Source: Conexibacter arvalis
GTDB lineage: Bacteria; Actinomycetota; Thermoleophilia; Solirubrobacterales; Solirubrobacteraceae
Assembly: GCF_014199525.1 (NCBI RefSeq)
Contig: NZ_JACHNU010000002.1
Location: 664,147-728,146 of the forward strand
Reading direction: 5' to 3'
Length of the DNA: 64,000 nucleotides
Part shown: positions 1 to 64,000 of the stretch, piece by piece
How positions within the stretch are numbered: position 1 is the first letter of the stretch
Layout of the letters: every line of letters begins with the position of its first letter
Program-made: the position numbers and the translations under genes
The notes under the pieces: model-generated
Databases searched by the model: none
What the model was told of the DNA's origin: nothing
Seen by the model: only the letters and a program-made list of their open reading frames with translations

Positions 1-970
1 CGAAGAAGCCGTTGCGCATGTTGCCGAGCCGCGCGCCGAGCTGGCTGGCCATGTCGATGAAGTCGCCGGTGTTGGTCGGCACGGCGCAGCCGCCGAAGAT
101 CGGCCCGCGCAGGTAGTTCATCACCTTCGAGCGGTCCTGCGTGAAGCCGCCGGTGCCGAAGACGACGGCGCGCTTGGCGCGGTAGAGGCGCTCGCCCTCG
201 GGCGTCTGCGCCTGGACGCCGACGACCTCGCCCTTCGAGTTCGTCGCGATCTGGACGACGTGCTGGCTGGTGAGGACTCTCACGCCCTGTCTGCGCGCGT
301 AGGTCGCGAGACCGGTCATGAGGCTGCCGCCACCGCCGCCCTCGGAGCCGACCGGGTGGAGCGTGCGGCCGTACGGCGCTCTGTTCTCCGGCAGGTGGGC
401 GTGGTACTCGGGATGGGTCCAGTCGATCCCGTCGGTCGCGTTCTGCGTCGGCAGCAGCGCCGCGATCTCCGATCTGATCACGCCGCCTCTCTCGAGCCGC
501 TCGAACACCTGCGGCGCGAGGTCGTAGAAGCTGCTGAGCGCCTCGTGGCTGAATCTGTCGAGGCCGCTGTAGGGCGCCTGCGGGTCGTAGACCGACGGGA
601 AGGCGAGCCGCGCCATCAGCTTGACGGCCCATTCCTTCGGATCTCTGACGCCGTGCTCGCGCCGCATCACGTGGTTGTTGGGGACCCAGTAGGCGCCGCC
701 GGAGCGGGCGGTCGTGCCGCCGATCGCGGCCGCCTTCTCGAGCAGGAGCACTCTCGTGCCGCCCTGCGCGGCGCCGACCGCCGCGGCGAATGCCGCGCCG
801 CCGCCGCCGACCACGATCACGTCGGCCTCGGCGTCGAAGGAGCGCCCGGCGGCGCGGGCGACGCGCGGGGCGCCGGCCAGCGCCGCGCCTCCGGCGACCG
901 CGCCGGCCGCCGCCAGCAGCGAGCGTCGCGAGACCTTCGAGTCCTGCGGCATCGTCGAGTCTGCGGCCAT
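1..970 (-). CDS. Tat-exported FAD-dependent fumarate-reductase-like oxidoreductase (partial)
   Basis: The FAD_binding_2 flavoprotein is cut by the left window edge, so only about 323 N-terminal residues are visible. The ATG at 970 is preceded by GGAGGAG at good spacing. Residues 14-19 (SRRSLL) with the following Ala-rich stretch form a twin-arginine signal ending near residue 41. A GGGGAA dinucleotide-binding loop lies at residues 55-60, and GGTTARSGG further on is typical of fumarate reductase, urocanate reductase and ketosteroid dehydrogenase relatives. Export in folded form with FAD suggests work outside the membrane. Divergently, 125 bases away, lies a lipoprotein cytochrome c that could feed it electrons (inference). 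The substrate cannot be assigned because the C-terminal catalytic part is missing. Several arginines use AGA. Confidence 0.85.
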   Translation of the reverse strand, partial: MAADSTMPQDSKVSRRSLLAAAGAVAGGAALAGAPRVARAAGRSFDAEADVIVVGGGGAAFAAAVGAAQGGTRVLLLEKAAAIGGTTARSGGAYWVPNNHVMRREHGVRDPKEWAVKLMARLAFPSVYDPQAPYSGLDRFSHEALSSFYDLAPQVFERLERGGVIRSEIAALLPTQNATDGIDWTHPEYHAHLPENRAPYGRTLHPVGSEGGGGGSLMTGLATYARRQGVRVLTSQHVVQIATNSKGEVVGVQAQTPEGERLYRAKRAVVFGTGGFTQDRSKVMNYLRGPIFGGCAVPTNTGDFIDMASQLGARLGNMRNGFF

Positions 971-1094
971 CTTTCTCCTCCAACTACACAAATTTATCTA
1001 CCTCTACTGGGGCGACTATCGCATATTTTGCGTCACTCGTGTACGGTCTCGGTGCGCCTCTGCCGCGTGCCCCGTCGACCTGGAGAGCCCTGCC
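971..1094. promoter_or_regulatory. divergent AT-rich promoter region
   Basis: The gap between the divergent FAD reductase and cytochrome genes is far richer in A/T than its surroundings, mainly from 985 to 1050. It should carry both promoters. A short dyad CGCA-5-TGCG sits at 1020-1032, and TAAATT/TAGATA-like hexamers occur on the minus strand near 990-1003. I cannot fix the -35 and -10 boxes with confidence. Confidence 0.5.
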
Positions 1095-1661
1095 ATGCCG
1101 TCTCGTGTTGTCCGCCTTCTCGCCATCGCCTGCGCCTGCCTCGGCCTGACCTTCGGGCTCGCCGCCTGCGGCGGGAACGACGACGACAAGGGGATCGAGC
1201 TGACCGAGCTGCCGGCCAACCCGCAGAACGGCAGCTCGCCCGGCAGACCGGACACCGGCAGACTCGGCAACGCCGCCGGCAGCTCCGGCGGAGCCGCCGC
1301 CGACACGGGCGGCGACGAGGCCGCGAGCGACGGCGGCGAGGCGGGCGGCGACGTCGCCGCGAGCGACGGCGGCGACGAGGCCGACGGCGGTGCCGAGGAG
1401 GCGGCCGGCGGCAGCGGCGGCGGCTCGACCCCGGCCGGCAAGGAGATCTTCACGCAGAGCTGCGCCGGCTGCCACACGCTCGCGGACGCCGGCGCGACCG
1501 GCTCGGTCGGCCCCAACCTCGACGAGACGAGACTCGACGAGGCCGGCATCGCCGCGATGGTCAGAAGCGGCGGCGGCGGGATGCCGTCGTTCGGCGGCAC
1601 GCTCCAGCCGGAGCAGATCGACGAGGTCGCCGCCTACATCGCCGCCGCCAAGGGCTCCTGA
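1095..1661 (+). CDS. lipoprotein c-type cytochrome
   Basis: This 188-residue protein has a lipobox LAAC with the lipid-attached Cys at residue 25, so it is anchored on the outer face of the membrane. A long linker rich in Gly, Ala, Asp and Glu (about residues 45-112) leads to a single haem domain with CAGCH at 123-127 and a likely axial Met at 163 (GGMPSF). It is a class I cytochrome c domain of about 75 residues. The ATG at 1095 follows GGAGAG. It is divergent from a Tat-exported FAD reductase, which suggests a shared role in extracytoplasmic electron transfer. The partner and direction of electron flow are inference. Confidence 0.9.
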   Translation: MPSRVVRLLAIACACLGLTFGLAACGGNDDDKGIELTELPANPQNGSSPGRPDTGRLGNAAGSSGGAAADTGGDEAASDGGEAGGDVAASDGGDEADGGAEEAAGGSGGGSTPAGKEIFTQSCAGCHTLADAGATGSVGPNLDETRLDEAGIAAMVRSGGGGMPSFGGTLQPEQIDEVAAYIAAAKGS

Positions 1662-1669
1662 CCGCTCCC

Positions 1670-1698
1670 GGGACGGCCAGCGTCGCGCCGGTCGTCCC
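1670..1698 (+). terminator. candidate terminator after the cytochrome gene
   Basis: Arms of nine bases (GGGACGGCC at 1670-1678, GGTCGTCCC at 1690-1698) pair with one mismatch around an 11-base loop, just after the cytochrome stop codon. There is no T tract. Confidence 0.4.
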
Positions 1699-1742
1699 AT
1701 CCCACTAGATTGTCGCGTCGCGGGTCGCGGAGGCCCGCAGCG

Positions 1743-2324
1743 ATGACCGACGACGACCTTCCCGACCCACCGCTCGGACCCCGGCTGCGCGACCTGCGCA
1801 GAGCGCGTGGCCTCTCGATCAAGGAGGCCGCCGCCAGGGCCGGCATCTCCGCGTCGTTCCTGTCGCTGGTCGAGCGCGGGCAGAGCGACCTGGCGATGAA
1901 CCGGCTGCTGCGCCTGCTGCAGATCTACGACGCGTCGGTCGTCGAGCTCGTCTCGCCCTCCCAGCCGCGCTCGGCGGTCGTCCGCCGTGGCGAGGAGGTG
2001 CGCGTCACCTCGGCCGGCGAGCAGATCGACGCCTATCTGCTCGTCGCCGACACCGACCGCCCGCTCGTGCCGATGATCTGGGTCTACGAGCCGGGCGCGG
2101 CGATGAAGGAGCAGGCCTCCCTGCCGACCGACCACTTCAGCCACGTGATCGCCGGCTCGATCGTCGTCGAGACCGACGACGGCGACCAGGCGCTGGCGGC
2201 CGGCGACACGATCTACCTGCGCGCCGGCCGCCGCTTCCGCATCCGCAACGTGGGCGACGAGCCAGCCCGCATCCTTGGCTGCGGGGTCCACATGGTGCCC
2301 GGCGTGCCGGGGCTGTCGGGCTGA
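1743..2324 (+). CDS. XRE-family regulator with cupin domain
   Basis: This 193-residue transcription regulator has an N-terminal helix-turn-helix of XRE type (about residues 11-65, with LSIKEAAARAGISASFLSLV as the HTH core) and a C-terminal cupin_2 barrel (about 110-185). Such proteins sense a small ligand in the cupin and often repress nearby metabolic genes. The ATG at 1743 is preferred over an in-frame TTG at 1710 because GGAGG lies 9-14 bases upstream. A TAGATT -10-like box is at 1706-1711. It follows the cytochrome gene in the same direction, but a hairpin lies between, so it may have its own promoter. The target is unknown. Confidence 0.88.
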   Translation: MTDDDLPDPPLGPRLRDLRRARGLSIKEAAARAGISASFLSLVERGQSDLAMNRLLRLLQIYDASVVELVSPSQPRSAVVRRGEEVRVTSAGEQIDAYLLVADTDRPLVPMIWVYEPGAAMKEQASLPTDHFSHVIAGSIVVETDDGDQALAAGDTIYLRAGRRFRIRNVGDEPARILGCGVHMVPGVPGLSG

Positions 2325-2354
2325 GCGCCGCCGCGGGCGCGGGGTGGTGCGGCG

Positions 2355-2376
2355 CGGGCGCCCGCGCGGGCGCCCG
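2355..2376. terminator. 22-bp palindrome between convergent genes
   Basis: A perfect 22-base GC palindrome (GGGCGCCCG arms) lies between the ends of the XRE-cupin gene (plus) and the anti-sigma-like gene (minus). It could end transcription from both sides. There is no T tract. Confidence 0.4.
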
Positions 2377-2390
2377 TCCGACCGCCGGGC

Positions 2391-3680
2391 TCAGCGCATG
2401 CTGCAGCCGAGCCCCTCCTGAGCCGCCTCGTCGACCCGGGCGCCCTTGCCGTCGTGCGTTCTGCCGTCTCTCGTCGCCATCGCGGCGGCGAAGTCCTCGA
2501 GGACGGCCGGGAAGGCGCCCTCCCTCGCCATCTCGCGCAGCACCGCGGCGTCGCTCACGCGCGCCATCGCCGCGGCGGCCGCGGCCACGCCGGCTCTGTC
2601 GCCGGCTCCACGCGCCGCAGCCCAGCGGTCGATCCAGGCGCACGAGACCGTGCCGATCACCGTCGCGCCGAGCTGATAGCGGTCCCGCACCAGCTCGCCG
2701 TCCTTCAGTCCGGTGCTGTCGAAGCCCGGCGGCAGCGGCACGTCGGCGAGCATCTCGTCGACCGTCGCGGGCCGCTGGTCGAGCACGACGGCTCTCGCCG
2801 GCAGCGCCGCGAGCCAGTCGCTGAGCGTCGCCTGGCGCAGCGAGCGCAGCAGGTCGGCGAACCCGCCTGCCGTCAGTCGCGCCGCCGGCAGGAACTGAGG
2901 CGGGTGCGCGCGCGACGGTCTCGACGGCGGCGGCGGTGCGGTGGCGCCGACCTGGAACTCGAACGTGAAGTCGCCGGCCTGCCACAGCGCGGTGTGGAAG
3001 CCGCGTCCCTGTGAGAGCACGGCCGCCCGCCGCCCGCTGTCGAGCGCGACGTCGGGCAGGCGCTCGGCGTCGCGGGCACGGGAGTCGAGCGACGCGTCGA
3101 GCGAGCCGGCCCGCCAGTGCAGCTCGAGCTTCGCGCCGTCGCGCTCGAAGGTCATCTCGCCGTCGCGGCCGTGCTCGTCGGCGCGCGTCACGCGCCAGCC
3201 GTGCGGCAGCAGGTAGCGCGGCGGCTGGGCCTTCGCCCCTCGGCCGGCCTGCTCGACGGCCCCGTTCGGACCCGTGCCGGCCGGCGACGTCGCCGAGGGC
3301 GTCGTCGCTGGCGGAAGCTGGTCGGATGCCCCGTCGACGCCGGTCACGGCCGGACCGGTGGCTCCGTCCGTCGCGACCGGGCCGCCCGCTCCGGCGGGCC
3401 CGCCGGCTCCGGCCGGGCCGCCGGCGGGCGACGAGCCGCTGCCTGCGATGCCGACCGCCAGCCCGACGCCCGCGAGCGCGATCAGCGCGGTCGAGGCGAC
3501 GAGCGCGGCGAGCCGCGGACGGCCGCCGTGCCCGTCGCCGCGCAGCGGCGCGAGCGCACGACGGCGTCGGCGCGCGGCGATCGCGCTCGCCAGCTCCCGC
3601 TCGCCGTCGAGCGCAAGCGCCGCGACCTCCTCGTCGGAGATCGGCGCCAGTGCGCGCAGGCGCGCTTCGTCGGTGGTCAT
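2391..3680 (-). CDS. membrane protein co-translated with ECF sigma factor (probable anti-sigma factor)
   Basis: This protein of 429 residues has a cytoplasmic N-terminus (1-57), one membrane segment at about 58-80, a Gly/Pro/Ala/Thr-rich linker (about 81-140) and an extracytoplasmic domain to the end. Its ATG overlaps the stop codon of the ECF sigma gene by four bases (ATGA), the usual arrangement for an anti-sigma factor. I see no HxxxCxxC zinc motif, so it is not a ZAS-type protein, and the extracytoplasmic domain is not one I recognise. The role as anti-sigma factor rests on position and topology. A surface stress or substrate sensor is the simplest reading. Confidence 0.7.
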   Translation of the reverse strand: MTTDEARLRALAPISDEEVAALALDGERELASAIAARRRRRALAPLRGDGHGGRPRLAALVASTALIALAGVGLAVGIAGSGSSPAGGPAGAGGPAGAGGPVATDGATGPAVTGVDGASDQLPPATTPSATSPAGTGPNGAVEQAGRGAKAQPPRYLLPHGWRVTRADEHGRDGEMTFERDGAKLELHWRAGSLDASLDSRARDAERLPDVALDSGRRAAVLSQGRGFHTALWQAGDFTFEFQVGATAPPPPSRPSRAHPPQFLPAARLTAGGFADLLRSLRQATLSDWLAALPARAVVLDQRPATVDEMLADVPLPPGFDSTGLKDGELVRDRYQLGATVIGTVSCAWIDRWAAARGAGDRAGVAAAAAAMARVSDAAVLREMAREGAFPAVLEDFAAAMATRDGRTHDGKGARVDEAAQEGLGCSMR

Positions 3681-4321
3681 CGCAGGTTCTCCTTCGCGAG
3701 GTCGGGCGTCGGAACGGCCGCGTCGAGCGTGGGCGTGAGCGGATGCGCGCGGAGCGACCGCGGCGGCGGCTGCGCGGCGGCGGCCGGGTCGCGCTCCTCG
3801 CGCTCCTCGGCCTCCTCGTCCGCCAGTGCGTCGCGGAGGCGGGCGCGGGCGCGGTGGAGGCGGGTGCGGACGGTCTCGGGCGGGATGCCGAGGACGACCG
3901 CGATCTGGGACGGCTCCAGCTCCTCCCAGCCGACGAGGAGGACCAGCTCGCGGTCGGCTTCGGGGAGGCGGGCGAGCGCCGCGGCCAGCCTGCCCTGCTC
4001 GCCGTCGCCGGCCGGAACGGCTCCGTGACGCGGCAGCGCGGCGGTCAGCTCGCCGCGCAACCGCTCGGCCAGCCCGCCGCGGCGCCGCGCGCCGCGACGG
4101 TGGTTGGCGAGCACGCGGCGCGCCACGGCGAGCAGCCACGGGAGCGCCGCCGAGCCGGCCGGAACGTCGTCGAGCTTGCGCCAGGTGACCAGGAAGGTCT
4201 CGGCGAGCACGTCGGCGGCGTCGGCCGGCTGCTCGACCCGGCGCAGCGCGTAGCCGAGCACGGCGCGCCGATGGCGGTCGTACAGCAGCTCGAAGCGCTC
4301 GCGCTCGGCGGCGTCCGTCAT
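3677..4321 (-). CDS. ECF RNA polymerase sigma factor
   Basis: This 214-residue sigma-70 of the extracytoplasmic function class has region 2 at about residues 10-70 (FELLYDRHRRAVLGYALRRV, then AETFLVTWRKL) and region 4 at about 115-170 (LPEADRELVLL, then an HTH and TVRTRLHRARARLRDAL). A charged tail of about 45 residues follows region 4. The start is uncertain: ATG at 4321 fits the family best, but ATG 4342 and GTG 4363 are in frame and no clear ribosome site decides between them. It is translationally coupled to the downstream membrane protein, which is the likely anti-sigma factor. Confidence 0.9.
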   Translation of the reverse strand: MTDAAERERFELLYDRHRRAVLGYALRRVEQPADAADVLAETFLVTWRKLDDVPAGSAALPWLLAVARRVLANHRRGARRRGGLAERLRGELTAALPRHGAVPAGDGEQGRLAAALARLPEADRELVLLVGWEELEPSQIAVVLGIPPETVRTRLHRARARLRDALADEEAEEREERDPAAAAQPPPRSLRAHPLTPTLDAAVPTPDLAKENLR

Positions 4322-4475
4322 GTCGGTTCGTCGTCGTCGCATCGCACGGGAGATGTCCGGCACCCCGCCGAGCGTTTCAGGCGCGCCGCCGCGACGCGCT
4401 GCCGCCCGCTCCGCCGCGCTCGCCCGCCCCGCCGCCCTCGCCGACCCGCCGCGCTCGCCCGCCCCGCTGCCGCGC

Positions 4476-4562
4476 CGCCCCGCCCCGCGCCCGCCGCGCC
4501 GCGCCCGTCCCGCCGCCGCGCCGCCCCGCCATCCGCCCCGCCCCGCGCCCGCCGCGCCGCGC
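4476..4562. repeat. 29-bp direct repeat in C-rich spacer
   Basis: The spacer from about 4364 to 4565 is almost purely C and G on the plus strand. It contains an exact 29-base direct repeat at 4476-4504 and 4534-4562 (58-base period). I see no gene in it. The sigma-factor promoter should lie at its left end. Confidence 0.6.
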
Positions 4563-4570
4563 TCGACCGC

Positions 4571-5521
4571 TCAACGGCTTCCGCGGCCAAGCGCGGCCGC
4601 CAGCTCGCGGTCGGGGCGGCGGGTGACGTCGTGGTGGGTGAAGCGCAGCAGCAGGATGCCGTGGAGGGCGAGGCGGTTGCCCTTCTCCCGATCGCGCTGG
4701 AATGCCTTGCGGGTGCCGTGGGACTGCCAGCCGTCGGCCTCGACCGCGACCTGGGCGTCCGGCCACCAGGCGTCGACCTCGCAGCCGTGGACGACGACGT
4801 TCGTAAGTGGGCGCGGGAGGCCGGCCCGCTCGACCGTCGTCAGGAACGCGCCCTCCAGCTCGGAGCGCAGCACGGTCAGCCTATGCGCCCGCGCGTCGGC
4901 GAGCGCGGCGCGGATCGCGGCGTGACCGCCGCCCGGACGGTTGCGCGTCCGCTCCAACACCCGCTCGATCTCGCGCACGTCGTTGCGGCGGAGCCGCTCG
5001 GCCTCGTGGAGCGCCCGGCGCAGATGGTCGGGCGGCACGACGTCCGCCAGGTCGACGAGCGTGCGGGCGAGCGTCGTCACGGGGATGCCGCCGATCTCGG
5101 TCGTCTCCTCGCGCGGAAGCGCGGCGCGGTGGAGGCGAGCTCCGTTGGGCGCTCGGCGCTTGGCGTCGACGGTCAGGTCGATCAGCCGGTGGTTGGCCGG
5201 GCGGATCCCGTGCATCCCCGCGGCATCGCGGTGGCTGACGACGGCTCCGCGCCCAGCCGCGAAGACGGCTGCGAGCAGACGGCCGTCGCGGCTCAGCCGT
5301 CGGTGCCCGACCGCGTACACCCCGCGGTGGACGAGATGAAGGCGCCCGGAGCGGAGCCGCACCTTGATCTGCTGCGCGGTCACCCCTGCCCCGACGAGCT
5401 GCCTCCGATGAACCACACCAAACTGTCGAAACGCCAGCTCGGCGAGCGTTCGGTCCGGAACACCGGTCGTTTGGGGGTCTATATGACCCTCAAACGACCG
5501 GAGTTCCGACTCGGGCGGCAT
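4571..5521 (-). CDS. AbiEi-like HTH / DUF559 endonuclease-fold protein
   Basis: This 316-residue protein is of a type that is abundant in Solirubrobacterales. The N-terminal part (about 24-75, LAELAFRQFGVVHRRQL) is the winged-helix domain named after AbiEi antitoxins. The C-terminal part (about 225-310) is a DUF559 / very-short-patch-repair-like PD-(D/E)XK fold with VDAWWPDAQVAVEADGW, a conserved His and DREKGNRLALHGILLLRFT. No toxin gene adjoins it, so an antitoxin role is not supported. Function is unknown. The ATG at 5521 is the only good start upstream of the conserved region, yet codons 8-20 fall in a strong hairpin, so the true start may differ. Confidence 0.8.
   Translation of the reverse strand: MPPESELRSFEGHIDPQTTGVPDRTLAELAFRQFGVVHRRQLVGAGVTAQQIKVRLRSGRLHLVHRGVYAVGHRRLSRDGRLLAAVFAAGRGAVVSHRDAAGMHGIRPANHRLIDLTVDAKRRAPNGARLHRAALPREETTEIGGIPVTTLARTLVDLADVVPPDHLRRALHEAERLRRNDVREIERVLERTRNRPGGGHAAIRAALADARAHRLTVLRSELEGAFLTTVERAGLPRPLTNVVVHGCEVDAWWPDAQVAVEADGWQSHGTRKAFQRDREKGNRLALHGILLLRFTHHDVTRRPDRELAAALGRGSR
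5463..5501. repeat. 17-bp-arm hairpin inside the 5' end of the AbiEi-like gene
   Basis: Arms 5463-5479 (CCGGTCGTTTGGGGGTC) and 5485-5501 pair with one mismatch around TATAT. It overlaps the first codons of the minus-strand gene. It is either a second terminator or leader structure, or a small palindromic repeat. Confidence 0.5.
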
Positions 5522-5542
5522 GGGCCGCCAGCTTCACAGGGG

Positions 5543-5574
5543 CGCTGGGATCGGCGCTACGGCCGATCCCAGCG
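5543..5574 (-). terminator. terminator hairpin after fadA-fadB
   Basis: A perfect 13-base stem (CGCTGGGATCGGC with its complement) and a 6-base loop begin 17 bases past the fadB-type stop codon on the minus strand. There is no T tract, as is usual in this GC range. Confidence 0.6.
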
Positions 5575-5591
5575 GGACTGCGGAGGAGCGG

Positions 5592-7799
5592 CTACGCCGC
5601 TGCCGGGACGGTGTCGCTGAACAGGTCGCCCCGCTCGGCCAGCTCGACCAGCGAGGCCGGCGGCTCGAAGCGCTCGCCGTACTTGGCGGCCAGCTCGCGG
5701 GCGCGGGCGACGAAGGCGGCGGGGCCGGTGCCGTGGGCCGGGTGCTCGTAGCCGTTGACGTACTGCAGCACGCCGCCGCTCCAGGCCGGGAAGCCGATCC
5801 CGAAGATCGAGCCGATGTTGGCGTCGGCGACCGACTCGATCACGCCCTCGTCGCGGCACTTCACGGTCTCGATCGCCTCGACGAACATCATCCGCTCCTC
5901 GAGGTCGCGGAGGTCGATCTGCGAGGGGTCGGAGACGGGCGGGAACGCCTGCGCGAGACCCTCCCAGATGCCGGTCCGTCTGCCGTCGGCGTAGGCGTAG
6001 AAGCCGCGGCCCTCGAGCTTGCCGGGACGGTCGAACTCGTCGAGCATGCGGTCGATCACGCCCTCGGAGGGGTGGCCTTCCCAGCCGGAGGCGATCGCGC
6101 CGGCGTCCTGCGCCGCCTTGCGGATCTTGCGCATCAGCTTCAGGTTCAGCTCGTCGCTGAGCTGGAGCACCGGAGCCGGGTAGCCGGCCCGCGAGGAGGC
6201 CTGCTCGATCGTCGGGGCCGGGATCCCCTCGGTCAGCATCGAGATGCCCTCGTTGATGAAGGTGCCGATCACGCGCGAGGTGAAGAAGCCGCGCGAGTCG
6301 TTGACGACGATCGGCGTCTTCTTGATCTGCTTGGCGACGTCGAGCGCGCGCCAGACCGTCTCGTCGGAGGTCGCCTCGCCCTTGATGATCTCCAGCAGCG
6401 GCATCTTGTCGACGGGGCTGAAGAAGTGCAGGCCGATGAAGTCGGCCGGCCGCGAGACGCCCTCGGCCAGCTCCGTGATCGGCAGCGTCGAGGTGTTGGA
6501 GCCCAGCAGCGCGTTCGGCGCCAGGTGGGGCTCGATCTCGGCGAAGACCTTCGCCTTCACCGCCGGATCCTCGAAGACGGCCTCGATCACGAGGTCGGCG
6601 CCGGCCGCCGCGGCCGGGTCGGTCGTCGGCGTGATCAGCGCCAGCAGCGCGTCGGCCTTCTCCTGCGTCGTCTTGCCGCGCGAGACGGCCTTCTCGCACA
6701 GTCTCAGCGAGTAGCCCTTGCCGCGGTCGGCCGCCTCCTGCGAGACGTCCTTCAGCACGACCTCGATGCCGGCCTTCGCGCAGACGTACGCGATCGCCGC
6801 GCCCATCATGCCGGCGCCGAGGACGACGGCCTTTCTGGCGCGGTAGGGCTCGACGTCGGCCGGACGGCCGCGGTCGCCGTTGACCTGCTGCAGGTCGAAG
6901 AAGAACGCCTGGATCATGTTCTTCGAGATCCGGCCGGTCGCCAGCGAGATGAAGTAGCGCCCCTCGATCTCGATCGCCGAGTCGAAGTCGACCTGCGCGC
7001 CCTCGATCGCCGCCGCCATGATCGCCGCCGGGGCCGGATAGTTGGCGCCCTTCAGCTGCTTCTTCAGGTTGGCCGGGAAGGCCGGCAGGTTCATCGCCAG
7101 CGCCGGCGTCGACGGCGTGCCGCCGGGGATCTTGTACTTCTTGTCGGCGTCCCACGGCTGCTGCGCCTCGGGATTCTCGGCGATCCACTGCTTCGCGGCC
7201 GGGATCAGCTCCTTGGGCGTCGCGACCAGCTCGTCGACGATGCCGAGCTCCTTCGCCTTGCCCGGGCGGACTCTCTGGCCCTGGAGCAGCAGGCCCATCA
7301 GCGCGCCGACGATCCCGAGCATGCGGACCGTGCGGACGACGCCGCCGGCGCCCGGCAGCAGGCCGAGCGAGACCTCGGGGAAGCCGAGCTGGATCTTGGG
7401 CGAGTCGACCGCGATCCGGTGGTGCGTGGCGAGCGCGATCTCCAGGCCGCCGCCGAGCGCGGTGCCGTTGAGGGCGGCGACGACCGGTCTGCCCAGCTGC
7501 TCCAGGCGGCGCAGCTGGCTCTTGACCTCTCTCAGGTAGGTCGCGAACTCGTCGGCGTTCTCGGGCGTGACGGCTCTCAGGTTGTTGAGGTCGCCGCCGG
7601 CGAAGAAGGTCGACTTCGCGGAGGTGAGGATGACGCCCTTGATCGAGTCCTTCTCGGCCTCGAGTCTGTCGACCGTCGCGCCCATCGAACGGGCGTAGGC
7701 CTCGTTCATCGTGTTGGCGCCCTGGTTCGGGTCGTCCAGCGTCAGGACGACGATCCCGTCGTCGCCCTTCTCCCAGCGGATCGTCGTGCTCTCACTCAT
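5592..7799 (-). CDS. fadB: fatty-acid oxidation complex alpha subunit (enoyl-CoA hydratase / 3-hydroxyacyl-CoA dehydrogenase)
   Basis: This 735-residue bifunctional enzyme handles the hydration and NAD-linked oxidation steps of beta-oxidation in the cytoplasm. The crotonase half (about 1-200) shows GTALGGGLEIALA and FPEVSLGLLPGAGG with the two active-site Glu. The dehydrogenase half (about 320-720) has the Rossmann motif VLGAGMMGAAIAY, GLHFFSPVDKMPLLEII with the catalytic His, and two C-terminal helical domains. The length is as expected for the family. The start ATG overlaps the stop of the thiolase gene by one base, so the two are co-translated and probably form one complex. A strong hairpin terminator follows. 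Confidence 0.96.
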   Translation of the reverse strand: MSESTTIRWEKGDDGIVVLTLDDPNQGANTMNEAYARSMGATVDRLEAEKDSIKGVILTSAKSTFFAGGDLNNLRAVTPENADEFATYLREVKSQLRRLEQLGRPVVAALNGTALGGGLEIALATHHRIAVDSPKIQLGFPEVSLGLLPGAGGVVRTVRMLGIVGALMGLLLQGQRVRPGKAKELGIVDELVATPKELIPAAKQWIAENPEAQQPWDADKKYKIPGGTPSTPALAMNLPAFPANLKKQLKGANYPAPAAIMAAAIEGAQVDFDSAIEIEGRYFISLATGRISKNMIQAFFFDLQQVNGDRGRPADVEPYRARKAVVLGAGMMGAAIAYVCAKAGIEVVLKDVSQEAADRGKGYSLRLCEKAVSRGKTTQEKADALLALITPTTDPAAAAGADLVIEAVFEDPAVKAKVFAEIEPHLAPNALLGSNTSTLPITELAEGVSRPADFIGLHFFSPVDKMPLLEIIKGEATSDETVWRALDVAKQIKKTPIVVNDSRGFFTSRVIGTFINEGISMLTEGIPAPTIEQASSRAGYPAPVLQLSDELNLKLMRKIRKAAQDAGAIASGWEGHPSEGVIDRMLDEFDRPGKLEGRGFYAYADGRRTGIWEGLAQAFPPVSDPSQIDLRDLEERMMFVEAIETVKCRDEGVIESVADANIGSIFGIGFPAWSGGVLQYVNGYEHPAHGTGPAAFVARARELAAKYGERFEPPASLVELAERGDLFSDTVPAAA

Positions 7800-9016
7800 C
7801 AGATCGCCTCCACGACCGTCGCGATGCCCATGCCGCCGCCGACGCAGAGCGTCGCGAGGCCGTATCTGCCGCCCGTGCGGTGCAGCTCGTCGATCAGCGT
7901 GCCAAGGATCATGCCGCCGGTCGCGCCGAGCGGATGGCCCATCGCGATCGCGCCGCCGTTGACGTTGACCTTCTCCATGTCGAGGTCCATGTCCTTGACG
8001 AAGCGCAGGACGACCGCGGCGAAGGCCTCGTTGATCTCGACGAGGTCGAGCTGGTCCTTCGTGATGCCGGCCTTCGCCAGCGCCTTCTTGGAGGCCGGCG
8101 CGGGGCCGGTCAGCATGATCGTCGGGTCGGCGCCGGAGACGGCCGTCGCGAGGATGCGGGCGCGCGGCTTCAGGCCGAGCTCCTCGCCGGTCTTCGCGTT
8201 GCCGATCGCCAGCAGCGAGGCGCCGTCGACGATGCCGGAGCTGTTGCCCGGCGTGTGGACGTGGTCGATTCTCTCGACCCAGTGGTACTTCTGCAGCGCG
8301 ACGGCGTCGAAGCCGCCCATCTCGCCCATCGCGGCGAACGACGGCTTCAGGTTGCCGAGCGTCTCGACGGTCGTGCCGGGGCGGATGAACTCGTCGTGGT
8401 CGAGCACGACGTGGTCGTTGATGTCGAGCACCGGGACGACCGACTGCTTGAAGCGGCCCTCGGCCTGCGCGGCCGCGGCGCGGTCCTGCGAGCGGACGGC
8501 GTAGGCGTCGACGTCGTCGCGGCTGAAGCCCTCGACGGTCGCGATCAGGTCGGCCGAGATCCCCTGCGGGACGAAGTCGGTCTCGAGGTTGGTGGCGGGG
8601 TCGAGCGCCCACGCGCCGCCGTCGGTGCCCATCGGGACGCGCGACATCGACTCGACGCCGCCGGCGAGGACGAGGTCCTCCCAGCCGGAGGCGACCTTCT
8701 GCGCGGCGACGTTGACCGCCTCCAGGCCCGAGGCGCAGAAGCGGTTGAGCTGGACGCCGGCGACCGTGTCCGGCAGCCCGGCCTTCAGCGCGGCGGTCTT
8801 CGCGATGTCCATCCCCTGGTCGCCGACCGGCGTGACGCAGCCGAGCACGACGTCGTCGATCCGCTTGGGATCGAAGCCGGCGTTGCGCGACAGCATCTCG
8901 TGCATCAGCCCGACGACGAGGTCGACCGGCTTGGTGGTGTGCAGGGACCCGTTGGACTTGCCCTTGCCGCGCGGCGTGCGAAGGGCGTCGAAGACGAGCG
9001 CTTCGGTGCTTGACAT
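7799..9016 (-). CDS. fadA: acetyl-CoA acyltransferase (3-ketoacyl-CoA thiolase)
   Basis: This thiolase of 405 residues cleaves 3-ketoacyl-CoA with CoA, the last step of beta-oxidation. It shows the acyl-accepting Cys in [11 protein letters not shown], the GGGVESMS-like loop ([11 protein letters not shown]), the His in [15 protein letters not shown] and the second Cys in CVGGGMGIA. The ATG at 9016 follows AGGAGA. It is the first gene of a two-gene operon with the FadB-type protein. Two dyads upstream (9079-9132) may bind the regulator, which is not encoded nearby. Confidence 0.96.
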
Positions 9017-9078
9017 GTCTCCTACCTCGTTCTGAGCTCGTGTGAGGCGGCCCCGACGGCCCGCCCGCGCGGGCCTGA

Positions 9079-9132
9079 TTGGCCGGTCAACCAACATCGT
9101 GGCAGGTCGAGCGCGGCCGATGTCGAACATCG
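9079..9132. promoter_or_regulatory. two dyads upstream of the beta-oxidation operon
   Basis: At 9079-9094 is an interrupted dyad TTGG...CCAA (TTGGCCGGTCAACCAA, outer four bases and two inner pairs symmetric). At 9118-9132 is CGATGT-3-ACATCG. Both lie 60-120 bases upstream of the thiolase start, where a TetR- or GntR-type repressor of fatty-acid genes could bind. Which regulator acts here is not shown by the sequence. Confidence 0.4.
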
Positions 9133-9156
9133 CGCGCGCGGCGGGAGGCGGGCGGC

Positions 9157-9906
9157 TCAGCGCTCGCCGTCAGCGGCCGCGCCGTCGCGCTCGCCGGGGG
9201 CCGAGTCGGCTGGCGCGCCGTCGCGCTCGTCCGGCGCCCGCTCGCCGTGCTCCCCCCGCGCCGCGCGCTCTCTCTCGACGCGCCGGCGGCGGCGTCTCAC
9301 CTCCTGCCAGCCGATCGCGATCGCGATCAGCAGCGGCATCCACCATCTCGACGCCTCCAGGATCGCCTGCAGCCACGCCGGCAGCGTGATGTCGGGGAGG
9401 TCGACCGACGGCAGCGGGATGCGCGGCAGGTCGATGCTCGGGAGCGGGATGTCGGGAGGATCGATCGAGACGTCGGGCAGCAGCGAGATCAGCAGGCGTA
9501 CGATCAGGCCGAAGCCGACGAGGCCGAGCAGCAGCTTGCCGCCGGCGATCGCGACGTGGCGCGCGGCGTAGAGGACCGGCCGCTCGTCGGCGAGCGCGTC
9601 GAGCTGCGCGGCGCGCGTCCCGGGCGGCGGGCGCAGCGGCAGCGTCTCGCCGCCGTCGAGGTGGGCGACGCATCTGCGCACCTCGCCGCGCCAGCCCCAG
9701 CTGACCTTCACGTTCACGGCCTCGCCTCTGAGCGTGACCTCGCCGGCGCCGCTCGACCGCTCGTCGACCTGCTCGCCGTCGACGAGCAGCCGCGCGCGGG
9801 ACTTCCAGCCGCTGCCGTCGGCCTCGACCTCGATGCGGTGGCCGTCGACCTCCAGCCACCAGCGCGGCTGCGACGGCGCGGCGGTCGCGTCGGGCTGCTC
9901 GGTCAT
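9157..9906 (-). CDS. membrane protein with Pro-rich periplasmic-type linker, function unknown
   Basis: This 249-residue protein is not one I recognise. Residues 1-100 form a beta-rich domain ([18 protein letters not shown], then [20 protein letters not shown]). A first membrane segment is near 122-140 ([20 protein letters not shown]), then an LPS/LPR repeat linker of about 38 residues in which I/V-D-L-P or I-P-L-P recurs every 6-7 residues. A second membrane segment ([13 protein letters not shown]) precedes a basic and then acidic tail. Both ends would be cytoplasmic, with the repeat strand outside. ATG at 9906. It stands alone between the beta-oxidation operon and a DNA glycosylase gene. Confidence 0.7.
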
Positions 9907-9956
9907 CCCGCCGCATCGTATGCGCGCCACGATGTCGGCGCGTGCCGGCCCCGCGT

Positions 9957-10005
9957 GATCGTTGGCGCTCTGTACAGGACAGTCCTGTACAGAGCGCCAA
10001 CGATC
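9957..10005. repeat. perfect 24-bp inverted repeat with 1-base loop
   Basis: Arms 9957-9980 and 9982-10005 are perfectly complementary around a single A. The centre reads TGTACAGGACAGTCCTGTACA. The element lies just past the stop codon of the YcaQ-type gene and ahead of the next start, so it could end transcription from that gene. The stem is longer and more perfect than needed for a terminator. Confidence 0.7.
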
Positions 10006-10009
10006 GCTG

Positions 10010-11269
10010 CTAGGGCACGAGCGCGGCGGCGAGCGCCGGGGCGAGGTCGCCCCTGCTCGCGACCTCGACGCCGGCGGCGAGGTCGAGCCAGGCGGCGACC
10101 TGACGCAGCTCGGCGGCCAGCTCGGCGGCGATCTCGTCGCGACCGGCACCGGCGCTCTCCTCGGCGAAGGCGGCTTGGACGCGCAGCACGCCCGCCTGGC
10201 GGTCGGACTTGAGGTCGACCCGCGCGACCAGCGCGTCGCCCAGGAGGAACGGCAGCACGTAGTAGCCGTGGACCCGTCTCGGCGCCGGGACATAGATCTC
10301 GATCCGGTAGCGGAAGCCGAAGAGCCGCTCGGTCCGCGGGCGGAACCATATGAGCGAGTCGAACGGGCTCAGCAGCGCGCGGGCGGCGACCCTCCGCGGC
10401 CGTCGCGCCGCCGGCCACAGGTACGCGGGCGCGTTCCAGCCCTCGACCTCGACCTCCAGCAGCTCGCCGGCCGCGACCAGCTCCGCCACGCGCGCCTTCG
10501 ACTCCCTGCGCGGGAGGCGGAAGTAGTCGCCGAGGTCGGGCTCGGTCGCGACGCCCAGCGCCCGCGCCGCGACCCGCACCAGCTCCCGCTGCGCCTCCTC
10601 GACCGGCGGCGTCGGGGTCGCGAGCACCGATGCCGGCAGCACCCGCTCGGGCAGGTCGTAGCGGCGCTCGAAGTTGACGCGGCGGGCGGCGGTCACCTGG
10701 CCCGACCAGAAGAGGTACTCGAGCGCGACCTTGCCCTCGTGCCAGTTCCACATCTCGCCCGGGCGCCGTCTCGCCCGCTCCGCCGCGGAGGTGTCGTTGG
10801 CGCGGATCGGCCCCTGCTCGCGCACCAGCTCCAGCACCTCCTCGACGAGGTGCGGATGCTCGGCCGCGAGGCGCCGGATGCCGCCCCACGCGTCCCTGTC
10901 GGCGCGCGCCATCCGCCAGCGCAGGTGGGGCTGGAGCCGCAGCGGGACGAGCGACGCCTCGTGCGCCCAGTACTCGAACAGCTCCCGCCTGATCGGCCCG
11001 TCGGTGTGCGCGGCGAGGCGGTCGAGCGCCTCGCGCGGGTACGGGCCCAGCCGCGAGTAGAGCGGCATGTAGTGGGTCCGCTGGAAGACGTTGACCGAGT
11101 CGAGCTGGACGACCCCGACGCGGTCGAGCACCCGCCGCAGGTGGCGGGCGTCGACCCGCCCCGTCGGCCGCGGGTCGGCGAAGCCCTGGGCGGCGAGCGC
11201 GATCCGGCGCGCCGCGGCGGCGGTCAGCCGGCGCGGCGCGCGGCGCTCGTTGGTCTCGTCGGCGGCCAC
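10010..11269 (-). CDS. ycaQ: YcaQ-type DNA glycosylase / winged-helix protein
   Basis: This 419-residue protein belongs to the HTH_42 (YcaQ/AlkX) family, whose characterised members unhook DNA interstrand crosslinks and remove bulky N-alkylated purines. Family signatures are present: [18 protein letters not shown] near residue 52, [31 protein letters not shown], and [19 protein letters not shown] followed by DLKSDR. The length is typical. The start is GTG at 11269 and the stop is followed directly by a 49-base hairpin. A second, shorter HTH_42 relative lies at 19972-21396. Substrate identity is by family only. Confidence 0.88.
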
Positions 11270-11282
11270 GGCCGCCGTGATG

Positions 11283-12455
11283 CTAGTTGACCTTGCGGAA
11301 CGTGATCGTGATGCGGCCGGTCGTGCGCACCCGACCGCCCTCGACCTTCGTCACGTCGCTCAGCCGGTGGACGACGATCACCTTGCCGGGGGCGCCGCCC
11401 GCGGTCAGCGGGGCGGTCCGCTGCAGTCTCGGGTCGAGGAAGTCGAGCGGGTCGACGACCCCGGCCGGCAGCTCGACCGGGCAGTCGGGCAGCGGCGAGG
11501 GCTCGGTGAACGACGCGCCCGAGACGAAGCCGCCGAGCCGGTCGCGGCCGAAGTAGCCGACGATCACGTTCGCCTCGACCGCGCCGGTTCTGGTGCACTG
11601 CGGCGGCTCGCCGCTCCCGTCGCCGCCGAATGCGCCGCAGTCGCCCGCGGCGCTCTTCGTCTCGGCGCCGTCGCGGACGGCGTCGATCCTGACCGGCACG
11701 AACGTCCAGATCCCCTTCGTGCCGACCCGCCGCAGGATCGGGCTGCCGCCCGGCAGCGTCAGCGCGTCGACGGTCGCGGCGGCGGTCGACCGGAGCGTCA
11801 GCGTCTGTCTCCCGCTGCCCTTCGCGATCACCTTGCAGGCGCCCTCGTGCCTCGAACGGTCGTACGACCAGGTCGACGTCTGGGTGCCGGCGACGGTGAC
11901 CTTGTAGCGGGCCTTGCGGGTCGCCTTGCCGCGCGGCTGGGCCGGGACCCTGATCGCGTCGACGAACGGCGAGGCCGGGAACGGCGCCGGCGTGCCGGGG
12001 CCGGTGACGGTGAACTGGCGGACGGCCTCGAACGTCGAGCCGGCCTGTCTGACCTGGACGACGACGTTGCCGGCGAGCGCCTCGCTTCTCAGCAGCGCGT
12101 CCGCGGCGAACTGCTCGACGCCGACCGGCACGGGGACTCTGAACGTGACGGTCCTGCCGGCGGGGATGCTGCGCCTCCCCCTCAGCGCCCCCTCGGCGCC
12201 GTGCGGCAGCTGCTCGACGCCGCCGCGGGTTCTGTACGGCAGCACGTTCAGCTTGCCGAGCGCGAGCGTGCAGCCCGGTGTGCAGCTCGCTCTCAGCGTC
12301 AGCACGCGCAGGCGCGGGTCGGGTCTCGCGATCGAGACCCTCAGCTCGACCGGCTGGGTCGCGGCGGAGGCGGCGCCCGGCAGCGCCGCCGCTGTTGCGG
12401 CGAGCGCGAGCAGTCCGAGCAGGGCCCGCCCGCGCGCGCGGGAAGTCGTTGACAT
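11283..12455 (-). CDS. exported protein of unknown function
   Basis: This protein of 390 residues has a clear Sec signal peptide (basic RARGR, hydrophobic core, cut near ASA-ATQ at residue 32). The mature part is Thr/Val/Arg-rich beta-type sequence with several cysteines, for example CTPGC near residue 58, consistent with a secreted, disulfide-bonded protein. I do not recognise the family. It ends 14 bases before the GTG of the YcaQ-type gene, so the two may share a transcript, although the functions look unrelated. AGA is frequent among its arginine codons. Confidence 0.75.
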
Positions 12456-12530
12456 GGGCGGCGACGGTACGGCGAGGGGCGCTCCTCCGCATGGGGGAGC
12501 TGCCTCGCCCGGTGCGCGCGGACCTCCCGC

Positions 12531-13944
12531 CTACGGGCGCTTCTGCGCGATCGGCAGCCAGACGTGGAAGACGGTCCGCCCCGGTCTGGAGTCGACCGAG
12601 AGGCTGCCGCCGTGGCGGTCGGTCACGATCCGCCGCGCGACGTCGAGGCCGAGGCCGGTGCCGGAGCCGACCTCCTTCGTCGTGAAGAACGGGTCGAAGA
12701 CGCGGCTCTTGACGTCGTCGGGGATCCCGGGGCCGTCGTCGCCGACCTCGACGACGACGCAGTCGCCCTCGCGGCGGGTCGAGAGCGTGATCGTGCCGGC
12801 GTCGCCGAGCGCCTGGATCGCGTTGTGGATCAGGTTGGTCCACACCTGGTTGAGCTCCGAGCCGCGCATCTCGACCCTCGGCAGCGACCTGTCGTAGTCG
12901 CGCACGACCTCGATCGACGTGTGCTTCAGCTTGTGCTTCATCACCCTCCAGCGTCGTGTCGAGGCCCTCGTGGACGTCGGCGACGACGACCTCGCCGCGG
13001 TCCATGAACGCGTACGACTTGACGGCGCCGACCAGCTCGCTCATGCGGTCGGTCGACTCGGCCAGCTCGTCGGCGAGCGTGTGCGCCTGCAGCGAGGCGG
13101 CGACCCATCTGACGACCGCGTCGACGGCGTCGCCGGCGATCCCGGCGACCTTGCGGACCCACGCCTCGTCGGCGCCGGCGGCGACCAGCGGCTCGGCCCA
13201 CCGCCATCCCTCCGCGACGCCCAGCTCGTCGAGCAGGTCGCCGATCGCGTCCTCTGCGTCGGCGCGCTCGAGCGCGCTCAGCGGCTCCTGCTCGCGGGCC
13301 TGCTCCTGGAGCGCGTCCTTGCACGCGACGACCTTTCCCGCCTCGGCTCGGTCGACGCCGGCCTCGACCAGCTTCGCGACCATCTGCTCGTAGACCGCGA
13401 GCGTCTCGGCGAGGTCGGCCGAGGCGCGCTTGGCGGCCGCCGCCGGGTTGTTCAGCTCGTGCGCGAGCCCGGCCGCCATCGTGCCGAGCGAGGTGAGCCG
13501 CTCGCGGTTGGCCTCGCGCTCGGTGCTGCGGCGGATCACCGGCCGCATCTGGCGCATCACGCGCTCGAAGACCGGCCGCGTCCGCAGCACCAGCTCGACG
13601 AAGCGGTCGCGCGGGATCGTCGCGATCCGCCCCGGCGTCTCCGCCTCCATCCGCACCTGGTGCCAGCCGAGCGTCAGCGTCGGGATCGCGCCGACCCACG
13701 TCGGCGCGACCTGGACTCCCTCGGGCTCGACGCGGCCGTCGGCGACCGAGGAGACGCGCAGCCTGCCGGCGAGCAGCAGGTGGAGGCCGTAGCCCTCCTG
13801 CCCGGCCTCGACGACCCGCTCGCCGACCGCGACGTCGCGCACGTCGGCGGCGCCGACCCACGGCTCCAGCTGCTCGTCGCTCGCCTCGTCGAAGAGGTCG
13901 ATCGCGCGCAGGTCGGCGAGCGTGAGCGGGGTCGTTGCGGTCAT
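12531..13944 (-). pseudogene. cNMP-binding sensor histidine kinase with a one-base frameshift
   Basis: About 470 residues if repaired. Residues 1-130 form a cyclic-nucleotide-binding domain (LADLRAIDLFDEASDEQLEP). The H-box is GLAHELNNP with His162, followed by a long helical region. After the frame break the ATPase domain shows NQVWTNLIHNAIQAL (N box), VGDDGPGIP (G1) and GSGTGLGL (G2). The break is at about 12948: the coding strand reads CTGGAGGGTG, and removing one G restores T-L-R-V-M-K-H-K across the join. The open length (1414) is one more than a multiple of three. It is a genuine mutation or a sequencing error. Its ATG overlaps the stop of the upstream TrxR-like fusion (ATGA), so it is the partner kinase of that protein. 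Confidence 0.85.
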
Positions 13945-15620
13945 GCCTCGGCCAGGTACTCGTGGACGAGCGAGACCGACATCGAGCCCTCGCCGACGGC
14001 GCTCGCGACGCGCTTGACCGAGCGGGCCCGCACGTCGCCGGCGACGAAGACGCCGGGGACGTTGGTCTCCAGCAGGAACGGGTCGCGCGCCAGGCCCCAG
14101 CCGTGGTCGCGCACGTCGAGGCCGGCGAGCACGAACCCGCGCGGGTCGCGCGCGACGACGCCGTCGAGCCAGTCGGTGCGGGGCGCCGCACCGATGAAGA
14201 CGAAGCAGGCGTCGACCTCCTCGATCCACTCGGCGCCGTCGCCGGAGCGCAGCGTCAGGCGCGCGAGATGGCCGTCGTCGCCCGCGGCGGCGACCGCCTG
14301 CGTGCCGGTCCGCACCTCGACGTTCTCCAGCGCCGCGATCTGCTCGATCAAGTAGTGCGACATCGACCTCGTCAGCGACTCGCCGCGCACGAGCATCGTC
14401 ACGCGGCTGGCGTACTGGGCGAAGTGGACGGCCGCCTGCCCGGCCGAGTTCGCGCCGCCGATCACGACGACGTGCTGGTCGCGGCAGGAGCGCGCCTCCG
14501 TCAGCGCCGCGCCGTAGTAGACGCCGGCGCCGGTCAGCTCGGCGAAGCCGGGCGCGTCGAGCTGGCGGTAGGAGACGCCGGAGGCGATCAGCACGCTGGT
14601 CGCGCTCAGCTCGCCGCCGCCGGTCAGCTCGACGAAGCGGCCCGAGCCCTCGACCCGCAGCCGCGTCGCGTCCTGCATCGTCAGCAGCTCGGCGCCGAGG
14701 CGGCGGGCCTGGTCGGCGGCGCGGCGGGCGAGGTCGGAGCCCGACAGGCCCGACGGGAAGCCGAGGTAGTTCTCGATCCGGCTCGACTGGCCGGCCTGGC
14801 CGCCCGGCGCCTCGCGCTCGACCAGCGCCGTCTTCAGCCCCTCCGATGCGCCGTAGACGGCGGCCGCCAGCCCGGCCGGGCCGCCGCCGACGATCACGAG
14901 GTCGTAGTGGTCGGCGGCCGGCACGCCGACGACGCCGAGCCGCTCGGCCAGCTCCAGCACCGAGGGACGCTCGATCACGGCGCCGTCCTCCAGCAGCACG
15001 ACCGGCAGCCGGTCGGGCGCGACGTCGGCGATCGTCAACAGCTCGCGCGCCTCTCTGTCGCGCTCGACGTCGAGCCAGTTCGCCGGCACGCGGTTGCGGG
15101 CGAGGAAGTCGCGCAGGTCGTGCGACTCCTTCGAGAAGCGGTGGCCGATCACGCGCACGCCGCCGGCCTCCAGCGCGGCCCCCGACTCCCACGTCGTCAG
15201 CAGGTCCTCGAGCACCGGGTAGAGCTGCTCCTCCGGCGGGTCCCACGGCTTCATCAGGTAGTAGTCGAGCGCGACCTCGTTGATCGCCGCGATCGCCGCG
15301 TCGGTGTCGGCGTAGGCGGTCAGCAGGACGCGCTTGGCGTCGGGCACGAGCTCGCGCGCCTTCGCGAGGTACTCGGTCCCCTCCATCCCCGGCATCCGCT
15401 GGTCGGCGACCAGCAGCGCGACCTGCTCGCCGCGGGCGCGCACCTGCGCGAGCACGTCGAGCGCCTCGGCGCCCGAGGAGGTGCGCATGATCCGGTAGCG
15501 CTCGCCGAAGCCGCGGCGCAGGTCGCGCGCGACGGCCGCCAGCACGGCGGGCTCGTCGTCGACGGCGAGGATCACGGGGCGGCGCTCGGCCGCGGGTGGG
15601 GCGTCAGTCGTGGCGGCCAT
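13941..15620 (-). CDS. response regulator / thioredoxin-like / thioredoxin-reductase-like fusion protein
   Basis: This 559-residue protein has three parts. Residues 15-140 are a receiver domain with phosphoacceptor Asp73 (LLVADQRMPGMEG), the acidic pair DD at 21-22 and a Lys in YYLMKPW. Residues about 155-225 resemble a thioredoxin/glutaredoxin fold without CxxC. Residues 232-555 form an FAD/NADPH reductase with DLVIVGGGPAGLAAAV and VVIGGANSAGQAA. The redox CxxC expected before the second nucleotide motif is missing: the region reads GVYYGAALTEARSC. It therefore probably moves electrons or senses NADPH/FAD state without being a classical thioredoxin reductase. It is co-translated with a cNMP-binding histidine kinase, its likely signalling partner. 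ATG at 15620. Confidence 0.9.
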   Translation of the reverse strand: MAATTDAPPAAERRPVILAVDDEPAVLAAVARDLRRGFGERYRIMRTSSGAEALDVLAQVRARGEQVALLVADQRMPGMEGTEYLAKARELVPDAKRVLLTAYADTDAAIAAINEVALDYYLMKPWDPPEEQLYPVLEDLLTTWESGAALEAGGVRVIGHRFSKESHDLRDFLARNRVPANWLDVERDREARELLTIADVAPDRLPVVLLEDGAVIERPSVLELAERLGVVGVPAADHYDLVIVGGGPAGLAAAVYGASEGLKTALVEREAPGGQAGQSSRIENYLGFPSGLSGSDLARRAADQARRLGAELLTMQDATRLRVEGSGRFVELTGGGELSATSVLIASGVSYRQLDAPGFAELTGAGVYYGAALTEARSCRDQHVVVIGGANSAGQAAVHFAQYASRVTMLVRGESLTRSMSHYLIEQIAALENVEVRTGTQAVAAAGDDGHLARLTLRSGDGAEWIEEVDACFVFIGAAPRTDWLDGVVARDPRGFVLAGLDVRDHGWGLARDPFLLETNVPGVFVAGDVRARSVKRVASAVGEGSMSVSLVHEYLAEA

Positions 15621-15711
15621 GTGACTTGAAGCTACAGAGAGCGTCAAGCGGGGCCGCCGGGCGGGGCGCCGGCGCCCGGCGCGGGGCCGGGCGCGGGCTT
15701 CCGCCGGGCGC

Positions 15712-15745
15712 GGGGGCGCGGCCGCTCGACGGCGACCGCGCCCCC
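15712..15745 (-). terminator. candidate terminator after the rhamnosidase gene
   Basis: Ten-base perfect arms (GGGGGCGCGG 15712-15721, CCGCGCCCCC 15736-15745) lie 16 bases beyond the stop codon of the minus-strand rhamnosidase gene. The rest of 15621-15760 is very GC-rich with no gene. Confidence 0.5.
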
Positions 15746-15760
15746 CCGCTGGCGCGGTGC

Positions 15761-18700
15761 TCAGCGCACGCTGCGGCGGACCTGCTGGACGGTCGATCTG
15801 CGACCGTCGCGCTCGGCCCACACCGACAGCCGCACGATGCGGCCCTTCAGCGCCTTGCCGCGCACCTTCGCGGGCAGCGTCACCGTCGGCAGGCCGCCGG
15901 CGACGTTGCGCTTGACGACCGTGCCGAGCGTGACGATCCGGACGCAGCGCTTCGCCCGCTTCGCCTTCGCGGCCGCTCTGCCGGTGACGCAGCGGCCGCG
16001 CACGCGCTTGCCGGCGCGGCGCTCGACGACCTTCACGCGCACGGTGCTGCGCGCGTCGAGCCGCAGGCCGAGCGCGACGCGGCCCTTGCGCACCCGCGCC
16101 GACAGCAGCCGCAGCTGCGGTCTGGCCGGGGTCGCTCTCGGGCCTCTCGGCTGCGGCTGGGGCTGGGGCTGCGGCTGGGGCTGGGGCTGTGGCTGCTCGC
16201 CGCCTCTCGGCAGCTCCGGCGCCTTCTCGGCGACCTTGAAGGCGTAGCTGCCGGCCGCGACCGCGATCACGACGGTGTCGCGCTCGACCCGCACGCCGGC
16301 GACGCCGGGCGCCTGCTCGGCCGGGCGGCCGCCCTCGGTGACCGCGTCGGCGTCGGCGTCGAACGGCAGGCGGATCTCGGCGGTCGTGCCGGCCGGGATC
16401 GTCACGTCGTGCGTGATGACGCCGCGCTTGGACCGTCTCCACGAGCTCGACACGACGCCGCGCGGGGTGCGGTACGTCGCCGTCGCGCACTCGAGCTGGG
16501 AGATGATCGCCGGCTCGATCACGAGCTGCTTGTAGCCGACCGTGCCGGGCGCCTGCTCGATCCCGGCCGCGCCGCTCGTGAACCACTCCTGGATCGCGCC
16601 GAGCATGAAGTGGTTCTGCGAGTTCTCGCCGGTGTCTCTCGTCGGGCCGTCCCACGCCTCCGTCAGCGCGGTCGCGCCGTTGATCACCTGGTAGGCGTAG
16701 CTCGGCGAGGTCGGGACGGTCGCGACGTCGTAGATCACGTCGTCGCGGCCGGCCTGCTCCAGCACGCGGAACAGGGCCGGCAGCGCGACGATGCCGACGT
16801 CGGTGTTGCCCTTGACGCGGATCGACGCCAGCAGATGGCGCAGCACGGCGGGACGGTCGGCCTCCGGGACGAGGCCGGCGTCGAGCGCGAGCGCGTCGGA
16901 TGCCTGGCTGCCGGAGCCGTAGGTGACGCCGTCGCCGCGGCGGTATCTGAGGTTGAACGCCGCTCTGATCTTGTCGTGCAGCTGGCGGTACTCGGCCGCC
17001 TTCTCCGTCTCGCCGAGCACGTCGGCGGTCAGCGCCATCTGCTCGGCCATGCGGGCGTAGCCGGCGGTCGAGACGAGGCCCTTCGGGGTCGAGCCGTCGA
17101 AGGTGAACCAGTCGCCGAGCGTGTCGTAGTCGAGCAGCCCGGTCGGCGCCTTCGAGGTCAGGTAGTCGATGTACTTGACCATCGCCGGCCACGCCGTGCG
17201 GATCGTCTGCGTGTCGCCGTAGGTCAGGTACAGCTCGTACGGCATGAAGATCATCGCGCCGCCCCAGTTGGGGTCGTCGTCGAACATGTTCCGTCTCGCC
17301 CCGCCGAACTGCGAGTACTGCGGGATGATGTTCGGCACGAACCCGTCCGGGTACTGGTTCTCGATCATCTTCCTGATGATCGAGCGGGTGTGCGCGAGCA
17401 CGTCGTAGGTCAGCTCGACGCCGCGCAGGTTGAGCTGGTGGTCGCCGAGCCAGCCGAGCTTCTCGCGGTGCGGGCAGTCGGTCATCACCGAGTACATGTT
17501 CGACTGCGTCGCGCGGTCGATGATGCGGTGGATGTCGTCGAGCATCTGCGTGCACGACGAGAAGGTGCCGATGCTCTCGTTGGCCGTCCGCAGCACGAGG
17601 CCGCGGACGTCGTCCTTCGTGATCGCGGCGCCGGCCGGCATCCCCTCGATCTGCAGGTAGCGGAAGCCGTGGTACATGAACTTCGGGTGCCACGTCCGGC
17701 GGCCGCTGCCGTCGGAGGTGTAGCTGCTCCACATGCCGGTGCGGACCGACTGCTGGTTGACCGTCCCGTTGGCGTGGACCTTCTCGGCCGGGCGCAGTCT
17801 GATCGTCGTGCCCGCGGGCAGGTCGACCGAGATCTGCGGCCAGCCGGCGAAGTTGATCCCGAGGTCGACGGTGTATCTGCCGCCGCCGAGGTCGATCACG
17901 TTGACCGGCTTCAGCTCCTCGACCTGCTCGATCGGGGGCGCGTCGAGGCCGCTCAGCTCGACGCCGGCGGCGGCCGCGTCGCGGTTGACCGGCGCGGCCC
18001 AGGAGGAGCGGTCGGTGCCGGGCTCGTCCCAGCCGGGGATCGCGCGGCGGGCGTCGAACGACTCGCCGCCCCACCACCAGGAGGCGGTCGTCGGGCCGAG
18101 CGTCGTCCTCCAGTCGGTGCCGGTGTCGACGACCTGGCGGCTGCCGTCGGTGTAGGTGATCTCGACCTGGCCGATCACGCGCGGGCCGCCGACCGAGCGG
18201 GTCAGCTTCGCGTAGCGGCCGTCGGTCGGGTTGATCGCGTCGTACATGCCCGACGCCAGCTCGACGCCGATCGCGTTGGCGCCGTCGCGGATCAGCCTCG
18301 TGACGTCGTAGGTCGCGTACTCGGCCCGTCTCTCGTACAGCGTGTAGCCGGGCTGCAGGACCGCGTCGGTCACCTCGCGGCCGTTGAGCGTCGTGCGCTG
18401 GACGCCCTGGCCGGCGAGGTAGATCCGCGCGTGGGCGACCTGCTTGCCGGGCTCGGTCTCGAAGTCGGTCGCGAACAGCGGCAGGCCGGCCGGGCCCTCC
18501 GGCAGTCTCGCTCTCTGGGCGGTGCGGCTGCCGACGGTCGCGTAGGTCGCGTCGTCGTCGGAGACCTGGAGCGTGAAGTCCTCCGGGAAGTTGGGGACGA
18601 GGCCGGCCTCGGTGCGCGCGTCGGTGCGCGGCCACAGCTTGATCGTGTCGAACGTTCTTCTGCTGCCGAGGTCGAGCTTGATCCAGACGTTGGCGTCCTG

Positions 18701-19543
18701 GGTGGTGAAGGCGTTGGAGGTGAAGCCCTTCGGGTTGCCGCTGGTGTGGGTGACGCCGTCGACCAGCGCTCTCGGGGTCCAGCCGCAGCAGTTGAGGATG
18801 TTGTTGCCGGTGACGGCGGCGCCTCTGGCGCGGTTGACGCTGCCGGCGGCGGTGTCGACAACCTCCAGCTCGGCGAGCTGGAGGTGGGGGCTGTCGGGCG
18901 CGTCGCTGGCGCCGATGCCGAGGCGGGTGGCGTCCAGTCTGATGTAGCGGGCGTTCTGCGCGCCGACGTTCACCTCGATCGGCTCGCTGACGACCCCTTC
19001 GTCGTAGCGTCTGTTGCCGATCCACGAGCCGGTCCACTCGGCGCGGTCGAGCAGGCCCAGCTCGAAGGTCGCCGGAGCGCTCCAGTCCGAGACGGCGCCG
19101 TGCTGGTCCCACGTGCGCACCTGCCAGACGACGCGCGAGCGCGAGGTCAGCGGGGCGCCCTCCCATCTGATGTCGCTGACCTGGGCGCTGTCGACCTTGC
19201 CGGTCGACCACAGGTCGGGGCTGGCGAGGCGCGCCTCGCTCGAGGCGGCGCGGATCTCGTAGGCGCTCTGCGCGGCGCCGCGGGCGCTGGAGTCGAGCCG
19301 CCAGCTGAGCGTCGGGGTCGTCACGTCGATCCCGAGCGGCTCGCGCATGTCCTGCGTGCGCAGGGTGCTCGGAGCCACGTCGGCGGCATGCGCGGTCGCG
19401 GCGCCTGCGAGCGCGCCCGGGAGCGCGAGCGCGAGCGCCGCGACGGCCGCACTGGCGGTGGCGGTGGCGGTCGCGCGGCGGGGCCTGCGGGCCGTCCGGC
19501 CATGCGGCGGCCGTCCGCGGTCGCGGGTGGTCGATCTCTCCAC
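15761..19543 (-). CDS. secreted GH78 alpha-L-rhamnosidase with discoidin-type domain
   Basis: This enzyme of 1260 residues removes terminal L-rhamnose from glycans or glycosides outside the cell. A long basic signal peptide ends near residue 54 (TAHA-ADV). An Ig-like N-terminal domain follows, then an F5/8-type-C (CBM32-like) insert at about 190-340. The Bac_rhamnosid domains with the catalytic (alpha/alpha)6 barrel span about 600-1010, where DCPHREKLGWLGD at 689-701 carries the expected acid residues. The C-terminal beta domain is joined by a (QP)n linker at about 1117-1131 to a basic C-terminal domain of about 125 residues. GTG at 19543 is chosen because AGGAGGAGGACAGG precedes it; an upstream ATG would add residues read from the operator region. 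Confidence 0.93.
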   Translation of the reverse strand: MERSTTRDRGRPPHGRTARRPRRATATATASAAVAALALALPGALAGAATAHAADVAPSTLRTQDMREPLGIDVTTPTLSWRLDSSARGAAQSAYEIRAASSEARLASPDLWSTGKVDSAQVSDIRWEGAPLTSRSRVVWQVRTWDQHGAVSDWSAPATFELGLLDRAEWTGSWIGNRRYDEGVVSEPIEVNVGAQNARYIRLDATRLGIGASDAPDSPHLQLAELEVVDTAAGSVNRARGAAVTGNNILNCCGWTPRALVDGVTHTSGNPKGFTSNAFTTQDANVWIKLDLGSRRTFDTIKLWPRTDARTEAGLVPNFPEDFTLQVSDDDATYATVGSRTAQRARLPEGPAGLPLFATDFETEPGKQVAHARIYLAGQGVQRTTLNGREVTDAVLQPGYTLYERRAEYATYDVTRLIRDGANAIGVELASGMYDAINPTDGRYAKLTRSVGGPRVIGQVEITYTDGSRQVVDTGTDWRTTLGPTTASWWWGGESFDARRAIPGWDEPGTDRSSWAAPVNRDAAAAGVELSGLDAPPIEQVEELKPVNVIDLGGGRYTVDLGINFAGWPQISVDLPAGTTIRLRPAEKVHANGTVNQQSVRTGMWSSYTSDGSGRRTWHPKFMYHGFRYLQIEGMPAGAAITKDDVRGLVLRTANESIGTFSSCTQMLDDIHRIIDRATQSNMYSVMTDCPHREKLGWLGDHQLNLRGVELTYDVLAHTRSIIRKMIENQYPDGFVPNIIPQYSQFGGARRNMFDDDPNWGGAMIFMPYELYLTYGDTQTIRTAWPAMVKYIDYLTSKAPTGLLDYDTLGDWFTFDGSTPKGLVSTAGYARMAEQMALTADVLGETEKAAEYRQLHDKIRAAFNLRYRRGDGVTYGSGSQASDALALDAGLVPEADRPAVLRHLLASIRVKGNTDVGIVALPALFRVLEQAGRDDVIYDVATVPTSPSYAYQVINGATALTEAWDGPTRDTGENSQNHFMLGAIQEWFTSGAAGIEQAPGTVGYKQLVIEPAIISQLECATATYRTPRGVVSSSWRRSKRGVITHDVTIPAGTTAEIRLPFDADADAVTEGGRPAEQAPGVAGVRVERDTVVIAVAAGSYAFKVAEKAPELPRGGEQPQPQPQPQPQPQPQPRGPRATPARPQLRLLSARVRKGRVALGLRLDARSTVRVKVVERRAGKRVRGRCVTGRAAAKAKRAKRCVRIVTLGTVVKRNVAGGLPTVTLPAKVRGKALKGRIVRLSVWAERDGRRSTVQQVRRSVR

Positions 19544-19584
19544 GTCCTGTCCTCCTCCTTCGCCCGCCGAAGCTGTCCCGCCCC

Positions 19585-19632
19585 GAACCGCCCAGCGTCG
19601 CTTTTTGTTCGATTCGGGCGGTTGAACCGCCC
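19585..19632. promoter_or_regulatory. palindromic operator upstream of the rhamnosidase gene
   Basis: GGGCGGTT-G-AACCGCCC at 19616-19632 is a perfect 8+1+8 palindrome. The half site GAACCGCCC recurs at 19585-19593, 42-83 bases upstream of the GTG start. This looks like a repressor operator controlling the rhamnosidase. The cognate regulator is not adjacent. Confidence 0.6.
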
Positions 19633-19666
19633 AAACCGTCACCATTCGCACTTAACCGCGCGTAGA

Positions 19667-19682
19667 CGTGACATCTATCACA
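19667..19682. promoter_or_regulatory. CRP/FNR-type site
   Basis: CGTGACATCTATCACA matches the CRP consensus TGTGA-6-TCACA at nine of ten defined positions. It lies 125 bases upstream of the rhamnosidase start, where a CRP activator linked to carbon state could act. Confidence 0.5.
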
Positions 19683-19971
19683 GGCGCGTCGCCGCTCGCA
19701 AGCCGCCCGGTCCGGATGGCGGGTTGAGGCGGGGCGGGCGGCGGGGCGGGGGCCGGGCGCGGCGCCCGCGGCGGGCGAGCGGCGCGCCGGCCGACCGAGC
19801 GGCGGTGCGGGCAGCCAGCCGCCCAGCGCCGGCGCGCGGCGGCGAGCGCGGGTGCGGGTGCGGGTGCGGGCAGCCAGCCGCCGCCGGCGGCCGCGCGGCG
19901 GTCAGGCGAGCGGCGCGCCGGCCGAGCGGGCGGCGGTCAGGCGAGCGGCGTGCCGGCCGAGCGGGCGGCGG
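19683..19971. repeat. gene-free GC-rich spacer with short repeats
   Basis: No gene is visible in this stretch. It holds a run of GCGGGT hexamers near 19850-19870 and a repeated block of about 35 bases (GAGCGGGCGGCGGTCAGGCG core) that recurs two to three times up to the stop codon at 19972. The second end of the spacer is the tail of the minus-strand winged-helix gene. Confidence 0.6.
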
Positions 19972-21396
19972 TCAGGCGTGGGGGCCGACGCGGACCGCGC
20001 CGATCGTCAGCGACGGGCTCGCCGCGACGATCGCGCCGAGCCGCTCGACTTGCTCGGCGAGCGCGGCGCGGCGGGCGGCGCCGAGGCGTCTGAGCGGCTC
20101 GACCGTCACGACGACGCTCCTCCCCGATCTGCGCTGGTGCCAGACGCCGCCGACGACGCCGTCGAGCAGCAGCAGCGGGAAGGGGCCGGCCTGCCCGCGC
20201 GCCAGCGCCCGCTCGGCCGCGCGCCCCGGGAAGAGCCGCTCGCGCGGGTGACAGCCGATCCCATAGGCGTCGTAGTAGGGCAGCAGCCGCACGCTGTCGG
20301 GCGCGGCGTCGGGAAAGGCGTCGTCGCCCGACGCGACCCACGCCGGCTCGCCCTCGAAGGAGATTGCCGTCAGCTCGCCCGCGCCGTCGAGCGCGGCGAA
20401 CAGCTCGCCGGCCCATGCCCGTGGCGCCGCCGCCCACTGCGCGAACTGCGCCGCCGTCGCCGGCCCGTACGCCGCCAGCCACCGTCGCACGAGCGCCGCG
20501 AGCGCCGGCGTCACCGCGCGGCCGGCGTCGTCGCGGTCGCCTAGCGCGCCGCCGGCCCGCTCCGCGCCCGCGCCCGCTCCGCGGCCGGCGCGCGGCTCGC
20601 CCGCTCCGGCGCCGCCGGCCCGCTCCGCGCCCACGCCCCCGCCGCGGCCGGCGCGCGGCTCGCCCGCCCCGGCGCCGCCGGCCCCCGCCGCGCCCACGCC
20701 CCCGCCGCGGCCGGCGCGCGGCTCGCCCGCTCCGGCGCCGCCGGCCCATCTCTCAGCCGCTGTCGCCTCGCGCGCGGCGGTGAGGGCGCTGTCGAAGGCG
20801 GCGACGAGGCGGCGGGGGTTGGTGAACGTGACGGCTCGGCCGCGCGGGGCGCCGAAGCAGAGCGCGCCGGCGTGGGCAGCGGCGACCGTCGCCTGGCGCC
20901 AGCGCGGCCACTGCTGCTGGAAGGCCGGCATCGACCGCTCGCCGACCCAGGCGCCGCAGCGCGCGACGAGCGCCTCGGTCAGCTCGTCGGTCGTCAGCTC
21001 GGCGTCGGCGAGCGCGTCGCCGATCGCAGCGATCACCTCGCTGTGCTGCCGCTCGTCGAAGCGGACGCCGTCGGGCAGCGGGCTCTCCGGCACGGGGATC
21101 GCGCCGAGCGCGGCGATCCACCCGGCCAGCTCGTCGGCCGGCAGCAGGTGGACGGTCCCGCGCGGCCCGTAGGTCTTCACGAGCGTCTGCTCCTCCCACA
21201 GCGCCGCACGCACGTCGGCGCGGGTCGCGCCCTCGACCCGCAGCGCCAGCGACAGCTCGGCCGCCCCCATCACCTGCGCGTGGATCCCGCAGACGACCCC
21301 GGCCTGCCGCGCCAGCTCCGCCCGCGCCACCGGCCGCTCCAACCCATGCCGCGCCATCCGCCGCGCCGTCGCCTGCTCCCAGCCGACCGTCTCCAT
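19972..21396 (-). CDS. winged-helix DNA-binding (HTH_42) protein with an Ala/Gly repeat insert
   Basis: This 474-residue protein is of the winged helix DNA-binding domain (DUF1006/HTH_42) family, distantly related to YcaQ. Family features include GIHAQVMGAAELSLALRVEG, YGPRGTVHLLPADEL, RRWLAAYGPAT and LLPYYDAYGIGCHPRE. Between about residues 215 and 285 an insert of three 21-residue repeats (GGAGAGEPRAGRGGGVGAER type) splits the fold. Homologues usually lack it, so it is probably a surface loop grown by DNA repeat expansion. ATG at 21396. Biochemical role is unknown; DNA repair is suggested by family relatives only. Confidence 0.82.
   Translation of the reverse strand: METVGWEQATARRMARHGLERPVARAELARQAGVVCGIHAQVMGAAELSLALRVEGATRADVRAALWEEQTLVKTYGPRGTVHLLPADELAGWIAALGAIPVPESPLPDGVRFDERQHSEVIAAIGDALADAELTTDELTEALVARCGAWVGERSMPAFQQQWPRWRQATVAAAHAGALCFGAPRGRAVTFTNPRRLVAAFDSALTAAREATAAERWAGGAGAGEPRAGRGGGVGAAGAGGAGAGEPRAGRGGGVGAERAGGAGAGEPRAGRGAGAGAERAGGALGDRDDAGRAVTPALAALVRRWLAAYGPATAAQFAQWAAAPRAWAGELFAALDGAGELTAISFEGEPAWVASGDDAFPDAAPDSVRLLPYYDAYGIGCHPRERLFPGRAAERALARGQAGPFPLLLLDGVVGGVWHQRRSGRSVVVTVEPLRRLGAARRAALAEQVERLGAIVAASPSLTIGAVRVGPHA
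20551..20752. repeat. 63-bp tandem repeat inside the winged-helix gene
   Basis: Three near-identical copies with a 63-base period (core GCGGCCGGCGCGCGGCTCGC starting at 20581, 20644 and 20707) keep the reading frame and encode 21 residues each. Confidence 0.85.
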
Positions 21397-21455
21397 GCGA
21401 CTACCGTAGGCGCCCTCCCGGCCAGCTCCCGTCCTCAATTCGCCGGGGCGGTCGG

Positions 21456-21504
21456 GATCTGCGTACGTCAGACCTCCTCCACGGGGGTCTTGCTTACGCA
21501 GATC
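21456..21504. repeat. 22-bp imperfect inverted repeat
   Basis: Arms 21456-21477 and 21483-21504 pair with four mismatches around TCCAC, and both ends read GATCTGCGTA / TACGCAGATC. The length (49 bases) and GATC ends match the hairpin at 9957-10005. It lies downstream of the hydrolase gene and may end its transcript. Confidence 0.55.
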
Positions 21505-21585
21505 GTGGCGGCGCGCGCCAGCGGGGCCGGCGGCGGCGCGGACGGGGCGCAACGCGACGACCGCATGGCAACGCGCAGGGCCGCC

Positions 21586-22374
21586 TCACACCAACCGCGG
21601 CGGGGCGGCGAGCTCGGCGCGGTAGGCCTCGAGGCGGGCGGCGAGCTGGCCGGGGCGGCTGAGGTAGACGGCGTGGCCGCCGCCGATCTCGTCGGGCTCG
21701 ATCCCGAGCCGCGCGCGCACGATCGCGCGCATCCAGTCGGCGGGGAAGAAGCGGTCGTCGCGGCAGAGCAGGAAGCGCGTCGGGACCTCCGGCCACGCGG
21801 GCAGCGGGAACGGCTCGTCCATCGGCGTCGACGACTGGTCGCGGGCGAAGGCGGATGCCTGCGCGACCAGCGGCTCCGGGACGTCGTGGAGGAAGACCGA
21901 GCGGTCGTCCGCGCCCCAGCCGCCCGCTGCGCGCGCCGCCGCGAACGCGGCGTCGTGGCCGGTCGCCTCCCACCACTCGCTTCCGCTCTCTCCCGGCAGC
22001 GGCACCATCGCGCTGACGAGCACGAACAGGTCGATCGGCAGACGCGCGCAGAGACGCGGCGCCGTGAAGCCGCCGAGCGAGTGGGCGACGACGACGAGCT
22101 GGTCGGGCCCGGAGCGCCCCGCGCCGGTCGCCCCGCCGGCGCCCGCCGCACCGGCCCGGCCGCGGCGCCCGTCGCCGGCCGCGTCTCGCTCGCGCCATGC
22201 CGCCTCGACGGCGTCGGCGACCGTGTCGGCGTAGTCGCCGAAGCCGGCGCCGTCGTCCTCGCACGGGAGGTCGGGGGCGACGACCGCGTGGCCGCGCGCC
22301 CGCAGCCGCTCGGCGACGAGGTCCCAGCTGGCGCCGACGTCACCGGCGCCGTGGACGATCGCGTAGGTCGCCAT
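21586..22374 (-). CDS. alpha/beta hydrolase
   Basis: This 262-residue hydrolase is of the fold-family seen in esterases and salicylate-methylesterase-like plant proteins (MATYAIVHGAGDVGASWDLV start). The nucleophile elbow HSLGG is near residue 98, an acid near LLCRDDRFFP, and the catalytic His in GGHAVYLSRP near 240. There is a Gly/Ala-rich insert at about 68-88 encoded by a GC repeat. Three bases separate it from the upstream reductase gene, so they form an operon, probably with the NAD(P)-binding and DUF1772 genes further up. Substrate unknown. Confidence 0.85.
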   Translation of the reverse strand: MATYAIVHGAGDVGASWDLVAERLRARGHAVVAPDLPCEDDGAGFGDYADTVADAVEAAWRERDAAGDGRRGRAGAAGAGGATGAGRSGPDQLVVVAHSLGGFTAPRLCARLPIDLFVLVSAMVPLPGESGSEWWEATGHDAAFAAARAAGGWGADDRSVFLHDVPEPLVAQASAFARDQSSTPMDEPFPLPAWPEVPTRFLLCRDDRFFPADWMRAIVRARLGIEPDEIGGGHAVYLSRPGQLAARLEAYRAELAAPPRLV

Positions 22375-22377
22375 CGC

Positions 22378-23022
22378 TCAGCGCTCGACGCGGTAGCGCA
22401 GGTGCGAGACGCGTCCGCTCTCGCCGAGCGTCCCCTCCAACGTCAGCCGCGGCGGCTCGCCGAGCCCCTCGAACAGCCGCTCGCCGGCGCCGAGCAGCAC
22501 CGGCGCGACGTGCAGGTGCAGCTCGTCGAGCAGACCGGCGGCGAGCGCCTGGTTGACCGTCGACGCCCCGCCCGCGACGAGCACGTCGCCGTCGTCGGCG
22601 GCGCCGCGGGCCTGCTCGACCGCCGCCGCGATCCCGTCGCAGACGAAGGTGAAGGTCGTCCCGCCCTGCATCTCCAACGGCTCGCGCGGGTGGTGGGTGA
22701 GGACGAAGACCGGCGCGTGGAAGGGCGGCTCCTCGCCCCACCAGCCGTTCCACGCCGGCTCGCCCCACGGCCCCGGACCGCCGCCGAACATGTTGCGGCC
22801 CATCACGACCGCCGCGGTGCGCGCCTGCGTCGCCGCCATCACGTCGTCGTCGAGGCCGGTCTCGCCGCCCTCGCGCCCGTGCGGCCGGCGCCAGCTCGCG
22901 AGCGCGACGGCCCATTCGTGCAGCTGCTCCCCGCCGCGCCCGAGCGGCTCCTCCACGGTCGGGTCGGGCCCGGCGACGTAGCCGTCGAGCGAGGTCGAGA
23001 TGTCGGCGAACACGGTTCCCAT
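22378..23022 (-). CDS. dihydrofolate-reductase-fold (RibD C-terminal) reductase
   Basis: This 214-residue protein is of the RibD_C / dihydrofolate reductase family. MGTVFADISTSLDGYVAGPD is the usual N-terminus, VVMGRNMFGGG the nucleotide loop, and LVAGGASTVNQALAAGLLDE the family C-terminal motif. Stand-alone members are common in actinobacteria and are seldom true DHFR. Their substrates are mostly unknown. It stops three bases before the hydrolase start. An ATG at 23022 with GGAGCC upstream is a plausible start. Confidence 0.85.
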   Translation of the reverse strand: MGTVFADISTSLDGYVAGPDPTVEEPLGRGGEQLHEWAVALASWRRPHGREGGETGLDDDVMAATQARTAAVVMGRNMFGGGPGPWGEPAWNGWWGEEPPFHAPVFVLTHHPREPLEMQGGTTFTFVCDGIAAAVEQARGAADDGDVLVAGGASTVNQALAAGLLDELHLHVAPVLLGAGERLFEGLGEPPRLTLEGTLGESGRVSHLRYRVER

Positions 23023-23088
23023 CGTGGCTCCTCTGCTGGCGTGGTCCGTTTGATGAGACGGCCGCCGGCGCGGGAACTCATCGGCCGC

Positions 23089-23574
23089 TCAGTCGCCGGC
23101 GAGCAGCGCGACGCACAGCAGCGCCGCGGCGGCGAGCGCCGCGACCGTGCGGAGGTGGTTCCAGGCGGTCCACTCCGTCACGTACGCCGACCAGCGTCCG
23201 GCGGCGTCGGCGGCGCCGGGCGCGACCCGCTCGAGCCGGTCGTTGAGCGGCACGTTGGCGGCGACCGTCACCCCGAAGCAGCCGACCGCGTAGACGACCC
23301 CGCCGGCGAGCAGCCACGGCGACCCGGCCTCGCCCCAGCGCATGACCGCGACGACCGCGAGCGCGACGCAGGCGACGGCGCCGCCGGCGAAGGCGACCAT
23401 GAACCAGGGGTTGATCACGGTGCGGTTGATCTCCTGCATCGCTGCCATCCCCTGCGTCCCCGGCTGGCGCTCGAGCGCGCGCATCACGAAGGTCGAGAAG
23501 GCGAAGAAGACGCCGGCGACCAGCCCGCAGGCGAGCGCGGTCGCGACCGTCGCCGCCTGCAGCGGCGCGCTCAT
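23089..23574 (-). CDS. DUF1772 membrane protein (anthrone-oxygenase-like)
   Basis: This 161-residue membrane protein has four predicted segments (about 5-25, 53-80, 85-105 and 140-160). The family pattern includes GVFFAFSTFVMRAL, INRTVINPWFM and WNHLRTV, as in DUF1772. Fungal members act as anthrone oxygenases, but bacterial ones have no settled role. Its ATG overlaps the stop of the NAD(P)-binding gene (ATGA), so they are co-translated. Confidence 0.85.
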   Translation of the reverse strand: MSAPLQAATVATALACGLVAGVFFAFSTFVMRALERQPGTQGMAAMQEINRTVINPWFMVAFAGGAVACVALAVVAVMRWGEAGSPWLLAGGVVYAVGCFGVTVAANVPLNDRLERVAPGAADAAGRWSAYVTEWTAWNHLRTVAALAAAALLCVALLAGD

Positions 23575-24428
23575 CGCGCCGCCTCCTCCGCGCTCGCGGC
23601 GCTCCACGCGCCGTCGGCCGCCGCCGCCCGCGCCCAGGCGGCGAGGTCGCGCGGCGGACGGCCGAGCGCCCGCTCGACGCCGTCGCCGAGGCGCGCGTTG
23701 CGCCCGTCGAACAGCTCGCCGAAGAGGAAGGCGAGCAGCTCCACCGCGTCGTCGGGCAGCCCGTCGCCGCGCAACGCGTCGAGGAATGCGTCGAGCGGGA
23801 CCGGCGCGTAGGCGACCTCGCGCCCCGCGGCGGCCCCGATCTCCGCGACCGCGTCGGCGAAGGTCATCAGCCGCGGCCCGGTCAGCTCGTACAGCCGACC
23901 GGCATGACCGGACTCGGTCAGCGCCGCGACCGCGACGTCGGCGACGTCGTCGAGGTCGACGAAGGGCTCCGGCACGTCGCCGACCGGCAGCGCGACCTCG
24001 CCGGCCAGCACGAGGTCGCGGAAGGCGCCCTCGCTGAAGTTCTGCATGAACCAGGCGGCGCGCACGATCGTCCAGTCGGCGCCGGCCGCTCTCACCTCCC
24101 GCTCGGCCGCCTCGGCCGCGGCCTCGCCGCGGCCGGACAGCAGCACGATCCGCTCGACGCCGGCCGCGACCGCCTGGCGGGCGAAGGCGCCGACCGTCTC
24201 GGCGGCGCCGGGCACGGCGAGGTCGGGCGCGTAGGCGACGTAGACGGCGCGCACGCCGTCGAGCGCCGCCGCCCAGGTCGCGCGGTCCTCCCAGTCGAAC
24301 GACGGGACGGCGCCGCGGCTGGCGGCGCGGACGGGGACGCCGCGCGCTTCGAGGCGGGCGGCGACGCGGCGGCCGGTCTTCCCGGTCGCGCCGGTGACGA
24401 GGATGAGGTCCTGCGCTCGTTCGGTCAT
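23571..24428 (-). CDS. NmrA-like NAD(P)H-binding protein
   Basis: This 285-residue atypical short-chain dehydrogenase has the GATGKTGRRV nucleotide motif near residue 12 and TIVRAAWFMQNFSE, as in NmrA/HSCARG and quinone oxidoreductase 2 relatives. It lacks a normal YxxxK site, so it could be either a redox sensor or a quinone reductase. The start ATG 4428 bases into this block (24428) is chosen over an ATG nine bases upstream because the family begins close to the motif. It lies divergent to an AraC regulator and co-translated with DUF1772. Confidence 0.85.
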   Translation of the reverse strand: MTERAQDLILVTGATGKTGRRVAARLEARGVPVRAASRGAVPSFDWEDRATWAAALDGVRAVYVAYAPDLAVPGAAETVGAFARQAVAAGVERIVLLSGRGEAAAEAAEREVRAAGADWTIVRAAWFMQNFSEGAFRDLVLAGEVALPVGDVPEPFVDLDDVADVAVAALTESGHAGRLYELTGPRLMTFADAVAEIGAAAGREVAYAPVPLDAFLDALRGDGLPDDAVELLAFLFGELFDGRNARLGDGVERALGRPPRDLAAWARAAAADGAWSAASAEEAAR

Positions 24429-24450
24429 GCACCGCATTCAAGTGCGCACA

Positions 24451-24479
24451 TGTGAGACTGTCCATGGTTGTGTCTCGCA
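24451..24479. promoter_or_regulatory. inverted repeat between AraC regulator and its probable target
   Basis: TGTGAGAC at 24451-24458 and GTCTCGCA at 24472-24479 pair with one mismatch over a 13-base spacer. The site sits in the 82-base gap between the divergent genes, where an AraC protein would control both sides. Confidence 0.5.
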
Positions 24480-24510
24480 ATCTCATACGCGACCGTCTAA
24501 GGTCGTTGCC

Positions 24511-25455
24511 ATGGACGCACTCGCCGGACTGCTCGACGGGCCGCGCGCCCGCGGCGCCTTCCTGCTCCGCTCGCTGCTCGACCCGCCGTGGTCGCTGCGG
24601 ATCGCCGACGAGGCGCCGCTGACGCTCGTCGCGATCGTGCGCGGCTCGGCGTGGCTGTGGTTCGACGGCGAGGAGCCGGCGCGGCTGGAGGCCGGCAACG
24701 TCGCGATCGTCCGCGGCCCCGCCCCCTACACCGTCGCCGACGACCCCGCGACGGAGCCGCAGGCGCTGATCCTCCCCGGCCAGCGCTGCATGACCCCCGA
24801 CGGCGAGGAGCTCGAGGCGCTGACCGCGCTCGGCGTCCGCACGTGGGGCAACAGCGCCGACGGCGAGACGGTCCTGCTGACCGGCACCTACCAGCTCGAC
24901 GGCGAGGTCGGCGGGCGGCTGCTGCGGGCGCTGCCGCAGCTGGTCGTGATGCGCGACGACGACTGCGACTGCCTGCTGCTGCCGCTGCTCGCCGACGAGA
25001 TCGCCAAGGACGCGCCCGGCCAGGAGGCGGTGCTCGACCGCCTCCTCGACCTGCTGCTGATCACGATGCTGCGCGAGTGGCTGGCGCGGCCGGAGTCGCA
25101 GGCGCCGGCCTGGTTCCGCGCCTACGGCGACCCGGTCGTCGGCCCGGCGCTGCGCCTGCTCCACAACGACCCGGCGCGGCCGTGGACGGTCGCGTCGCTG
25201 GCCGATGCCGTCGGGGTCTCGCGCGCGACGCTCGCGCGGCGCTTCAACGAGCTGGTCGGCGAGCCGCCGATGGCCTTCCTGACCGACTGGCGGATCGCGC
25301 TCGCCGCCGACCTGCTGCGCGAGCCGGGCGCGACGATCGGCTCGGTCGCGCTCCAGGTCGGCTACGGCAGCCCGTTCGCGCTCAGCGCCGCCTTCAAGCG
25401 CGTCCGCGGCGTCAGCCCCCGCGAGCACCGCGAGGCGGCGGCCGCCGCAGCGTGA
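24511..25455 (+). CDS. AraC-family regulator with cupin_6-type sensor
   Basis: This 314-residue regulator has an N-terminal AraC_binding_2/cupin_6 domain (about 10-190, starting MDALAGLLDGPRARGAFLLR) typical of regulators next to NAD(P)H-binding proteins. Its C-terminal double HTH (about 205-305) includes WTVASLADAVGVSRATLARR and VALQVGYGSPFALSAAFKR. It is divergent from the NmrA-like/DUF1772 pair, which it probably controls together with itself; the shared gap has an inverted repeat. The ATG at 24511 is the first codon of the conserved N-terminus. Confidence 0.92.
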   Translation: MDALAGLLDGPRARGAFLLRSLLDPPWSLRIADEAPLTLVAIVRGSAWLWFDGEEPARLEAGNVAIVRGPAPYTVADDPATEPQALILPGQRCMTPDGEELEALTALGVRTWGNSADGETVLLTGTYQLDGEVGGRLLRALPQLVVMRDDDCDCLLLPLLADEIAKDAPGQEAVLDRLLDLLLITMLREWLARPESQAPAWFRAYGDPVVGPALRLLHNDPARPWTVASLADAVGVSRATLARRFNELVGEPPMAFLTDWRIALAADLLREPGATIGSVALQVGYGSPFALSAAFKRVRGVSPREHREAAAAAA

Positions 25456-25501
25456 GCCGCCGCGGCGCGCGGCGCCCTGAGCGGGCGCCGGCGGCGTAGC
25501 C

Positions 25502-25573
25502 GGCCCGCGGAACGGGGCGCTGCGAGCGCGGCGGCGGAGCGGGCCCGCGGAACGGGGCGCCGCGAGCGCGGCG
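25502..25573. repeat. 32-bp direct repeat in the spacer
   Basis: Two copies with a 40-base period (GGCCCGCGGAACGGGGCGC at 25502 and 25542) differ at one base over about 32 bases. They lie between the ends of convergent genes. Confidence 0.6.
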
Positions 25574-25577
25574 CCGC

Positions 25578-27941
25578 TCAGCGCGGCAGCGTCAGCGGCC
25601 AGCTGAGCCAGCGCGCCGGCGTGCCCGGCCCGCTCGCCTTCGCGGTGACGCGCAGGCCGGCGCTGGCGCGGACGCTCAGCCGCGAGCGGACCGCGCGCGG
25701 GACCGTCAGCGACGGGTCGCTGCCGCCGCCGCGGGTCCGTCTGATCGTCGTGCGCCCGAGCGCGACGTAGCGGCCCCGCGGGAGGCCGTTGCGCCTGCTG
25801 CCGGCGACGGCGCGCCCCGGGACCCGCAGCGATCTCGCCAGCGACTGCGGCGCCCACAGCGCGACCGGCGCCGAGCAGGCGCTCGAGCAGGCGACCGTGA
25901 CCGGCAGCCCGCGCGCGGCGACCGAACGCAGCGGCCCGCTGCGGGCGAGCGTCACGCGCCGGCTGACGACCGTCGCCTTCGAGCCCTGCGGTCTCAGGAC
26001 CAGCCCGACGCGGACCTCGGCGCTGCTGACGCGCGCGCCGCCGGAGCCGGTCCGCACCTTCAGCGCGAGCGACGCGCTGCCGCCGCGCTTGCGCGTCAGC
26101 GACTTCCCCGCGACGACGACGTAGTCGCCGCCTCTCGGCCGCGCGGGGTCGCTGCGGGAGACGCGCTTGCGCACGAAGCCGGCGGCGATCGCCGCTCTGC
26201 GCGGCATGTACAGGCGCGCGACGACGCGGCAGGCGTCGGCGCAGGAGGCGCGCAGCGGCAGCCCGCTGCCGGTCGCGGTGCGCAGGTCGGCGCTGCGCGG
26301 CACCAGCGCCGTCGCGAGCGAGACGACCCGCCACTTCACGACGGTCGGCGTGCTCTGCACGTTGCCGGCCGGGTCGACGGCGCGGATCCGCAGCACGTGC
26401 GTGCCGATCGGCAGTCTCCGCAGCCGGATCGTCGGCCCGCACGGCGTCGCCTTCGCGCGGTTGAGCGAGCAGGTGAAGGTCGAGCCGGCCTCCGAGGCGG
26501 CGACGACGACGGTCGCGCTGCGGGCGCCGGTCTGCGCCGGCGGGACGGTCGTCGCGGTCGAGGTCGGCGCGACGGTGTCGATCGTGAAGACGGTGTCCTG
26601 GCTGATCCCCGACGAGCTGGGGTTGCCGACCTGCTGGGCGCGCGCGGTGTAGACGCCGTCGGCGAGCGCGCCGGTTCTCGCGGCCCAGCGGCCGTCGCCG
26701 CCGACCGGGCCGCTCGCCGCCTGGACCGGCACGGCACCCTCGTCGGCGCCGGTGCCGGGGAAGACCTGGACGGTGACCGCCGCCTCGGCGCGACCGCCGA
26801 CCGCGGCGCCGCCGGCGAAGGTCGGGGCCGGCGTGTTGAGCGCGGCCGCCTGCGCGGGCTGGTCGATCGTGACGACCGGCGGGACCGGCGCGGCCGGCGG
26901 GATCACGGGGCCGCGGCCGGCGATCACCTGCCATGCCTGGCGGGGCCGGTTGTAGCCGTCGTACTCGGGCGGGTTGCCGTCGATCGGGCTCGGCGAGACG
27001 AGCCCGCGATCCTGCTGCGCGCATCTGATCGGCATCGCGCATCTGTTCGAGTAGTTGTAGTAGTAGATCGCGTCGATGCGGGGGTCGAGCGTCGCCAGCC
27101 CGAGCAGGAACGAGGTCGCCTGCGCCTGCGAAGCGTCGCCCCAGACGACGCCGTCGGGAGCGCGGAAGCGGGCGCCGATCTCGTCGATCCAGATGCGCGC
27201 GTTCGCCCACGGCCCCTGGAACTTCGACAGGTAGTAGCGCGAGATGCGGGCGCTGTCGGGACCGCCGGCCTGGAAGGCGTTGATGTCGCTGTGGGCGTGG
27301 AAGGCCCACACGTCGGGGCGGGCGTCGCCGAGCGCGGCCTGGTAGGCGTCGACGTAGGCGTCGTCGCCCGGGATCCCGGCGAAGTCGCCGGCGACGAGCA
27401 GGCAGTCGGTCGGGCAGATCGCCTTCGCGCGCAGCCAGTACTGCGCCGCCAGCGCCGGGTCGCCGCTGAGCGGGTACTGGCGGGCGTCGACGTTGTTGGG
27501 CTCGTTCCACGGCGCGATCGTCCGCACCTGCGGATATCTCGCGCGGAAGGCGGCGAAGCCGGCCGCGAACTGGTCGGCGGTCGGCGCGACCGGGTAGCCG
27601 GAGCCGGGCGCGCGCACCTCCTGGCTGGCGGAGAAGGCGACCATCACGTCGACGCCCTTCGGCGCCGCCGCGGCGAGATATCTCTCGAACCGCGCGCGCC
27701 GTCTCGCCCCGGCCGATCTCTCCGGCGCCGTCGCGACGTCGTAGGGCAGCACGACGCGCACCCGGTTGACGTTCAGGCCGTTCCAATACGGCTCCGCGAG
27801 CGTCTCCTCGTCGGAGTCGGAGATCCCGATCTCGACGGCTCCGGCCGTCGCCGTCGTCATCGCGAGGGCGGCGACCAGCGCCACCGCCAGCAGCAGCCCC
27901 CGCCGCACGCTGTCCAATGCACCCACGCCCTCTTCCAACAC
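25578..27941 (-). CDS. secreted cellulase-like glycoside hydrolase with Ig-like tail
   Basis: This protein of up to 787 residues has a Sec signal ending near residue 36 (TAGA-VEI). Residues 37-345 form a TIM-barrel glycosidase of the GH5/GH39 clan. IAPWNEPNN at 142-150 gives the acid/base Glu147, and WIDEIG at 251-256 gives a candidate nucleophile Glu254. A FHAHSD motif is also conserved. The C-terminal half holds Ig-like/HYR-type repeats (PPVVTIDQPAQAAALNTPAP, VDPAGN) and two Arg-rich beta domains. Substrate unknown, presumably a polysaccharide. Start codon uncertain: TTG 27941, GTG 27926 and TTG 27917 are all in frame, and GAAGAGG favours the GTG. Confidence 0.8.
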   Translation of the reverse strand: MLEEGVGALDSVRRGLLLAVALVAALAMTTATAGAVEIGISDSDEETLAEPYWNGLNVNRVRVVLPYDVATAPERSAGARRRARFERYLAAAAPKGVDVMVAFSASQEVRAPGSGYPVAPTADQFAAGFAAFRARYPQVRTIAPWNEPNNVDARQYPLSGDPALAAQYWLRAKAICPTDCLLVAGDFAGIPGDDAYVDAYQAALGDARPDVWAFHAHSDINAFQAGGPDSARISRYYLSKFQGPWANARIWIDEIGARFRAPDGVVWGDASQAQATSFLLGLATLDPRIDAIYYYNYSNRCAMPIRCAQQDRGLVSPSPIDGNPPEYDGYNRPRQAWQVIAGRGPVIPPAAPVPPVVTIDQPAQAAALNTPAPTFAGGAAVGGRAEAAVTVQVFPGTGADEGAVPVQAASGPVGGDGRWAARTGALADGVYTARAQQVGNPSSSGISQDTVFTIDTVAPTSTATTVPPAQTGARSATVVVAASEAGSTFTCSLNRAKATPCGPTIRLRRLPIGTHVLRIRAVDPAGNVQSTPTVVKWRVVSLATALVPRSADLRTATGSGLPLRASCADACRVVARLYMPRRAAIAAGFVRKRVSRSDPARPRGGDYVVVAGKSLTRKRGGSASLALKVRTGSGGARVSSAEVRVGLVLRPQGSKATVVSRRVTLARSGPLRSVAARGLPVTVACSSACSAPVALWAPQSLARSLRVPGRAVAGSRRNGLPRGRYVALGRTTIRRTRGGGSDPSLTVPRAVRSRLSVRASAGLRVTAKASGPGTPARWLSWPLTLPR

Positions 27942-28088
27942 CGCGGCCGGCGAAAGTTGCGGGCCGGTCGCGGTTTGTTCGCACGTCGGGCGACACCGCC
28001 GATCGGCGCAGATGGCTCATCCACGCTATAGGGTGGATCGTTGCCGTGCGCATCTGGGGTGCGCGGGGGTCGAAACGAGGAGGACGGC

Positions 28089-28565
28089 ATGACGGGGCAT
28101 CTGGCGGTTCGACGGGCGACGGCGTGGACGGCATGCATCGCGGCGGTCGTCTCGCTGCTGACGGTCGCCGCGGGGTCGGCCACGGCCGCCCCGGTCGCGC
28201 AGGCGTCGCGCACGATCAACGTCACCGAGCGCGCGAGCCTCCACCTCGTCAAGAAATCCGGTTCGACGATCTACCAGGCCGGCACGGCGACGGGGACGCT
28301 GCCCGGCACGGTCACGACGCGCTTCAAGGTCACGACGAAGGTGACCGGCTCGCTGAAGATCGTCACGCGCGGCGGCACGCTGACGATGAGCGTCAACGGC
28401 AGGCCGCGCTCGATGGGCACCACGGCCCGCTTCGGCGGGACGATGCGGGTGACCGGCGGCACCGGCCGCTACGCGCGGGCGCGCGGCACCGCGCGCTTCG
28501 AGGGCGTCGTCAACCGCCGCACGTGGGCAGCGACCGTGACCGCCCGCGGGCGCCTCACCTACTGA
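28089..28565 (+). CDS. small exported protein with GTGRYA motif
   Basis: This 158-residue protein has a signal peptide (about 1-35, cut near ATA-APV). The mature part is a small beta-rich domain with GTMRVTGGTGRYARARGTAR, a motif also seen in allene-oxide-cyclase-barrel-like proteins. GGAGGAC just upstream supports the ATG at 28089. Ten bases separate it from the next exported-protein gene, so they likely form an operon. Function unknown. Confidence 0.72.
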   Translation: MTGHLAVRRATAWTACIAAVVSLLTVAAGSATAAPVAQASRTINVTERASLHLVKKSGSTIYQAGTATGTLPGTVTTRFKVTTKVTGSLKIVTRGGTLTMSVNGRPRSMGTTARFGGTMRVTGGTGRYARARGTARFEGVVNRRTWAATVTARGRLTY

Positions 28566-28575
28566 CGCGCGAACG

Positions 28576-29397
28576 ATGACGCTCCGCGGGACCGTCCTGG
28601 CCGCGCTCGCGGCGATGATCGCCGCGGGCGTCGGCGCGGCCGCGGCCGGCGCCGCGTCGGACCCCGGCGTGCGGCTGACCGCCGCCTTCCCGCGCGACGC
28701 CCGTCTCGGCGCCGAGACGCCGGTCGCCGTCGGCCTCAAGATCGCCCCGCGCCACCTCCCCGCGCCGGTCGAGGAGCTGCGGCTGCGCTTCCCCGACACG
28801 CTCGGGATCGCGACGAGCGGCCTCGGCGCGGCGACCTGTTCGCGGCCGGCCGCCGACTTCGAGAAGGTGATGATCGCCGCGGTCCGCCTCGCCGGCTGCT
28901 CGCCGAACGCGGTGATGGGCCGCGGCACCGCCCGCGCCGAGGTCCGGCTCGGGGGCCACGACCGCGCCAGCTCGCTCGTGATCCCGGAGCTGGCGAACGT
29001 GACGATGCTCGCCGCGCCGTTCAGAGCCGACCGCTTCGGTCTCCTCTTCCTCGCCAACGGCCAGCGGCCGTTCGGCGTCACGCTCGCCTTCGCCGGCGAG
29101 ATCGGCCCCGCCCCGCGTCCGTTCGGCGGCTCGCTCGTGATGCGCGTGCCGCCGGTCCCCAACCAGTTCGACGCGGTCGTCGCGCTGACCCAGATCGCGT
29201 TCGAGATCGGCGCGCGCGACATCCGCTACCGCCGCGGCAGCGGCGCGCGGGCGAGCTGGTACCGGCCCGAGGGGATCGTCCTGCCGCGGCGCTGTCCGCG
29301 CGCCGGCTTCCGCTTCGAGCTCGAGCTGCGGCTCGCCGACGGCAGACGCCCCCGCGCAAGCGCGGTCGCCCCCTGCCCGCGGCCGGCGACCGGCTGA
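28576..29397 (+). CDS. exported protein of unknown function
   Basis: This 273-residue protein has a Sec signal ending near residue 27 (AGA-ASD). The mature protein is beta-rich with paired cysteines (ATCSRPAADF and RLAGCSPNAV). Solirubrobacterales carry many similar secreted proteins of unknown role. It follows the small GTGRYA protein with ten bases between, which suggests a joint transcript. Confidence 0.7.
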   Translation: MTLRGTVLAALAAMIAAGVGAAAAGAASDPGVRLTAAFPRDARLGAETPVAVGLKIAPRHLPAPVEELRLRFPDTLGIATSGLGAATCSRPAADFEKVMIAAVRLAGCSPNAVMGRGTARAEVRLGGHDRASSLVIPELANVTMLAAPFRADRFGLLFLANGQRPFGVTLAFAGEIGPAPRPFGGSLVMRVPPVPNQFDAVVALTQIAFEIGARDIRYRRGSGARASWYRPEGIVLPRRCPRAGFRFELELRLADGRRPRASAVAPCPRPATG

Positions 29398-29438
29398 GCG
29401 GGCACGGCGCCGTCGCGCCGATTCACTACGATCCGGCG

Positions 29439-29996
29439 ATGGTCGAACGGCTCTGCTTCACCGACTCCGACGCGGCCAACGCGCTGATCGCGCAGGAGCC
29501 GATGGCGCTGCTGGTCGGCTTCGCGCTCGACCAGCAGGTGACGGTGCAGAAGGCGTTCATGGGGCCGCTCGTGCTCAAGGAGCGGTTCGGGACGCTCGAC
29601 GCCGCGGCGCTCGCCGACGCCGACCTCGAGCCGATCTTCCGCGAGAAGCCGGCGATCCACCGCTTCCCCGGCGCGATGGCGAGACGGGTCCGCGAGCTGG
29701 CCGTCCACGTGCGCGACCGCTGGGACGGCGACGCGGCGCGCATCTGGACCGACGCCGCCGACGGCGAGGAGCTGCGCGCGAACATCGAGGCGCTGCCGGG
29801 CTTCGGCGAGATGAAGGTGAAGTCGCTCGGCGCGGTGCTCCACCGCCGCTTCGGCGTCGCCGCCGCCGAAGCCCTCGTGCCGTGGCACCCGACGCTCGGC
29901 GACGTCGACTCCGCGCAGGCGCTCGCCGACTACCAGGCGGCGAAGAAGGTCCACAAGGCGGAGTGGAACCGGGCAGGCGGCCCGGCCGCACGCTGA
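29439..29996 (+). CDS. HhH-GPD-type base-excision repair protein
   Basis: This 185-residue helix-hairpin-helix protein matches an actinobacterial group annotated as HhH-GPD base excision repair. MALLVGFALDQQVTVQKAF resembles the first HhH-GPD helix and EALPGFGEMKVKSL the hairpin. The catalytic Lys or Asp typical of larger glycosylases is not obvious. It is shorter than Nth or AlkA and may be only a partial fold. DNA repair is the family call, not shown here. Confidence 0.82.
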   Translation: MVERLCFTDSDAANALIAQEPMALLVGFALDQQVTVQKAFMGPLVLKERFGTLDAAALADADLEPIFREKPAIHRFPGAMARRVRELAVHVRDRWDGDAARIWTDAADGEELRANIEALPGFGEMKVKSLGAVLHRRFGVAAAEALVPWHPTLGDVDSAQALADYQAAKKVHKAEWNRAGGPAAR

Positions 29997-30070
29997 CGGG
30001 GCGGCGCGCCCGGCGACCGCCGCGAGTCTGACCGGCGACGGCCGCGGATCGGCAGCGAGCCGTGCGCCCG

Positions 30071-31420
30071 CTACCCGCCGATCCCGAGCCGGTCGGGCGT
30101 CAGCGCGTGGTCGCGCTCGACCGCGTCCGCGAACGACGACGCGACGGCGGCGTCGAGCCGCTCCAGCTGCGCCTCGACCGCCGGCCGGCGCTCCTGCGGG
30201 GCCCGCTCCAGCAGGCCGAGCAGCAGCGCCCGCATCCGCCGCGGGATCTGCGGCGAGTCGGCGCCGTAGCGGCGGATCTCGGTCAGCGACAGGTCGAGCA
30301 GCTCCTCCCAGCCGGGGTTGGGGCAGATCAGCCGCACCGTCCCCTGCTCGTCGGCGAGCTGCCGGCGCTCGAGGTCGCGCCCGGCCGCCACGTTCAGCAG
30401 CTCCTCGATCCCGTCGAGCGCCTGCACGGCGGTGGTCGGGTCGTTGACCGCCGGCGACAGCGCCCGCAGCGCGAGATCGACGATCGCGCGGATCGCGAAG
30501 GCCGGATCCTGCGCGATCGTCCGCTCCTCGGCGAGCAGCGCGCTCTCGCGCAGCCGCCGCGAGTCGAGCCGCTCTGCGGGGCCGTGGATGCGGAACAGCG
30601 GCGCGCCGCGGCCGACGAAGCCGCCAATCCCGGTCGCCGCCTCGACGACGACGCCGGCGCGCGCCGCCTCGCGCACGATCGCGGCGCGGTCGAGCGCCGA
30701 CAGCACGCCAGGCCGCCCCTCGTTGCGCACGACGGCGGCGACCGGCGACGCGGGCTCGGGGACGCGCGGCGGCCCGGAGTCGTAGGGGAACGGGTAGGCC
30801 TCGCGGATCGCCTCGCCGCCGCGCTCGACGACCTGGGCGATCACGCGGCGCGGCCGCAGCAGGTCGAGCAGGCGGCTGACGAGCGCGAAGAAGGCGAGCA
30901 GCGCGGCGACCAGCAGCAGGATGTTGACGCCGACGGTGAGGCTCGGCACGACCGTCGAGCCGTCGCGGCCGACGTCGCGCAGCGAGACGAGCGCGAAGAC
31001 GGTCGGCGCCGCGAAGACGCCGAGCGCGTGCTTGACAGCAGGGTCGCGCCGGAAGCGGCCGACCAGCCGCGGCGTGTACTGGCTGGCGCCGAACGTCACG
31101 ACGACGACCGCGATCGAGACGACGAGGCCGGTGAAGGCGATCGTCCCGCTCGCGATCGAGGAGAGGATCGTGCGCGCCGTGTCGGGGTCGAGCTGGAGGT
31201 CGAGCAGGTCGCGCTCCCCCTCCAGCCGCGGGATCGCCTCCCCCAGCGCGAGCGCCGCGACGATCCACAGGCAGGGCACGAACAGGAGGCTGCGCGACAG
31301 CCGCTCGCGCAGCAGGAAGCGGCGCCGCCAGCTGGCCGACCGCTCCCTCGCGGACAGCTGCTCGTGCAGCGGCGGCGCGGCGCCGGCGCCGTCGATCGTC
31401 TCCCCCCGGCCGGTCCGCAT
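30071..31420 (-). CDS. DUF2254 membrane protein
   Basis: This 449-residue protein shows the DUF2254 pattern: a basic N-terminus, membrane segments at about 45-65, 90-115, 130-150 and 160-185, then a cytoplasmic domain of about 260 residues. SSIASGTIAFTGLVVSIAVV with TFGASQYTPRLV is the family signature, and DPTTAVQALDGIEELL lies in the soluble part. The family is widespread and of unknown function. Start at ATG 31420, with no strong ribosome site seen. Confidence 0.88.
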   Translation of the reverse strand: MRTGRGETIDGAGAAPPLHEQLSARERSASWRRRFLLRERLSRSLLFVPCLWIVAALALGEAIPRLEGERDLLDLQLDPDTARTILSSIASGTIAFTGLVVSIAVVVVTFGASQYTPRLVGRFRRDPAVKHALGVFAAPTVFALVSLRDVGRDGSTVVPSLTVGVNILLLVAALLAFFALVSRLLDLLRPRRVIAQVVERGGEAIREAYPFPYDSGPPRVPEPASPVAAVVRNEGRPGVLSALDRAAIVREAARAGVVVEAATGIGGFVGRGAPLFRIHGPAERLDSRRLRESALLAEERTIAQDPAFAIRAIVDLALRALSPAVNDPTTAVQALDGIEELLNVAAGRDLERRQLADEQGTVRLICPNPGWEELLDLSLTEIRRYGADSPQIPRRMRALLLGLLERAPQERRPAVEAQLERLDAAVASSFADAVERDHALTPDRLGIGG

Positions 31421-31458
31421 CGCCGGGATGGTGGCGGACCGGCCGGACGGCTCGACGG

Positions 31459-32970
31459 CTACGCGACCGCGAGCGGCTCGGGGCGCGGCGGCGGCGCCGG
31501 CGCGACCGCGGCGGAGAAGGCGATCCCCTCGTCCTCGAGCGGGCCGCGGCGCATCATCACGACGTCGCGCGCGTAGTTCTGGTGGAGCCGCCACGGGGCG
31601 TGCGGCCCCTGCTTGGGCAGCTGCTCGATCGAGCGCAGCACGTAGCCGGACTGGAGGTCGATGAACGGCTCGGTTCTCGCGCCGGGCGCCGGCGCGAGCG
31701 GCGTCGCGACGCGGAAGCCGTGGGCGTCCATGTGGTTGATCAGGCGGCAGACGTACTCGGCGACGAGGTCGCCCTTCAGCGTCCAGGAGGCGTTCGTGTA
31801 GCCGAGCGTGATCGCCAGGTTCGGCACGCCGCTGAACATCATGCCCTTGTAGCCGACCGTCTCGGAGAGGTCGATCTCCCTGCCGTCGATCGCGATCTCC
31901 ATCCCGCCGACGACGAGCAGGTTGAGCCCGGTCGCGGTGACGATCACGTCGGCCTCCAGCTCGCGGCCGGAGGCGAGCTTCAGCCCGCGCTCGGTGAACG
32001 TCTCGATGCGGTCGGTGACGACGGAGGCCCCGCCGCCGCGGATCGCGCGGAAGAGGTCGCCGTTGGGGACGAGGCAGAGGCGCTGGTCCCACGGGTCGTA
32101 GGTCGGCTTGAAGTGCGTGTCGACGTCGTAGCCCTCCGGCAGCTGGCGCTGCACCTGCTTGCGGATCAGCCGCTTCATCAGCCGCGGGGCGCGGCGGCTG
32201 ACCTGGAAGACGAGCGAGGAGAGCGCGACGTTCTTCCAGCGCACGATCGGATAGGCGGTCTTCGCCGGCAGCAGCCTGCGCAGGAGGTCGGCGATCGGGT
32301 CGCGCGCCGGCAGCGTCATCACGTAGCTCGGCGAGCGCTGCAGCATCGTCACGTGCTCGGCCCTGTCGGCCATCGAAGGGACGAGCGTGACGGCGGTCGC
32401 GCCGCTGCCGATCACGACGACGCGCTTGCCGCCGTAGTCGAAGCCCTCCGGCCAGTGCTGCGGGTGGACGATCTCGCCCGCGAACCGCTCGGCGCCCGGG
32501 AAGCTCGGCGTGTAGCCCTCGTCATAGCGGTAGTAGCCGGTGCAGCCGAAGAGGAAGTCGCAGGTCAGCCGGACCGTCTCGCCGGTGTCGGCGCGCTCGG
32601 CGGTCACCGTCCAGCGGGCCTCGTGGGAGGACCATTCGGCGCGCACGACGCGATGCTCGTAGCGGATCCGCTCCTCGACGCCGTGCTCGCGCGCCGTCTC
32701 GCGGATGTAGCGGAGGATCGACGGCCCGTCGGCGATCGCCTTCGCCTCCGTCCACGGCTTGAAGTTGTAGCCAAGGGTGAACATGTCGGAGTCCGAGCGG
32801 ATGCCCGGGTACTGGAAGAGGTCCCAGGTCCCGCCGCTGCTCGCGCGGGCCTCGAGGATCGCGAACGACTTGCCGGGCGAGTCGGCCATGAGATGGCAGC
32901 CGGCGCCGATGCCCGACAGGCCGGCGCCGATGATCAGCACGTCGAGATGCTCCAGCGGTTCGGTCGGCAT
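31459..32970 (-). CDS. flavin-containing monooxygenase (Baeyer-Villiger type)
   Basis: This FAD/NADPH monooxygenase of 503 residues has GAGLSG for FAD at residues 15-20, the FMO fingerprint FAGEIVHPQHW (FxGxxxHxxxW), GSGATAVTL for NADPH, and ATG followed by a C-terminal IDGREIDLSE. It resembles group I Baeyer-Villiger enzymes and actinobacterial FMOs that act on ketones or lipophilic substrates. ATG 32970 is chosen, with GGGAAAG nine bases upstream; an in-frame ATG at 32979 is possible. It lies next to DUF2254 (38 bases apart) with unrelated function. Confidence 0.92.
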   Translation of the reverse strand: MPTEPLEHLDVLIIGAGLSGIGAGCHLMADSPGKSFAILEARASSGGTWDLFQYPGIRSDSDMFTLGYNFKPWTEAKAIADGPSILRYIRETAREHGVEERIRYEHRVVRAEWSSHEARWTVTAERADTGETVRLTCDFLFGCTGYYRYDEGYTPSFPGAERFAGEIVHPQHWPEGFDYGGKRVVVIGSGATAVTLVPSMADRAEHVTMLQRSPSYVMTLPARDPIADLLRRLLPAKTAYPIVRWKNVALSSLVFQVSRRAPRLMKRLIRKQVQRQLPEGYDVDTHFKPTYDPWDQRLCLVPNGDLFRAIRGGGASVVTDRIETFTERGLKLASGRELEADVIVTATGLNLLVVGGMEIAIDGREIDLSETVGYKGMMFSGVPNLAITLGYTNASWTLKGDLVAEYVCRLINHMDAHGFRVATPLAPAPGARTEPFIDLQSGYVLRSIEQLPKQGPHAPWRLHQNYARDVVMMRRGPLEDEGIAFSAAVAPAPPPRPEPLAVA

Positions 32971-33065
32971 GGAGCACATCTTTCCCGACTCGACTGGCTG
33001 GCGAGCCAGTTCGGCGCGGCGGCGCTCTCGCGGAGCGTCCCGGCCGGCCGGCCGGGACGCCGTGC

Positions 33066-34961
33066 TCAGGCGCTCGGCGGGGCGGCGAGGAGGCCGTCGA
33101 GCGCGGCGGCGAGGGCGTCGGCGAGCTGCGCCGGCGGGCGGTCGGCGCGCAGCAGGTGGTGGCGCGCGGGCGCGATCTCGCTCAGCGGCTCGAACGCGGC
33201 GAGCTGCGCCAGCGCCAGCTCCGGCGTCCCGTCGGAGACGCGCTCCGGGTCGTCGAGCCGCCGCCGCGCCCGCGCCCGCAGCAGCTCCGGCGACGCGGTC
33301 AGCTCGACGTAGGCGACGGCCTCGGCGGCGGGGGCGCCGGCGCCGGCGGTGGACGCGCCGGCCGCGGCGGGGGTGCCGGCCCCGGCGGTGGACGCGCCGA
33401 CCGCGGCGCGGGTGCCGGCCCCGGCGGCGCGGCTCTCCTCCCACCCGCGCGCGAAGGCGTCGCGGTCGGGGCGGCGGCGGAAGGTCGCGTCGACGATCGC
33501 GGGCTCGCCGGCCGCGACCGCCTCGGCGGCGGCGCGACCGAGCGCCTCGTAGGTGCGCGCGTTCATCGCCTCGTCGTAGACCGCCTGCCCGGCCCGCTCC
33601 GTCGGCGCGACGCCGGCGAGCCGCTTGCGCACGCGGTCGGAGGAGATCGGCTCGACGCCGGCGCGGCGGCCGATCTCCGCGGCGAGGACGCTCTTGCCGC
33701 TCGCCGACGGCCCGCAGACGACGAGCGCCGGCGGGAGCCGCAGCCGCCACGCGTACCGCTCGGCGACGGCGAGCAGCGCCGCCGACCGCTCCCGCTCGGC
33801 GGCGGCCGCCTCCTCCTCGCCGTCGTCGCGCTCCTGCGCCGCGCGCAGCAGCGAGACCTTCGCGCGCACGTGGGCGCGGTAGACGGCGTGGAAGGCGAGC
33901 AGCCCGGCGTCGCCGGGGTCGCCGCCGGCGCCGCGGTAGGCGGCCAGCAGGGCCGCGACGGCGTCGGGCCGGCCGAGCGCCGTCAGGTCCATCGCCAGGA
34001 AGGCGAGCTCGTCGGCGACGTCGACCTCGCGCCAGGCGCGGTTGAACTCGAGCCGGTCGACGAGCCGGACCGGCGGGCCCGGCAGGACGTGCTCGGCGCG
34101 CAGGTCGCCGTGGACCTCCCGCACCTTGCCCGCCCGCGCCCGCTCCGCCAGCAGCTCGGCGCGGCCGACCGCGTAGGCGGCCGACGCCCGCAACTGGGCG
34201 AGGACGGCGGACCGCGCGGCGGCGGCGGCGACGACGGGCGAGTGGGCTGGCGCGGCCCGCGCAGCGCCCGCGGGCGAGCCGCCGGCGCGCGGGTGGGCTG
34301 GCGCGGCCCGCGCAGCGCCCGCGGGCGAGCCGCCGACGGGCGGGTCGGCGGTGCCGCCCTCGTCCAGCAGCGCGATCAGCTCCTCGCCGTTGCGGTTCAG
34401 GCGCTCCAGCGCGGCGGCGGCCGCGGCCGGCGCGTCGTGCGGGGCGTCGGCCGGCGGCGCGAGCGGCGCCTGCGCGTGGAACTCGGCGAGCCGCTCGGCG
34501 ACGGCGCGCAGGTGGCGCGCCTCCAGCGCGTCGTCGGCGATCAGGCCGGCGAGCGTCTCGCGCTCGTCGAAGCGGCGCATCTCGACCGCGTACTCGGCCG
34601 CGTCGGGGTGGTCGGCGTCGGCGAGCGTGATGGCCGGCGCGCGATCGGCGCCGGCCCCCCCGCTCCCCTCGCTCCCCGGCACCAGCCCCCGCACGGCCAG
34701 GTACAGGTCGGGGGCGAGCGGGCGGTTCAGCTCCAGCTCGGCCTCGCAGGCGGCGCGGCGGCGCTGCGGCGTGCGCTGGTCGAGGAAGGCGAAGGCGATC
34801 GGCTTCTTCACCTTCCAGGCGCGATCGCCGGCGAGCACGACCCACGAGGCGTGCGTCTCGCGCACCTGCACGTCGTCGTCGGCGAGGCCGTGGAGGGCGG
34901 GGTCGGCGAGGGCGCGCAGCAGCGGGGGCAGGTGCGAGCCGGTGTCGGAGGCGGCGGTCAC
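33066..34961 (-). CDS. aminoglycoside-phosphotransferase-like / P-loop kinase fusion
   Basis: This 631-residue protein has two kinase domains. The N-terminal part (1-390) is APH-like, with WKVKKPIAFAFLDQRTPQRR and VHGDLRAEHVL followed by VDRLEF. The C-terminal part is a P-loop kinase with VVCGPSASGKSVLAAEIGRR near residue 425 and a DATFRRRPDRD motif. It corresponds to a known bifunctional family (COG2187 plus COG0645) of unknown substrate. Two Ala/Gly/Pro-rich tandem repeats interrupt it, one of 17-residue units and one of 13-residue units. GTG at 34961 is inferred from the conserved N-terminus and has no ribosome site. The TreT-like gene starts 37 bases away in the opposite direction. Confidence 0.85.
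   Translation of the reverse strand: MTAASDTGSHLPPLLRALADPALHGLADDDVQVRETHASWVVLAGDRAWKVKKPIAFAFLDQRTPQRRRAACEAELELNRPLAPDLYLAVRGLVPGSEGSGGAGADRAPAITLADADHPDAAEYAVEMRRFDERETLAGLIADDALEARHLRAVAERLAEFHAQAPLAPPADAPHDAPAAAAAALERLNRNGEELIALLDEGGTADPPVGGSPAGAARAAPAHPRAGGSPAGAARAAPAHSPVVAAAAARSAVLAQLRASAAYAVGRAELLAERARAGKVREVHGDLRAEHVLPGPPVRLVDRLEFNRAWREVDVADELAFLAMDLTALGRPDAVAALLAAYRGAGGDPGDAGLLAFHAVYRAHVRAKVSLLRAAQERDDGEEEAAAAERERSAALLAVAERYAWRLRLPPALVVCGPSASGKSVLAAEIGRRAGVEPISSDRVRKRLAGVAPTERAGQAVYDEAMNARTYEALGRAAAEAVAAGEPAIVDATFRRRPDRDAFARGWEESRAAGAGTRAAVGASTAGAGTPAAAGASTAGAGAPAAEAVAYVELTASPELLRARARRRLDDPERVSDGTPELALAQLAAFEPLSEIAPARHHLLRADRPPAQLADALAAALDGLLAAPPSA
33328..33430. repeat. 39-bp tandem repeat in the kinase gene
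   Basis: About 2.5 units with a 39-base period (GGTGGACGCGCCG at 33348 and 33387) keep the frame and encode 13-residue Ala/Gly/Thr units. Confidence 0.8.
34243..34344. repeat. 51-bp tandem repeat in the kinase gene
   Basis: Two nearly exact units with a 51-base period (CGGGCGAGCCGCC at 34271 and 34322) encode GGSPAGAARAAPAH repeats of 17 residues. Confidence 0.8.
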
Positions 34962-34998
34962 GCGGTTCAGTCTGCCCGCTCGCGAGCAGACAGACGAG

Positions 34999-36471
34999 AT
35001 GGCGCTTTCAGACGGAACCGGCACGAGACGGCTGCGGGAGGTCCCGGTGCAGGCGCTCGACGTCGGCCGGCTCGCGTCGATCGTCGGGCGGGAGCGGATC
35101 GAGCGGTTCGGACGCATCGCCGCCGCGATGCGAGATGCGCTCGGCGGTCGGGTCGTCTTCAACGTCAACTCGACCGCGGCCGGCGGCGGCGTCGCGGAGA
35201 TGCTGCAGTCGCTGCTCGCCTACGTGCGCGGCGCCGGCGTCGACGCGCGCTGGCTCGTGATCGACGGCGACCCGGAGTTCTTCGCGATCACGAAGCGGCT
35301 CCACAACGGGCTGTACGGCTCCGACGGCGACGGCGGACCGCTCGGGCCGGCCGAGCGGGCCCGCTACGACGAGGTCGCCCGCCGCAACGCCGACGAGCTG
35401 GCGGCGGTCGTGCGGCCCGGCGACGTCGTGATCGTCCACGATCCCCAGCCGGCCGGCCTGACGGCGGCCGCGCGACGGGCCGGAGCGATCGTCGTCTGGC
35501 GCTGCCACATCGGTGCCGAGGAGCAGAACGAGTGGACGGCGCGGGCGTGGGAGTTCCTGCGGCCGCGGCTGGAAACGGTCGACGCGATCGTCGTCTCGCG
35601 CCCGTCGTTCGCGCCGCCGTGGGCGGAGCGCGAGCGGGTCCACGCGATCCCGCCGTCGATCGACCCGTTCGCGGCCAAGAACGCGGCGATCCCGGACGAG
35701 GAGGTCCTCCACGCTCTCTGCTCCGCCGGGCTGCTGGCCGGAGCCGAGCCCAGCGCGCCGCTCGCCTTCCTCCACCGCGACGGCTCGCCGGGACGGGTCG
35801 TCCGGGCCGTCGACGTGCTCCAGACCGGTCCGCCGCCCCCGCCCGACGCGCCGCTGGTCGCACAGGTCTCGCGCTGGGATTGGATGAAGGACATGGCCGG
35901 CGTGATGGAGGGCTTCGCGGCGCACGTCGACCGGGCGCTCGGCGCCCACCTGCTGCTGGTCGGGCCGGCCGTCACCGGCGTCGCCGACGACCCGGAGGCG
36001 GCGACGGTGCTCGACGACTGCATGCGCCGCTGGCACGCGCTCCCGCACGCGGCGCGCGAGCGGATCCACCTCGCCTGCATGCCGATGCACGACCCCGACG
36101 AGCAGGCGGCCGTGGTCAACGCCGTCCAGCGCCACGCGGCGGTCGTCGTGCAGAAGTCGATCGCGGAGGGCTTCGGCCTGACCGTCGCGGAGGCGATGTG
36201 GAAGCGCCGGCCGGTCGTCGCGAGCGCGGTCGGCGGGATCCAGGACCAGATCGACGACGGCGTCAACGGCGTCCTGCTCGCCGATCCGGGCGACCTGCCG
36301 GCCTTCGGCTGCGCGCTCGAGCGGCTGCTCGCCGATCCGGAGCTGGCCGACCGGCTCGGCGAGGCCGCGTACGCCCGCGTCGTCGACCAGTTCCTCGGCG
36401 ACCGCCACCTGGAGCGGTGGGCCGGGCTGCTGGCGACGCTGGTCGGAGACGCAGCCAGGCATGCGATATAG
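34999..36471 (+). CDS. treT: TreT-like trehalose synthase (GT4 glycosyltransferase)
   Basis: This glycosyltransferase family 4 protein of 490 residues closely follows the archaeal TreT pattern, which makes trehalose from an NDP-glucose and glucose. VFNVNSTAAGGGVAEML, VDARWLVIDGDPEFF, VIVHDPQPAGL, VWRCHIG, and the nucleotide-sugar motif EGFGLTVAEAMWK are all present. It is slightly longer than archaeal TreT because of a loop at about 255-285. ATG at 34999. It may serve osmoprotection together with the GH15 trehalase at 51232, which is not in the same operon. The donor sugar cannot be read from sequence. Confidence 0.85.
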   Translation: MALSDGTGTRRLREVPVQALDVGRLASIVGRERIERFGRIAAAMRDALGGRVVFNVNSTAAGGGVAEMLQSLLAYVRGAGVDARWLVIDGDPEFFAITKRLHNGLYGSDGDGGPLGPAERARYDEVARRNADELAAVVRPGDVVIVHDPQPAGLTAAARRAGAIVVWRCHIGAEEQNEWTARAWEFLRPRLETVDAIVVSRPSFAPPWAERERVHAIPPSIDPFAAKNAAIPDEEVLHALCSAGLLAGAEPSAPLAFLHRDGSPGRVVRAVDVLQTGPPPPPDAPLVAQVSRWDWMKDMAGVMEGFAAHVDRALGAHLLLVGPAVTGVADDPEAATVLDDCMRRWHALPHAARERIHLACMPMHDPDEQAAVVNAVQRHAAVVVQKSIAEGFGLTVAEAMWKRRPVVASAVGGIQDQIDDGVNGVLLADPGDLPAFGCALERLLADPELADRLGEAAYARVVDQFLGDRHLERWAGLLATLVGDAARHAI

Positions 36472-36479
36472 ATGCATCC
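36462..36479 (+). promoter_or_regulatory. candidate leaderless promoter of the GntR gene
   Basis: TGCGATAT begins exactly 18 bases before the GTG start, with a GATATA -10-like hexamer at 36465-36470 and no room for a Shine-Dalgarno sequence. The same octamer sits 18 bases before the deformylase start (37705). Confidence 0.4.
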
Positions 36480-37130
36480 GTGCCGCCCGCTTCCGCAGAG
36501 CCGCGCGCGACCGCGACCGAGCGCGCCTACGCCGCGACGAAGGAGCGGATCCTCGACGGCCGCTACGCCGGCGGCGAGCTGATCAGCGAGGGCGACGTCG
36601 CGGCGCTCGTCGGCCTCAGCCGCACGCCCGTGCGCGAGGCGTTCCTGCGGCTGGAGGCCGAGGGGCTGCTGCGCCTCTACCCGAAGCGGGGCGCGCTGGT
36701 CGTGCCGGTCTCCGCCGCCGAGGTCGAGGACGTGATCGAGACGCGGCTGCTGGTCGAGCGCCACGCGATCGAGCGGGTCGGGCGGGCGCCGTCGTCGCTG
36801 GTCGCGCGGCTGGAGGCGGAGATCGCGGCCCAGGAGCGGTTCGCCGCCGCCGGCGACGCGCGCGGCTTCGTCGAATCCGACCGCCGCTTCCACCGTCTGC
36901 TGGTCGAGGCGACCGGCAACGCGATCCTGCTGGCGCTCCACGACTCGCTCCGCGACCGCCAGGCGCGGATGGGCATGACGGCGCTGTCGGCCGCCGACGA
37001 GCGCGGCGCCGAGATCGTCGCCGAGCACCGCGCGCTCGCCGCCGCCGTCGCCGCCGGCGACCCGGCGGCCGGCGAGCTGCTCGCCGCCCACCTCGAGCGC
37101 ACCCTCGCGCTCCTGCGCGCCCGGCGGTGA
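36480..37130 (+). CDS. GntR-family regulator, FadR/FCD type
   Basis: This 216-residue regulator has an N-terminal winged helix (about 15-75: ISEGDVAALVGLSRTPVREA and GLLRLYPKRGALVV). Its C-terminal helical FCD domain has the metal-binding Asp/His pattern DRRFHRLLVEATGN and EHRALAAAV. The start is GTG at 36480, nine bases after the treT-like stop codon. The upstream bases include GCATGC and ATGCAT, forming a possible operator. The ligand is unknown; neighbours do not point to one pathway. Confidence 0.9.
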   Translation: MPPASAEPRATATERAYAATKERILDGRYAGGELISEGDVAALVGLSRTPVREAFLRLEAEGLLRLYPKRGALVVPVSAAEVEDVIETRLLVERHAIERVGRAPSSLVARLEAEIAAQERFAAAGDARGFVESDRRFHRLLVEATGNAILLALHDSLRDRQARMGMTALSAADERGAEIVAEHRALAAAVAAGDPAAGELLAAHLERTLALLRARR

Positions 37131-37151
37131 GCGCGGGCGGGCCGGCGGCGC

Positions 37152-37670
37152 TCAGGACTCGCCGGCGACCCAGGCGATCAGGGCAGCGCGCGCGAAGCGC
37201 CACTGGCCGGCGACGCGGCGGCCGGGCAGCTCGCCGTGCTCGGCCAGCTCCAGCACGTCGACCGCTCGCACGCCGAGCAGCGCGGCGGCGCCGGTCGGCG
37301 TGAGGATCGGGCGGGCGGGATCGTCGAGGTCGTCGCCCGCCTCCGCAGCGGCGCCCGCGCTGGCGGACGCCGCGCCCGTCTGGCCGGCCGTGCCGCCTTC
37401 GGCATCGGCGTCGGCGGTGCGGGCGCCGCGCCGCCGGGCCGTGGCCGCGCCGGGGGCGGCGACGGCGCCGGCGACCAGCTCGCCGCGGCCGACGCTCGCG
37501 ACGGCGCGGAGGGCGTCGAGGCCGGCGGGCGAGTCGGGGTCGACGTACTGGTCGACGAGGCCGGCGACGAGGTCCTTCTTGCGCGCGTCGATCGCGGCGA
37601 CGGCACGGTCGAGCCGTTCGGCCTGCTCCGCCGAGAGGCGGACGAACAACGGCGTCAGCTCTTCACCCAT
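37152..37670 (-). CDS. two-module DNA-binding protein (RHH-like plus excisionase-type HTH)
   Basis: This 172-residue protein has an N-terminal segment (6-50, PLFVRLSAEQAERLDRAVAA) resembling a ribbon-helix-helix or coiled dimer. A low-complexity Ala/Gly middle (about 70-120) precedes a C-terminal HTH_17/MerR-type domain with TPTGAAALLGVRAVDVLELA and VAGQWRFARAALIAWV. It is convergent with the GntR gene and divergent from the peptide deformylase gene; the 52-base gap is rich in ATATC boxes. It may control itself and the deformylase. No phage or plasmid genes adjoin it. Confidence 0.72.
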   Translation of the reverse strand: MGEELTPLFVRLSAEQAERLDRAVAAIDARKKDLVAGLVDQYVDPDSPAGLDALRAVASVGRGELVAGAVAAPGAATARRRGARTADADAEGGTAGQTGAASASAGAAAEAGDDLDDPARPILTPTGAAALLGVRAVDVLELAEHGELPGRRVAGQWRFARAALIAWVAGES

Positions 37671-37680
37671 GGCAGATAGC

Positions 37681-37722
37681 GTACACGCGATAGCGGATAT
37701 CTCCTGCGATATCTTGATCCGC
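37681..37722. promoter_or_regulatory. divergent promoter/operator of the HTH and deformylase genes
   Basis: The AT-rich gap holds two GATATC palindromes (37697-37702 region and 37709-37714) and GCGATA repeats. TGCGATAT starts 18 bases before the deformylase ATG, suggesting a leaderless transcript. A TACGCTAT -10-like box lies on the minus strand just ahead of the HTH gene. Confidence 0.4.
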
Positions 37723-38310
37723 ATGGAGCATGACGACGAGCAGGTGCAGACCGACGGGCGAGCGGGCAACGACGCGCGACAGCAAGCAGCCGCCGCGGCG
37801 CGACGGCGCTCCGCCCTGGCGCAGCTGCGCCACTGGGGCGATCCCGTCCTGCGCGCGACCGCGAGCGAGGTGAGCGCGTTCGACGGCGAGCTGCGCGCGC
37901 AGGCGGCGCGGATGGGCGAGGTGATGGTTGCCGCCGACGGCGCCGGCCTCGCCGCGCCGCAGGTCGGCAGCCTGCGGCGGCTGTTCGTCTACCGCTTCAC
38001 CGACACCGGGCCGGCGAGAGCGATCGTCAACCCGCGGCTGACGTGGGTCTCGCCGGAGCGGCAGCGCGGCTACGAGGGCTGCCTCAGCATCCAGGGGATC
38101 GCCGTCGCGGTCGAGCGCGCCGCCGCCGTGACGATGACCGGCCGTGACCTCGACGGCGGCGAGCTGACGATCGACGCCGAGGGACCGGACGCCGTCGTGC
38201 TCCAGCACGAGCTCGACCACCTCGACGGGATCCTGATGCTCGACCGCGCCGACCGCGACGAGCGCCGCCGCGCGATGCGCGAGCTTCGCGAGCGGGCAGC
38301 GGCCGGCTGA
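37723..38310 (+). CDS. def: peptide deformylase
   Basis: This 195-residue metalloenzyme removes the N-formyl group from nascent proteins. All three motifs are present: GAGLAAPQVG (motif 1, about residues 74-83), EGCLS with metal ligand Cys120, and QHELDHLDG with His162, Glu163 and His166. An extra Ala/Gln-rich N-terminus of about 30 residues precedes the usual start of the domain, so the start could lie further in. No fmt gene adjoins it, so it may be a second copy or a specialised enzyme. It is divergent from a HTH protein. Confidence 0.95.
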   Translation: MEHDDEQVQTDGRAGNDARQQAAAAARRRSALAQLRHWGDPVLRATASEVSAFDGELRAQAARMGEVMVAADGAGLAAPQVGSLRRLFVYRFTDTGPARAIVNPRLTWVSPERQRGYEGCLSIQGIAVAVERAAAVTMTGRDLDGGELTIDAEGPDAVVLQHELDHLDGILMLDRADRDERRRAMRELRERAAAG

Positions 38311-38356
38311 CGACGTTGAAATCGACCACCCGCGTCCGTGGTCCAGGTCCGCTAGC

Positions 38357-38366
38357 GTTCATGAAC
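38357..38366. promoter_or_regulatory. 10-bp palindrome ahead of the three-gene cassette
   Basis: GTTCATGAAC is a perfect palindrome 33-42 bases upstream of the cassette's first start codon. It is a candidate operator, perhaps for the HTH protein encoded first. Confidence 0.35.
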
Positions 38367-38398
38367 ACGATTCGCTCGCTCGACGACGACGGGAACGG

Positions 38399-39136
38399 AT
38401 GCCGGATCAGCCCAGAGTGACACGAGATGCGCCCGCGCGTGAGGAGCACGGGCTGTTCACGCCCGCCTTCTGGGAGGCCGTCGTCACCCATCGCCTGGAG
38501 CGCGAGGGTCGTGCTGTGATGCGCGCGGTCACGCTGCTGCAGGACAGGACCGGCTGGAACGACGAGGAGATCGGCGTCCATCTCGGATGCCGGCCCGACT
38601 CGATCGCCCGGCAGCCGCGCCACGAAGCGCTCCGCCGCCTCCGCTTCAGCGCCGATTACCTCGCGTGGCTGCGCGAGCTCGCCGGCGTCATGGGCGACCC
38701 CCAGGTGACGCGCTTCCAGCGCGACATCGTCCGTTGCGCGCGCGAGCTCCACGGCGGTGCCGGCGGCGGCGACGCGGCCGACCGCCTGCGGGCGTGTCAG
38801 ATCGCCTTCCGGCAGACGGAAGGCGTCGCATGGCCCGCCGAGGACTACCTTCGCTGCGGCGAGGTCCGCCGCGCCTTCGAGGTCGCCGCGCTCAGCCTGC
38901 CCGCCGATGCGCCGGCGCATGCCGCCGCGGCTCGCGCGGCGGCTGCATCCGCGCCGCTCGCCTCCCTGCGGCCGCACGTCCACCCCGCACGCGTGCAAGC
39001 CGCATATCGAAGCGACGCGGCGACGACCCTTGGAGTCTCCGTGCGGGACGCGATCCGCGGCCACGTCGGCGGCGGCTGTCCGGTGTGCGCAGCCGCGGCG
39101 CCGCACCTCGCGACCGAGCTGAAGATCCCCGCCTGA
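38399..39136 (+). CDS. unknown protein with HTH-like helix and CxxC motif (cassette gene 1)
   Basis: I do not recognise this 245-residue protein. The N-terminal half is helical and includes DRTGWNDEEIGVHLGCRPDS near residue 49, which reads like a DNA-binding helix-turn-helix followed by RQPRHEALRRLRFSADYLAWL. The C-terminal part is Ala-rich and ends with GHVGGGCPVCAAAAPHL, a possible zinc site made of His, CPVC and His. A regulator or anti-sigma-like sensor is imaginable but not shown. It starts an apparent three-gene operon whose base and codon use differ from the neighbours. The ATG at 38399 has only a weak ribosome site. Confidence 0.7.
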   Translation: MPDQPRVTRDAPAREEHGLFTPAFWEAVVTHRLEREGRAVMRAVTLLQDRTGWNDEEIGVHLGCRPDSIARQPRHEALRRLRFSADYLAWLRELAGVMGDPQVTRFQRDIVRCARELHGGAGGGDAADRLRACQIAFRQTEGVAWPAEDYLRCGEVRRAFEVAALSLPADAPAHAAAARAAAASAPLASLRPHVHPARVQAAYRSDAATTLGVSVRDAIRGHVGGGCPVCAAAAPHLATELKIPA

Positions 39137-39145
39137 GCGGACGCG

Positions 39146-40309
39146 GTGCGCTGCATCCACATCGGCCCCGGGAAGCTGGGCCTCGGCCTCGTGGCGCAGC
39201 ACCTCATCGAGGTGCGGGCCGCCGACCTCTGCCTCGTCGGTCGACCGTTGAAGCCGGGCGTGCTCGCGGAACGAAACGCGTTCCTCCTCTCCGAGCGCGG
39301 CCCCAGTCGCCCCCAGCGGCAGATCGTCGCCAAGGCGGCGAGCAACGCGAACCGGATCGACCAGCTGCCGCAGCTCGTCAAGGGCTGGATCGCTGACGAC
39401 GCTCCCCTTCTCGTCACCTGTGCGCTGGGAGACGACGCCCCCGCCGCGGAGCCTCTCGTGCGCGAGATCGCCTCGGCGCGCGACGGTCGCGAGACCGTGC
39501 TGATCGTCTGCGAGAACAGAGCTCATCCCTGCTACGAACGCCTGGCGAACGATGGTCGGTTGACGGTCTGCCACGCAGTCGTCGATCGCGTCTGCATCGC
39601 GCCGAAGACAGCGCGGCTTCCGGATCGTCGACGTCAAGTGCTCGTGCACGCCGTCTGGGAATGGGTCGTCGAACAGGCGCCGAGCCAGCCGGAGGTGCTG
39701 CGGCAGCTCGAGTCGGGCGGCGTCCTCGTCGTCGACGACATCGCGCCGTTCCGAGAGCGCAAGCTGCTCGTCGTCAACGGGCTGCATCAGATCCTGGCGC
39801 TCAAGTGCCGGCTCCTCGGCATCGAGCACCTCGCCCTCGGCGCTCGGCATGCCGAGGTCCTCGCGGTCGCCGAGCCGTTCCTCGACGCGATCGAAGCAGC
39901 GCATCGCGCGCGATGGCCGGACTTCGCGCACGACGTGACGTACGGTCCCGAGCGCGTTCGCGTCTTCGGAGACATGCCCGACACGACCGAGCGAATCCTC
40001 GGCGATCACCTCGTTCGCGCGAACCTGACGAGCCTGCTCGATCGACTCGACGCGCGCGTCTTCGCCGGGGCGCGAACGGCTTCGGAGCACGGCTTCGACG
40101 TCGCCGTGTTCGCCGATGTGGTCGATCTCCTCATCGCGATCGTCGGCGACGGCGACCTGTACTACGAACCACCTGAGCTGCCTGCTGCCGTCGACGATCG
40201 GACCGTCGTCGAGCGCTTCGGCGCGCTGCTGCGCGGTTGGACGACGCCGCGCCAGTCCGAGCAGTTCGTCGAGCGCTTCGCGGAGGCGCTCGCCGTCACC
40301 GCCGCGTAA
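39146..40309 (+). CDS. mannitol-1-phosphate-dehydrogenase-like enzyme (cassette gene 2)
   Basis: This protein of 387 residues has the long-chain mannitol dehydrogenase fold. The N-terminus RCIHIGPGKLGLGLVAQHL matches the nucleotide motif of MtlD. VLIVCENR and CHAVVDRVCIAP align with the MtlD middle. RKLLVVNGLHQ carries the family's catalytic set Lys206, Asn211 and His214 (K-x4-N-x2-H), so it should be an active NAD-dependent polyol-phosphate or polyol dehydrogenase. Overall similarity to MtlD is low and no PTS or polyol transport genes adjoin it. GTG at 39146, nine bases after the stop of cassette gene 1. Confidence 0.78.
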   Translation: MRCIHIGPGKLGLGLVAQHLIEVRAADLCLVGRPLKPGVLAERNAFLLSERGPSRPQRQIVAKAASNANRIDQLPQLVKGWIADDAPLLVTCALGDDAPAAEPLVREIASARDGRETVLIVCENRAHPCYERLANDGRLTVCHAVVDRVCIAPKTARLPDRRRQVLVHAVWEWVVEQAPSQPEVLRQLESGGVLVVDDIAPFRERKLLVVNGLHQILALKCRLLGIEHLALGARHAEVLAVAEPFLDAIEAAHRARWPDFAHDVTYGPERVRVFGDMPDTTERILGDHLVRANLTSLLDRLDARVFAGARTASEHGFDVAVFADVVDLLIAIVGDGDLYYEPPELPAAVDDRTVVERFGALLRGWTTPRQSEQFVERFAEALAVTAA

Positions 40310-40352
40310 CCGCCCGGCCCCCGCTGGGTACATGGCACCACAACGGTGTGCG

Positions 40353-41255
40353 ATGCCGGTTCTGCTCGACGTGGATCTCGTGTCCAGCGAGGTCGACGTG
40401 GAGCGTGACATGGCCATCTCCCTGCACAGCCGCCGCGCCGAGAGAGCGCTGATGCTTCTCGAGCTCGCGCGTGAAGCGCGCGACGCGCTCGAGGTCGCCG
40501 ATCAGGAGCGACATGCCTCCGCGGCGGTTGAGCTGCTCGCCGGGAACGCCGCGACGACGAACGGCTGGTTGTACGCCTGGGCAGCCGAACTGCTGGTCGA
40601 AGCGATCGTCCACAGCGAGGGCGTCGACGCGGCGATCCGCGTCGCCGAGGACGCAGAGAGCCGACTGACGAAAGGAACGCACGCGCACGAGCGGATCCAG
40701 CGCGTCGTCCTGCAGACCGAGGCGCTGGGCGAAGACGTGCGGCTCGCCACGTGGAAGCTCCTCGACCACGCCAAGCACTTGCGCAGCGCGGGGACGAGCT
40801 TCGAGTTGGAGCGGCTGCGGACCCTCCAGCGACTGCTCGCCGCCGCGCTGCGGGGACCGCGCGACAGGCGCGCCGCGCACATAGCCGACTTCGCGCGGCG
40901 CGAGCTGATGCACCTCGCCGATCGGCTGGAGGAGCACGCCGAGCACGACGTCGCGCTCGCACGCCATTGGATCGGCGTCAGCGAGTCCGTGTTTCCCACG
41001 CCGGGCCTGCTCCCGTTCGAGTCGCAGCGCCGTGCCTCCGAGGCGCTGCGCTGGAGCTTGGAGCATCGCTACGACAGCGCCCGCGACCGTCTGACCCGTG
41101 GCATGGGAGCCGCCGAGCTGCTGCTCGTCGAGGAGCAGCGCGACGACGCGATCGAGCTCTTCGCCGAGACGGTCGACGCATTCCCCACGGTGCTTCCGCG
41201 CCATCATCGCTCTGCGGAGCGGATGCTGAGCCTGCGCGGCCTGCAGGCCGCATGA
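40353..41255 (+). CDS. all-helical protein of unknown function (cassette gene 3)
   Basis: This 300-residue protein is almost entirely predicted helix, with TPR-like spacing of Ala, Leu and Glu residues, for example RRAERALMLLELAREARDAL and NAATTNGWLYAWAAELLVEA. I do not recognise it. The charge pattern suggests a cytoplasmic protein-binding scaffold. It follows the dehydrogenase-like gene by 43 bases in the same direction. The start is ATG 40353 or ATG 40332 (seven more residues). Codons such as CGA, GAT and CAT are more common than in the surroundings. Confidence 0.7.
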   Translation: MPVLLDVDLVSSEVDVERDMAISLHSRRAERALMLLELAREARDALEVADQERHASAAVELLAGNAATTNGWLYAWAAELLVEAIVHSEGVDAAIRVAEDAESRLTKGTHAHERIQRVVLQTEALGEDVRLATWKLLDHAKHLRSAGTSFELERLRTLQRLLAAALRGPRDRRAAHIADFARRELMHLADRLEEHAEHDVALARHWIGVSESVFPTPGLLPFESQRRASEALRWSLEHRYDSARDRLTRGMGAAELLLVEEQRDDAIELFAETVDAFPTVLPRHHRSAERMLSLRGLQAA

Positions 41256-41315
41256 GCGGCGCTCGCGGGCCGCTCGACGTTCGCGCAAGCGGCTTGCGGC
41301 GTAGGCTCACGTGGG

Positions 41316-42176
41316 ATGTCCGCGCTCCACGTCACCAACGGGGACGTGATCGTGCCGGCCGTCGCGGCGGCGGCCGGGGTGCCGGTCGGCGACGTCGTGC
41401 CGTGGCGCGACGTGCTGCACGACGGCCCGGTCCCCGCCGGTCTCGACCCCGCCGCACTCGCGCGCGTCCGCGCCGGGCACCTCGCCGCGCGCGGCTGGAT
41501 CGACGAGGCGACGGCGCTTGCGCAGCTGGCCGAGCGCGACCGCCGGCTCGCCGACCACCCGCCCGAGGACGAGGTCGTGCTGTGGTTCGAGCCCGACCTC
41601 TACGACGCCCTCCAGCTGGCGCAGGTCTGCGACCGCCTCGCCGGGCGGCCCGGCCCGGTCACGCGCGTGCTGCTGTCGCACGCGCCGCGCGCCGACCTCC
41701 ACCCCGACTTCCTCGACCGCGAGCCGTGCACGCCGACGCGCGAGCCGTTCGCCGCCCTGCGCTCGCCCGACCCGCGCGCCTGGGAGGCCGTCCCGGCCTT
41801 CGCGCGCCTGTGCGAAGAGCTGCCGGAGGCCCGCACCGGCCTCGGCCGTCTGGAGGCGGAGATCCTCGTCGCGCTCGCCGACGGCCCGCTCGACGCGCAC
41901 GAGCTGTTCGCGCGCGTCGCGGCGCGGGAGCCGGTGCCGTGGATCGGCGACCTGCCGCTGTGGGCGCTCGCCGACGAGCTGGCGCCGCTGGTCGACGGCG
42001 CCGTCTCCCCCGACCGCCCGCCCCGCTACGCGCTCACCGCCGCCGGCGAGGAGGTGCGGGCCGGCCGCGCGCGCCGGCCGACGCCCGAGCGCTGGATCGG
42101 CGGCGTCCAGCTCGGTCCCGGCCGCCCCGCATGGGCCTGGGACGCCGAGGCGCGCAGGGTCGTGCGGCTCGACTGA
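41316..42176 (+). CDS. DUF1835-domain protein
   Basis: This 286-residue protein starts with the DUF1835 pattern MSALHVTNGDVIVPAV and DVVPWRDVLHDGPVP, then ADHPPEDEVVLWFEPDLYDAL and a C-terminal winged-helix-like part (LVDGAVSPDRPPRYALTAAG) that ends with family-typical WIGGVQLG. Function of the family is unknown; some members are joined to DUF3658. GC content returns to the window's norm here, marking the end of the unusual cassette. Confidence 0.85.
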   Translation: MSALHVTNGDVIVPAVAAAAGVPVGDVVPWRDVLHDGPVPAGLDPAALARVRAGHLAARGWIDEATALAQLAERDRRLADHPPEDEVVLWFEPDLYDALQLAQVCDRLAGRPGPVTRVLLSHAPRADLHPDFLDREPCTPTREPFAALRSPDPRAWEAVPAFARLCEELPEARTGLGRLEAEILVALADGPLDAHELFARVAAREPVPWIGDLPLWALADELAPLVDGAVSPDRPPRYALTAAGEEVRAGRARRPTPERWIGGVQLGPGRPAWAWDAEARRVVRLD

Positions 42177-42275
42177 CGCGCCGCGCGACGATCCGGCCCC
42201 GGCGTCGACCGCTCACGCCGCGCGCCGGCTCACGCCCGCCGCGCCCGCGGGCCGCCCAGCCGCACGCCCGTCCGC

Positions 42276-43772
42276 TCACGCCTTCGCGCCCACCGCCCCG
42301 ATTCGCTCCCGGCGGTGGATCGTCATCGGGATCCCGTGGAGCGGGCGGATCGTCACGGTCGGGTCGAGCACGATCTTCGAGCCGGGCACGAAGTCGAAGC
42401 GGAAGCGCTGCGCGATCATCGCCGCCAGCAGCGTCGCGTTCAGCATCGCGAAGCCGTGGCCGACGCAGATCCGCCGCCCGCCGCCGAACGGCAGGTAGGA
42501 GAAGCGCGGCCGCCGTCTCGGCTCGTCGCCGAGCCAGCGGCGCGGGTCGTAGCCGGCCGGGTTGGGCCACACCGCCGGGTCGCGGTGGGTCGACCAGATC
42601 GAGACGAAGACGAGCGCGCCGGCGGGGATCCGGCGGCCGCAGACGACGTCGTCCTCGTTCGCGACCCGCTGCACGTGCCAGACCGGCGGGAAGATCCGCA
42701 TCGCCTCCTCGAAGCAGGCGCGCGTCCACGGCAGCCGCTCGGCGTCGTCGGCGGTCGGGACGCGGCCGCCGAGCACCTCGTCGACCTCGGCCTCCATCCG
42801 CTCGCGCGCCTCCGGGTGCTGTGACAGCAGGTAGTACATCCACGAGAGCCCGTGGGCGGTCGTCTCGTGGCCGGCGGCGAGGAAGGTCATCAGCTCGTCG
42901 AGCACCTGCTCGCGGTCCATCCGCTCGCCGGTCTCCTCGTCCTCGGCCTCCATCAGCAGCTTCAGCAGGTCGTCGCGCTCGCCGTGGCCGTGCGCGAGCC
43001 GCTCGTCGATCAGCTCGCGCCCGATCCCGGTCAGCACCTCGGCGCTGCGGATGCCGCTGCGCCAGCGCAGCGGATGGGTGACTCTCGCCGCCTTCTGGAT
43101 GTCGGCGCCGCGCAGGTACTGGCCGACCGAGACGCCGGTCGAGCGGCCGAGCGCCCCGGCCTGGTGGAGCGCGTTGGCGAGCGCCTCGCCGAACTCGGCG
43201 GCGCGGCCGGTGAAGTCGTGGCCGACGAGCGCGCGGCCGACGGTGTCGAGCCCGATCTGGAGGATCTCGGCCGAGACCTCGACCTGCTCGCCGTCGCGGC
43301 GCGTCGCCTCCCACTGGTCGAGCGCGGCGCCGGCCGCGGCGGCCATGTGGTCGGCGAACGGCGCCAGGTGGCGCTTGGCGAACATCGGCTGGACGAGCTT
43401 GCGCTGCCGCTGCCAGAGCGGCCCGGAGCTGGTCACCAGCCCCTTGCCGAGGACCGGCTCCAGCAGCTCGTACTGGTTGGACTTGCGGTAGTTGTCCTGG
43501 TTGGAGACGAGGACCCGTCTGACCGCCTCGGGCCCGCGCACGATCACCAGCCGCTGGCGCGGGAGGTCGAAGAGACAGACGTCGCCGTAGCGGCGCCCGA
43601 CGTCGGCGAGCACCTCCAGCGGCCCCTCCTGGGTGCGGAAGCGGGCCATCCAGCGCAGCAGCTCGGCGCCGCGCGGGCCGGGCGGGAGCGGCGCGGAGGC
43701 CGGGTCGAGCTCGGCGTCGGGCGCGACGGACGGGGCGGGCTGCGGCGCGGCGGCGGGAGAGCTGGCGGTCAT
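42276..43772 (-). CDS. cytochrome P450
   Basis: This 498-residue haem monooxygenase has the I-helix motif AGHETTAHGLSW near residue 295, the ExxR-type helix (CFEEAMRIFPPVW region), and the haem loop PFGGGRRICVGHGFAM with the ligand Cys436. It resembles the bacterial CYP110/CYP102-haem-domain group that oxidises fatty acids and related hydrophobic compounds. The soluble protein needs a separate ferredoxin and reductase, and none is encoded nearby. It is divergent from a subtilase gene with a perfect dyad in the gap. The N-terminus has a Pro/Ala-rich tail of about 35 residues. Confidence 0.95.
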   Translation of the reverse strand: MTASSPAAAPQPAPSVAPDAELDPASAPLPPGPRGAELLRWMARFRTQEGPLEVLADVGRRYGDVCLFDLPRQRLVIVRGPEAVRRVLVSNQDNYRKSNQYELLEPVLGKGLVTSSGPLWQRQRKLVQPMFAKRHLAPFADHMAAAAGAALDQWEATRRDGEQVEVSAEILQIGLDTVGRALVGHDFTGRAAEFGEALANALHQAGALGRSTGVSVGQYLRGADIQKAARVTHPLRWRSGIRSAEVLTGIGRELIDERLAHGHGERDDLLKLLMEAEDEETGERMDREQVLDELMTFLAAGHETTAHGLSWMYYLLSQHPEARERMEAEVDEVLGGRVPTADDAERLPWTRACFEEAMRIFPPVWHVQRVANEDDVVCGRRIPAGALVFVSIWSTHRDPAVWPNPAGYDPRRWLGDEPRRRPRFSYLPFGGGRRICVGHGFAMLNATLLAAMIAQRFRFDFVPGSKIVLDPTVTIRPLHGIPMTIHRRERIGAVGAKA

Positions 43773-43818
43773 GACGGCTCCTGGCGTGCTGGACGGCGGT
43801 GCGAACTCGACAGTTCTC

Positions 43819-43829
43819 GATGTTACATC
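43819..43829. promoter_or_regulatory. GATGT-T-ACATC dyad upstream of the P450 gene
   Basis: A perfect 5+1+5 palindrome lies in the AT-richer part (43805-43850) of the divergent gap, 47-57 bases ahead of the P450 start. It may be a repressor site. The gap otherwise holds no gene. Confidence 0.4.
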
Positions 43830-43980
43830 AAGTCATGTCATCGTCCAGTGTGAGTCCGCGCACGCTTGCGGTTCGAGCGCGCTCCTGCCGACGACAGGGT
43901 TGGACGGCCTTCGGGCGGCCGCGCAAGCGCTGCGGCCCGCGGAGCGGACCGCCTGCCGACGACGAGAGGAGCCCCGAAGA

Positions 43981-46446
43981 ATGGTGAAGAGGACGGCCGC
44001 GGCGCTCGCCGCCGCCATCGGCGCCGCACTGCTGCCGGCGGCGGCGGCGCAGGCGCAGGCGCAACGGCCGCCGATCGATCCCGCCCCGCTGAAGCGGCTC
44101 GCCGCAGACGCGCAGGCAACCCGCGTCGACGCCGCCACCGGCGCCGCCGCGCCGCAGGAGCTGATCGTGCGCTTCGAGCGCGGCGCGACCGCCCGCCAGC
44201 GCGGACTCGCGCGCGACCGCGCCGGCGCCGCGCTGGTCCGCACGCTCGAGCTGCCGCGCACGCAGCTGGTCGCGGTCGACGGCGACCTCGACGCCGCCGT
44301 CGCGCGGGCCGAGCGCCAGCCGGGGGTCGCCTGGGCCGTCCCAAACCGGCGCGCCAGCACGCGCGCGGCGGCGCCGAACGATCCCCGCTTCGGGGAGCTG
44401 TGGGGCCTCCACAACACCGGCCAGAGCGCGACCGACCTGTACGGCAATCACCTCGACGGGTCGCCGGGCGCCGACGTCAACGTGCTCGACGCGTGGGACG
44501 TCACGCGCGGCGCCGGCCAGGTCGTCGCCGTCGTCGACACCGGCGTCGACATGGGACACCCCGACATCGCGCCCAACCTCTGGACCAACCCGGGCGAGAT
44601 CGCCGGCAACGGGATCGACGACGACGGCAACGGCTTCGTCGACGACGTCCACGGCTGGGACTTCGCCCAGCTCGGCCCGATCGGCACCGCCGTCCCCGAC
44701 GACGACCCCGACGACTTCGACGGCCACGGCACGCACGTCGCCGGCACGGTCGCGGCGGCGGCCGGCAACGGCATCGGCGTCGCCGGCGTCGCGCCGGAGG
44801 CGAAGGTGATGCCGGTGCGCGTGCTCGACGCGACCGGCTCGGGCACGTGGGCCGCGATCTTCGACGGGATCCGCTACGCCGCCGAGAACGGCGCGACGGT
44901 CATCAACCTCAGCCTCGGCGGGCCGCTGGAGGATCCGAGCGAGCTGGTCGCGTGGACCGAGGTGTTCGACGACGCCGGTGCCCGCGGGGCGGTCATCGTC
45001 GGCGCCGCCGGCAACGACGCCATCGACGTCGACGAGGTCGGCGACCTCCCCTGCTCGGTGCCGAGCGACCACCTCGTCTGCGTCGCCGCGCTCGACGCCA
45101 CCGGCAAGCTCGACCCCGACTACTCCAACTACGGCGCCGAGAGCGTCGACGTCGGCGCGCCCGGCACCGGCGTCGTCAGCTCGGTCGCGCCCTCGGTTGT
45201 CACGTTCGCGGAGGACTTCACGGACCTGTCGCGCTGGGCGGGCACGCCTGGCTGGGGCGTCGAGACGATCGGCACGCTCCGTCACCTGTCCGACAGCCCG
45301 GGCGGCCCGTACGCGCGCGGCGCCTCCTCGTTCGCGTTCGCGGACCCCGACCTCGCGGGCACCGGCACCTTCGGCTGCTCGTTCTCGTTCGGCTTCCGCG
45401 TCGACGTCGCGACCGGAGACCTGGCGGCCGTCGGGCTGATCGACCGGCCGGCGACCGACCCGGAGTGGAGATTCCTCGCGGCGATCGCCGTGGACCGCGG
45501 CAGCACCGGCGCCGCGACGATCCCGTGGGCGCTCTCGCTCGAAGCGTTCCCCGGGCAGCCCGCGCACGCGCTGGCCGCCGTCGTCGACGAGGAGGATGAC
45601 GGGCAGCAGGGCGACGGCCTCAAGGTCGCGCGCATGCGGTCCCACTGCCGCACCGACGACCGCGCGGCCGCACCCGAGTACGCCACCTACAGCGGCACCT
45701 CGATGGCGGCGCCGCACGTCTCCGGCGTCGCGGCGCTGGTGCGCGCGGCGGCGCCGTGGGCGACGCCGGACGAGGTCGCAGCGGCGATCAAGGCCGGCAC
45801 CGTCCCGACCGCCTCGCTCGCCGGCAGGACCGTCACGGGCGGCCGCGTCGACGCGGCCGCCGCGATCGCGGCGGCGCCGGCGAGACCGGGCGACCCCGGC
45901 GGCGATCCGGGCGATCCCGGCGATCCAGGCGGCCCCGGCGATCCAGGCGGCCCCGGCGATCCAGGCGGCCCCGGCGACCCGGGCGGCCCCGGCAACCCGG
46001 GCGGCCCCGGCAACCCGGGCGGCCCCGGCAACCCGGGCGATCCCGGCAGCGACCCGGGCGGCGGCCCGACCGATCCGGGCGGCCCGACCGACCCCGGCGG
46101 CCCGGTCGACCCGGCTCCGCGGACCGATCCGCCGCTCGTGAGACCGCGGCCGGGCGCGCCGGCGCGAGCGGCCTGCGCCGGCAAGCGCGGGAGAGCGCTC
46201 GCGGCGTGCAAGCTGAACCAGCGCATCATGAAGGCGTGCGGCGCCAAGAAGGGCAGACGGAAGACGCTCTGCGCCAAGCGCATCCGCGCGGTCGCCCGCT
46301 GCGAGGCGCTGCCGAAGCGCGGCAAGAAGGCGAAGGCGAAGCGCGCCGCCTGCATGAAGAAGGCGAAGGCGATCGGCAAGCCGAAGGGCAAGGCCAAGCC
46401 GCAGGGCAAGGCCAAGCCGCGGGCCAAGGCCAAGCCGAAGCGTTGA
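43981..46446 (+). CDS. secreted subtilisin-like serine protease with collagen-like and Lys-rich tail
   Basis: This S8 peptidase of 821 residues has a signal peptide (1-25, cut near AQA), an I9-type inhibitor prodomain (about 55-120), and a catalytic triad of Asp186 ([12 protein letters not shown]), His249 (DGHGTHVAG) and Ser574 ([11 protein letters not shown]). An extra domain of about 150 residues (about 400-560, [14 protein letters not shown]) is inserted between the oxyanion Asn and Ser574. After residue 635 a collagen-like run of G-D-P/G-G-P/G-N-P triplets spans about 65 residues. A Cys/Lys/Arg-rich domain with [19 protein letters not shown] at the end closes the protein, perhaps binding cell-wall polymer or nucleic acid. 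Confidence 0.93.
45889..46110. repeat. collagen-like triplet repeat in the subtilase gene
   Basis: A run of Gly-Xaa-Pro / Gly-Asp-Pro codons. Near-identical 18-base units (GGCCCCGGCGATCCAGGC type) recur from about 45925 to 46040. Confidence 0.85.
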
Positions 46447-46489
46447 ACGTCGGGGCCGCTCCGTCGGTGACGGCGAAGCGCTGACGTCC

Positions 46490-46521
46490 GGGGGCGTCGA
46501 ACCGATGAGTTCGACGCCCCC
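46490..46521 (+). terminator. terminator hairpin after the subtilase gene
   Basis: Perfect 13-base arms GGGGGCGTCGAAC (46490-46502) and its complement (46509-46521) flank a 6-base loop, 44 bases past the stop codon. Confidence 0.65.
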
Positions 46522-46562
46522 GCCTCGTCATACGCGTGTCCACTGCCGAGAGGAGCGACGCC

Positions 46563-47051
46563 ATGCTGCAGCGCATCACGCCCAACCTGTGGTTCGACAC
46601 GCAGGCCGAGGAGGCGGCGGCCTTCTACGTGTCGATCTTCCCCGACTCGCGGATCGTCGCGACGACCCACTACACCGACGCCGGCCCGCGCGAGGCGGGC
46701 ATGGTGCTGACGGTCGAGTTCGAGCTGTCGGGCCAGCGCTTCACCGCGATCAACGGCGGGCCCGAGTTCACCTTCGACGAGGCGATCTCCCTGCTGGTCA
46801 ACTGCGAGAGCCAGGACGAGATCGACTACTACTGGGAGCGGCTGCTCTCCGACGGCGGCCAGGAGGGCCCGTGCGGATGGCTGAAGGATCGCTACGGGCT
46901 GTCGTGGCAGGTCGCCCCGGCGGGGATCGAGGAGCTCTTCTCCGACGCCGACCCGGCCCGCGCCGCGCGCGCGATGCGGGCGATGCGGACGATGCGGAAG
47001 TTCGACGTCGCGGCGCTGCGAGCGGCAGCCGACGGCGTGGCGGCGAGCTGA
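46563..47051 (+). CDS. VOC-superfamily (PhnB/3-dmu-9_3-mt) protein
   Basis: This 162-residue protein begins [20 protein letters not shown] and continues [10 protein letters not shown] and [19 protein letters not shown], the signature of the PhnB-like 3-demethylubiquinone methyltransferase-fold group in the glyoxalase/VOC superfamily. Most members are uncharacterised. ATG 46563 is preferred over GTG 46536 because AGAGGAG lies eight bases upstream. It stands alone downstream of a terminator. Confidence 0.88.
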
Positions 47052-47162
47052 GCGGCATCGCGCGCCGAACGGCGTCGCGGCGCCCCGCGCCCGCGGCGGA
47101 GCGGCAGGCGACCGGCGCGCGGCCGATCGCCGGCTCTCCAGCGGCAACGGCGCGCTCGCCCC

Positions 47163-47948
47163 TCAGCCGGCGAGCTCGTCGAGCGTCCGGCCGCTGAGGA
47201 CCGACTCCGGGCGCTCGGCGACGACGTCGGAGCCGGGGCGGGCGTCGCCGTCGCGGCGCTTGACCAGCAGCCACTGCTGGCGGCCCGATCTGTCGGCGCG
47301 GGTGCGCTGGAGCGCGAAGCCGCCGCGCAGCTTCTCGCCGTGGAGCACGAAGACGGCGTGGCCGCGCGCGAGCGCCTCCGGCCACGGGACGCGGCCGCCC
47401 TGCTCGTAGCCGCCGCGGTCCCAGACGATCGCGTGGCCGTCGCCGAGCGGCCCCTCGGCCTCGTCGCCGTCGAGCGGGTGGTCGGGGACCTCGATCGCCA
47501 TCCGCTTCGCCGCCGGGTCGAGCGACGGCCCCTTCGGCAGCGCCCACGAGCGCATCACGCCGTCGACCTCCAGCCGCAGGTCCCAGTGGCGCGATCTCGC
47601 CTGGTGCTCCTTCACGACGAAGCGGCCGGCGACGACGCCGCGGATCGCGAACTGCTCGTGGCCCTCGGCTCTGACGGCGTCGGCGGCGACGTCGTCGACG
47701 CGGGCGCCGGGCGGCCCTTCGCGCAGGAAGCCGAGCAGCCGCTCGACCGCCTCGGCGGGCCCCTCGGCGTGGACGAGCACCGTCGCGCCGTCGTCGTCGC
47801 CCGCGACCGGGCGACGGACCCAGCCGAGCACGCCCAGCTCGCGCGCCCGCGCGACGGTCGCGTCGCGGAAGCCGACCTCCTGCACCTGCCCGCGCACGGT
47901 CGCGCGGACCGCGCGCTCCGGCTTCGCTCTGCGCGCCGTCGCGCCCAT
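47163..47948 (-). CDS. acylphosphatase-like / LigD 3'-phosphoesterase fusion
   Basis: This 261-residue protein joins two known folds. Residues 12-100 match acylphosphatase (VRGQVQEVGFRDATVARARE, then GWVRR). The catalytic Arg of VGFR is kept, but the usual Asn of GWVRN is Arg here, so acylphosphatase activity is doubtful. Residues 103-240 match the 3'-phosphoesterase domain of bacterial LigD (FVVKEHQARSRHWDLRLEVD, SWALPKGPS, VWDRGGYEQ), with the metal-binding His and Asp residues in place. The role may be 3'-end cleaning in DNA repair, with the first domain used for binding. No Ku or ligase gene is in the window. Confidence 0.88.
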   Translation of the reverse strand: MGATARRAKPERAVRATVRGQVQEVGFRDATVARARELGVLGWVRRPVAGDDDGATVLVHAEGPAEAVERLLGFLREGPPGARVDDVAADAVRAEGHEQFAIRGVVAGRFVVKEHQARSRHWDLRLEVDGVMRSWALPKGPSLDPAAKRMAIEVPDHPLDGDEAEGPLGDGHAIVWDRGGYEQGGRVPWPEALARGHAVFVLHGEKLRGGFALQRTRADRSGRQQWLLVKRRDGDARPGSDVVAERPESVLSGRTLDELAG

Positions 47949-48117
47949 CGTCAGTTCCGCCCCTTCGCCGCGCTGTCCATGTCGGTAAGAGTGGCGGATG
48001 GCACGGCGCTCATCGCCCGGCGAGCAGCGGGCGGGCGCCTGCTTCGCGCGCGGCGAGCGGCGACGTGACGATCTCCGTCAACCGCCGGCGCCGGCCGGGT
48101 AGCCTGCGCGGCCGCAC

Positions 48118-48360
48118 ATGGACTGCCTCTACTGCAACTACATAGACATCTCCGAGACGGCCGTCGGCGTCTGCCGCTGCGGCGCCGGACTCTGCCGTCA
48201 GCACCTCACCGAGCAGCTCGCCTCCCGTGACGAGCTGCGGACGATCGGCTCGGTCACCCGCACGATCCAGCGCGGCCCGACCGAGCGGCGCCTGCTCTGC
48301 CCCGCCTGCGCCGCCACCGACGGCGCCCGCACCGCGCGGGCGCTCAACGTCGTCGACTGA
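48118..48360 (+). CDS. DUF2180 small zinc-ribbon-like protein
   Basis: This 80-residue protein has four cysteine pairs or close ligands (CLYCNY, VCRCGAGLCRQHL, LLCPACA), as in DUF2180. It is probably a metal-binding protein, with Cys and His making one or two zinc sites. Function is unknown. It is convergent with the sulfotransferase-like gene, with a 28-base palindrome between. Confidence 0.8.
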   Translation: MDCLYCNYIDISETAVGVCRCGAGLCRQHLTEQLASRDELRTIGSVTRTIQRGPTERRLLCPACAATDGARTARALNVVD

Positions 48361-48380
48361 GCGCCGCCGCCCGGAAGGAG

Positions 48381-48408
48381 CGGCGCCGCGCGTCGACGCG
48401 CGGCGCCG
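48381..48408. terminator. 28-bp perfect palindrome between convergent genes
   Basis: CGGCGCCGCGCGTC and its exact complement form a fully symmetric 28-base sequence between the DUF2180 and sulfotransferase-like stop codons. It could serve as a terminator for both. Confidence 0.5.
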
Positions 48409-48421
48409 TGCCCGCCCCTGG

Positions 48422-49129
48422 TCAGGAGGCGGCGTCGGGGTGGGTGTCGGCCCACCAGCCGTTCAGCGCCTGCAGCGAGCCGCCGATCAGCATGTCCTTG
48501 AAGCCCTGCGTGTCGTTGACGTGCGGGAGCGGCTCGGACGGCACCGGCACGCCGAGCGCCTCGCAGATCGGCTCCCAGCCGTCGGAGGGCTGCCAGATCA
48601 CGAGGCGGTCGGCCGGGACGTGGGCCTTCACCTCCTCGTTCCAGCGCTCCATCGCCGCGATCAGCGACTCGCGGTCGTGGTGGTTGCCGGCGTAGGGGCC
48701 GTACTGCTCGAAGGAGATGCTGGCGACGACGTCCATGTAGCGGCGCCAGAGCGGGTCGACGTGGTAGCGGGCGCGCAGCACGTGGGCCATCACCGAGTCG
48801 CCGTAGAACATCGCGTAGACGGTCTCGCGCATCGACGCCTCCCACGCGTTGCCGTCGCGCACGCTCAGCAGCACCTTCGCGTCCGGGTAGACCTCCATCA
48901 GCTCTCTGTAGAAGAAGGCCGACGGCCAGTCGACCGTCGTCACGTAGCCGTCGAAGATCGCCGCCCAGTCGGCCTTGCCGTCGCGTGCCGCCTCCCACAG
49001 CGGGACGCTCTTCTCGAGGTCGGACATCATGTCGCGCATGTGGTAGCAGCGGCCGATGCCCAGCATCTCCAGCGCGACCATCTGCGTCGTGGTCGCGGTG
49101 CGGGCGACGCCGGCTCCGATCAGCTTCAT
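48422..49129 (-). CDS. sulfotransferase-family protein (Sulfotransfer_4)
   Basis: This 235-residue protein has the shape of the sulfotransferase family 4 (annotated as NAD-dependent epimerase-like in some databases). KLIGAGVARTATTTQMVALE carries the phosphosulfate-binding loop, ARDGKADWAAIFDGYVTTVD follows, and LLSVRDGNAWEASM carries the 3'-phosphate-binding Arg/Ser region. The acceptor is unknown. ATG 49129 is preferred over an upstream GTG because AAGGAG is well spaced. It stands alone. Confidence 0.82.
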   Translation of the reverse strand: MKLIGAGVARTATTTQMVALEMLGIGRCYHMRDMMSDLEKSVPLWEAARDGKADWAAIFDGYVTTVDWPSAFFYRELMEVYPDAKVLLSVRDGNAWEASMRETVYAMFYGDSVMAHVLRARYHVDPLWRRYMDVVASISFEQYGPYAGNHHDRESLIAAMERWNEEVKAHVPADRLVIWQPSDGWEPICEALGVPVPSEPLPHVNDTQGFKDMLIGGSLQALNGWWADTHPDAAS

Positions 49130-49261
49130 CAGCACAGCTCCTTGTGGCGGGGACGGACCGTTCGCGCCTGGGCCGTGCGGCGCGCCGCCATTCTCGCGAA
49201 CGCGCCGTCGGGACGGCGGGCGGGCCGGCGGGACGGGCGCCGACGCGGGCGGGGCGGCCGG

Positions 49262-50350
49262 TCAGCCGGGCTCGCCGCCGACGCGGCGCAGCAGCTCCGC
49301 GAGGTCGCGCCAGCCGGCGTCGGCGTCCTCGTCGCGGCCGTGCGGGGCGCGGAACCAGCCGAGCAGCTCGCCGACGTCGCCGAGGTCCCAGCGCAGGCGG
49401 AAGAGGTCGAGCAGCTCCCGCCGCGGCCGGTGGCCGGTCAGCCGCTCGTACAGGTCGAGGTCGGCGTCGTCGCGCACGACGCTCCACAGGTCGCGCTCGG
49501 GCACCGCGAGCCCGACGGTGTCCCAGTCGATCAGCCGCAGCTGCCCGTCGGGCGCGACGATCAGGTTGCCGGGATGGGGTTCGCCGTGGGTGACGACGAC
49601 GGCCGGCCGCTCCTCGACCAGCTCCGCGACCTGACGGTCGTAGCCGGCGAGCACCGTCCGCAGGCGCGGCGCCGCGGCGGCGAGCGCGGCCCGCGCCGGC
49701 TCCGCGTACGGCCCGCCCGACCGCGCGGCGCCCGGCGCGCTCCGCGCCGGCGTGGCATCCGGGGCGCCCGACCGCGGGGCGTCTGGCGCGGCATCCGGCC
49801 CGCCCGACCGCGCGGCGCCCGGCGCGGAGTCCAGCTCGCCGAGCGCGCGCTCCAGCGTCGCGCGCGCCGGCGGGTCCCACGGGATCCGCGGCGTCCGCGG
49901 CGGCGCCGGCATGCGGTGCAGCGACGCCAGCAGCTCGATCGTCGCCCGGCGCTCGGCCGGCGTGCGCTCCTGCGCGAAGCTGCCGGCGCTCCCCTCGACG
50001 TGCTCGAAGACGCTCAGCGCATAGCCGGCGCCGAGCGCGACGACCGTCTCGCCGTCGCGCGCCGGCTCCGGCGCGACGACCGCCGCGACGCCCGCGTCGC
50101 GCAGCGCCCGCGCGGTCGCCATCGCCCGCCGCAGCCCGTCGAGCGCCGCCTCCGCGCCGTCGCCGGAGACCGGCTTGCTGTCCAGCGCCGCGACCGACAG
50201 GAACCAGCGGCGCCCGTCGGCGCCCTTGGCGCGCCAGTGGTGGTCGCCGAAGCCGACGGGGGCGTACTCGAGCCGCCGCGCCTCGATCCCCCAGCGGCGC
50301 AGCGCCTCGGCCACCGCCGCGTCGGTGAGGTCGTCGGGCCGCGAGCGCAC
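49262..50350 (-). CDS. aminoglycoside-phosphotransferase-family kinase
   Basis: This 362-residue APH-fold protein has VTHGEPHPGNLI (Brenner loop with the catalytic Asp replaced by Glu) and LIDWDTVGLAVPERDLW (metal-binding Asp). The Glu in place of the usual Asp (HGDxxxxN) is a notable change and may lower or alter activity. An Ala/Gly/Pro-rich insert at about 175-220 is encoded by a GC repeat. Substrate is unknown and antibiotic resistance should not be assumed. GTG at 50350. Confidence 0.82.
   Translation of the reverse strand: MRSRPDDLTDAAVAEALRRWGIEARRLEYAPVGFGDHHWRAKGADGRRWFLSVAALDSKPVSGDGAEAALDGLRRAMATARALRDAGVAAVVAPEPARDGETVVALGAGYALSVFEHVEGSAGSFAQERTPAERRATIELLASLHRMPAPPRTPRIPWDPPARATLERALGELDSAPGAARSGGPDAAPDAPRSGAPDATPARSAPGAARSGGPYAEPARAALAAAAPRLRTVLAGYDRQVAELVEERPAVVVTHGEPHPGNLIVAPDGQLRLIDWDTVGLAVPERDLWSVVRDDADLDLYERLTGHRPRRELLDLFRLRWDLGDVGELLGWFRAPHGRDEDADAGWRDLAELLRRVGGEPG
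49690..49825. repeat. imperfect repeat in the APH-like gene
   Basis: Related blocks of GCCCGACCGCGCGGCGCCCGGCG type recur irregularly and encode an Ala/Pro/Ser/Gly loop without breaking the frame. Confidence 0.6.
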
Positions 50351-50462
50351 GCCGCCACGCTAGCGCGCACGCGCCGCGCGTGCGGTCGGACGCCCGCGCC
50401 GTCAGCCGCCCCCTCGTGCCGACGCCCCGCGTGCCGCACAGGCGCGGCGCCTGCCGCTCCCC

Positions 50463-51050
50463 TCAGACGCCCGCCAGCGCGGCCGCCGCCTCCTCCAGCC
50501 GGTCGTCGCCCCAGAACAGGCGCTCGCCGACGGCGATCGTCGGGATGCCGGTGATCCCGCGCCGCACGGCGTCGTCGGTCGCGGCCCGCAGCCGGTCCTT
50601 GATCTCCTGCTCGCCGAGGCGCCGGCCGATCGCCGCGCGGTCGAGCCCCGCCTCCTCGGCCGCGTCGAGCACGACCTCGACGTCGGAGAGGTCGCGCCCG
50701 AGCCCGAGCCCCTGACGGAAGGCGGCGAGCGAGAACTCGCGCAGCCGGCCGTGCTCGGCGGCCGCCAGCGCGGCGCGCGGCGCGGCGATCGAGTAGGTCC
50801 CTCTCGGCCAGTCGCGCGGCCATCTCAACGGCAGGCCAAGGTCGCCCGCCCGCGCGCGGCACCGCTCCATCTCGGCGTCGCGCGCCGGCCCCGCTCTCCA
50901 CGACCACGGCACCTTGCCGATCTCGTGGAGCAGCGCGCCGAAGAGGATCGGCTGCCAGCGCACGCGCCCCGGCAGCACCTGCTCGACGCGGTGGGCGCTG
51001 AAGTACGCGTACGGCGAGGTGAAGTCGTAGTAGAAGACCGGCTCGGACAT
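50463..51050 (-). CDS. DsbA-family / 2-hydroxychromene-2-carboxylate-isomerase-like protein
   Basis: This 195-residue protein has the DsbA-like thioredoxin fold found in HCCA isomerases and kappa-class GST. VFYYDFTSPYAYFSAHRVEQ starts the fold, and the cis-Pro loop is in GITGIPTIAV. The catalytic position is Ser (DFTSPYA), not the CxxC of oxidases, which fits a glutathione- or thiol-dependent isomerase. Substrate unknown. ATG at 51050; a divergent trehalase gene starts 181 bases away. Confidence 0.85.
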   Translation of the reverse strand: MSEPVFYYDFTSPYAYFSAHRVEQVLPGRVRWQPILFGALLHEIGKVPWSWRAGPARDAEMERCRARAGDLGLPLRWPRDWPRGTYSIAAPRAALAAAEHGRLREFSLAAFRQGLGLGRDLSDVEVVLDAAEEAGLDRAAIGRRLGEQEIKDRLRAATDDAVRRGITGIPTIAVGERLFWGDDRLEEAAAALAGV

Positions 51051-51231
51051 CGCGGCGGTTCACCGTGCCTCTCTGGTCGTGCTGCGGCGGCGCCGCCCAG
51101 TCTGACCGCCGGGCCGCGCCGGCACCCCCGGTAGCGCCGCAGGGGCGATTCGCGCCAACTTCCGGTGAGACACGGCGCGGGCGCCGCCGGCGGGGCATCC
51201 TCGTCGCAACGCCGCGACGGAAGGGACCGGG

Positions 51232-53022
51232 ATGCTGCTCGAGGATTACGGCCTGATCGGAGACATGCAGTCGGCGGCGCTCGTCGGCCGCGACGGCTCG
51301 GTCGACTGGCTCTGCCTGCCGCGGTTCGACGCGCCGTCGTGCTTCACGGCGCTGCTCGGCGAAGCGCGCAACGGCCGCTGGCTGCTCGCGCCCGCCGGCG
51401 GCGGACGGGCGACCGCGCGGCGCTACCGGCCGGGGACGCTCGTCTTGGAGAGCGAGTACGAGACGCCCGACGGCGCGGTGCGCGTGACCGACTTCATGCC
51501 GCCGCGGCTGCAGGGACCGCCGCGTCTGATGCGGATCGTCGAGGGGCTGCGCGGCCGCGTCCCGATGCGGATGGAGCTGACGCTGCGGCCCGACTACGGG
51601 TCGATCCGGCCGTGGGTCGAGCTCGCCGTCGACGGCGCGATCGCGACCGCCGGCCCCGACGCCTTCCGGCTCAGCACCCCGCTGCCGCTGACCGTCGAGG
51701 ACGGCACGGCGTCGGCCGACTTCGTCGTCGTCGAGGGGGCGCGGGAGCGGCTGACGCTGACCTGGCACCTCTCCTACGAGCAGACGCCGCCGGTCGAGGA
51801 CGCCGACTCGGCGCTCGCGCGCACGAAGGAGTGGTGGCGGGAGTGGAGCGGCCGCTGCACCTACGACGGCGCCTACCGCGACGAGGTGCTGACGTCGCTG
51901 GTCGCGCTGAAGGCGATGGCGTCGGAGACGACCGGCGCGCTGATCGCCGCGCCGACGACCTCGCTGCCGGAGGAGATCGGCGGCGTGCGCAACTGGGACT
52001 ACCGCTACTGCTGGCTGCGCGACTCGGTGCTCGCGCTCGAGGCGCTGCTCGACTCGGGCTACACCGCCGAGGCGATCGCCTTCCGCGACTTCCTGCTGCG
52101 GGTCGGGACCGGCGACCCGAGACAGATCCAGATCATGTACGGGATCGGCGGCGAGCGGCGGCTGACCGAGTTCGAGCTGCCGCACCTGCCCGGCTACGAG
52201 GGCTCCAGCCCGGTGCGCGTCGGCAACGCCGCCTCCGAGCAGTTCCAGCTCGACGTCTACGGCGAGGTCGCCGCCGTCGTCTACATCGGCGCGGAGCTGA
52301 TCGGCAGAGTCGAGCGGCGGCTGTGGCCGCGCTGGCGCGCGATCGTCGACCACGTGACCGGCATCTGGCGCGAGCCCGACGACGGGATCTGGGAGTCGCG
52401 CGGGCCGCGGCGCCGCTACACCTACTCGAAGGTGATGGCGTGGGTCGTCTTCGACCGCGCCGTGCGGATCGCCGAGCAGTTCGAGCTCGACGCGCCGCTC
52501 GACCGCTGGCGCGCCGAGCGCGACGAGATCCACCGCGAGGTCTGCGAGCGCGGCTGGGATCCCGAGCGCCGCACCTTCACCCAGTACTACGGCTCCAGAG
52601 CGCTCGACGCGAGCGTGCTCAACATCCCGCTCGTCGGCTTCCTGCCCGGCGACGACGAGCGGGTCACCGGCACGATCGACGCGGTCGCCAAAGAGCTCGG
52701 CCGCGACGGCTTCGTCTCGCGCTACTCGACCGCCGAGACCGACGACGGCCTGCCCGGCGACGAGGGCCAGTTCCTCGCCTGCTCCTTCTGGCTCGCCGCC
52801 GCGCTCGCGCACAACGGCCGGGTCGCGGAGGCGCGCGCGCTGTTCGAGCGGGTCGCCGGGCTCGCCAACGACCTCGGCCTGCTCGCCGAGGAGTACGACG
52901 TCGCCCGCAGACGCCAGGTCGGCAACTTCCCGCAGGCGTTCAGCCACCTGACGCTGATCGTCGCCGCCCAGGCGATCACCGCCGCCGAGGCGCGCGCCGC
53001 GGTCGCCGCCGCACCGGCGTGA
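51232..53022 (+). CDS. GH15 glycoside hydrolase (trehalase/glucoamylase type)
   Basis: This 596-residue enzyme is of the COG3387/GH15 group, which in mycobacteria includes the trehalase and elsewhere glucoamylases. EDYGLIGDMQSAALVGRDGS and SVDWLCLPRFDAPSCF are the typical start. GGVRNWDYRYCWLRDS is the barrel signature, and YSKVMAWVVFDRAV and EEYDVARRRQVGNFPQAFSH carry the family's conserved acids. No signal peptide, so cytoplasmic. It may degrade trehalose made by the TreT-like enzyme encoded 16 kb away. ATG at 51232 with GGAAGGGA upstream. Confidence 0.93.
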   Translation: MLLEDYGLIGDMQSAALVGRDGSVDWLCLPRFDAPSCFTALLGEARNGRWLLAPAGGGRATARRYRPGTLVLESEYETPDGAVRVTDFMPPRLQGPPRLMRIVEGLRGRVPMRMELTLRPDYGSIRPWVELAVDGAIATAGPDAFRLSTPLPLTVEDGTASADFVVVEGARERLTLTWHLSYEQTPPVEDADSALARTKEWWREWSGRCTYDGAYRDEVLTSLVALKAMASETTGALIAAPTTSLPEEIGGVRNWDYRYCWLRDSVLALEALLDSGYTAEAIAFRDFLLRVGTGDPRQIQIMYGIGGERRLTEFELPHLPGYEGSSPVRVGNAASEQFQLDVYGEVAAVVYIGAELIGRVERRLWPRWRAIVDHVTGIWREPDDGIWESRGPRRRYTYSKVMAWVVFDRAVRIAEQFELDAPLDRWRAERDEIHREVCERGWDPERRTFTQYYGSRALDASVLNIPLVGFLPGDDERVTGTIDAVAKELGRDGFVSRYSTAETDDGLPGDEGQFLACSFWLAAALAHNGRVAEARALFERVAGLANDLGLLAEEYDVARRRQVGNFPQAFSHLTLIVAAQAITAAEARAAVAAAPA

Positions 53023-53047
53023 CGCGCGGCCCGCTCAGCCGGCCCGC

Positions 53048-53674
53048 TCAGCCGGCCCGCGCGACCGCCGCGAGCAGCTCGCCCGCCCGCGCGGCGGCCT
53101 GGTCGGCGTCGCGCGTGAGCGACCCGCCGACGCCGAGCGCGACCGCGCCCGCGGCCAGCCACTCCCCCGCGTTGGCGGCGTCGACGCCGCCGGTCGGGAC
53201 GATCGGCGCCTGCGGCAGCGCGGCCCGCACGGCCCGCAGGTGCGCCGGGCCCAACTGCGCGGCCGGGAACAGCTTCACGAGGTCGGCGCCGGCCGACAGC
53301 GCCGCGACGATCTCGTTCGGAGTCTGCACCCCCGGCAGCACCGGCGCGCCGTAGCGATGGCCGGTCGCGACGACCTCGCGGTCGAGCGACGGGGCGACGA
53401 GGAAGCGGGCGCCGGCGAGCGTCGCCAGCCGAGCGCTCGTCGCGTCGAGCACCGTGCCGGCGCCGACCAGCGCGTCGGGGTGGCGGACGGCGAGCCGCTC
53501 GATCGCGCCGAGCGCCCCGGGGGTCGTCAGCGACACCTCGACGACGTCGAGCCCGCCGTCGACGAGCGCGTCGGCGACCGCCTCGGCCTCGGCGGCGGTC
53601 GCCGCCCGCACGATCGCCACGACGCGCCGTCGCGCGATCCGCGCCGTCGCCTCCCACCGGTACGTCCCGCTCAT
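53048..53674 (-). CDS. eda: 2-keto-3-deoxy-6-phospho(glucon/galacton)ate aldolase
   Basis: This 208-residue class I aldolase cleaves KDPG or KDPGal to pyruvate and glyceraldehyde-3-phosphate. RRVVAIVRA starts the barrel, VEVSLTTPGAL carries the catalytic Glu, VGAGTVLDATSA follows, and KLFPAAQLG carries the Schiff-base Lys. The length is typical. It is the last gene of the ten-gene operon, and its ATG overlaps the kinase stop by four bases (ATGA). Two copies of a 13-base sequence (GGCCCGCTCAGCC) surround its stop codon. Confidence 0.93.
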   Translation of the reverse strand: MSGTYRWEATARIARRRVVAIVRAATAAEAEAVADALVDGGLDVVEVSLTTPGALGAIERLAVRHPDALVGAGTVLDATSARLATLAGARFLVAPSLDREVVATGHRYGAPVLPGVQTPNEIVAALSAGADLVKLFPAAQLGPAHLRAVRAALPQAPIVPTGGVDAANAGEWLAAGAVALGVGGSLTRDADQAAARAGELLAAVARAG

Positions 53675-54627
53675 CGGTCCACCTCCGTCTCGTCGTCAAG
53701 CAGCGCCGCCAGCTCCGCGCCCGTCGGCAGCCCGGCGAGGTCGCCGGCGCTCTGCACGCAGGCGGCGCCGACCGCCGCGGCGACCGCGCCGCAGCGCTCC
53801 AGCGGCTGCTCACGCAGCCACGCCGACAGGAACCCGGCGTCGAAGGCGTCGCCCGCGCCGACCGGGTCGACCGGCAGGGCGACGGGCCGGGCGGCGATCG
53901 CCAGCGCCCGCTCGCCGTCGGCGACCCAGGCGCCGCGCGCGCCCCGCTTGACCGCGACCGCGCGCGCCCCGCGCCGCAGGAACCAGGTCGCGGCAGCTGC
54001 GGCGTCGTCGCAGCCGCTGAGCCAACATGCCTCCTCCTCGCCGGCGAGCACGAGGTCGGCCGCGAGCGCGAGCGGGCGCAGCACCTTGGCGGCCTCCTCG
54101 GCGCTCCACAGCCGCGCGCGGAAGTTGGGGTCGAACGAGACCGGCACGCCGGCGGCGCGCGCCCGCTCGACCGCCGCGAGCGTCGCCGCCCGCGCGGTCG
54201 GGCCGAGCGCCGGCGTGATGCCCGTCACGTGGAGCGCCCGCGCCTGCTCGATCGGCAGCGCGGCGAGGTCGCCGGCCGTCAGGCGCGAGCCGGCCGCTCC
54301 GGCGCGGTGGTAGACGACCCGCAGCCGCCGCTCGCCGTGCTGGTCGCGCGTCAGCAGCCCGGTCGGGGCGCTCGGGTCGACGCGCAGCGCGCCGGCGTCG
54401 ACGCCCTCGGCGCGCAACGTCGCGCGCACGTCGTCGCCGAACGGGTCGTCGCCGACCCGCCCGGCGAACGCGACCGCGTGCCCGAGCCGCGCCAGCGCGA
54501 CGGCGGTGTTCAGCTCCGCGCCGGCGAGCGTGCGCGTGAAGCGCCGGGCGTGCGCGAGCGGCGTGCCGGCGTCGGCGAGGAAGAGGCCCATCGCCTCGCC
54601 GAAGGTGACGATCTCCGGCGCGCTCAT
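53671..54627 (-). CDS. kdgK: 2-keto-3-deoxy-sugar-acid kinase (PfkB family)
   Basis: This 318-residue PfkB-type sugar kinase has EIVTFGEAMGLFLADAG near the start and GGAELNTA-like AGAELNTAVALARLG. The C-terminal motif DPVGAGDAFDAGFLSAWL carries the catalytic Asp. It is taken to phosphorylate 2-keto-3-deoxygluconate or -galactonate, since it sits between a lactonase gene and a KDPG-type aldolase gene, overlapping both by four bases. Specificity between the two stereoisomers cannot be read from sequence. Confidence 0.9.
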   Translation of the reverse strand: MSAPEIVTFGEAMGLFLADAGTPLAHARRFTRTLAGAELNTAVALARLGHAVAFAGRVGDDPFGDDVRATLRAEGVDAGALRVDPSAPTGLLTRDQHGERRLRVVYHRAGAAGSRLTAGDLAALPIEQARALHVTGITPALGPTARAATLAAVERARAAGVPVSFDPNFRARLWSAEEAAKVLRPLALAADLVLAGEEEACWLSGCDDAAAAATWFLRRGARAVAVKRGARGAWVADGERALAIAARPVALPVDPVGAGDAFDAGFLSAWLREQPLERCGAVAAAVGAACVQSAGDLAGLPTGAELAALLDDETEVDR

Positions 54628-55505
54628 CCGGCGAACTCCGCGACCGGGAGGCCGGCGACGCCGGCGTCGGCGAGCGCGAACAGCCCGCCGGAGCGCGGCG
54701 CTGCCGCCAGCTGCTCGTCGCTCATGCCGACCCGCGCGGTGGTGACGAACAGCGTCCGCAGGTCGTTGCCGCCGAAGCCGCACGAGGAGACCTGCGGCGC
54801 CGGCAGCTCGACCATCCGCAGCAGCCGGCCGTCGGGCGCGTAGCGGCGGACGGCCGACCCGCCCCACAGCGCGACCCAGATCGCGCCGTCGGCGTCGACG
54901 CAGAGCCCGTCGGGGTCGCCCGCGCCGGGCTCGATCTCGGCCAGCGGCCGCCGCCGCGACAGCGTCGCGGTGTCGACGTCGTAGTCGAAGGCGTCGATCC
55001 GCCGCGTCGGGGTGTCGACGAGGTAGCAGGTGGCGCCGTCGGGCGAGAAGCCGATCCCGTTGGAGATCGTCAGCCCGTCGAGCACCGGCCGCACGGAGCC
55101 GTCGGGGTCGAGCCGGTGCAGCCGCGCGGCGCCCGGCACGACGTCGTAGGTCATCGTCCCGGCGAAGAGGCGCCCGGCCGGGTCGCAGGCGCCGTCGTTG
55201 AAGCGCCACGGCGGCGAGCCGGCGGGCGCGTCGGCCGGCGCGAACGGAACCGGCGCGGCGGCGCCGTCGTCGAGCAGCGCGAAGCCGTGCTCGACGGCGA
55301 GCACGAGCCCGCCGCCGCGCCGCGGGGTCGCGACGCCGACCGGCTCGCCGACCTCCGTCGACGTGTCGCGCCCGTCGGCGGGGTCGAGCCGGTGGACGCG
55401 GCCGGCGAGGATGTCGACCCACACCAGCCGGCCGTCGCGCGCGTCCCAGCGCGGTCCCTCGGCCAGCTCGGCGCGCGCGTCGAGGAGCAGCTCGACGGCG
55501 CTCAT
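54624..55505 (-). CDS. SMP-30/gluconolactonase-family lactonase
   Basis: This 293-residue six-bladed beta-propeller starts LLDARAELAEGPRWDARDGR, with the metal Glu in EGP. PPWRFNDGACDPAGRLFAG follows, then ISNGIGFSPDG with the metal-binding Asn, and DPDGLCVDADGAIWVALWGG with the metal-binding Asp. It should open a sugar lactone to the acid. Overlapping stop and start codons link it to the epimerase-like gene upstream and the kinase gene downstream. The substrate is inferred as galactono- or glucono-lactone. Confidence 0.93.
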   Translation of the reverse strand: MSAVELLLDARAELAEGPRWDARDGRLVWVDILAGRVHRLDPADGRDTSTEVGEPVGVATPRRGGGLVLAVEHGFALLDDGAAAPVPFAPADAPAGSPPWRFNDGACDPAGRLFAGTMTYDVVPGAARLHRLDPDGSVRPVLDGLTISNGIGFSPDGATCYLVDTPTRRIDAFDYDVDTATLSRRRPLAEIEPGAGDPDGLCVDADGAIWVALWGGSAVRRYAPDGRLLRMVELPAPQVSSCGFGGNDLRTLFVTTARVGMSDEQLAAAPRSGGLFALADAGVAGLPVAEFAG

Positions 55506-56530
55506 CGCCCCGCCTCCGCGCCGTCGCGAGCGGCCGCGGTCGTCGCCGCCTCTGCCGCCGGCTCCCAGCCCTCGCGCGGGAGCACGTCCCAGTCGATCCT
55601 CAGCTCCGCCCGCGCGCCCGGCGCCAGCTCCGTCAGCGGCCCGACCACCTCGCACTCGACGACGCGATCGGGCGGCCGCAGCCCGCCAAGCTCGTCCAGC
55701 GGGGCGTCGAGCGGATGCTCGAGCCAGACCTCGGCGCGCGAGCCGCGATCGGGATGGGGCGCGCCGCGGTCGACCGCCCACCGCTGGCGCAGCACGCGGT
55801 CGCCGGCGACGTAGGCGAGCCAGCCGCAGGCGCCGGGGAAGCCGAGCTTGCCGACGACGTCCTGGTCGGGCACGTGGGCGCGGTCCGGCGCGACGCGCTC
55901 GAACCGCGGCGTCCCCGTCCCCGCGACCAGCCCGACGACCGCCTCCTGGCCCGCGTCGGCGTCGAGCCCGACCCAGGCGCCGCCGTCCGGGTCGCGCTCG
56001 CCGCGCACCTGCGTGACGTTCCACAACGCCCACCGGACCGGCCGCTCGCTCGCGTTCTCCATCGCCAGCTCCAGCGCGAAGCCGCTGGCGCCGGCGGCGA
56101 GCGTCACCCGCCGCTCGAGCAGCAGCCCGGTGCGCGGGTCGGGCGCGCTGCGCAACGTCACGACGACCTCCTCCCCGCGCCGCTCGCAGCTCCACCCGTA
56201 GGGGCCGGAGTCGAGCACGGGATCGGGCGGCCCGGCCCACTCGGCCGGCCCGCTCCAGCCCTGCGGCGCCGGCCAGGTCTTGTCGCCGCCGTAGTTGCGC
56301 CACGAGCCGAGCGTGCCGTCGAGCGGCGGCAGCTCGGCCTCGGCCGGGCGGCGGTGGAGCCGCGCGTCGATCAGGCGATCGTTGCGGTAGAGCAGCTCGC
56401 GCCCCTCGTGGCGCAGCGCCAGCAGCCGCCCGCCGAGCGCCGGCACGAGGCCGAGCCGCAGCGGGCCGCCGTCGAGCCAGACGACCTCGTCGGAGCCGTC
56501 GCGGTCGATCTCGATCGCGGGCGCGCTCAC
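55502..56530 (-). CDS. aldose-epimerase-like protein (DUF4380 type)
   Basis: This 342-residue protein has a galactose-mutarotase-like beta-sandwich: LDGGPLRLGLVPALGGRLLA, then NYGGDKTWPAPQGW. The DKTWPAP stretch resembles DUF4380 proteins. It may interconvert anomers of the sugar entering the pathway, but the mutarotase His/Glu set is not clear, so it is a guess. GTG at 56530 overlaps the dehydratase stop (GTGA), and its own stop overlaps the lactonase start. Confidence 0.75.
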   Translation of the reverse strand: MSAPAIEIDRDGSDEVVWLDGGPLRLGLVPALGGRLLALRHEGRELLYRNDRLIDARLHRRPAEAELPPLDGTLGSWRNYGGDKTWPAPQGWSGPAEWAGPPDPVLDSGPYGWSCERRGEEVVVTLRSAPDPRTGLLLERRVTLAAGASGFALELAMENASERPVRWALWNVTQVRGERDPDGGAWVGLDADAGQEAVVGLVAGTGTPRFERVAPDRAHVPDQDVVGKLGFPGACGWLAYVAGDRVLRQRWAVDRGAPHPDRGSRAEVWLEHPLDAPLDELGGLRPPDRVVECEVVGPLTELAPGARAELRIDWDVLPREGWEPAAEAATTAAARDGAEAGR

Positions 56531-57753
56531 CAGTCCGCGACCGATCCGTCTGCCAGCACGGTGCCGAGCTGGGGCTCGTGCCGGTAGGGGTGCTCGCGCG
56601 CCGCCTCCTCGACGACCTCGACGCCGAGGCCCGGCGCGGTCGGCAGCGCCACGTGGCCGTCGGCGATCTCCGGCACGGCGCTGACGACGTCGGCCCGCCA
56701 CGGCACGTCGGCGCGCATGATCTCCTGCACGAGGAAGTTCGGCGTCGCGAAGTCGAGGTGGAGGTTGGCCCACGTCGCGACCGGCCCGAGCGGGTTGTGC
56801 GGCGCGATCGGGACCTGCCACGTCTCCGCGAGGCTGGCGATCTTCGTCAGGCCGCTGATGCCGCCGACGTGGCAGACGTCGGGCTGGATCACCGCGGCGG
56901 CACGGGCGGCCAGCAGGTCGCGGAACTCCGCGCGCACGATCAGCCGCTCCCCGGTCGCGACCGGCGCCGGCGAGCGGCGCGCGACCTCGACCATGCCGGA
57001 GACGTCCTCGGGCTGGCAGGGCTCCTCGATGAACCACGGCCGCAGGTCGGCGAGCGCGTCGGCGTACATCAGCGCGCCGCGCGGCGTCGTGCGCCCGTGG
57101 AAGTCGACCATGATCTCGACCGCGTCGCCGACCGCGTCGCGGACCGCGCCCATCACCGCGCGGGCGTCGTCGAGCTGGGTGGTGGTCGGCAGCGGGCCGC
57201 CGACCGGGACCGCGAGGATCTTGACCGCGTCGAAGCCGTCGGCGACGCTCCTGCGCGCGGCGGCGGCGAAGCCCTCGCCGGTCGCGGCGCCGTAGACGAC
57301 CGAGGCGTCGCCGGCGCCGAGGTGGTCGTACATCCGCACGCGGTCACGCACGGCGCCGCCGAGCAGCTGCCAGACGGGAACGCCGAGCAGCTTGCCCTTG
57401 ATGTCCCACAGCGCCTGGTCGATGCCGCTGATCGCCGACATCGTGACCGCGCCGCCCTTGAAGAACGGGTGGCGGTACTGCGACTGCCACAGGTGCTCGA
57501 TCCGCGTCGGGTCTCTCCCGCGCAGCAGCGGCGCGAGGTCGCGCAGGGCGCCGACGACCGCCTGCGTCTTCCATTCGAGCGTCGCCTCGCCCCAGCCGAC
57601 GAGGCCGGGCTCGCTCGTCGTGATCTTCACGAACACCCAGTTGCGCAGCTCCGCGCCCACGACGACGGCGTCGACGTCGACGATCCGGACGTTCGTGGTG
57701 GCGAGCTCGCCGTCGAGCAGTTCAGCCGGCGAATCGTGCACCGAGACCTCCAT
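56527..57753 (-). CDS. enolase-superfamily sugar-acid dehydratase (galactonate/gluconate type)
   Basis: This 408-residue mandelate-racemase-group enzyme dehydrates an aldonic acid to the 2-keto-3-deoxy acid. VGWGEATLEWKTQAV starts the cap domain. The barrel shows VDFHGRTTP, FIEEP, VATGERL and VIQPDVCHVGGISG as metal-ligand and acid/base regions, and the C-terminal PHNPLGPVATWANLHLDFAT is typical of D-galactonate dehydratase DgoD and relatives. ATG 57753 overlaps the SDR gene by 32 bases. D-galactonate is the best guess, with gluconate and others open. Confidence 0.88.
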   Translation of the reverse strand: MEVSVHDSPAELLDGELATTNVRIVDVDAVVVGAELRNWVFVKITTSEPGLVGWGEATLEWKTQAVVGALRDLAPLLRGRDPTRIEHLWQSQYRHPFFKGGAVTMSAISGIDQALWDIKGKLLGVPVWQLLGGAVRDRVRMYDHLGAGDASVVYGAATGEGFAAAARRSVADGFDAVKILAVPVGGPLPTTTQLDDARAVMGAVRDAVGDAVEIMVDFHGRTTPRGALMYADALADLRPWFIEEPCQPEDVSGMVEVARRSPAPVATGERLIVRAEFRDLLAARAAAVIQPDVCHVGGISGLTKIASLAETWQVPIAPHNPLGPVATWANLHLDFATPNFLVQEIMRADVPWRADVVSAVPEIADGHVALPTAPGLGVEVVEEAAREHPYRHEPQLGTVLADGSVADW

Positions 57754-58501
57754 CCACCGGCAGCTCGGCGCCGGTGATCGCGCTTGCAAGATCCGAGAGC
57801 AGGAAGGCGATCGCCCCTCCCACCTCGGCGGGCTCGGCGATGCGGCCGAGCGGGTGGACCGAGAGCACCTCGGCCTCCGCCGCGGCGGCGTCGTCCTGGC
57901 GGGCGAGCCACTCCTCCACCAGGCGCGTGCGCGTCCAGCCGGGGCTGACCGCGTTGACGCGGATCCCGTCGGACGCGAGGTCGAGCGCGAGGCTGCGGGT
58001 CAGCCCGACGAGGCCCGACTTCGCCGCCGCGTACGGGAACATGCCGGCGGTCGTCAGGCGCGCGTGCAGCGACGCGACGTTGACGACGCTCGCGCCGTCG
58101 GCCGCGCGCAGGTCGGCGAGCGCGTGCTTGAGGCACAGCCATGCGCCGCGCAGGTCGACGGCGAAGGCGCCGTCCCACTCCTCGACGGTCATCCTGCCCG
58201 CGTCGAAGTAGGTGTTGACGCCGGCGTTGTTGACGAGCGCGCCGATCGGGCCCAGGTCGGCGCGGACGCGCGCGAGCGCGTCTCGGACCGAGCCCTCGTC
58301 GGCGACGTCGGCGCGGACGCCGAGCGCGGTCGCGCCGGCGTCGCGCAGCTGCGCGACGGTCGCCTCCAGCCGCGCGGCGTCGACGTCGAGGCCGGCGACG
58401 CGCGCGCCGCGCTCGGCGAGCAGGCGCGCGGTCGCGGCGCCGATGCCGTCGGCCGCACCGGTCACGACGACGACGCGGTCGCGCAGGCCGGGCAGGCTCA
58501 C
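57722..58501 (-). CDS. short-chain dehydrogenase/reductase
   Basis: This 259-residue classical SDR has VVVTGAADGIGAATARLLAE (TGxxxGIG), LVNNAGV, a catalytic Ser near NVASLHARL, and YAAAKSG for the Tyr/Lys pair. Asp in AGLDVDAAR points to NAD. In this operon it probably oxidises the sugar or a related intermediate, next to a zinc dehydrogenase. Which of the two makes the lactone is open. GTG at 58501 overlaps the zinc-dehydrogenase stop (GTGA). Confidence 0.92.
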   Translation of the reverse strand: MSLPGLRDRVVVVTGAADGIGAATARLLAERGARVAGLDVDAARLEATVAQLRDAGATALGVRADVADEGSVRDALARVRADLGPIGALVNNAGVNTYFDAGRMTVEEWDGAFAVDLRGAWLCLKHALADLRAADGASVVNVASLHARLTTAGMFPYAAAKSGLVGLTRSLALDLASDGIRVNAVSPGWTRTRLVEEWLARQDDAAAAEAEVLSVHPLGRIAEPAEVGGAIAFLLSDLASAITGAELPVDGGLGARFAG

Positions 58502-59586
58502 GGCGCCTCCCCGGCCGGCACGACGACGACCTTGCCGCGGCTCTCGCCGGCGGCGAGCCGGTAGGCCGCGTCGATCTCCTCCAGCGAGAAGGTGTCGCTG
58601 ACGATCCGCTCGGGCCGCATGCCCCAGCGCACGAGGTCGCGCGTCAGCTGCTCCATTCTCTGCAGCGACGTGACCCACGAGGCGTGGATCGTCACCTGCT
58701 TGTGCAGCAGCGCGTCGGAGACCTCGGTCTCGAGCGTGCCGCCCTCGCCGACGAGCGAGATCCGGCCCCACTCGGCGATCGCGTCGATCGCGAGCCTGCG
58801 GCCGGGCGCCGAGCCGGAGCAGTCGATCGCGGTCGAGACGCCGCGGCCGCCGGTCTCCCGCGCGACGGCGTCGAGCGCCTCGTCGGCGTCGACGACCGCG
58901 TCGAAGAGCCCGAGCGAGCGCGCCCACTCGCGCCGCAGCGGGCTGCGCTCGACGCCGACGATCCGTCGCGCGCCGAGGCCGCGGCCGAGCATCCCGGCCG
59001 CGAGGCCGACCGGCCCGAGGCCGACGGCGAGCAGGTCGTCGGCGCCGCTGACGGCGAGCCGCAGCAGGCCCTCGTAGGCGGTGCCGACGCCGCAGGCGAT
59101 CAGCGCGCCGTCGACGAACGACAGCTCCTCCGGGAGCGGGATCAGCGTCGACTCCTCGGCCAGCAGGAAGCCGGCGTGGCCGCCGTCGCGCTGCCAGCCG
59201 TACGCCTCGCGGTGGCGCTCGTCGGCGCAGCTGATCATCTGCCCGGCGCGGCAGTTCGCGCACTGCCCGCACCCGGCGATGTGGTAGACGAGCACGCGGT
59301 CGCCGGGGCCGAAGCGGCGGCAGCCGGGCCCGGCCGCGAGCACCGTCCCGGCCGGCTCGTGGCCGGCGACGACGCCGCGGTAGGCGGGGCCGTCGACGCC
59401 CTTGTGGGTCTTGTGCTCGCGGTAGATGTAGCCGATGTCGCTGCCGCAGATGCCGGAGGCCTCGACGCGCAGCAGCAGCTGGCCGTGGCCCGGCGCCGGC
59501 ACCGGCAGCTCTCTGAGGACCGCGGTCGAGTCGCCCGGCAGGTAGGCGCCGCGCATCGTCGCGGGGGCGGTCGCGGGGGCGGTCAT
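58498..59586 (-). CDS. zinc-dependent alcohol/polyol dehydrogenase
   Basis: This 362-residue medium-chain dehydrogenase has catalytic zinc ligands in GICGSDIGY and GHEPAGTV, the structural-zinc loop CGQCANCRAGQMISC, and GLGPVGLAAGMLGRGLGA for the nucleotide. It may oxidise the imported sugar or polyol at C1 or C2. Its ATG overlaps the permease stop (ATGA). Substrate inferred from context only. Confidence 0.92.
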   Translation of the reverse strand: MTAPATAPATMRGAYLPGDSTAVLRELPVPAPGHGQLLLRVEASGICGSDIGYIYREHKTHKGVDGPAYRGVVAGHEPAGTVLAAGPGCRRFGPGDRVLVYHIAGCGQCANCRAGQMISCADERHREAYGWQRDGGHAGFLLAEESTLIPLPEELSFVDGALIACGVGTAYEGLLRLAVSGADDLLAVGLGPVGLAAGMLGRGLGARRIVGVERSPLRREWARSLGLFDAVVDADEALDAVARETGGRGVSTAIDCSGSAPGRRLAIDAIAEWGRISLVGEGGTLETEVSDALLHKQVTIHASWVTSLQRMEQLTRDLVRWGMRPERIVSDTFSLEEIDAAYRLAAGESRGKVVVVPAGEAP

Positions 59587-60617
59587 GCCTCCCTCCCCGC
59601 CGTCGGGGAGCGGCGCGCGACCAGCAGGTTGATCACGACCGCGCCGACGATGATCACGCCGCGCACGACGTCCTGGAAGAACGGGTCGACGCCGAGCAGC
59701 ACGAGCCCGTTGCCGATCAGCGTGATGAAGATGACGCCGAGGAAGGTGCCCAGCAGCGAGCCGCGGCCGCCGGCGAGCGCCGTGCCGCCGATGACGACGG
59801 CGGCGATCACGTCGAACTCGAGGCCGCCGGCGGCGCCGCCGTTGCCGGAGCCCAGCCGCGCGGCGAGCAGCAGGCCGGTCAGCGCCGACAGGAAGCCGGT
59901 CGTCGCGAACAGCGCGATCCGCACGCGCTTGAGGTCGATGCCGCTGAGGCGGGCCGCGTTCGCGTTGCCGCCGATCGCGAAGACCGAGCGGCCGTAGGCC
60001 GTCCGCTTCGCGATCACGGCGAAGAGGACGAACAGGACGACCATGATGATCGCCGGCGTCGGGATGCCGGCGATGTCGCCGCCGAGCGTCTCGAAGAAGC
60101 CGTTCTCCGGCAGCGGGACCGGCAGCGCCTCGGTGATCTGCTGGCCGAGGCCGCGCAGCACGCTCCAGAGGCCGAGCGTCGCGATGAACGACGGCACGGC
60201 GAGGTAGGCGCGCAGGCCGCCGGCGAGCGCGCCGAGCGTCGTGCCGAGCGCGAGCGTCAGCGCGACCGCGAGCGGCACCGACAGCCCCCACTCGGAGGTC
60301 GCCTTCGCGAGGATCACCGACGCGAACGCGACCGCCGGGCCGATGCTGATGTCGATCTCGCCGGCGATGATCACGAGCGTCACGCCGGTCGCGGCGATGC
60401 CGACGGTCGCGGCGTCGCGCAGGATCCCGAGCTGGTTGTCGGAGGTCAGGAAGCCGTCGGCGGTCATGCCGAGGACGGCGAAGAGGATCGCGATCGCGCC
60501 GAGCAGCCCCAGCTCGTTGAGGCGCTGGCCGGTCGCGATCCCACCGCGTCCGCGCGTCTTGCCGCCGCCGGGACGGGACAGCGCGGGACCGGTGGTCACG
60601 GTGTCAGGGGTCGACAT
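59583..60617 (-). CDS. sugar ABC transporter permease (RbsC type)
   Basis: This 344-residue integral membrane protein has about nine to ten hydrophobic segments and the BPD_transp_2 pattern: GEIDISIGPAVAFASVILA near residue 85, and GGNANAARLSGIDLKRVRI and GGTALAGGRGS later. It forms the channel of a carbohydrate importer with the ATPase and binding protein upstream in the operon. Nine bases separate it from the ATPase gene. Only one permease gene is present, so it should be a homodimer. Confidence 0.95.
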   Translation of the reverse strand: MSTPDTVTTGPALSRPGGGKTRGRGGIATGQRLNELGLLGAIAILFAVLGMTADGFLTSDNQLGILRDAATVGIAATGVTLVIIAGEIDISIGPAVAFASVILAKATSEWGLSVPLAVALTLALGTTLGALAGGLRAYLAVPSFIATLGLWSVLRGLGQQITEALPVPLPENGFFETLGGDIAGIPTPAIIMVVLFVLFAVIAKRTAYGRSVFAIGGNANAARLSGIDLKRVRIALFATTGFLSALTGLLLAARLGSGNGGAAGGLEFDVIAAVVIGGTALAGGRGSLLGTFLGVIFITLIGNGLVLLGVDPFFQDVVRGVIIVGAVVINLLVARRSPTAGREA

Positions 60618-60626
60618 TCGATGCAC

Positions 60627-62159
60627 CTACGTGTGTTCGGTGATGGTGTCCGCGACGATGGCGTCGAGACTGAGGTCGGGCGCCCGGTGCTCGGCGGCGA
60701 CGCGGCCGCCGCGCAGCACGAGGACGCGGTCGCAGACGAGCGGAAGCTCCTCCAGCTCGCTGGAGACGAAGACGATCGCCGCGCCCTCGGCGGCGAGGTC
60801 GCGCGCGAGGCGGTAGATCTGCGCCTTGCTCTCGACGTCGACGCCGCGCGTCGGCTCGTCGAGCAGCAGGATGCGGCTGCCGGCGTGGAGCCAGCGGCCG
60901 ATCACCGCCTTCTGCTGGTTGCCGCCGGAGAGGCTGCCGATCGGGAGGTCGATCCGCGCGGTCTTGATGTCGAGCCGCGCGCGCAGCTCCTCGGCGGCGC
61001 GCCGGACGGCGTCGAGCGAGATCAGCGGGCCGCGGCCGGCGCGCGGGAAGCGCGCCAGCACGATGTTCTCGTCGACGCCGAGCTCGGGCACGATCCCGTC
61101 GGCCTTGCGGTTCTCGGGCGTCATGCCGACGCCGAGCGCGAGCATCCGCGCCGGCGTCGGGCGGGCGATCGGCTCGCCGTCGATCGCGATCTCGCCGCGC
61201 TCGGCCTGCTCGAAGCCGGCGATGCAGCGGACCAGCTCGGTGCGGCCTGCGCCCTGCAGCCCCGCGATCCCGAGCACCTCGCCGCGCCGCAGCTCGAGGC
61301 TGACGTCCTCGAGCTTCGGCGCCAGGGCGAGGTTGCGGAGCGACAGCACGACGTCGCCCGGCTCGTGGCCGGAGCGGACGTCGGCGGCGACGGCGGAGGC
61401 CTCGGCGGCGGCGTCGCCGAGCATCAGCCGGACGATCTCCTGCGTCGTGGCGGCGCCGAGGTCGACGGTCTCGATCAGGCGCCCGTCGCGCATGACGGTC
61501 GCCGAGTCGGCGATCCGCCGGATCTCGTCCATGCGATGGCTGACGTACATCACCGCGACGCCGCGCTCGGCGATCCGTCTGACCGCCTCCAGCACGATCG
61601 CGACCTCGCGCGAGGCGAGCGCGCTCGTCGGCTCGTCGAGGATCAGCAGCCGCGGATCGCTGCGCATCGCGCGCGCGATCTCGACCATCTGCTGCTCGGC
61701 GAGCGTGAGCGCCCCGACCTCCGCACCGGGGTCGATCTCGACCCCGAGCGCCCGCAGCGCCTCGGCGGCGTCGCGGCGCATGCGCCGGTGGTCGACGGCC
61801 TGCAGGCGGGTGCGCGGCCAGGCGCCGAGGCCGAAGTTGTCGGCGACCGACATCTCCGGCACGAGGCTCAGCTCCTGGTAGACGGTCGCGACGCCGCGCG
61901 CGGCGCTCTCGCGGATGCCGCCGCCGGCGAGCGGCCGGCCGCCGATCTCGACCGTCCCCTCGTCCGGCGTCTCGACGCCGGAGAGGAGGCGGATCAGGGT
62001 CGACTTGCCGGCGCCGTTCTTCCCGAGCACCGCCCGCACCTCGCCCGGCCGGACCGAGAAGCTGACGCGCTCGAGCGCGGTGACGCCGCCGTAGCGCTTG
62101 GTGACGTCGCGGGTCGACGCGACCGGCGCCGCGTCGGTGGTGCTCGGGAGCGCGCTCAC
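60627..62159 (-). CDS. sugar ABC transporter ATPase (RbsA/MglA type)
   Basis: This 510-residue protein has two fused ATPase halves. The first carries GKNGAGKSTLIRLL, LTLAEQQMVEIARAM and LLILDEPTSALA. The second carries GLQGAGRTELVRCI, LSGGNQQKAVIGRW and LLLDEPTRGVD; its Walker A is the degenerate form usual for the family. It drives uptake of the pathway sugar. GTG at 62159 overlaps the binding-protein stop (GTGA). Confidence 0.96.
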   Translation of the reverse strand: MSALPSTTDAAPVASTRDVTKRYGGVTALERVSFSVRPGEVRAVLGKNGAGKSTLIRLLSGVETPDEGTVEIGGRPLAGGGIRESAARGVATVYQELSLVPEMSVADNFGLGAWPRTRLQAVDHRRMRRDAAEALRALGVEIDPGAEVGALTLAEQQMVEIARAMRSDPRLLILDEPTSALASREVAIVLEAVRRIAERGVAVMYVSHRMDEIRRIADSATVMRDGRLIETVDLGAATTQEIVRLMLGDAAAEASAVAADVRSGHEPGDVVLSLRNLALAPKLEDVSLELRRGEVLGIAGLQGAGRTELVRCIAGFEQAERGEIAIDGEPIARPTPARMLALGVGMTPENRKADGIVPELGVDENIVLARFPRAGRGPLISLDAVRRAAEELRARLDIKTARIDLPIGSLSGGNQQKAVIGRWLHAGSRILLLDEPTRGVDVESKAQIYRLARDLAAEGAAIVFVSSELEELPLVCDRVLVLRGGRVAAEHRAPDLSLDAIVADTITEHT

Positions 62160-63193
62160 GGCAGCCCGTTCGCGTGGACCTTCAGCCACTCCTCGACCTC
62201 CGCCGGTCTGTCGGCGCGGAAGACGCGGATCGGCACGGGGACGATCTTGTCGGCCGGCTCTCTGCCGGAGGCGGCGTCGAGCACCAGTCTGTAGGCGGTC
62301 TCGCCCATCGTGCGACCGGAGATGTCGACGTCGGCCTTGAGGATTCTGCCGTCGAGCAGCTCTCTCGCCAGCTCGGTCGTCATGTCGCTGCCGAAGACGA
62401 CGACGTCGCCGACGCGCTTGGCCGCCTCGACGGCCTTGACGGCGCCGGCGGTGGCGCCGCCCGACTCGCCGAAGAAGGCGTCGATGTCGCGGTTGGCGTT
62501 GAGCATGTTCTGGGCGACGGAGATCGCCTTGTCCTCGGTCGTGCCGGACTGGTTGGCGACGATCTCGGCGCCGGGGATCCGTCTGCCGAGCGCCTCCTCG
62601 AAGCCCTGGCGGCGCAGCTTGCAGACCTCGAACTGCTCGCAGTTGACGACGCCGATCTTCGGCGCGTCGTTTCTCTCCTGCTCGAAGTAGTCGGCGGCGG
62701 CCTCTCCGAGCATCGCGCCGAACTCGACCGGATCGCCGACGGCGTAGGCGAAGACGTGCTCCTCGAGCGCGTCTCTTCTGATGCAGGTGTTGTAACAGAT
62801 GACCGGAATCCCGGATCTTGCGGCGAGGCGGATCGCGGGCACCGACGCGGTCTCCGAGACGGCCGACACGACGATCGCGTCGGGCTTCGACGACGCCAGC
62901 GTCGAGATGAACGAGCTCTCGGCGGAGGCGTCGCCGCCGGCGTTGGACTGCGTCAGTCTCAGCTTGACGCCGTCGCGCTCGGCCGCCTGCTCGAAGCCGT
63001 ACTTGACGCCGCCGTAGAAGCCCTGCGAATCGAGGAACATCGCGCCGACGCGCAGCTCGTCGGGGGCTCCGCCCGACGTCGTGCCGGCGCTGCCGCCGTC
63101 GTCGCTGGACCCGCAGCCGGCGACGCCGGCCAGCAGCGCAACCGAGGCGATCGCGGCTGCCGTGCGCCGGATGCCGGGGGTTCCGATTCTCAT
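62156..63193 (-). CDS. sugar-binding lipoprotein of ABC importer
   Basis: This 345-residue protein has a lipobox ending in Cys27 (GVAGC) and a Peripla_BP_4-type fold (LRVGAMFLDSQGFYGGVKYG; VFGSDMTTE). It captures the sugar outside the membrane. Unusually it has two cysteine pairs in the mature part (CYNTC and CEQFEVC), which may form disulfides or bind metal. By hand count 12 of 25 Arg codons are AGA. ATG 63193 follows AGGAGGAGC. It is the first gene of the operon, so the promoter lies in 63235-63320. Confidence 0.93.
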   Translation of the reverse strand: MRIGTPGIRRTAAAIASVALLAGVAGCGSSDDGGSAGTTSGGAPDELRVGAMFLDSQGFYGGVKYGFEQAAERDGVKLRLTQSNAGGDASAESSFISTLASSKPDAIVVSAVSETASVPAIRLAARSGIPVICYNTCIRRDALEEHVFAYAVGDPVEFGAMLGEAAADYFEQERNDAPKIGVVNCEQFEVCKLRRQGFEEALGRRIPGAEIVANQSGTTEDKAISVAQNMLNANRDIDAFFGESGGATAGAVKAVEAAKRVGDVVVFGSDMTTELARELLDGRILKADVDISGRTMGETAYRLVLDAASGREPADKIVPVPIRVFRADRPAEVEEWLKVHANGLP

Positions 63194-63216
63194 CCTCCTG
63201 CTCCTCCTCTTCGAAA

Positions 63217-63234
63217 GCCCGGCGGGGGCCGGGC
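63217..63234 (-). promoter_or_regulatory. short hairpin in the operon leader
   Basis: GCCCGGC and GCCGGGC pair around GGGG, 24-41 bases ahead of the binding-protein start codon. It lies in the 5' leader of the sugar operon and could be a weak attenuator or just GC-rich. Confidence 0.3.
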
Positions 63235-63286
63235 ATGACGTTGAACGGCGCGCACTCTGGCGAGTGGCGACCCCGATGTCAAGATA

Positions 63287-63315
63287 TTTTCATATTACAT
63301 CTCAAGTGGTACAGT
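63287..63315 (+). promoter_or_regulatory. promoter of the GntR/FadR gene, leaderless arrangement
   Basis: TTTTCA (63287-63292) and TACAGT (63310-63315) are 17 bases apart, placing transcription start close to the ATG at 63324. A TTGACA on the minus strand (63275-63280) may be the -35 of the sugar operon. GATGT and ACATC at 63275-63279 and 63297-63301 flank the AT-rich core and may be regulator half-sites. Confidence 0.45.
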
Positions 63316-63323
63316 GCCGGGCC

Positions 63324-64000
63324 ATGGGAGCGAGCGCCCCTCCGGGGGAATCAGCGAGAGGGAACGGCGGCGCCGCCGCGACGCGCGCGACGACCGCCTA
63401 CGCGCTGCGCGGACTCCACGGCCAGGTCGTCGACGCGCTCGGCCACCGCATCGTCGCGGGGGAGCTGAGCGCCGGTCAGACCTTCGACCTCGTCGCGCTC
63501 GAGCGCGACCTCGACGTCAGCCGCACCGTGCTGCGCGAGGCGCTCAAGGTGCTGGCGGCCAAAGGGCTCGTCGACGCGCGCCCCAAGCGCGGCACCTTCG
63601 TGCGGCCGCGCGCCGACTGGAACCTCTTCGACCCCGACGTGCTGCGATGGGAGTTCGCGGCCGGGCCGTCGAGGCTGTTCGCCGCGCTCGCCGAGGTGCG
63701 CGGGATCGTCGAGCCGGCGACCGCCCGGCTTGCCGCCGACCGCCGCACCGACGCCGACCTGCGGGCGCTCGACGCCGCCTTCGAGACGATGGCGAGCGCC
63801 GACGACGCCGGCGACGCCCGCGCGGTCGTCGAGGCCGACATCGCATTCCACCGCTCGCTCGCGCACGCCAGCCACAACGAGCTGCTGCTGCCGATCCAGG
63901 AGGTCGTGCTCGTCGGCCTGCGCGCCCGCGACGTCGTCGTCCACGCGAGCCGCTCGCCGACGAGCCGCGGCCTGCGCCTCCACGCCGCCGTGATCGACGC
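63324..64000 (+). CDS. GntR-family regulator, FadR/FCD type (partial)
   Basis: The gene runs off the right edge; about 225 residues are visible. A winged helix is at about 28-90 (FDLVALERDLDVSRTVLREA, then KGLVDARPKRGTFVRP). The helical FCD domain begins near 110, with ADIAFHRSLAHASHNELLLP carrying the metal-binding Asp and His. Diverging from the sugar operon, it is the likely repressor, released by a sugar acid or 2-keto-3-deoxy acid. The ATG at 63324 has no ribosome site and follows the -10 box by eight bases. Confidence 0.92.
   Translation, partial: MGASAPPGESARGNGGAAATRATTAYALRGLHGQVVDALGHRIVAGELSAGQTFDLVALERDLDVSRTVLREALKVLAAKGLVDARPKRGTFVRPRADWNLFDPDVLRWEFAAGPSRLFAALAEVRGIVEPATARLAADRRTDADLRALDAAFETMASADDAGDARAVVEADIAFHRSLAHASHNELLLPIQEVVLVGLRARDVVVHASRSPTSRGLRLHAAVID

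What the first reader, a model, noticed from the sequence alone, without database searches (positions are those of the whole stretch)
12531..15620. Redox-signalling pair: receiver/thioredoxin-reductase-like fusion without CxxC, coupled to a cNMP-binding kinase
The reductase part lacks the redox CxxC, and the middle thioredoxin-like part also lacks one. Together with a receiver domain and a co-translated kinase, this suggests a flavin- or NADPH-sensing signalling unit and not thioredoxin reduction.
Basis: partly seen in the sequence, partly recalled or inferred. Interest (0 to 1): 0.5.

Follow-up and report, generated by a model that had tools for sequence, protein, structure and literature searches.

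The report
Kinase-paired flavoprotein without disulfide centre
A probable soil bacterium carries a widespread but little-described two-gene signalling unit in which a kinase probably switches a flavoprotein shaped like thioredoxin reductase but stripped of its disulfide chemistry, although the kinase gene reads as broken in this particular sequence.

Summary
Window 15620-13941(-) encodes a 559-residue receiver + glutaredoxin-like + thioredoxin-reductase-like protein with two cysteines and no CxxC. Its stop overlaps the start of a histidine kinase with a cNMP-fold domain. One extra base near 12949 splits the kinase frame in this window.

The family is not a decayed enzyme. It is found in seven phyla. 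Residue 370, the place of the first TrxR redox Cys, is Gly in 101 of 101, and receiver and kinase catalytic residues are conserved. A kinase follows within 400 nt in 63 of 102 other loci. The same module also occurs fused to a cNMP-fold domain instead of a receiver, which favours the flavoprotein being a regulated output, not the sensor. The family also travels with a small zf-UBP zinc-finger gene: 17 of 43 such genes lie within 6 kb, 0.24 expected.

The receiver-TrxR combination is in print as a domain architecture; I found no function. 'Not thioredoxin reduction' is well supported, 'signalling unit' supported, 'NADPH/flavin sensing' undecided, cyclic-nucleotide binding by the kinase unlikely.

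The parts
13941..15620 (-). Receiver + glutaredoxin-like + TrxR-like flavoprotein, 559 aa
15234..15572 (-). Receiver domain (residues 17-129); phosphoacceptor Asp73 at 15402-15404, Lys124 at 15249-15251
   Evidence: Pfam PF00072 54.8 bits; Asp73 97 of 101, Lys124 98 of 101; positions
14925..15164 (-). Glutaredoxin-like middle domain (about 153-232); Ser163-Lys-Glu-Ser166 at 15123-15134 in place of Cys-x-x-Cys
13950..14906 (-). TrxR-like FAD/NAD(P) module (239-557) without CxxC; Tyr369-Gly370 at 14511-14516, Cys379 at 14484-14486
   Evidence: Pfam Pyr_redox_2 131.5 bits; site Gly in 101 of 101; VIA Z 35.4 to TrxR 5mh4; positions
12950..13944 (-). Histidine kinase, N part: cNMP-fold domain (Pfam stretch 13585-13836), His162 at 13459-13461 (GLAHELNNP)
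12948..12949 (-). Place of the single extra base relative to five relatives (frame break)
   Evidence: relatives in frame
12531..12948 (-). Histidine kinase, ATPase part in the other frame (HATPase_c about 12546-12857)
13941..13944 (-). ATGA overlap of fusion stop and kinase start

Best explanation
A two-component system with a flavoenzyme output. The kinase autophosphorylates on the conserved His of GLAHELNNP in answer to a signal read by its cNMP-fold domain (ligand unknown, probably not a cyclic nucleotide). It passes the phosphate to Asp73 of the receiver, which controls, through the glutaredoxin-fold linker, a FAD- and probably NAD(P)H-dependent reductase that hands electrons from flavin straight to a non-disulfide acceptor or partner; the small zf-UBP protein is a candidate partner. 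Shown: anatomy, conservation, gene pairing, loss of CxxC at both sites, a separate canonical reductase in the genome. Inferred: phosphotransfer and its direction, NAD(P)H use, the acceptor. In this strain the kinase is broken in the sequence as given, so here the unit is either inactive or mis-sequenced.
For: Receiver acidic pair, Asp73, Lys124 kept in 97, 97 and 98 of 101. Kinase His, N and G boxes invariant in 35 of 35. Kinase within 400 nt downstream in 63 of 102 other loci, and somewhere in the fetched flank in 81 of 102; in 61 relatives, 17 of 18 genomes with a receiver-bearing copy of at least 51% identity have the kinase (window's broken one included), the exception G055 having lost the receiver's acidic pair. 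TrxR module has 63 of 322 columns conserved at 99% or more, including Gly370 and Arg531, Arg537. The predicted module fits the flavin-reducing form of TrxR (5mh4 rmsd 1.9; 1f6m, the TrxR-thioredoxin complex, 2.3) better than the other form (5mjk 7.2; 1tde 7.6) (assignment of 1f6m and 1tde to forms is recalled). The same module carries a cNMP-fold input (6 of 6 tested pass Pfam) or none (L110, L112, L113).
Against: No activity, cofactor or phosphotransfer was measured. The recalled NADPH 2'-phosphate motif HRRxxxR of TrxR is only partly kept (VRG; Arg412 invariant), so NADPH use is uncertain. 21 of 102 other loci show no kinase in the fetched flank, some for want of flank. In the paralog group 2 of 8 keep a live-looking receiver with no kinase found in their genomes (L103/G060, L106/G044). 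The window's kinase is frame-broken.
Confidence: 0.55

Rival explanations
1. Redox sensor: the flavin/NAD(P)H state of the TrxR-like part sets how the receiver takes or holds phosphate, or feeds back on the kinase, so the pair reports the cell's reducing power.
For: No CxxC, so the flavin could be read without thiol chemistry; strict gene pairing with a kinase; no further output domain in the fusion.
Against: Receiver can be replaced by a cNMP-fold input on the same module, and versions without any receiver or kinase exist (L110, L112, L113); these would have nothing to report to.
Confidence: 0.2
2. Pseudoenzyme: the flavoprotein is a phosphorylation-gated scaffold or binding protein, with the zf-UBP protein as client, and flavin has only a structural role.
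For: Both thiol centres lost; linkage and co-occurrence with zf-UBP.
Against: New near-invariant residues at the former active site (Tyr369, Gly370, Glu375) look like a kept active site; 63 of 322 columns at 99% or more.
Confidence: 0.12
3. Thiol chemistry by a single cysteine: Cys379 serves as a one-Cys disulfide reductase in the manner of YpdA/Bdr-like enzymes (recalled comparison).
For: Cys379 is Cys in 88 of 101.
Against: Cys379 is Tyr, Leu, Met, Val, Arg or other in 13 of 101 whose module is otherwise kept; it lies about nine residues past the CxxC site; TIGR04018 (YpdA) scores 65.3 against a cut-off of 339.9.
Confidence: 0.05
4. For this strain only: the unit is a recent pseudogene, its kinase being lost by the frameshift (this can be true together with any reading above).
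For: One extra base at about 12949; the window's own locus (L001, L005) is the only one flagged with the two parts in different frames. The zf-UBP gene of this genome is on another contig.
Against: The fusion (87%) and both kinase parts (66% and 77%) stay close to a copy of the same genus (L086) without other damage, so a one-base sequencing or assembly error is as likely. Other breaks exist too: L070 and L080 inside the ATPase part, G025 and G027 split, G002 with one TAG.
Confidence: 0.4

Closest known systems
[quoted passage not shown]
   Same: Same domain combination as named there; the window protein very probably belongs to it.
   Different: The passages seen do not mention the missing CxxC, the glutaredoxin-like domain, the kinase partner or zf-UBP.
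Proteins named 'cyclic nucleotide-binding domain-containing thioredoxin-disulfide reductase' (e.g. Deinococcus aquaticus WP_273991014.1)
   Same: Same glutaredoxin-like + TrxR-like module.
   Different: cNMP-fold domain in place of the receiver; no kinase annotated in the stretch shown.
AhpF
   Same: Thioredoxin-fold part before a TrxR module; top Foldseek match over the whole chain.
   Different: AhpF has CxxC in both parts (described in PMC8945050 passages); here neither; TIGR03140 161.2 vs cut-off 502.9.
Low-Mr thioredoxin reductase
   Same: Fold and FAD module (Z 35.4 to 5mh4).
   Different: No CxxC; TIGR01292 195.2 vs cut-off 343.45.
TrxR-like ferredoxin/flavodoxin-NADP reductases (B. cereus FNR1/FNR2)
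   Same: TrxR fold; non-thiol electron transfer (recalled); Z about 28.
   Different: No input domains; closer to TrxR than to FNR in fold score.
Glutaredoxin Rv3198.1 (2lqo)
   Same: Middle domain matches over 69 residues (E 5.1e-8).
   Different: Both cysteines replaced by serine in the profile.

Membership tests
Low-Mr thioredoxin reductase | Redox CxxC in the NAD(P) domain | tested here: not met
   Residue 370 Gly in 101 of 101; residue 373 not Cys among the residues listed; no CxxC at the site in any of 101; none in the window chain
Low-Mr thioredoxin reductase | NCBIfam TIGR01292 cut-off | tested here: not met
   195.2 vs 343.45 bits
Low-Mr thioredoxin reductase | TrxR fold | tested here: met
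   Z 35.4, rmsd 1.9, 302 residues to 5mh4, on a predicted model
AhpF | CxxC in the N-terminal thioredoxin-fold part and in the TrxR part | tested here: not met
Glutaredoxin / mycoredoxin | Family sequence similarity | tested here: met
   Profile of 14 members to 2lqo E 5.1e-8; the single window sequence alone is below the Pfam cut-off
Glutaredoxin / mycoredoxin | Catalytic cysteine | tested here: not met
   Residue 163 has no Cys among 101; residue 166 Cys in 2 of 101
Two-component response regulator | Receiver with acidic pair, phosphoacceptor Asp and Lys | tested here: met
   Asp21, Asp22, Asp73, Thr101, Lys124 present in the window protein
Two-component response regulator | Phosphorylation by a partner kinase | not testable with these tools
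   Only gene pairing was seen
Histidine kinase | Phosphoacceptor His, N and G boxes | tested here: met
   Invariant in 35 of 35 relatives; also present in the two window parts
Histidine kinase | One intact reading frame in the window | tested here: not met
Cyclic-nucleotide-binding domain | Pfam cNMP_binding | tested here: met
   29.4 vs cut-off 27.5 bits; 34.7 in L086
Cyclic-nucleotide-binding domain | Phosphate-binding cassette with Arg (pattern recalled) | tested here: not met
   Absent in the window; 4 of 63 relatives match the pattern, two of them spurious by eye
FNR-type TrxR-like oxidoreductase | Ferredoxin/flavodoxin reduction | not tested
   Only overall fold similarity, Z about 28
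YpdA/Bdr | NCBIfam TIGR04018 cut-off | tested here: not met
   65.3 vs 339.9 bits

The most novel reading that the evidence does not exclude
A large, uncharacterised bacterial module (glutaredoxin fold plus TrxR fold, both stripped of their redox cysteines) is a phosphorylation-gated flavin reductase whose partner is a bacterial zf-UBP protein: a kind of two-component output that switches electron flow and not transcription.
Probability: 0.28. Interest if true: 0.7.

Novelty: new variant of a known kind. Interest (0 to 1): 0.45.

Why it matters
The family is kept across distant phyla with an invariant alternative active site, a dedicated kinase and a linked ubiquitin-type zinc finger, so it points to an unassigned redox function under direct signalling control, testable with two or three purified proteins.

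Tried and rejected
Misread or displaced CxxC: rejected; none at the site in 101, none in the window chain; five of 101 have a CxxC elsewhere, at 340 or 437. Programmed frameshift in the kinase as a family trait: rejected, the 63 adjacent kinases used were read in one frame; not excluded for this strain. Decayed enzyme: disfavoured by 63 near-invariant columns in the TrxR module. Conserved neighbours by clustering ORFs gave mainly antisense noise; the zf-UBP link came from a motif that I recalled and then tested (18 hits over 114 loci and the window, none in the window) and from HMM searches. Foldseek on the kinase model listed only kinase cores among the rows shown, so the cNMP-fold domain rests on Pfam and predicted secondary structure. 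The middle domain was not folded alone; one search says that regions outside 235-559 were barely tested by its list.

Literature searches gave no functional study of the fusion, the kinase pair or the zf-UBP link; only openly licensed PubMed Central papers were covered. I saw passages of PMC5847659 and PMC8945050 ('receiver' and 'cyclic nucleotide' do not occur in its text); all other papers only as search listings.

Full report
What is there. On the minus strand 15620-13941 encodes 559 residues: receiver 17-129 (Pfam 54.8 bits), then about 80 residues, then Pyr_redox_2 239-545 (131.5 bits). The stop overlaps the ATG of the next gene (ATGA, 13941-13944). That gene begins as a histidine kinase with a cNMP-fold domain, but its ATPase half is in another frame. 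Against five relatives the window has one extra base at about 12949. In one search the window's own locus is the only one flagged with the two parts in different frames. Other copies are damaged too: L070 and L080 break inside the ATPase part, G025 and G027 have split matches and G002 has one TAG. So the local copy is broken or mis-sequenced.

CxxC. The window protein has cysteines at 379 and 472 only. In an alignment of 101 (the window plus 100 loci whose match begins by query residue 20 and reaches 550) residue 370, the place of the first TrxR redox Cys, is Gly in 101; Glu375 is kept in 99, Cys379 in 88. Five of 101 have a CxxC elsewhere, at 340 or 437, none at the site. The middle domain is a glutaredoxin relative: a profile of 14 members matches PDB 2lqo (M. 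tuberculosis Rv3198.1) at E 5.1e-8 with both cysteines replaced; Pfam Glutaredoxin is the top hit in 4 of 4 members tested, over cut-off in 1. Residue 163 is Ser in 90 and 166 is Ser in 76 (Cys in 2) of 101. The genome has a separate TrxR with CATC (L003).

Spread. They come from Actinomycetota, Cyanobacteria, Chloroflexi, Acidobacteria, Bacteroidota, Deinococcota (Meiothermus) and Pseudomonadota (Caballeronia), at 49-79% identity. The closest named ones (75-79%) are Patulibacter, Solirubrobacter, Conexibacter and other Solirubrobacterales, so the window probably comes from that group.

The kinase pair. Of 104 loci two (L001, L005) are the window itself. Of the other 102, 63 have an in-frame kinase of this family downstream on the same strand within 400 nt, and 81 have one somewhere in the fetched flank; 21 show none, some for want of flank. 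In the seven Bacteroidota loci it lies upstream on the same strand. Among 61 related genomes 18 have a receiver-bearing copy of at least 51% identity (G002 and G032 cut by contig ends); 17 have the kinase, the window's included; the exception, G055, has lost the receiver's acidic pair (L102: Gly, Ser). Two further genomes have a kinase match without such a copy: G027, at a contig start, and G034, partial. Of 19 kinase places 15 lie within 74 nt of a family gene. A paralogous group (42-45% identity, 8 sequences, one of them in the window's genome) has lost the phosphoacceptor Asp in 6 of 8; L103 and L106 keep it, although their genomes G060 and G044 show no kinase of the family. In the main group L035 has also lost it. 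The window's genome has one kinase of the family.

The kinase itself. His, N and G boxes are invariant in 35 of 35. The model of the congeneric L086 kinase (pLDDT 87.0, pTM 0.55) shows a beta roll, a long helix with the His, helices at 196-252 inserted before a second long helix, and an ATPase domain; Foldseek ranks ZraS and HK853 structures first. The insert may be why Pfam reports no HisKA (inference). The cassette motif of cyclic-nucleotide domains is absent from the window kinase and from 59 of 63 relatives.

The flavoprotein model (58 sequences, pLDDT 88.3, pTM 0.77). The TrxR module fits L. lactis TrxR in the FR conformation (5mh4, rmsd 1.9, Z 35.4) better than in the FO conformation (5mjk, rmsd 7.2, Z 31.0). 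In FR the nicotinamide can stack on the flavin (recalled). That suits direct NAD(P)H-flavin transfer, but it is a prediction. 63 of 322 columns of this module are conserved at 99% or more, 6 of 118 in the receiver, 3 of 80 in the glutaredoxin-like part. No NCBIfam cut-off was reached among the 25 rows shown.

Input swapping. The same module occurs with a cNMP-fold domain in place of the receiver (L107, L108, L109, L111, L114, L134: 6 of 6 tested pass Pfam) and without an input domain (L110, L112, L113). One output with several inputs argues that the flavoprotein is regulated and not the sensor. In the two-component form the cNMP fold sits on the kinase, as if the same kind of input had been moved there (inference).

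zf-UBP. A Streptomyces fungicidicus record annotates the fusion, an 'ATP-binding protein' and a 'UBP-type zinc finger' protein as three overlapping genes; the Nostoc and Caballeronia records show fusion and kinase but no such gene in the stretch, and the Deinococcus record shows neither kinase nor zinc finger beside its cNMP-type copy. In 61 relatives, family (best E 1e-80 or better) and zf-UBP both occur in 32, family alone in 3, zf-UBP alone in 3, neither in 23 (Fisher p 1.4e-10). In a phylum sample of 119 the same four counts are 19, 5, 6, 89 (p 1.1e-12). That drops eight genomes with weaker matches (E 1e-69 to 1e-50), none with zf-UBP; counting them as family gives 19, 13, 6, 81 (p 5.6e-9). 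At least four genomes are in both samples, and no test corrects for relatedness or genome size. Linkage is a further line: 17 of 43 zf-UBP genes lie within 6 kb of a family gene (0.24 expected), 18 if the kinase is counted. In the window's genome the zf-UBP gene (107 aa) is on another contig, and none was seen in the window.

Verdict. Not a thioredoxin reductase in function; a response regulator with a flavoprotein output. The fusion is known as a domain combination (PMC5847659, passages). I found no paper on its missing CxxC, kinase or zinc finger in the searches listed under Tried and rejected. Most likely it is a kinase-switched, non-thiol flavin reductase; sensing remains possible.

Noticed in passing
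L116:1423-1746 (-), G000:C1:336949-337134: The window genome's only zf-UBP gene (107 aa) stands apart from the window pair, whereas in many relatives it follows the kinase.
   Followed up: partly
L013, L014, L024, L036: Two or three kinases of this family lie beside one fusion gene, as if several inputs fed one output.
   Followed up: no
L002:1435-3156 (-): Paralog in the window's genome with a dead receiver (Asp73 to Pro) and no kinase in the fetched flank; same CxxC-less module.
   Followed up: partly
L086:79-1476 (-), model residues 196-252: Helical insert between the two long helices of the kinase's dimerisation part.
   Followed up: no
G025:C1:1645213-1648844: Both fusion and kinase give split matches in one relative, which hints at frame breaks or low sequence quality there.
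   Followed up: no
window 15761-19651 (-): Large ORF upstream (1296 aa from its first start) that looks by eye like a secreted alpha-L-rhamnosidase (name recalled, not searched).
   Followed up: no

Follow-up and report, generated by a model that had tools for sequence, protein, structure and literature searches.

The window, by which we mean the whole stretch of 64,000 nucleotides analysed here, carries a tandem cassette of three genes behind a short palindrome:

38357..38366, unstranded, perfect 10-bp palindrome GTTCATGAAC, 32 nt upstream of gene 1
38399..39136, + strand, gene 1, 245 aa, predicted helical protein with a C-terminal ZAS-like zinc motif
39146..40309, + strand, gene 2, GTG start, 387 aa, probable divergent MtlD-type polyol-specific long-chain dehydrogenase
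40353..41255, + strand, gene 3, 300 aa, orphan, predicted all-helical

Genes 1 and 2 are separated by 9 nt and genes 2 and 3 by 43 nt. The latter gap shrinks to 22 nt if gene 3 starts at the alternative in-frame ATG at 40332, which gives a protein of 307 aa. The order GC3>GC1>GC2 is found in the annotated frame of all three genes and is absent from the antisense and shifted frames; since the pattern is confined to these frames, it supports taking genes 1-3 as real genes rather than long antisense ORFs. Coordinates, codon-position GC and the location of GTTCATGAAC thus agree with the initial annotation, which had described three tandem ORFs with gaps of 9 and 43 bases behind a palindrome. The palindrome is single-copy in 464 kb of host genome (the 64-kb window plus 400 kb sampled) and is a possible operator of gene 1.

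Sequence composition and synteny

A foreign-looking composition, with CGA, GAT and CAT codons commoner than in the flanks, had also been proposed, and this is borne out to a modest degree. Genes 1, 2 and 3 have GC contents of 0.744, 0.695 and 0.704. Their GC3 values (0.861, 0.855 and 0.877) lie below the genome mean of 0.939, at the 8th, 7th and 12th percentiles of 221 sampled genes, a comparison set that was picked by a simple GC3 rule and includes some wrong-frame ORFs; the composition sample was 400 kb of the host genome. Codon adaptation (CAI) places the cassette genes at about the 12th percentile. Per 1000 codons the cassette has 8-21 CGA, 10-21 GAT and 10-17 CAT, against 5.5, 5.3 and 3.0 in the comparison genes. 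Its composition is therefore only moderately atypical, and other genes of the window equal it. These lie at 5592-8612, 12919-14355 and 30071-32092, with GC3 of 0.82-0.85 and raised CGA, GAT and CAT, and the window may contain several acquired islets.

Upstream of the cassette lies the peptide deformylase gene def (Pfam E 4e-40), which is kept in relatives. One congener, G004, retains the divergent HTH_17 gene/def pair and has another gene 3' of def. Searches of the six other genomes of the genus brought up none of genes 1-3. The gene that follows the cassette (41316-42176, + strand) has neither a Pfam match nor a match in 12 relatives, the latter in a search without a positive control, and because of this the lineage-specific block may reach beyond the cassette. 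That the cassette sits in what looks like such a block follows from these three observations: the lack of matches in congeners, the different def neighbourhood in G004 and the unmatched 3' gene. No tRNA or Rfam element was found in the window. Elsewhere in it, the ORF at 47163-47948 (- strand) matches an acylphosphatase domain and a LigD 3'-phosphoesterase domain, an unusual fusion of two small domains.

Gene 2 and its relative in a second genome

As judged from its sequence, gene 2 probably encodes an active, divergent member of the polyol-specific long-chain dehydrogenase (MtlD-type) family. The matches to Pfam Mannitol_dh_C (E 5e-4) and NCBIfam MtlD (E 3e-8) both fall far below the cut-offs; for MtlD the score is 33 bits against a curated 356 (MtlD model cut-offs are >350). 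A profile built from gene 2 and its one relative retrieves the MtlD crystal structures 5jnm and 3h2z. The Rossmann glycine motif for NAD(P), GPGKLGLG at residue 7, is intact. The signature of polyol-specific long-chain dehydrogenases is KxxxxNxxH (PMC4022671); it is intact in gene 2 as KLLVVNGLH at residues 206-214 (K206-x4-N211-x2-H214) and is also present in the relative and in E. coli MtlD. The reading of an MtlD-type enzyme with intact catalytic Lys, Asn and His thus holds, with K206, N211 and H214 as these residues.

In-depth searches covered Actinobacteriota-type relatives of the host genome. For gene 2 they comprised 61 relatives, 396 phylum genomes and 399 class genomes, in partly overlapping draws, and returned one close relative beyond the host (32% identity over 190 aa, E 2e-14). 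Class matches with E 1e-7 to 1e-9 were mostly frames of 424-563 aa and were taken as ordinary polyol dehydrogenases. The close relative lies in G038 (MAG nzgw111, JAHEXU010000069.1), which belongs to the same order as the host and to another family. Its convergent neighbour, 4 nt away, encodes a protein that is similar to gene 1 along most of its length. The adjacency of genes 1 and 2 is thus seen in two genomes, in tandem in the host and convergently in G038. As the second genome is from another family, this recurrence supports, for these two genes, the earlier proposal of a module over mere chance proximity. The G038 dehydrogenase (L005:5579-6774) is frameshifted near L005:5731-5734, and its two frames were joined as one row for searches only. 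It is possibly a pseudogene or the product of an assembly error, the latter because its contig has 3.1x coverage. Since the orientation differs and the G038 gene is frameshifted, co-transcription is not a conserved feature of the pair.

A contig scan of all phyla recovered the known G038 locus only; because its peptide patterns were narrow, the scan is no proof of absence elsewhere. No match to genes 1-3 came from viral contigs, phages or plasmids, and we found no pair of the gene 1/gene 2 type in the literature. The pair is rare in these searches and was probably acquired horizontally.

The gene 1 family and its partners

No family of Pfam, NCBIfam, PHROGs or PADLOC corresponds to gene 1. Because its likeness to the G038 protein had first been spotted through adjacency, we ran a profile test that excluded the window. 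A profile made from three distant G038 homologues alone ranks gene 1 first among 3,498 host ORFs, with E 2.4e-8 (next 0.14). By this homology gene 1 belongs to a small protein family with four members known here. Two apparent matches of gene 1 were rejected, one in G728, whose frame is that of a kinase and contains a stop, and one in G583, whose frame is apparently wrong. An HMG-CoA lyase identity (NCBIfam E 0.06, and a match in G015) was likewise discarded as chance; the G015 match falls inside a true HMG-CoA lyase ORF and is confined to the Ala-rich C-terminal stretch.

All four members end in H-x26/28-H-x3/4-C-x2-C, and the four presumed ligands are invariant in the alignment (n=4). In gene 1 the motif is H193-x28-H222-x4-C227-x2-C230, at the C-terminus. 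TxW...LGC is also conserved in the family, and there are weak signs of a TPR-like stretch. ZAS anti-sigma factors carry H/C-x24/25-H-x3-C-x2-C, in which all of these residues are zinc ligands (PMC6432622, PMC2877774). The motif is therefore suggestive of a ZAS-like zinc site in gene 1 that is likely oxidation-sensitive. The best matches of the family's C-terminal profile outside the family were an RskA-like ORF adjoining an ECF sigma gene, at a weak E of 0.009, and a zf-HC2 ORF at 0.11, in an ORF set that had been enriched for RskA-like and zf-HC2-type ORFs. The Pfam zf-HC2 HMM itself gave no match to gene 1 and E 0.34 with one homologue. The description of gene 1 as an HTH/CxxC protein stands in part: the CxxC is real and lies inside the longer His/Cys motif, whereas the HTH is unproven, with no HTH family matching gene 1. 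Since AlphaFold gave models of low quality (pLDDT 51 and 54) and Foldseek returned nothing below E 0.7, we limit the predicted fold to 'helical'.

Two further gene-1 homologues stand in tandem on a second contig of G038 (pair-profile E 5e-10 and 2e-8), each with a DUF2204/DUF6036 nucleotidyltransferase gene exactly 10 nt downstream:

L047:5514-8352 (G038:C169), tandem gene-1 homologue + nucleotidyltransferase duplication, 10-nt gaps in both copies, near-identical junctions

The 10-nt gap resembles the 9-nt gap between genes 1 and 2 in the window. As the tandem pairs are probably one duplication, at most three independent pairings of the gene 1 family with an enzyme are represented. In two actinobacterial plasmids, distant relatives of these nucleotidyltransferases are located after an annotated HTH regulator gene, and on this account the gene-1 homologues hold a regulator-like position. 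Since the G038 homologues pair with a dehydrogenase and with nucleotidyltransferases, the gene 1 family is, as far as homology goes, the constant partner, while the enzyme varies.

Gene 3 behaves differently. Searches of 61 relatives, 296 genomes of the phylum, plasmids, phages, the PDB and two G038 stretches brought up no homologue, and 36 kb of G038 contained no gene-3-like ORF. The three-gene module of the initial annotation is thus unsupported as far as gene 3 is concerned, because it has no detectable relatives or co-occurrence in the genomes searched. Its membership rests on the 43-nt gap only. The protein is helical in a poor AlphaFold model, and gene 3 is most simply viewed as a co-transcribed passenger or a lineage-specific helical accessory.

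Discussion

Our preferred reading, which we hold tentatively (probability roughly 0.42), is that genes 1 and 2 make up a two-gene module that is rare and was probably acquired horizontally. In it a zinc-binding controller, gene 1, would govern gene 2, an active NAD(P)-dependent polyol(-phosphate) dehydrogenase. Gene 1 would bind zinc through its ZAS-like site, and in place of a sigma factor it would bind the product of its neighbour, or the promoter of that operon. Oxidation of the zinc cysteines, or loss of gene 1, would then release the enzyme to act, as the ZAS proteins and MenAT suggest by analogy, and the freed gene 2 enzyme would alter the balance of sugar alcohols and of NAD(P)H. In favour of a module, relatives of gene 2 occur in two genomes and adjoin a gene 1 family member in each; the window-free homology test, the 10-nt nucleotidyltransferase pairs, the HHCC motif at near-ZAS spacing in 4/4 members and the intact KxxxxNxxH point in the same direction. 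Acquisition is favoured by the lack of matches in six congeners, the atypical codon use and the change of synteny after def in one congener. Against the module it counts that the dehydrogenase pair is found in two genomes only, in differing orientations and with a frameshift in G038, that the nucleotidyltransferase pairs are probably one duplication, and that the profile shows no more than a weak likeness to ZAS proteins (E 0.009, from an enriched set).

A more far-reaching version, which we regard as rather improbable, would see here a two-gene stress or conflict module of a new kind, in which a ZAS-like zinc sensor detached from sigma factors is combined with interchangeable enzymes, either a nucleotidyltransferase or a polyol dehydrogenase as metabolic effector. 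The nucleotidyltransferase partners of the gene-1 homologues lend slight support to the defence or signalling role suggested earlier, but no PADLOC model matches genes 1-3, the gene-1 homologues or the nucleotidyltransferases.

The main rival is a small operon with a specialised catabolic or osmolyte role, in which gene 2 is an ordinary divergent dehydrogenase for mannitol-1-phosphate or another polyol, and gene 1 a local substrate or redox regulator with no part in conflict. The intact catalytic signature and the MtlD resemblance of gene 2 speak for it. However, transport and kinase genes are not adjacent, the distribution is very sparse, and the nucleotidyltransferases paired with gene-1 homologues show no evident link to polyols; we consider this operon unlikely, although it is the strongest of the alternatives.

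Less probable again is a toxin-antitoxin or abortive-infection module after the manner of MenAT and AbiE, in which the enzyme, nucleotidyltransferase or dehydrogenase, would harm the cell and gene 1 would be the antitoxin. Such a module would account for a controller gene directly 5' of a nucleotidyltransferase gene at short distance and in tandem copies, and for a cassette that is sporadic, atypical and lineage-specific. MenA antitoxins come from different protein families, and varied antitoxins accompany the nucleotidyltransferase (PMC10435456). Against this, PADLOC gave no match, a dehydrogenase would be an unusual toxin, and most antitoxins are smaller than gene 1.

It is very unlikely that gene 1 acts as a ZAS anti-sigma factor on a sigma factor encoded elsewhere, with the enzyme neighbours as regulon targets. 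The HHCC motif at near-ZAS spacing and the RskA-like ORF beside an ECF sigma gene as best non-family match speak for it, but the gene 1 motif is C-terminal, after about 190 residues, while that of RslA is N-terminal (His25-Cys57; PMC2877774), and no sigma gene was seen adjoining any of the four family members. That genes 1-3 are unrelated chance neighbours in a variable region, as the lack of relatives of gene 3 and the unconserved orientation of genes 1 and 2 might suggest, is the least credible reading, since a genome of another family also has genes 1 and 2 next to each other.

What sets the gene 1 family apart is a ZAS-like zinc motif adjoining enzymes instead of sigma factors. If gene 1 does control its neighbour, as in the two-gene module that we prefer, redox-switch zinc domains would not be confined to transcription but would also control an enzyme directly, and one type of controller would serve two unrelated enzymes.

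Three known systems invite comparison. With MtlD of E. coli, gene 2 has in common its length, the glycine motif, CEN, VDR, EW and K-x4-N-x2-H; it differs in its identity of only about 23%, in scoring only 33 bits with MtlD models, and in its neighbourhood, which has a zinc-motif protein as partner and neither mtlA nor mtlR. In the ZAS anti-sigma factors (RslA, ChrR, RsrA) the motif H/C-x24/25-H-x3-C-x2-C comes close to the H-x26/28-H-x3/4-C-x2-C of the gene 1 family, whereas the gene 1 motif is C-terminal and slightly longer in spacing, with no adjacent sigma gene and no zf-HC2 match. The MenAT and AbiE toxin-antitoxin systems resemble the G038 pairs in that a gene-1 homologue stands directly 5' of a nucleotidyltransferase gene. 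In contrast to these systems, however, the G038 nucleotidyltransferases match DUF2204/DUF6036 and not DUF1814, and the enzyme partner in the window is a dehydrogenase.

What the first reader, a model, noticed from the sequence alone, without database searches (positions are those of the whole stretch)
47163..47948. Acylphosphatase-like domain fused to a LigD 3'-phosphoesterase
The acylphosphatase half keeps the Arg but replaces the catalytic Asn of GWVRN with Arg. An acylphosphatase fold tied to DNA end processing would be an unusual reuse of that domain, perhaps as a nucleic-acid or phosphate sensor.
Basis: partly seen in the sequence, partly recalled or inferred. Interest (0 to 1): 0.5.

Follow-up and report, generated by a model that had tools for sequence, protein, structure and literature searches.

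The report
Acylphosphatase fused to DNA-end phosphoesterase
In one group of soil actinobacteria a small phosphate-cutting enzyme (acylphosphatase) has been joined to a DNA-end-trimming domain, and the copy looked at here seems to have lost the key residue of its first half because the cell also carries an ordinary stand-alone version of that enzyme.

Summary
ORF 47163-47948 (-), 261 aa, is an acylphosphatase (AcP) domain followed by a LigD-type 3'-phosphoesterase (PE) domain, both over Pfam's cut-offs and well modelled. The AcP keeps Arg28 but has Arg46 where Asn is catalytic. I found no description of this fusion; 67 distinct members come, where origin was resolved, from the window's own order.

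The sensor interpretation is not supported. Forty of 67 members keep both AcP residues. Stand-alone AcP genes occur in 1 of 28 genomes whose fused AcP is intact and 20 of 21 where it is lost (p 1.5e-11); further genomes gave 0 of 12 and 7 of 9. A correlated-evolution test agrees (p 1.4e-8); the strict independent-pairs test has too few pairs. So the AcP half looks like a working enzyme that decays when redundant, as in the window.

PE residues are lost in 15 of 67, and 7 have lost both sites. A family signature (H97-E98-Q99; E182-QGGRV-x-WP190; R195) is 66-67 of 67 at each position. Interdomain clamp or third function is the open question.

The parts
47163..47948 (-). Fusion gene, 261 aa: acylphosphatase domain + LigD-type 3'-phosphoesterase domain
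   Evidence: single ORF, two Pfam domains over cut-off, AlphaFold2 mean pLDDT 93.9, pTM 0.81
47637..47918 (-). Acylphosphatase domain (residues 11-104)
   Evidence: Pfam PF00708; model residues 10-104 align to P. horikoshii AcP 1w2i 2-91, Z 18.1, rmsd 0.9, 90 residues; coordinates checked
47865..47867 (-). Arg28, phosphate-binding Arg of acylphosphatases (kept)
   Evidence: Alignment; role in PMC8147672 (passages)
47877..47879 (-). Glu24, in place of the phosphate-loop Gly of VQGVGFR
   Evidence: Gly in 40 of 67 family members, Glu in 3 of 67
47811..47813 (-). Arg46 (CGC), in place of the catalytic Asn of GWVRN
   Evidence: Asn in 40 of 67 members
47652..47660 (-). His97-Glu98-Gln99, family signature at the domain junction
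   Evidence: H97 67/67, E98 67/67, Q99 66/67 in fusions; 0/36, 4/36, 0/36 in stand-alone acylphosphatases of the same order
47250..47633 (-). 3'-phosphoesterase domain (residues 106-233)
   Evidence: Pfam PF13298; model 104-256 aligns to P. aeruginosa LigD PE 3n9b, Z 24.0, rmsd 2.1, 150 residues; coordinates checked
47574..47606 (-). His115, His121, Asp123, Arg125 = His42, His48, Asp50 (Mn2+ site), Arg52 of P. aeruginosa LigD PE; all kept
   Evidence: roles in PMC8656161 (passages)
47478..47480 (-). His157 = His84 of P. aeruginosa LigD PE (kept)
47466..47468 (-). Gly161 at the position of the essential Tyr88 of P. aeruginosa LigD PE; His in 42 of 67 family members
47379..47405 (-). E182-Q-G-G-R-V-P-W-P190, family signature in the PE half (residue 188 is the variable one)
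   Evidence: 66-67 of 67 in fusions at residues 182-187, 189 and 190; Q183 0/21, G184 0/21, W189 0/16, P190 0/16 in 21 PE rows without an AcP half (18 loci, 3 solved structures)

Best explanation
The gene encodes a two-domain protein that probably arose once, by joining an acylphosphatase (AcP) domain to a LigD-like 3'-phosphoesterase (PE) domain, in the window's order (Solirubrobacterales). The typical member is a two-site phosphate-removing protein. Its AcP half hydrolyses acyl phosphates and is the genome's only AcP outside HypF. Its PE half would trim 3'-phosphate or 3'-ribonucleotide DNA ends; in the window's genome it stands beside a separate complete LigD and Ku. The halves are joined directly at the rim of the AcP site. 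Selection acts on the two sites separately: AcP residues are lost almost only where a stand-alone AcP is present, and PE residues are lost in other lineages. In the window's genome a stand-alone AcP is present, the fused AcP has lost its catalytic Asn and very likely its activity, and the protein is kept for its PE half and/or the conserved joint. Shown: fusion, predicted folds, residue states, distribution in the samples, co-occurrence. Inferred: enzyme activities, redundancy as the cause of decay, single origin, role in DNA repair.
For: Both Pfam domains over cut-off; 59 of 67 members match Acylphosphatase and 67 of 67 LigD_N at E 0.01. Confident model with both known folds. Residue states in 67 members: both sites kept 32, PE only 20, AcP only 8, neither 7. 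Stand-alone AcP genes: 1 of 28 genomes with intact fused AcP, 20 of 21 with lost AcP, Fisher p 1.5e-11 (49 of 50 fusion genomes, the near-copy G064 left out); further set 0 of 12 and 7 of 9, p 3.1e-4; genomes without the fusion about 43 of 101 (hand count). Pagel-type test on 69 tips: LR 42.3, p 1.4e-8, fitted rate of AcP loss 8.3 with a stand-alone AcP and about 0 without. The window's sister in the tree, L009 of the same genus (support 99/90), has GWVRN, and its genome's one AcP hit is the fusion itself. Fused AcPs (41 of the 67 were put in) group apart from 45 HypF and 36 stand-alone AcPs. Ku in 50 of 50 fusion genomes and 68 of 101 others (Fisher). Own genome: LigD with PE, ligase and polymerase domains and three Ku hits.
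Against: No activity was measured. Strict independent-pairs tests found 2 to 5 supported contrasts and cannot reach significance, though none went the other way. One search used the gene's own tree, rooted at the midpoint; it also fits gain of a stand-alone AcP as faster where the fused AcP is already lost (1.57 against 0.27), so the order of events is not settled. AcP is not essential in this group: 44 of 151 genomes, all without the fusion, have no AcP match at all, so being the only AcP need not mean being needed. Three AcP-lost genomes lack a detected stand-alone AcP (G050, G730, G732; completeness 89, 73, 75%); one genome with Arg and Asn kept has one (G079, whose P-loop is altered). No neighbour is conserved. 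The window's PE half has Gly where Tyr88 is essential in P. aeruginosa LigD, so its PE activity is doubtful. Seven members have lost both sites yet keep the signature, which two independent enzymes alone do not explain.
Confidence: 0.66

Rival explanations
1. The AcP half was reused as a non-catalytic binding module (nucleic-acid, phosphate or regulatory sensor) for the phosphoesterase; the Asn-to-Arg change turns the catalytic pocket into an anion-binding pocket.
For: In the window Arg28 is kept and Arg46 adds a positive charge at the old catalytic position. Only 1 of 35 strongly conserved AcP columns is changed in the window, so the fold is not crumbling. Arg occurs at the Asn position in 5 of 67 members.
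Against: 40 of 67 members keep the full catalytic pair. Where the Asn is lost the replacements are scattered (Pro 7, Arg 5, Ala 3, Val 3, and others) and mean AcP identity is lower (61.7% in the both-intact class, 45.9% in the PE-only class), as in decay. Loss follows presence of a stand-alone AcP.
Confidence: 0.1
2. The constant function is neither enzyme: the two domains together form a rigid body whose signature binds a partner (DNA end, Ku, LigD or another protein). The two active sites are optional extras.
For: Seven members have lost both catalytic sites but keep the signature at 95.6% mean pairwise identity; it is 92.9-95.6% in all four classes, while PE-site columns fall to 24-30% and AcP-site columns to 5-19% in the classes that lost them. 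H97, E98, Q99, Q183, G184, G185, R186, W189, P190 and R195 are absent or rare in the compared proteins without the fusion. A member that lost both sites (L098) is still modelled with both domains (pLDDT 91.2, pTM 0.80).
Against: 60 of 67 members keep at least one catalytic site. No partner is suggested by gene neighbourhood.
Confidence: 0.3
3. The fusion in the window is a decaying gene with no function left.
For: In the window Asn46, Gly24, Gln113 and the residue at the Tyr88 position are all changed. Nonsynonymous divergence of its PE half is high relative to synonymous (0.163/0.202 against L009; 0.083/0.673 between L004 and L007).
Against: Full-length frame, third-position G+C 97.7%, Mn2+ ligands kept; 5 of 93 strongly conserved PE columns changed, within the range of both-intact members, 0 to 12. 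Extreme G+C makes the synonymous estimate unreliable.
Confidence: 0.12

Closest known systems
Acylphosphatase family (PF00708; e.g. Pyrococcus horikoshii AcP, PDB 1w2i)
   Same: Same fold in the model (Z 18.1, rmsd 0.9 over 90 residues); Arg kept; in 40 of 67 family members the Asn too
   Different: Continues directly into a PE domain; H97-E98-Q99 at the junction; the window member lacks the catalytic Asn and the P-loop Gly
LigD 3'-phosphoesterase domain (PF13298; P. aeruginosa LigD PE, PDB 3n9b; archaeal PEs 3p43, 3p4h, 5dmp)
   Same: Same fold in the model (Z 24.0 to 3n9b); Mn2+ ligands His-His-Asp, Arg52 and His84 equivalents kept in the window
   Different: Not attached to ligase or polymerase; AcP domain in front; Tyr88 position mostly His (42 of 67); the stretch after it (IPQGHYGAG in 3n9b) is shortened; own signature EQGGRVPWP
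HypF hydrogenase-maturation protein (N-terminal AcP domain)
   Same: Another protein with an N-terminal AcP domain
   Different: HypF frames run on for about 400 more residues with a Cys-rich motif where not cut by the fetched stretch; fused AcPs group apart from HypF AcPs

Membership tests
Acylphosphatase (PF00708) | Sequence match over the curated cut-off | tested here: met
   64.8 bits against 22.5
Acylphosphatase (PF00708) | AcP fold | tested here: met
   Predicted model: Z 18.1 to 1w2i, 90 residues, rmsd 0.9
Acylphosphatase (PF00708) | Phosphate-binding Arg | tested here: met
   Arg28
Acylphosphatase (PF00708) | Catalytic Asn of GWVRN | tested here: not met
   Arg46 in the window; Asn in 40 of 67 family members
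Acylphosphatase (PF00708) | Hydrolysis of acyl phosphates | not testable with these tools
   Needs an enzyme assay
LigD 3'-phosphoesterase (PF13298) | Sequence match over the curated cut-off | tested here: met
   105.4 bits against 31.1; NCBIfam's stricter TIGR02777 is just missed, 135.1 against 144
LigD 3'-phosphoesterase (PF13298) | Mn2+ ligands His42, His48, Asp50 and phosphate contacts Arg52, His84 | tested here: met
   H115, H121, D123, R125, H157
LigD 3'-phosphoesterase (PF13298) | Tyr88 of P. aeruginosa LigD | tested here: not met
   Gly161 in the window; His in 42 of 67; variable also in the 20 other PE rows (Y 9, W 4, H 4, A 3)
DNA ligase D | PE joined to ligase and polymerase domains | tested here: not met
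   Only AcP and PE; the genome has a separate LigD with all three
HypF | zinc-finger and YrdC-like domains after the AcP domain (recalled) | tested here: not met
   No such Pfam match at E up to 1
Bacterial NHEJ pathway | Works with Ku and LigD on DNA ends | tested here: inconclusive
   Ku in 50 of 50 fusion genomes against 68 of 101 others, not corrected for relatedness; no conserved neighbour

The most novel reading that the evidence does not exclude
The AcP-PE body has a third, old and indispensable function carried by its near-invariant signature (H97-E98-Q99, E182-QGGRV-x-WP190, R195) spanning both domains, for example docking on Ku- or LigD-held DNA ends. Both recognisable active sites are dispensable modules that lineages keep or drop according to what else the genome encodes, so members that lost both are dedicated adaptors.
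Probability: 0.28. Interest if true: 0.68.

Novelty: new variant of a known kind. Interest (0 to 1): 0.46.

Why it matters
It is a pairing of two well-studied small enzymes that I could not find described. From recall, the role of acylphosphatase in bacteria is unsettled; the near mutual exclusion between an intact fused AcP and a stand-alone AcP gives a genetic handle on it, since in 39 of the genomes examined (27, 12) the fusion is the only AcP found outside HypF, and one gene removal would test it. The members that lost both sites ask what else a LigD-type phosphoesterase body can do once catalysis is gone.

Tried and rejected
Gene neighbourhood: ORF clustering over 35 relative loci and the window; of the 25 top clusters printed, none but the gene itself and one cluster of 101 ORFs, mostly frames antisense to it, reached more than 4 loci, and the 4-locus ones are one set of close relatives (L041, L048, L051, L056); several loci have short flanks. 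Plasmids: 495 records match, 0 cover 80% of the query; the 15 rows shown cover the PE half only. PADLOC: no match. Promoter and terminator scan: nothing. NCBIfam: no model of the fusion among the 25 of 31 families shown; the PE model TIGR02777 scores 135.1 against 144, and the acylphosphatase equivalogs are all far below theirs. Phylum pattern scan for the junction: 5 of 396 genomes matched, 3 are the fusion in the own order and 2 chance; the pattern is not fully sensitive, as it missed G092, a fusion genome in the same sample. dN/dS was judged unreliable at 97.7% third-position G+C. Papers: searches returned 0 papers; listings only were seen; PMC7719229 (find) does not mention acylphosphatase. 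Most subscription journals are not held. Rows dropped: L110 (a second, frame-broken copy in G074) was not counted as a fusion, but it and the window genome's own LigD (L001) are among the 20 other PE rows; both were left out of the 21 rows. G064 was left out of the 49-genome table as a near-copy of G038 (it would agree). G708 was left out of the further set because one search did not cover it. G721 (truncated) was left out of the tree tests. In the further set, the signature is Q183R in G751 (the same protein as L057 of the 67) and Q183H in G674.

Full report
What is there. The ORF at 47163-47948 on the minus strand (261 aa) has an acylphosphatase domain (PF00708, residues 15-102, E 8.8e-18) and a LigD 3'-phosphoesterase domain (PF13298, residues 114-215, E 2.2e-30), both over Pfam's cut-offs. 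AlphaFold2 on the 67-row family alignment gives mean pLDDT 93.9 and pTM 0.81. Residues 10-104 superpose on Pyrococcus horikoshii acylphosphatase (1w2i, Z 18.1, rmsd 0.9, 90 residues) and 104-256 on P. aeruginosa LigD PE (3n9b, Z 24.0, rmsd 2.1, 150 residues). The last aligned residue of 1w2i, 91, falls on the family's invariant Gly104. In that enzyme the C-terminal carboxylate of Gly91 contacts the active-site Arg (PMC3057955, passages), so by inference the PE domain starts at the rim of the AcP site.

Residues. Arg and Asn are the phosphate-binding and water-orienting residues of acylphosphatases (PMC8147672, passages). The window keeps Arg28 but has Arg46 for Asn and Glu24 for the P-loop Gly. 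In the PE half the equivalents of His42, His48, Asp50, Arg52 and His84 of P. aeruginosa LigD are kept, while Tyr88, whose mutant is inactive there (PMC8656161, passages), is Gly161 and Gln40 is Lys113. The Tyr88 position is His in 42 of 67 family members; among 20 other PE rows (18 without a detected AcP half, the window genome's LigD and the frame-broken L110) it is Y 9, W 4, H 4, A 3, so it is not rigid in this branch.

Family. 36 loci came from named genome contigs (Conexibacter, Solirubrobacter, Svornostia, many Solirubrobacterales bins, and bins titled Thermoleophilaceae, Actinomycetota, Actinobacteria or just bacterium) and more from unnamed relatives. The order name Solirubrobacterales rests on those titles. 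In a class-wide sample of 299 genomes at E 1e-30, 32 of the 66 listed matches start within the first 10 model positions and all 32 lie in the own order; the rest begin at position 56 or later, most near 104, that is, PE without AcP. Among 396 genomes of the phylum a junction pattern found 3 true cases, all in the own order, 2 chance matches, and missed one known fusion genome, G092. No plasmid record covers 80% of the query.

Independent loss of the two sites. Of 67 members, 32 keep both sites (Arg+Asn; His42, His48, Asp50, His84), 20 keep only PE (the window is one), 8 only AcP and 7 neither. On a tree built without the catalytic columns PE state needs at least 3 changes and AcP state 7. The window's sister is L009 of the same genus (support 99/90), which keeps GWVRN. 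Apart from the Asn, the window departs at none of the other 34 strongly conserved AcP columns, whereas the 19 other AcP-lost members with intact PE depart at 3 to 14 of 35; the loss therefore looks recent.

Why the Asn was lost. I searched 151 relatives for acylphosphatases and sorted the hits in fusion-bearing genomes into stand-alone genes and HypF. Stand-alone genes occur in 1 of 28 genomes whose fusion keeps Arg+Asn and in 20 of 21 whose fusion has lost them (Fisher p 1.5e-11). The exceptions are G079 (Arg+Asn kept but the P-loop altered) and G050 (a bin 89% complete). In genomes of the same sample without the fusion the hand count is 43 of 101, and 44 of the 151 have no AcP match at all, so the enzyme is dispensable in this group. 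A further 21 genomes gave 0 of 12 and 7 of 9 (p 3.1e-4); the two exceptions, G730 and G732, are bins 73 and 75% complete. A Pagel-type model on 69 tips prefers dependent evolution (LR 42.3, p 1.4e-8), with AcP loss fitted at 8.3 when a stand-alone AcP is present and about 0 when it is absent. The same fit has stand-alone AcP gained faster where the fused AcP is already lost (1.57 against 0.27) and no loss of stand-alone AcP where the fused AcP is intact, so which change came first is not settled. Against the test, strict independent pairs gave 5 and, with more tips, 4 supported pairs (3 on a PE-half tree, 2 without the incomplete bins); every informative one agrees in direction but they cannot reach significance, and the tree is the gene's own. 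Fused AcPs (the 40 with both residues, and the window) form a group apart from HypF and stand-alone AcPs, though on 90 columns many forks are open. The window's genome has a stand-alone AcP with intact motifs. I conclude that the AcP half is a working acylphosphatase in most members and decays when redundant. This explains the finding's Arg without a new function.

DNA-repair side. The window's genome has a LigD with PE, ligase and polymerase domains and three Ku hits. Ku is present in 50 of 50 fusion genomes and 68 of 101 others (Fisher 3.4e-7, not corrected for relatedness). PE-lost fusions more often share the genome with another PE outside LigD (4 of 13 against 1 of 36, p 0.014; counted by hand), a weaker echo of the AcP pattern. 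No neighbour is conserved, so a role with Ku/LigD is inferred from the domain, not shown.

What stays constant. Residues kept in at least 65 of 67 fusions but much less common in the compared proteins without the fusion are H60, H97, E98, Q99, G108, E182, Q183, G184, G185, R186, V187, W189, P190, R195, V199 and Q214. Mean pairwise identity at 13 signature positions (97-99, 182-190, 195) is 95.4, 95.2, 92.9 and 95.6% in the both, PE-only, AcP-only and neither classes, while the PE-site columns fall to 24-30% and the AcP-site columns to 5-19% in the classes that lost them. A member that lost both sites, L098, is still modelled with both domains (pLDDT 91.2, pTM 0.80).

Novelty. Searches of the open-access library found no paper on the combination; NCBIfam showed no model of it. 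It is a new architecture of two known families, seen so far in one order.

Noticed in passing
L158 (G095:C4:98048-100293); also G117:C108 and G125:C191: In the three fusion genomes of genus g29 found the stand-alone acylphosphatase gene lies within about 5 kb of the fusion; in G095 it is the tail-to-tail neighbour.
   Followed up: partly
L110 (G074:C915:50025-52381): A second AcP-PE copy in G074, with its AcP and PE parts in different frames; the genome also has an intact-frame copy on another contig (L085).
   Followed up: no
48118-48360 (+): Neighbouring 80-aa cysteine-rich ORF (MDCLYCNYIDISETAVGVCRCGAGLC...) with no Pfam match.
   Followed up: no
43957-46446 (+): Subtilase (Peptidase_S8) whose C-terminus carries a Pro-Gly-Asp/Asn collagen-like repeat followed by a Lys/Arg-rich Ala-Lys-Pro tail.
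   Followed up: no
L111 and L112 (G018 and G052), L109 and L108 (G049 and G035): PE proteins without a detected AcP half that also have shortened or altered stretches after the Tyr88 position; possible near relatives of the fusion's PE half.
   Followed up: partly
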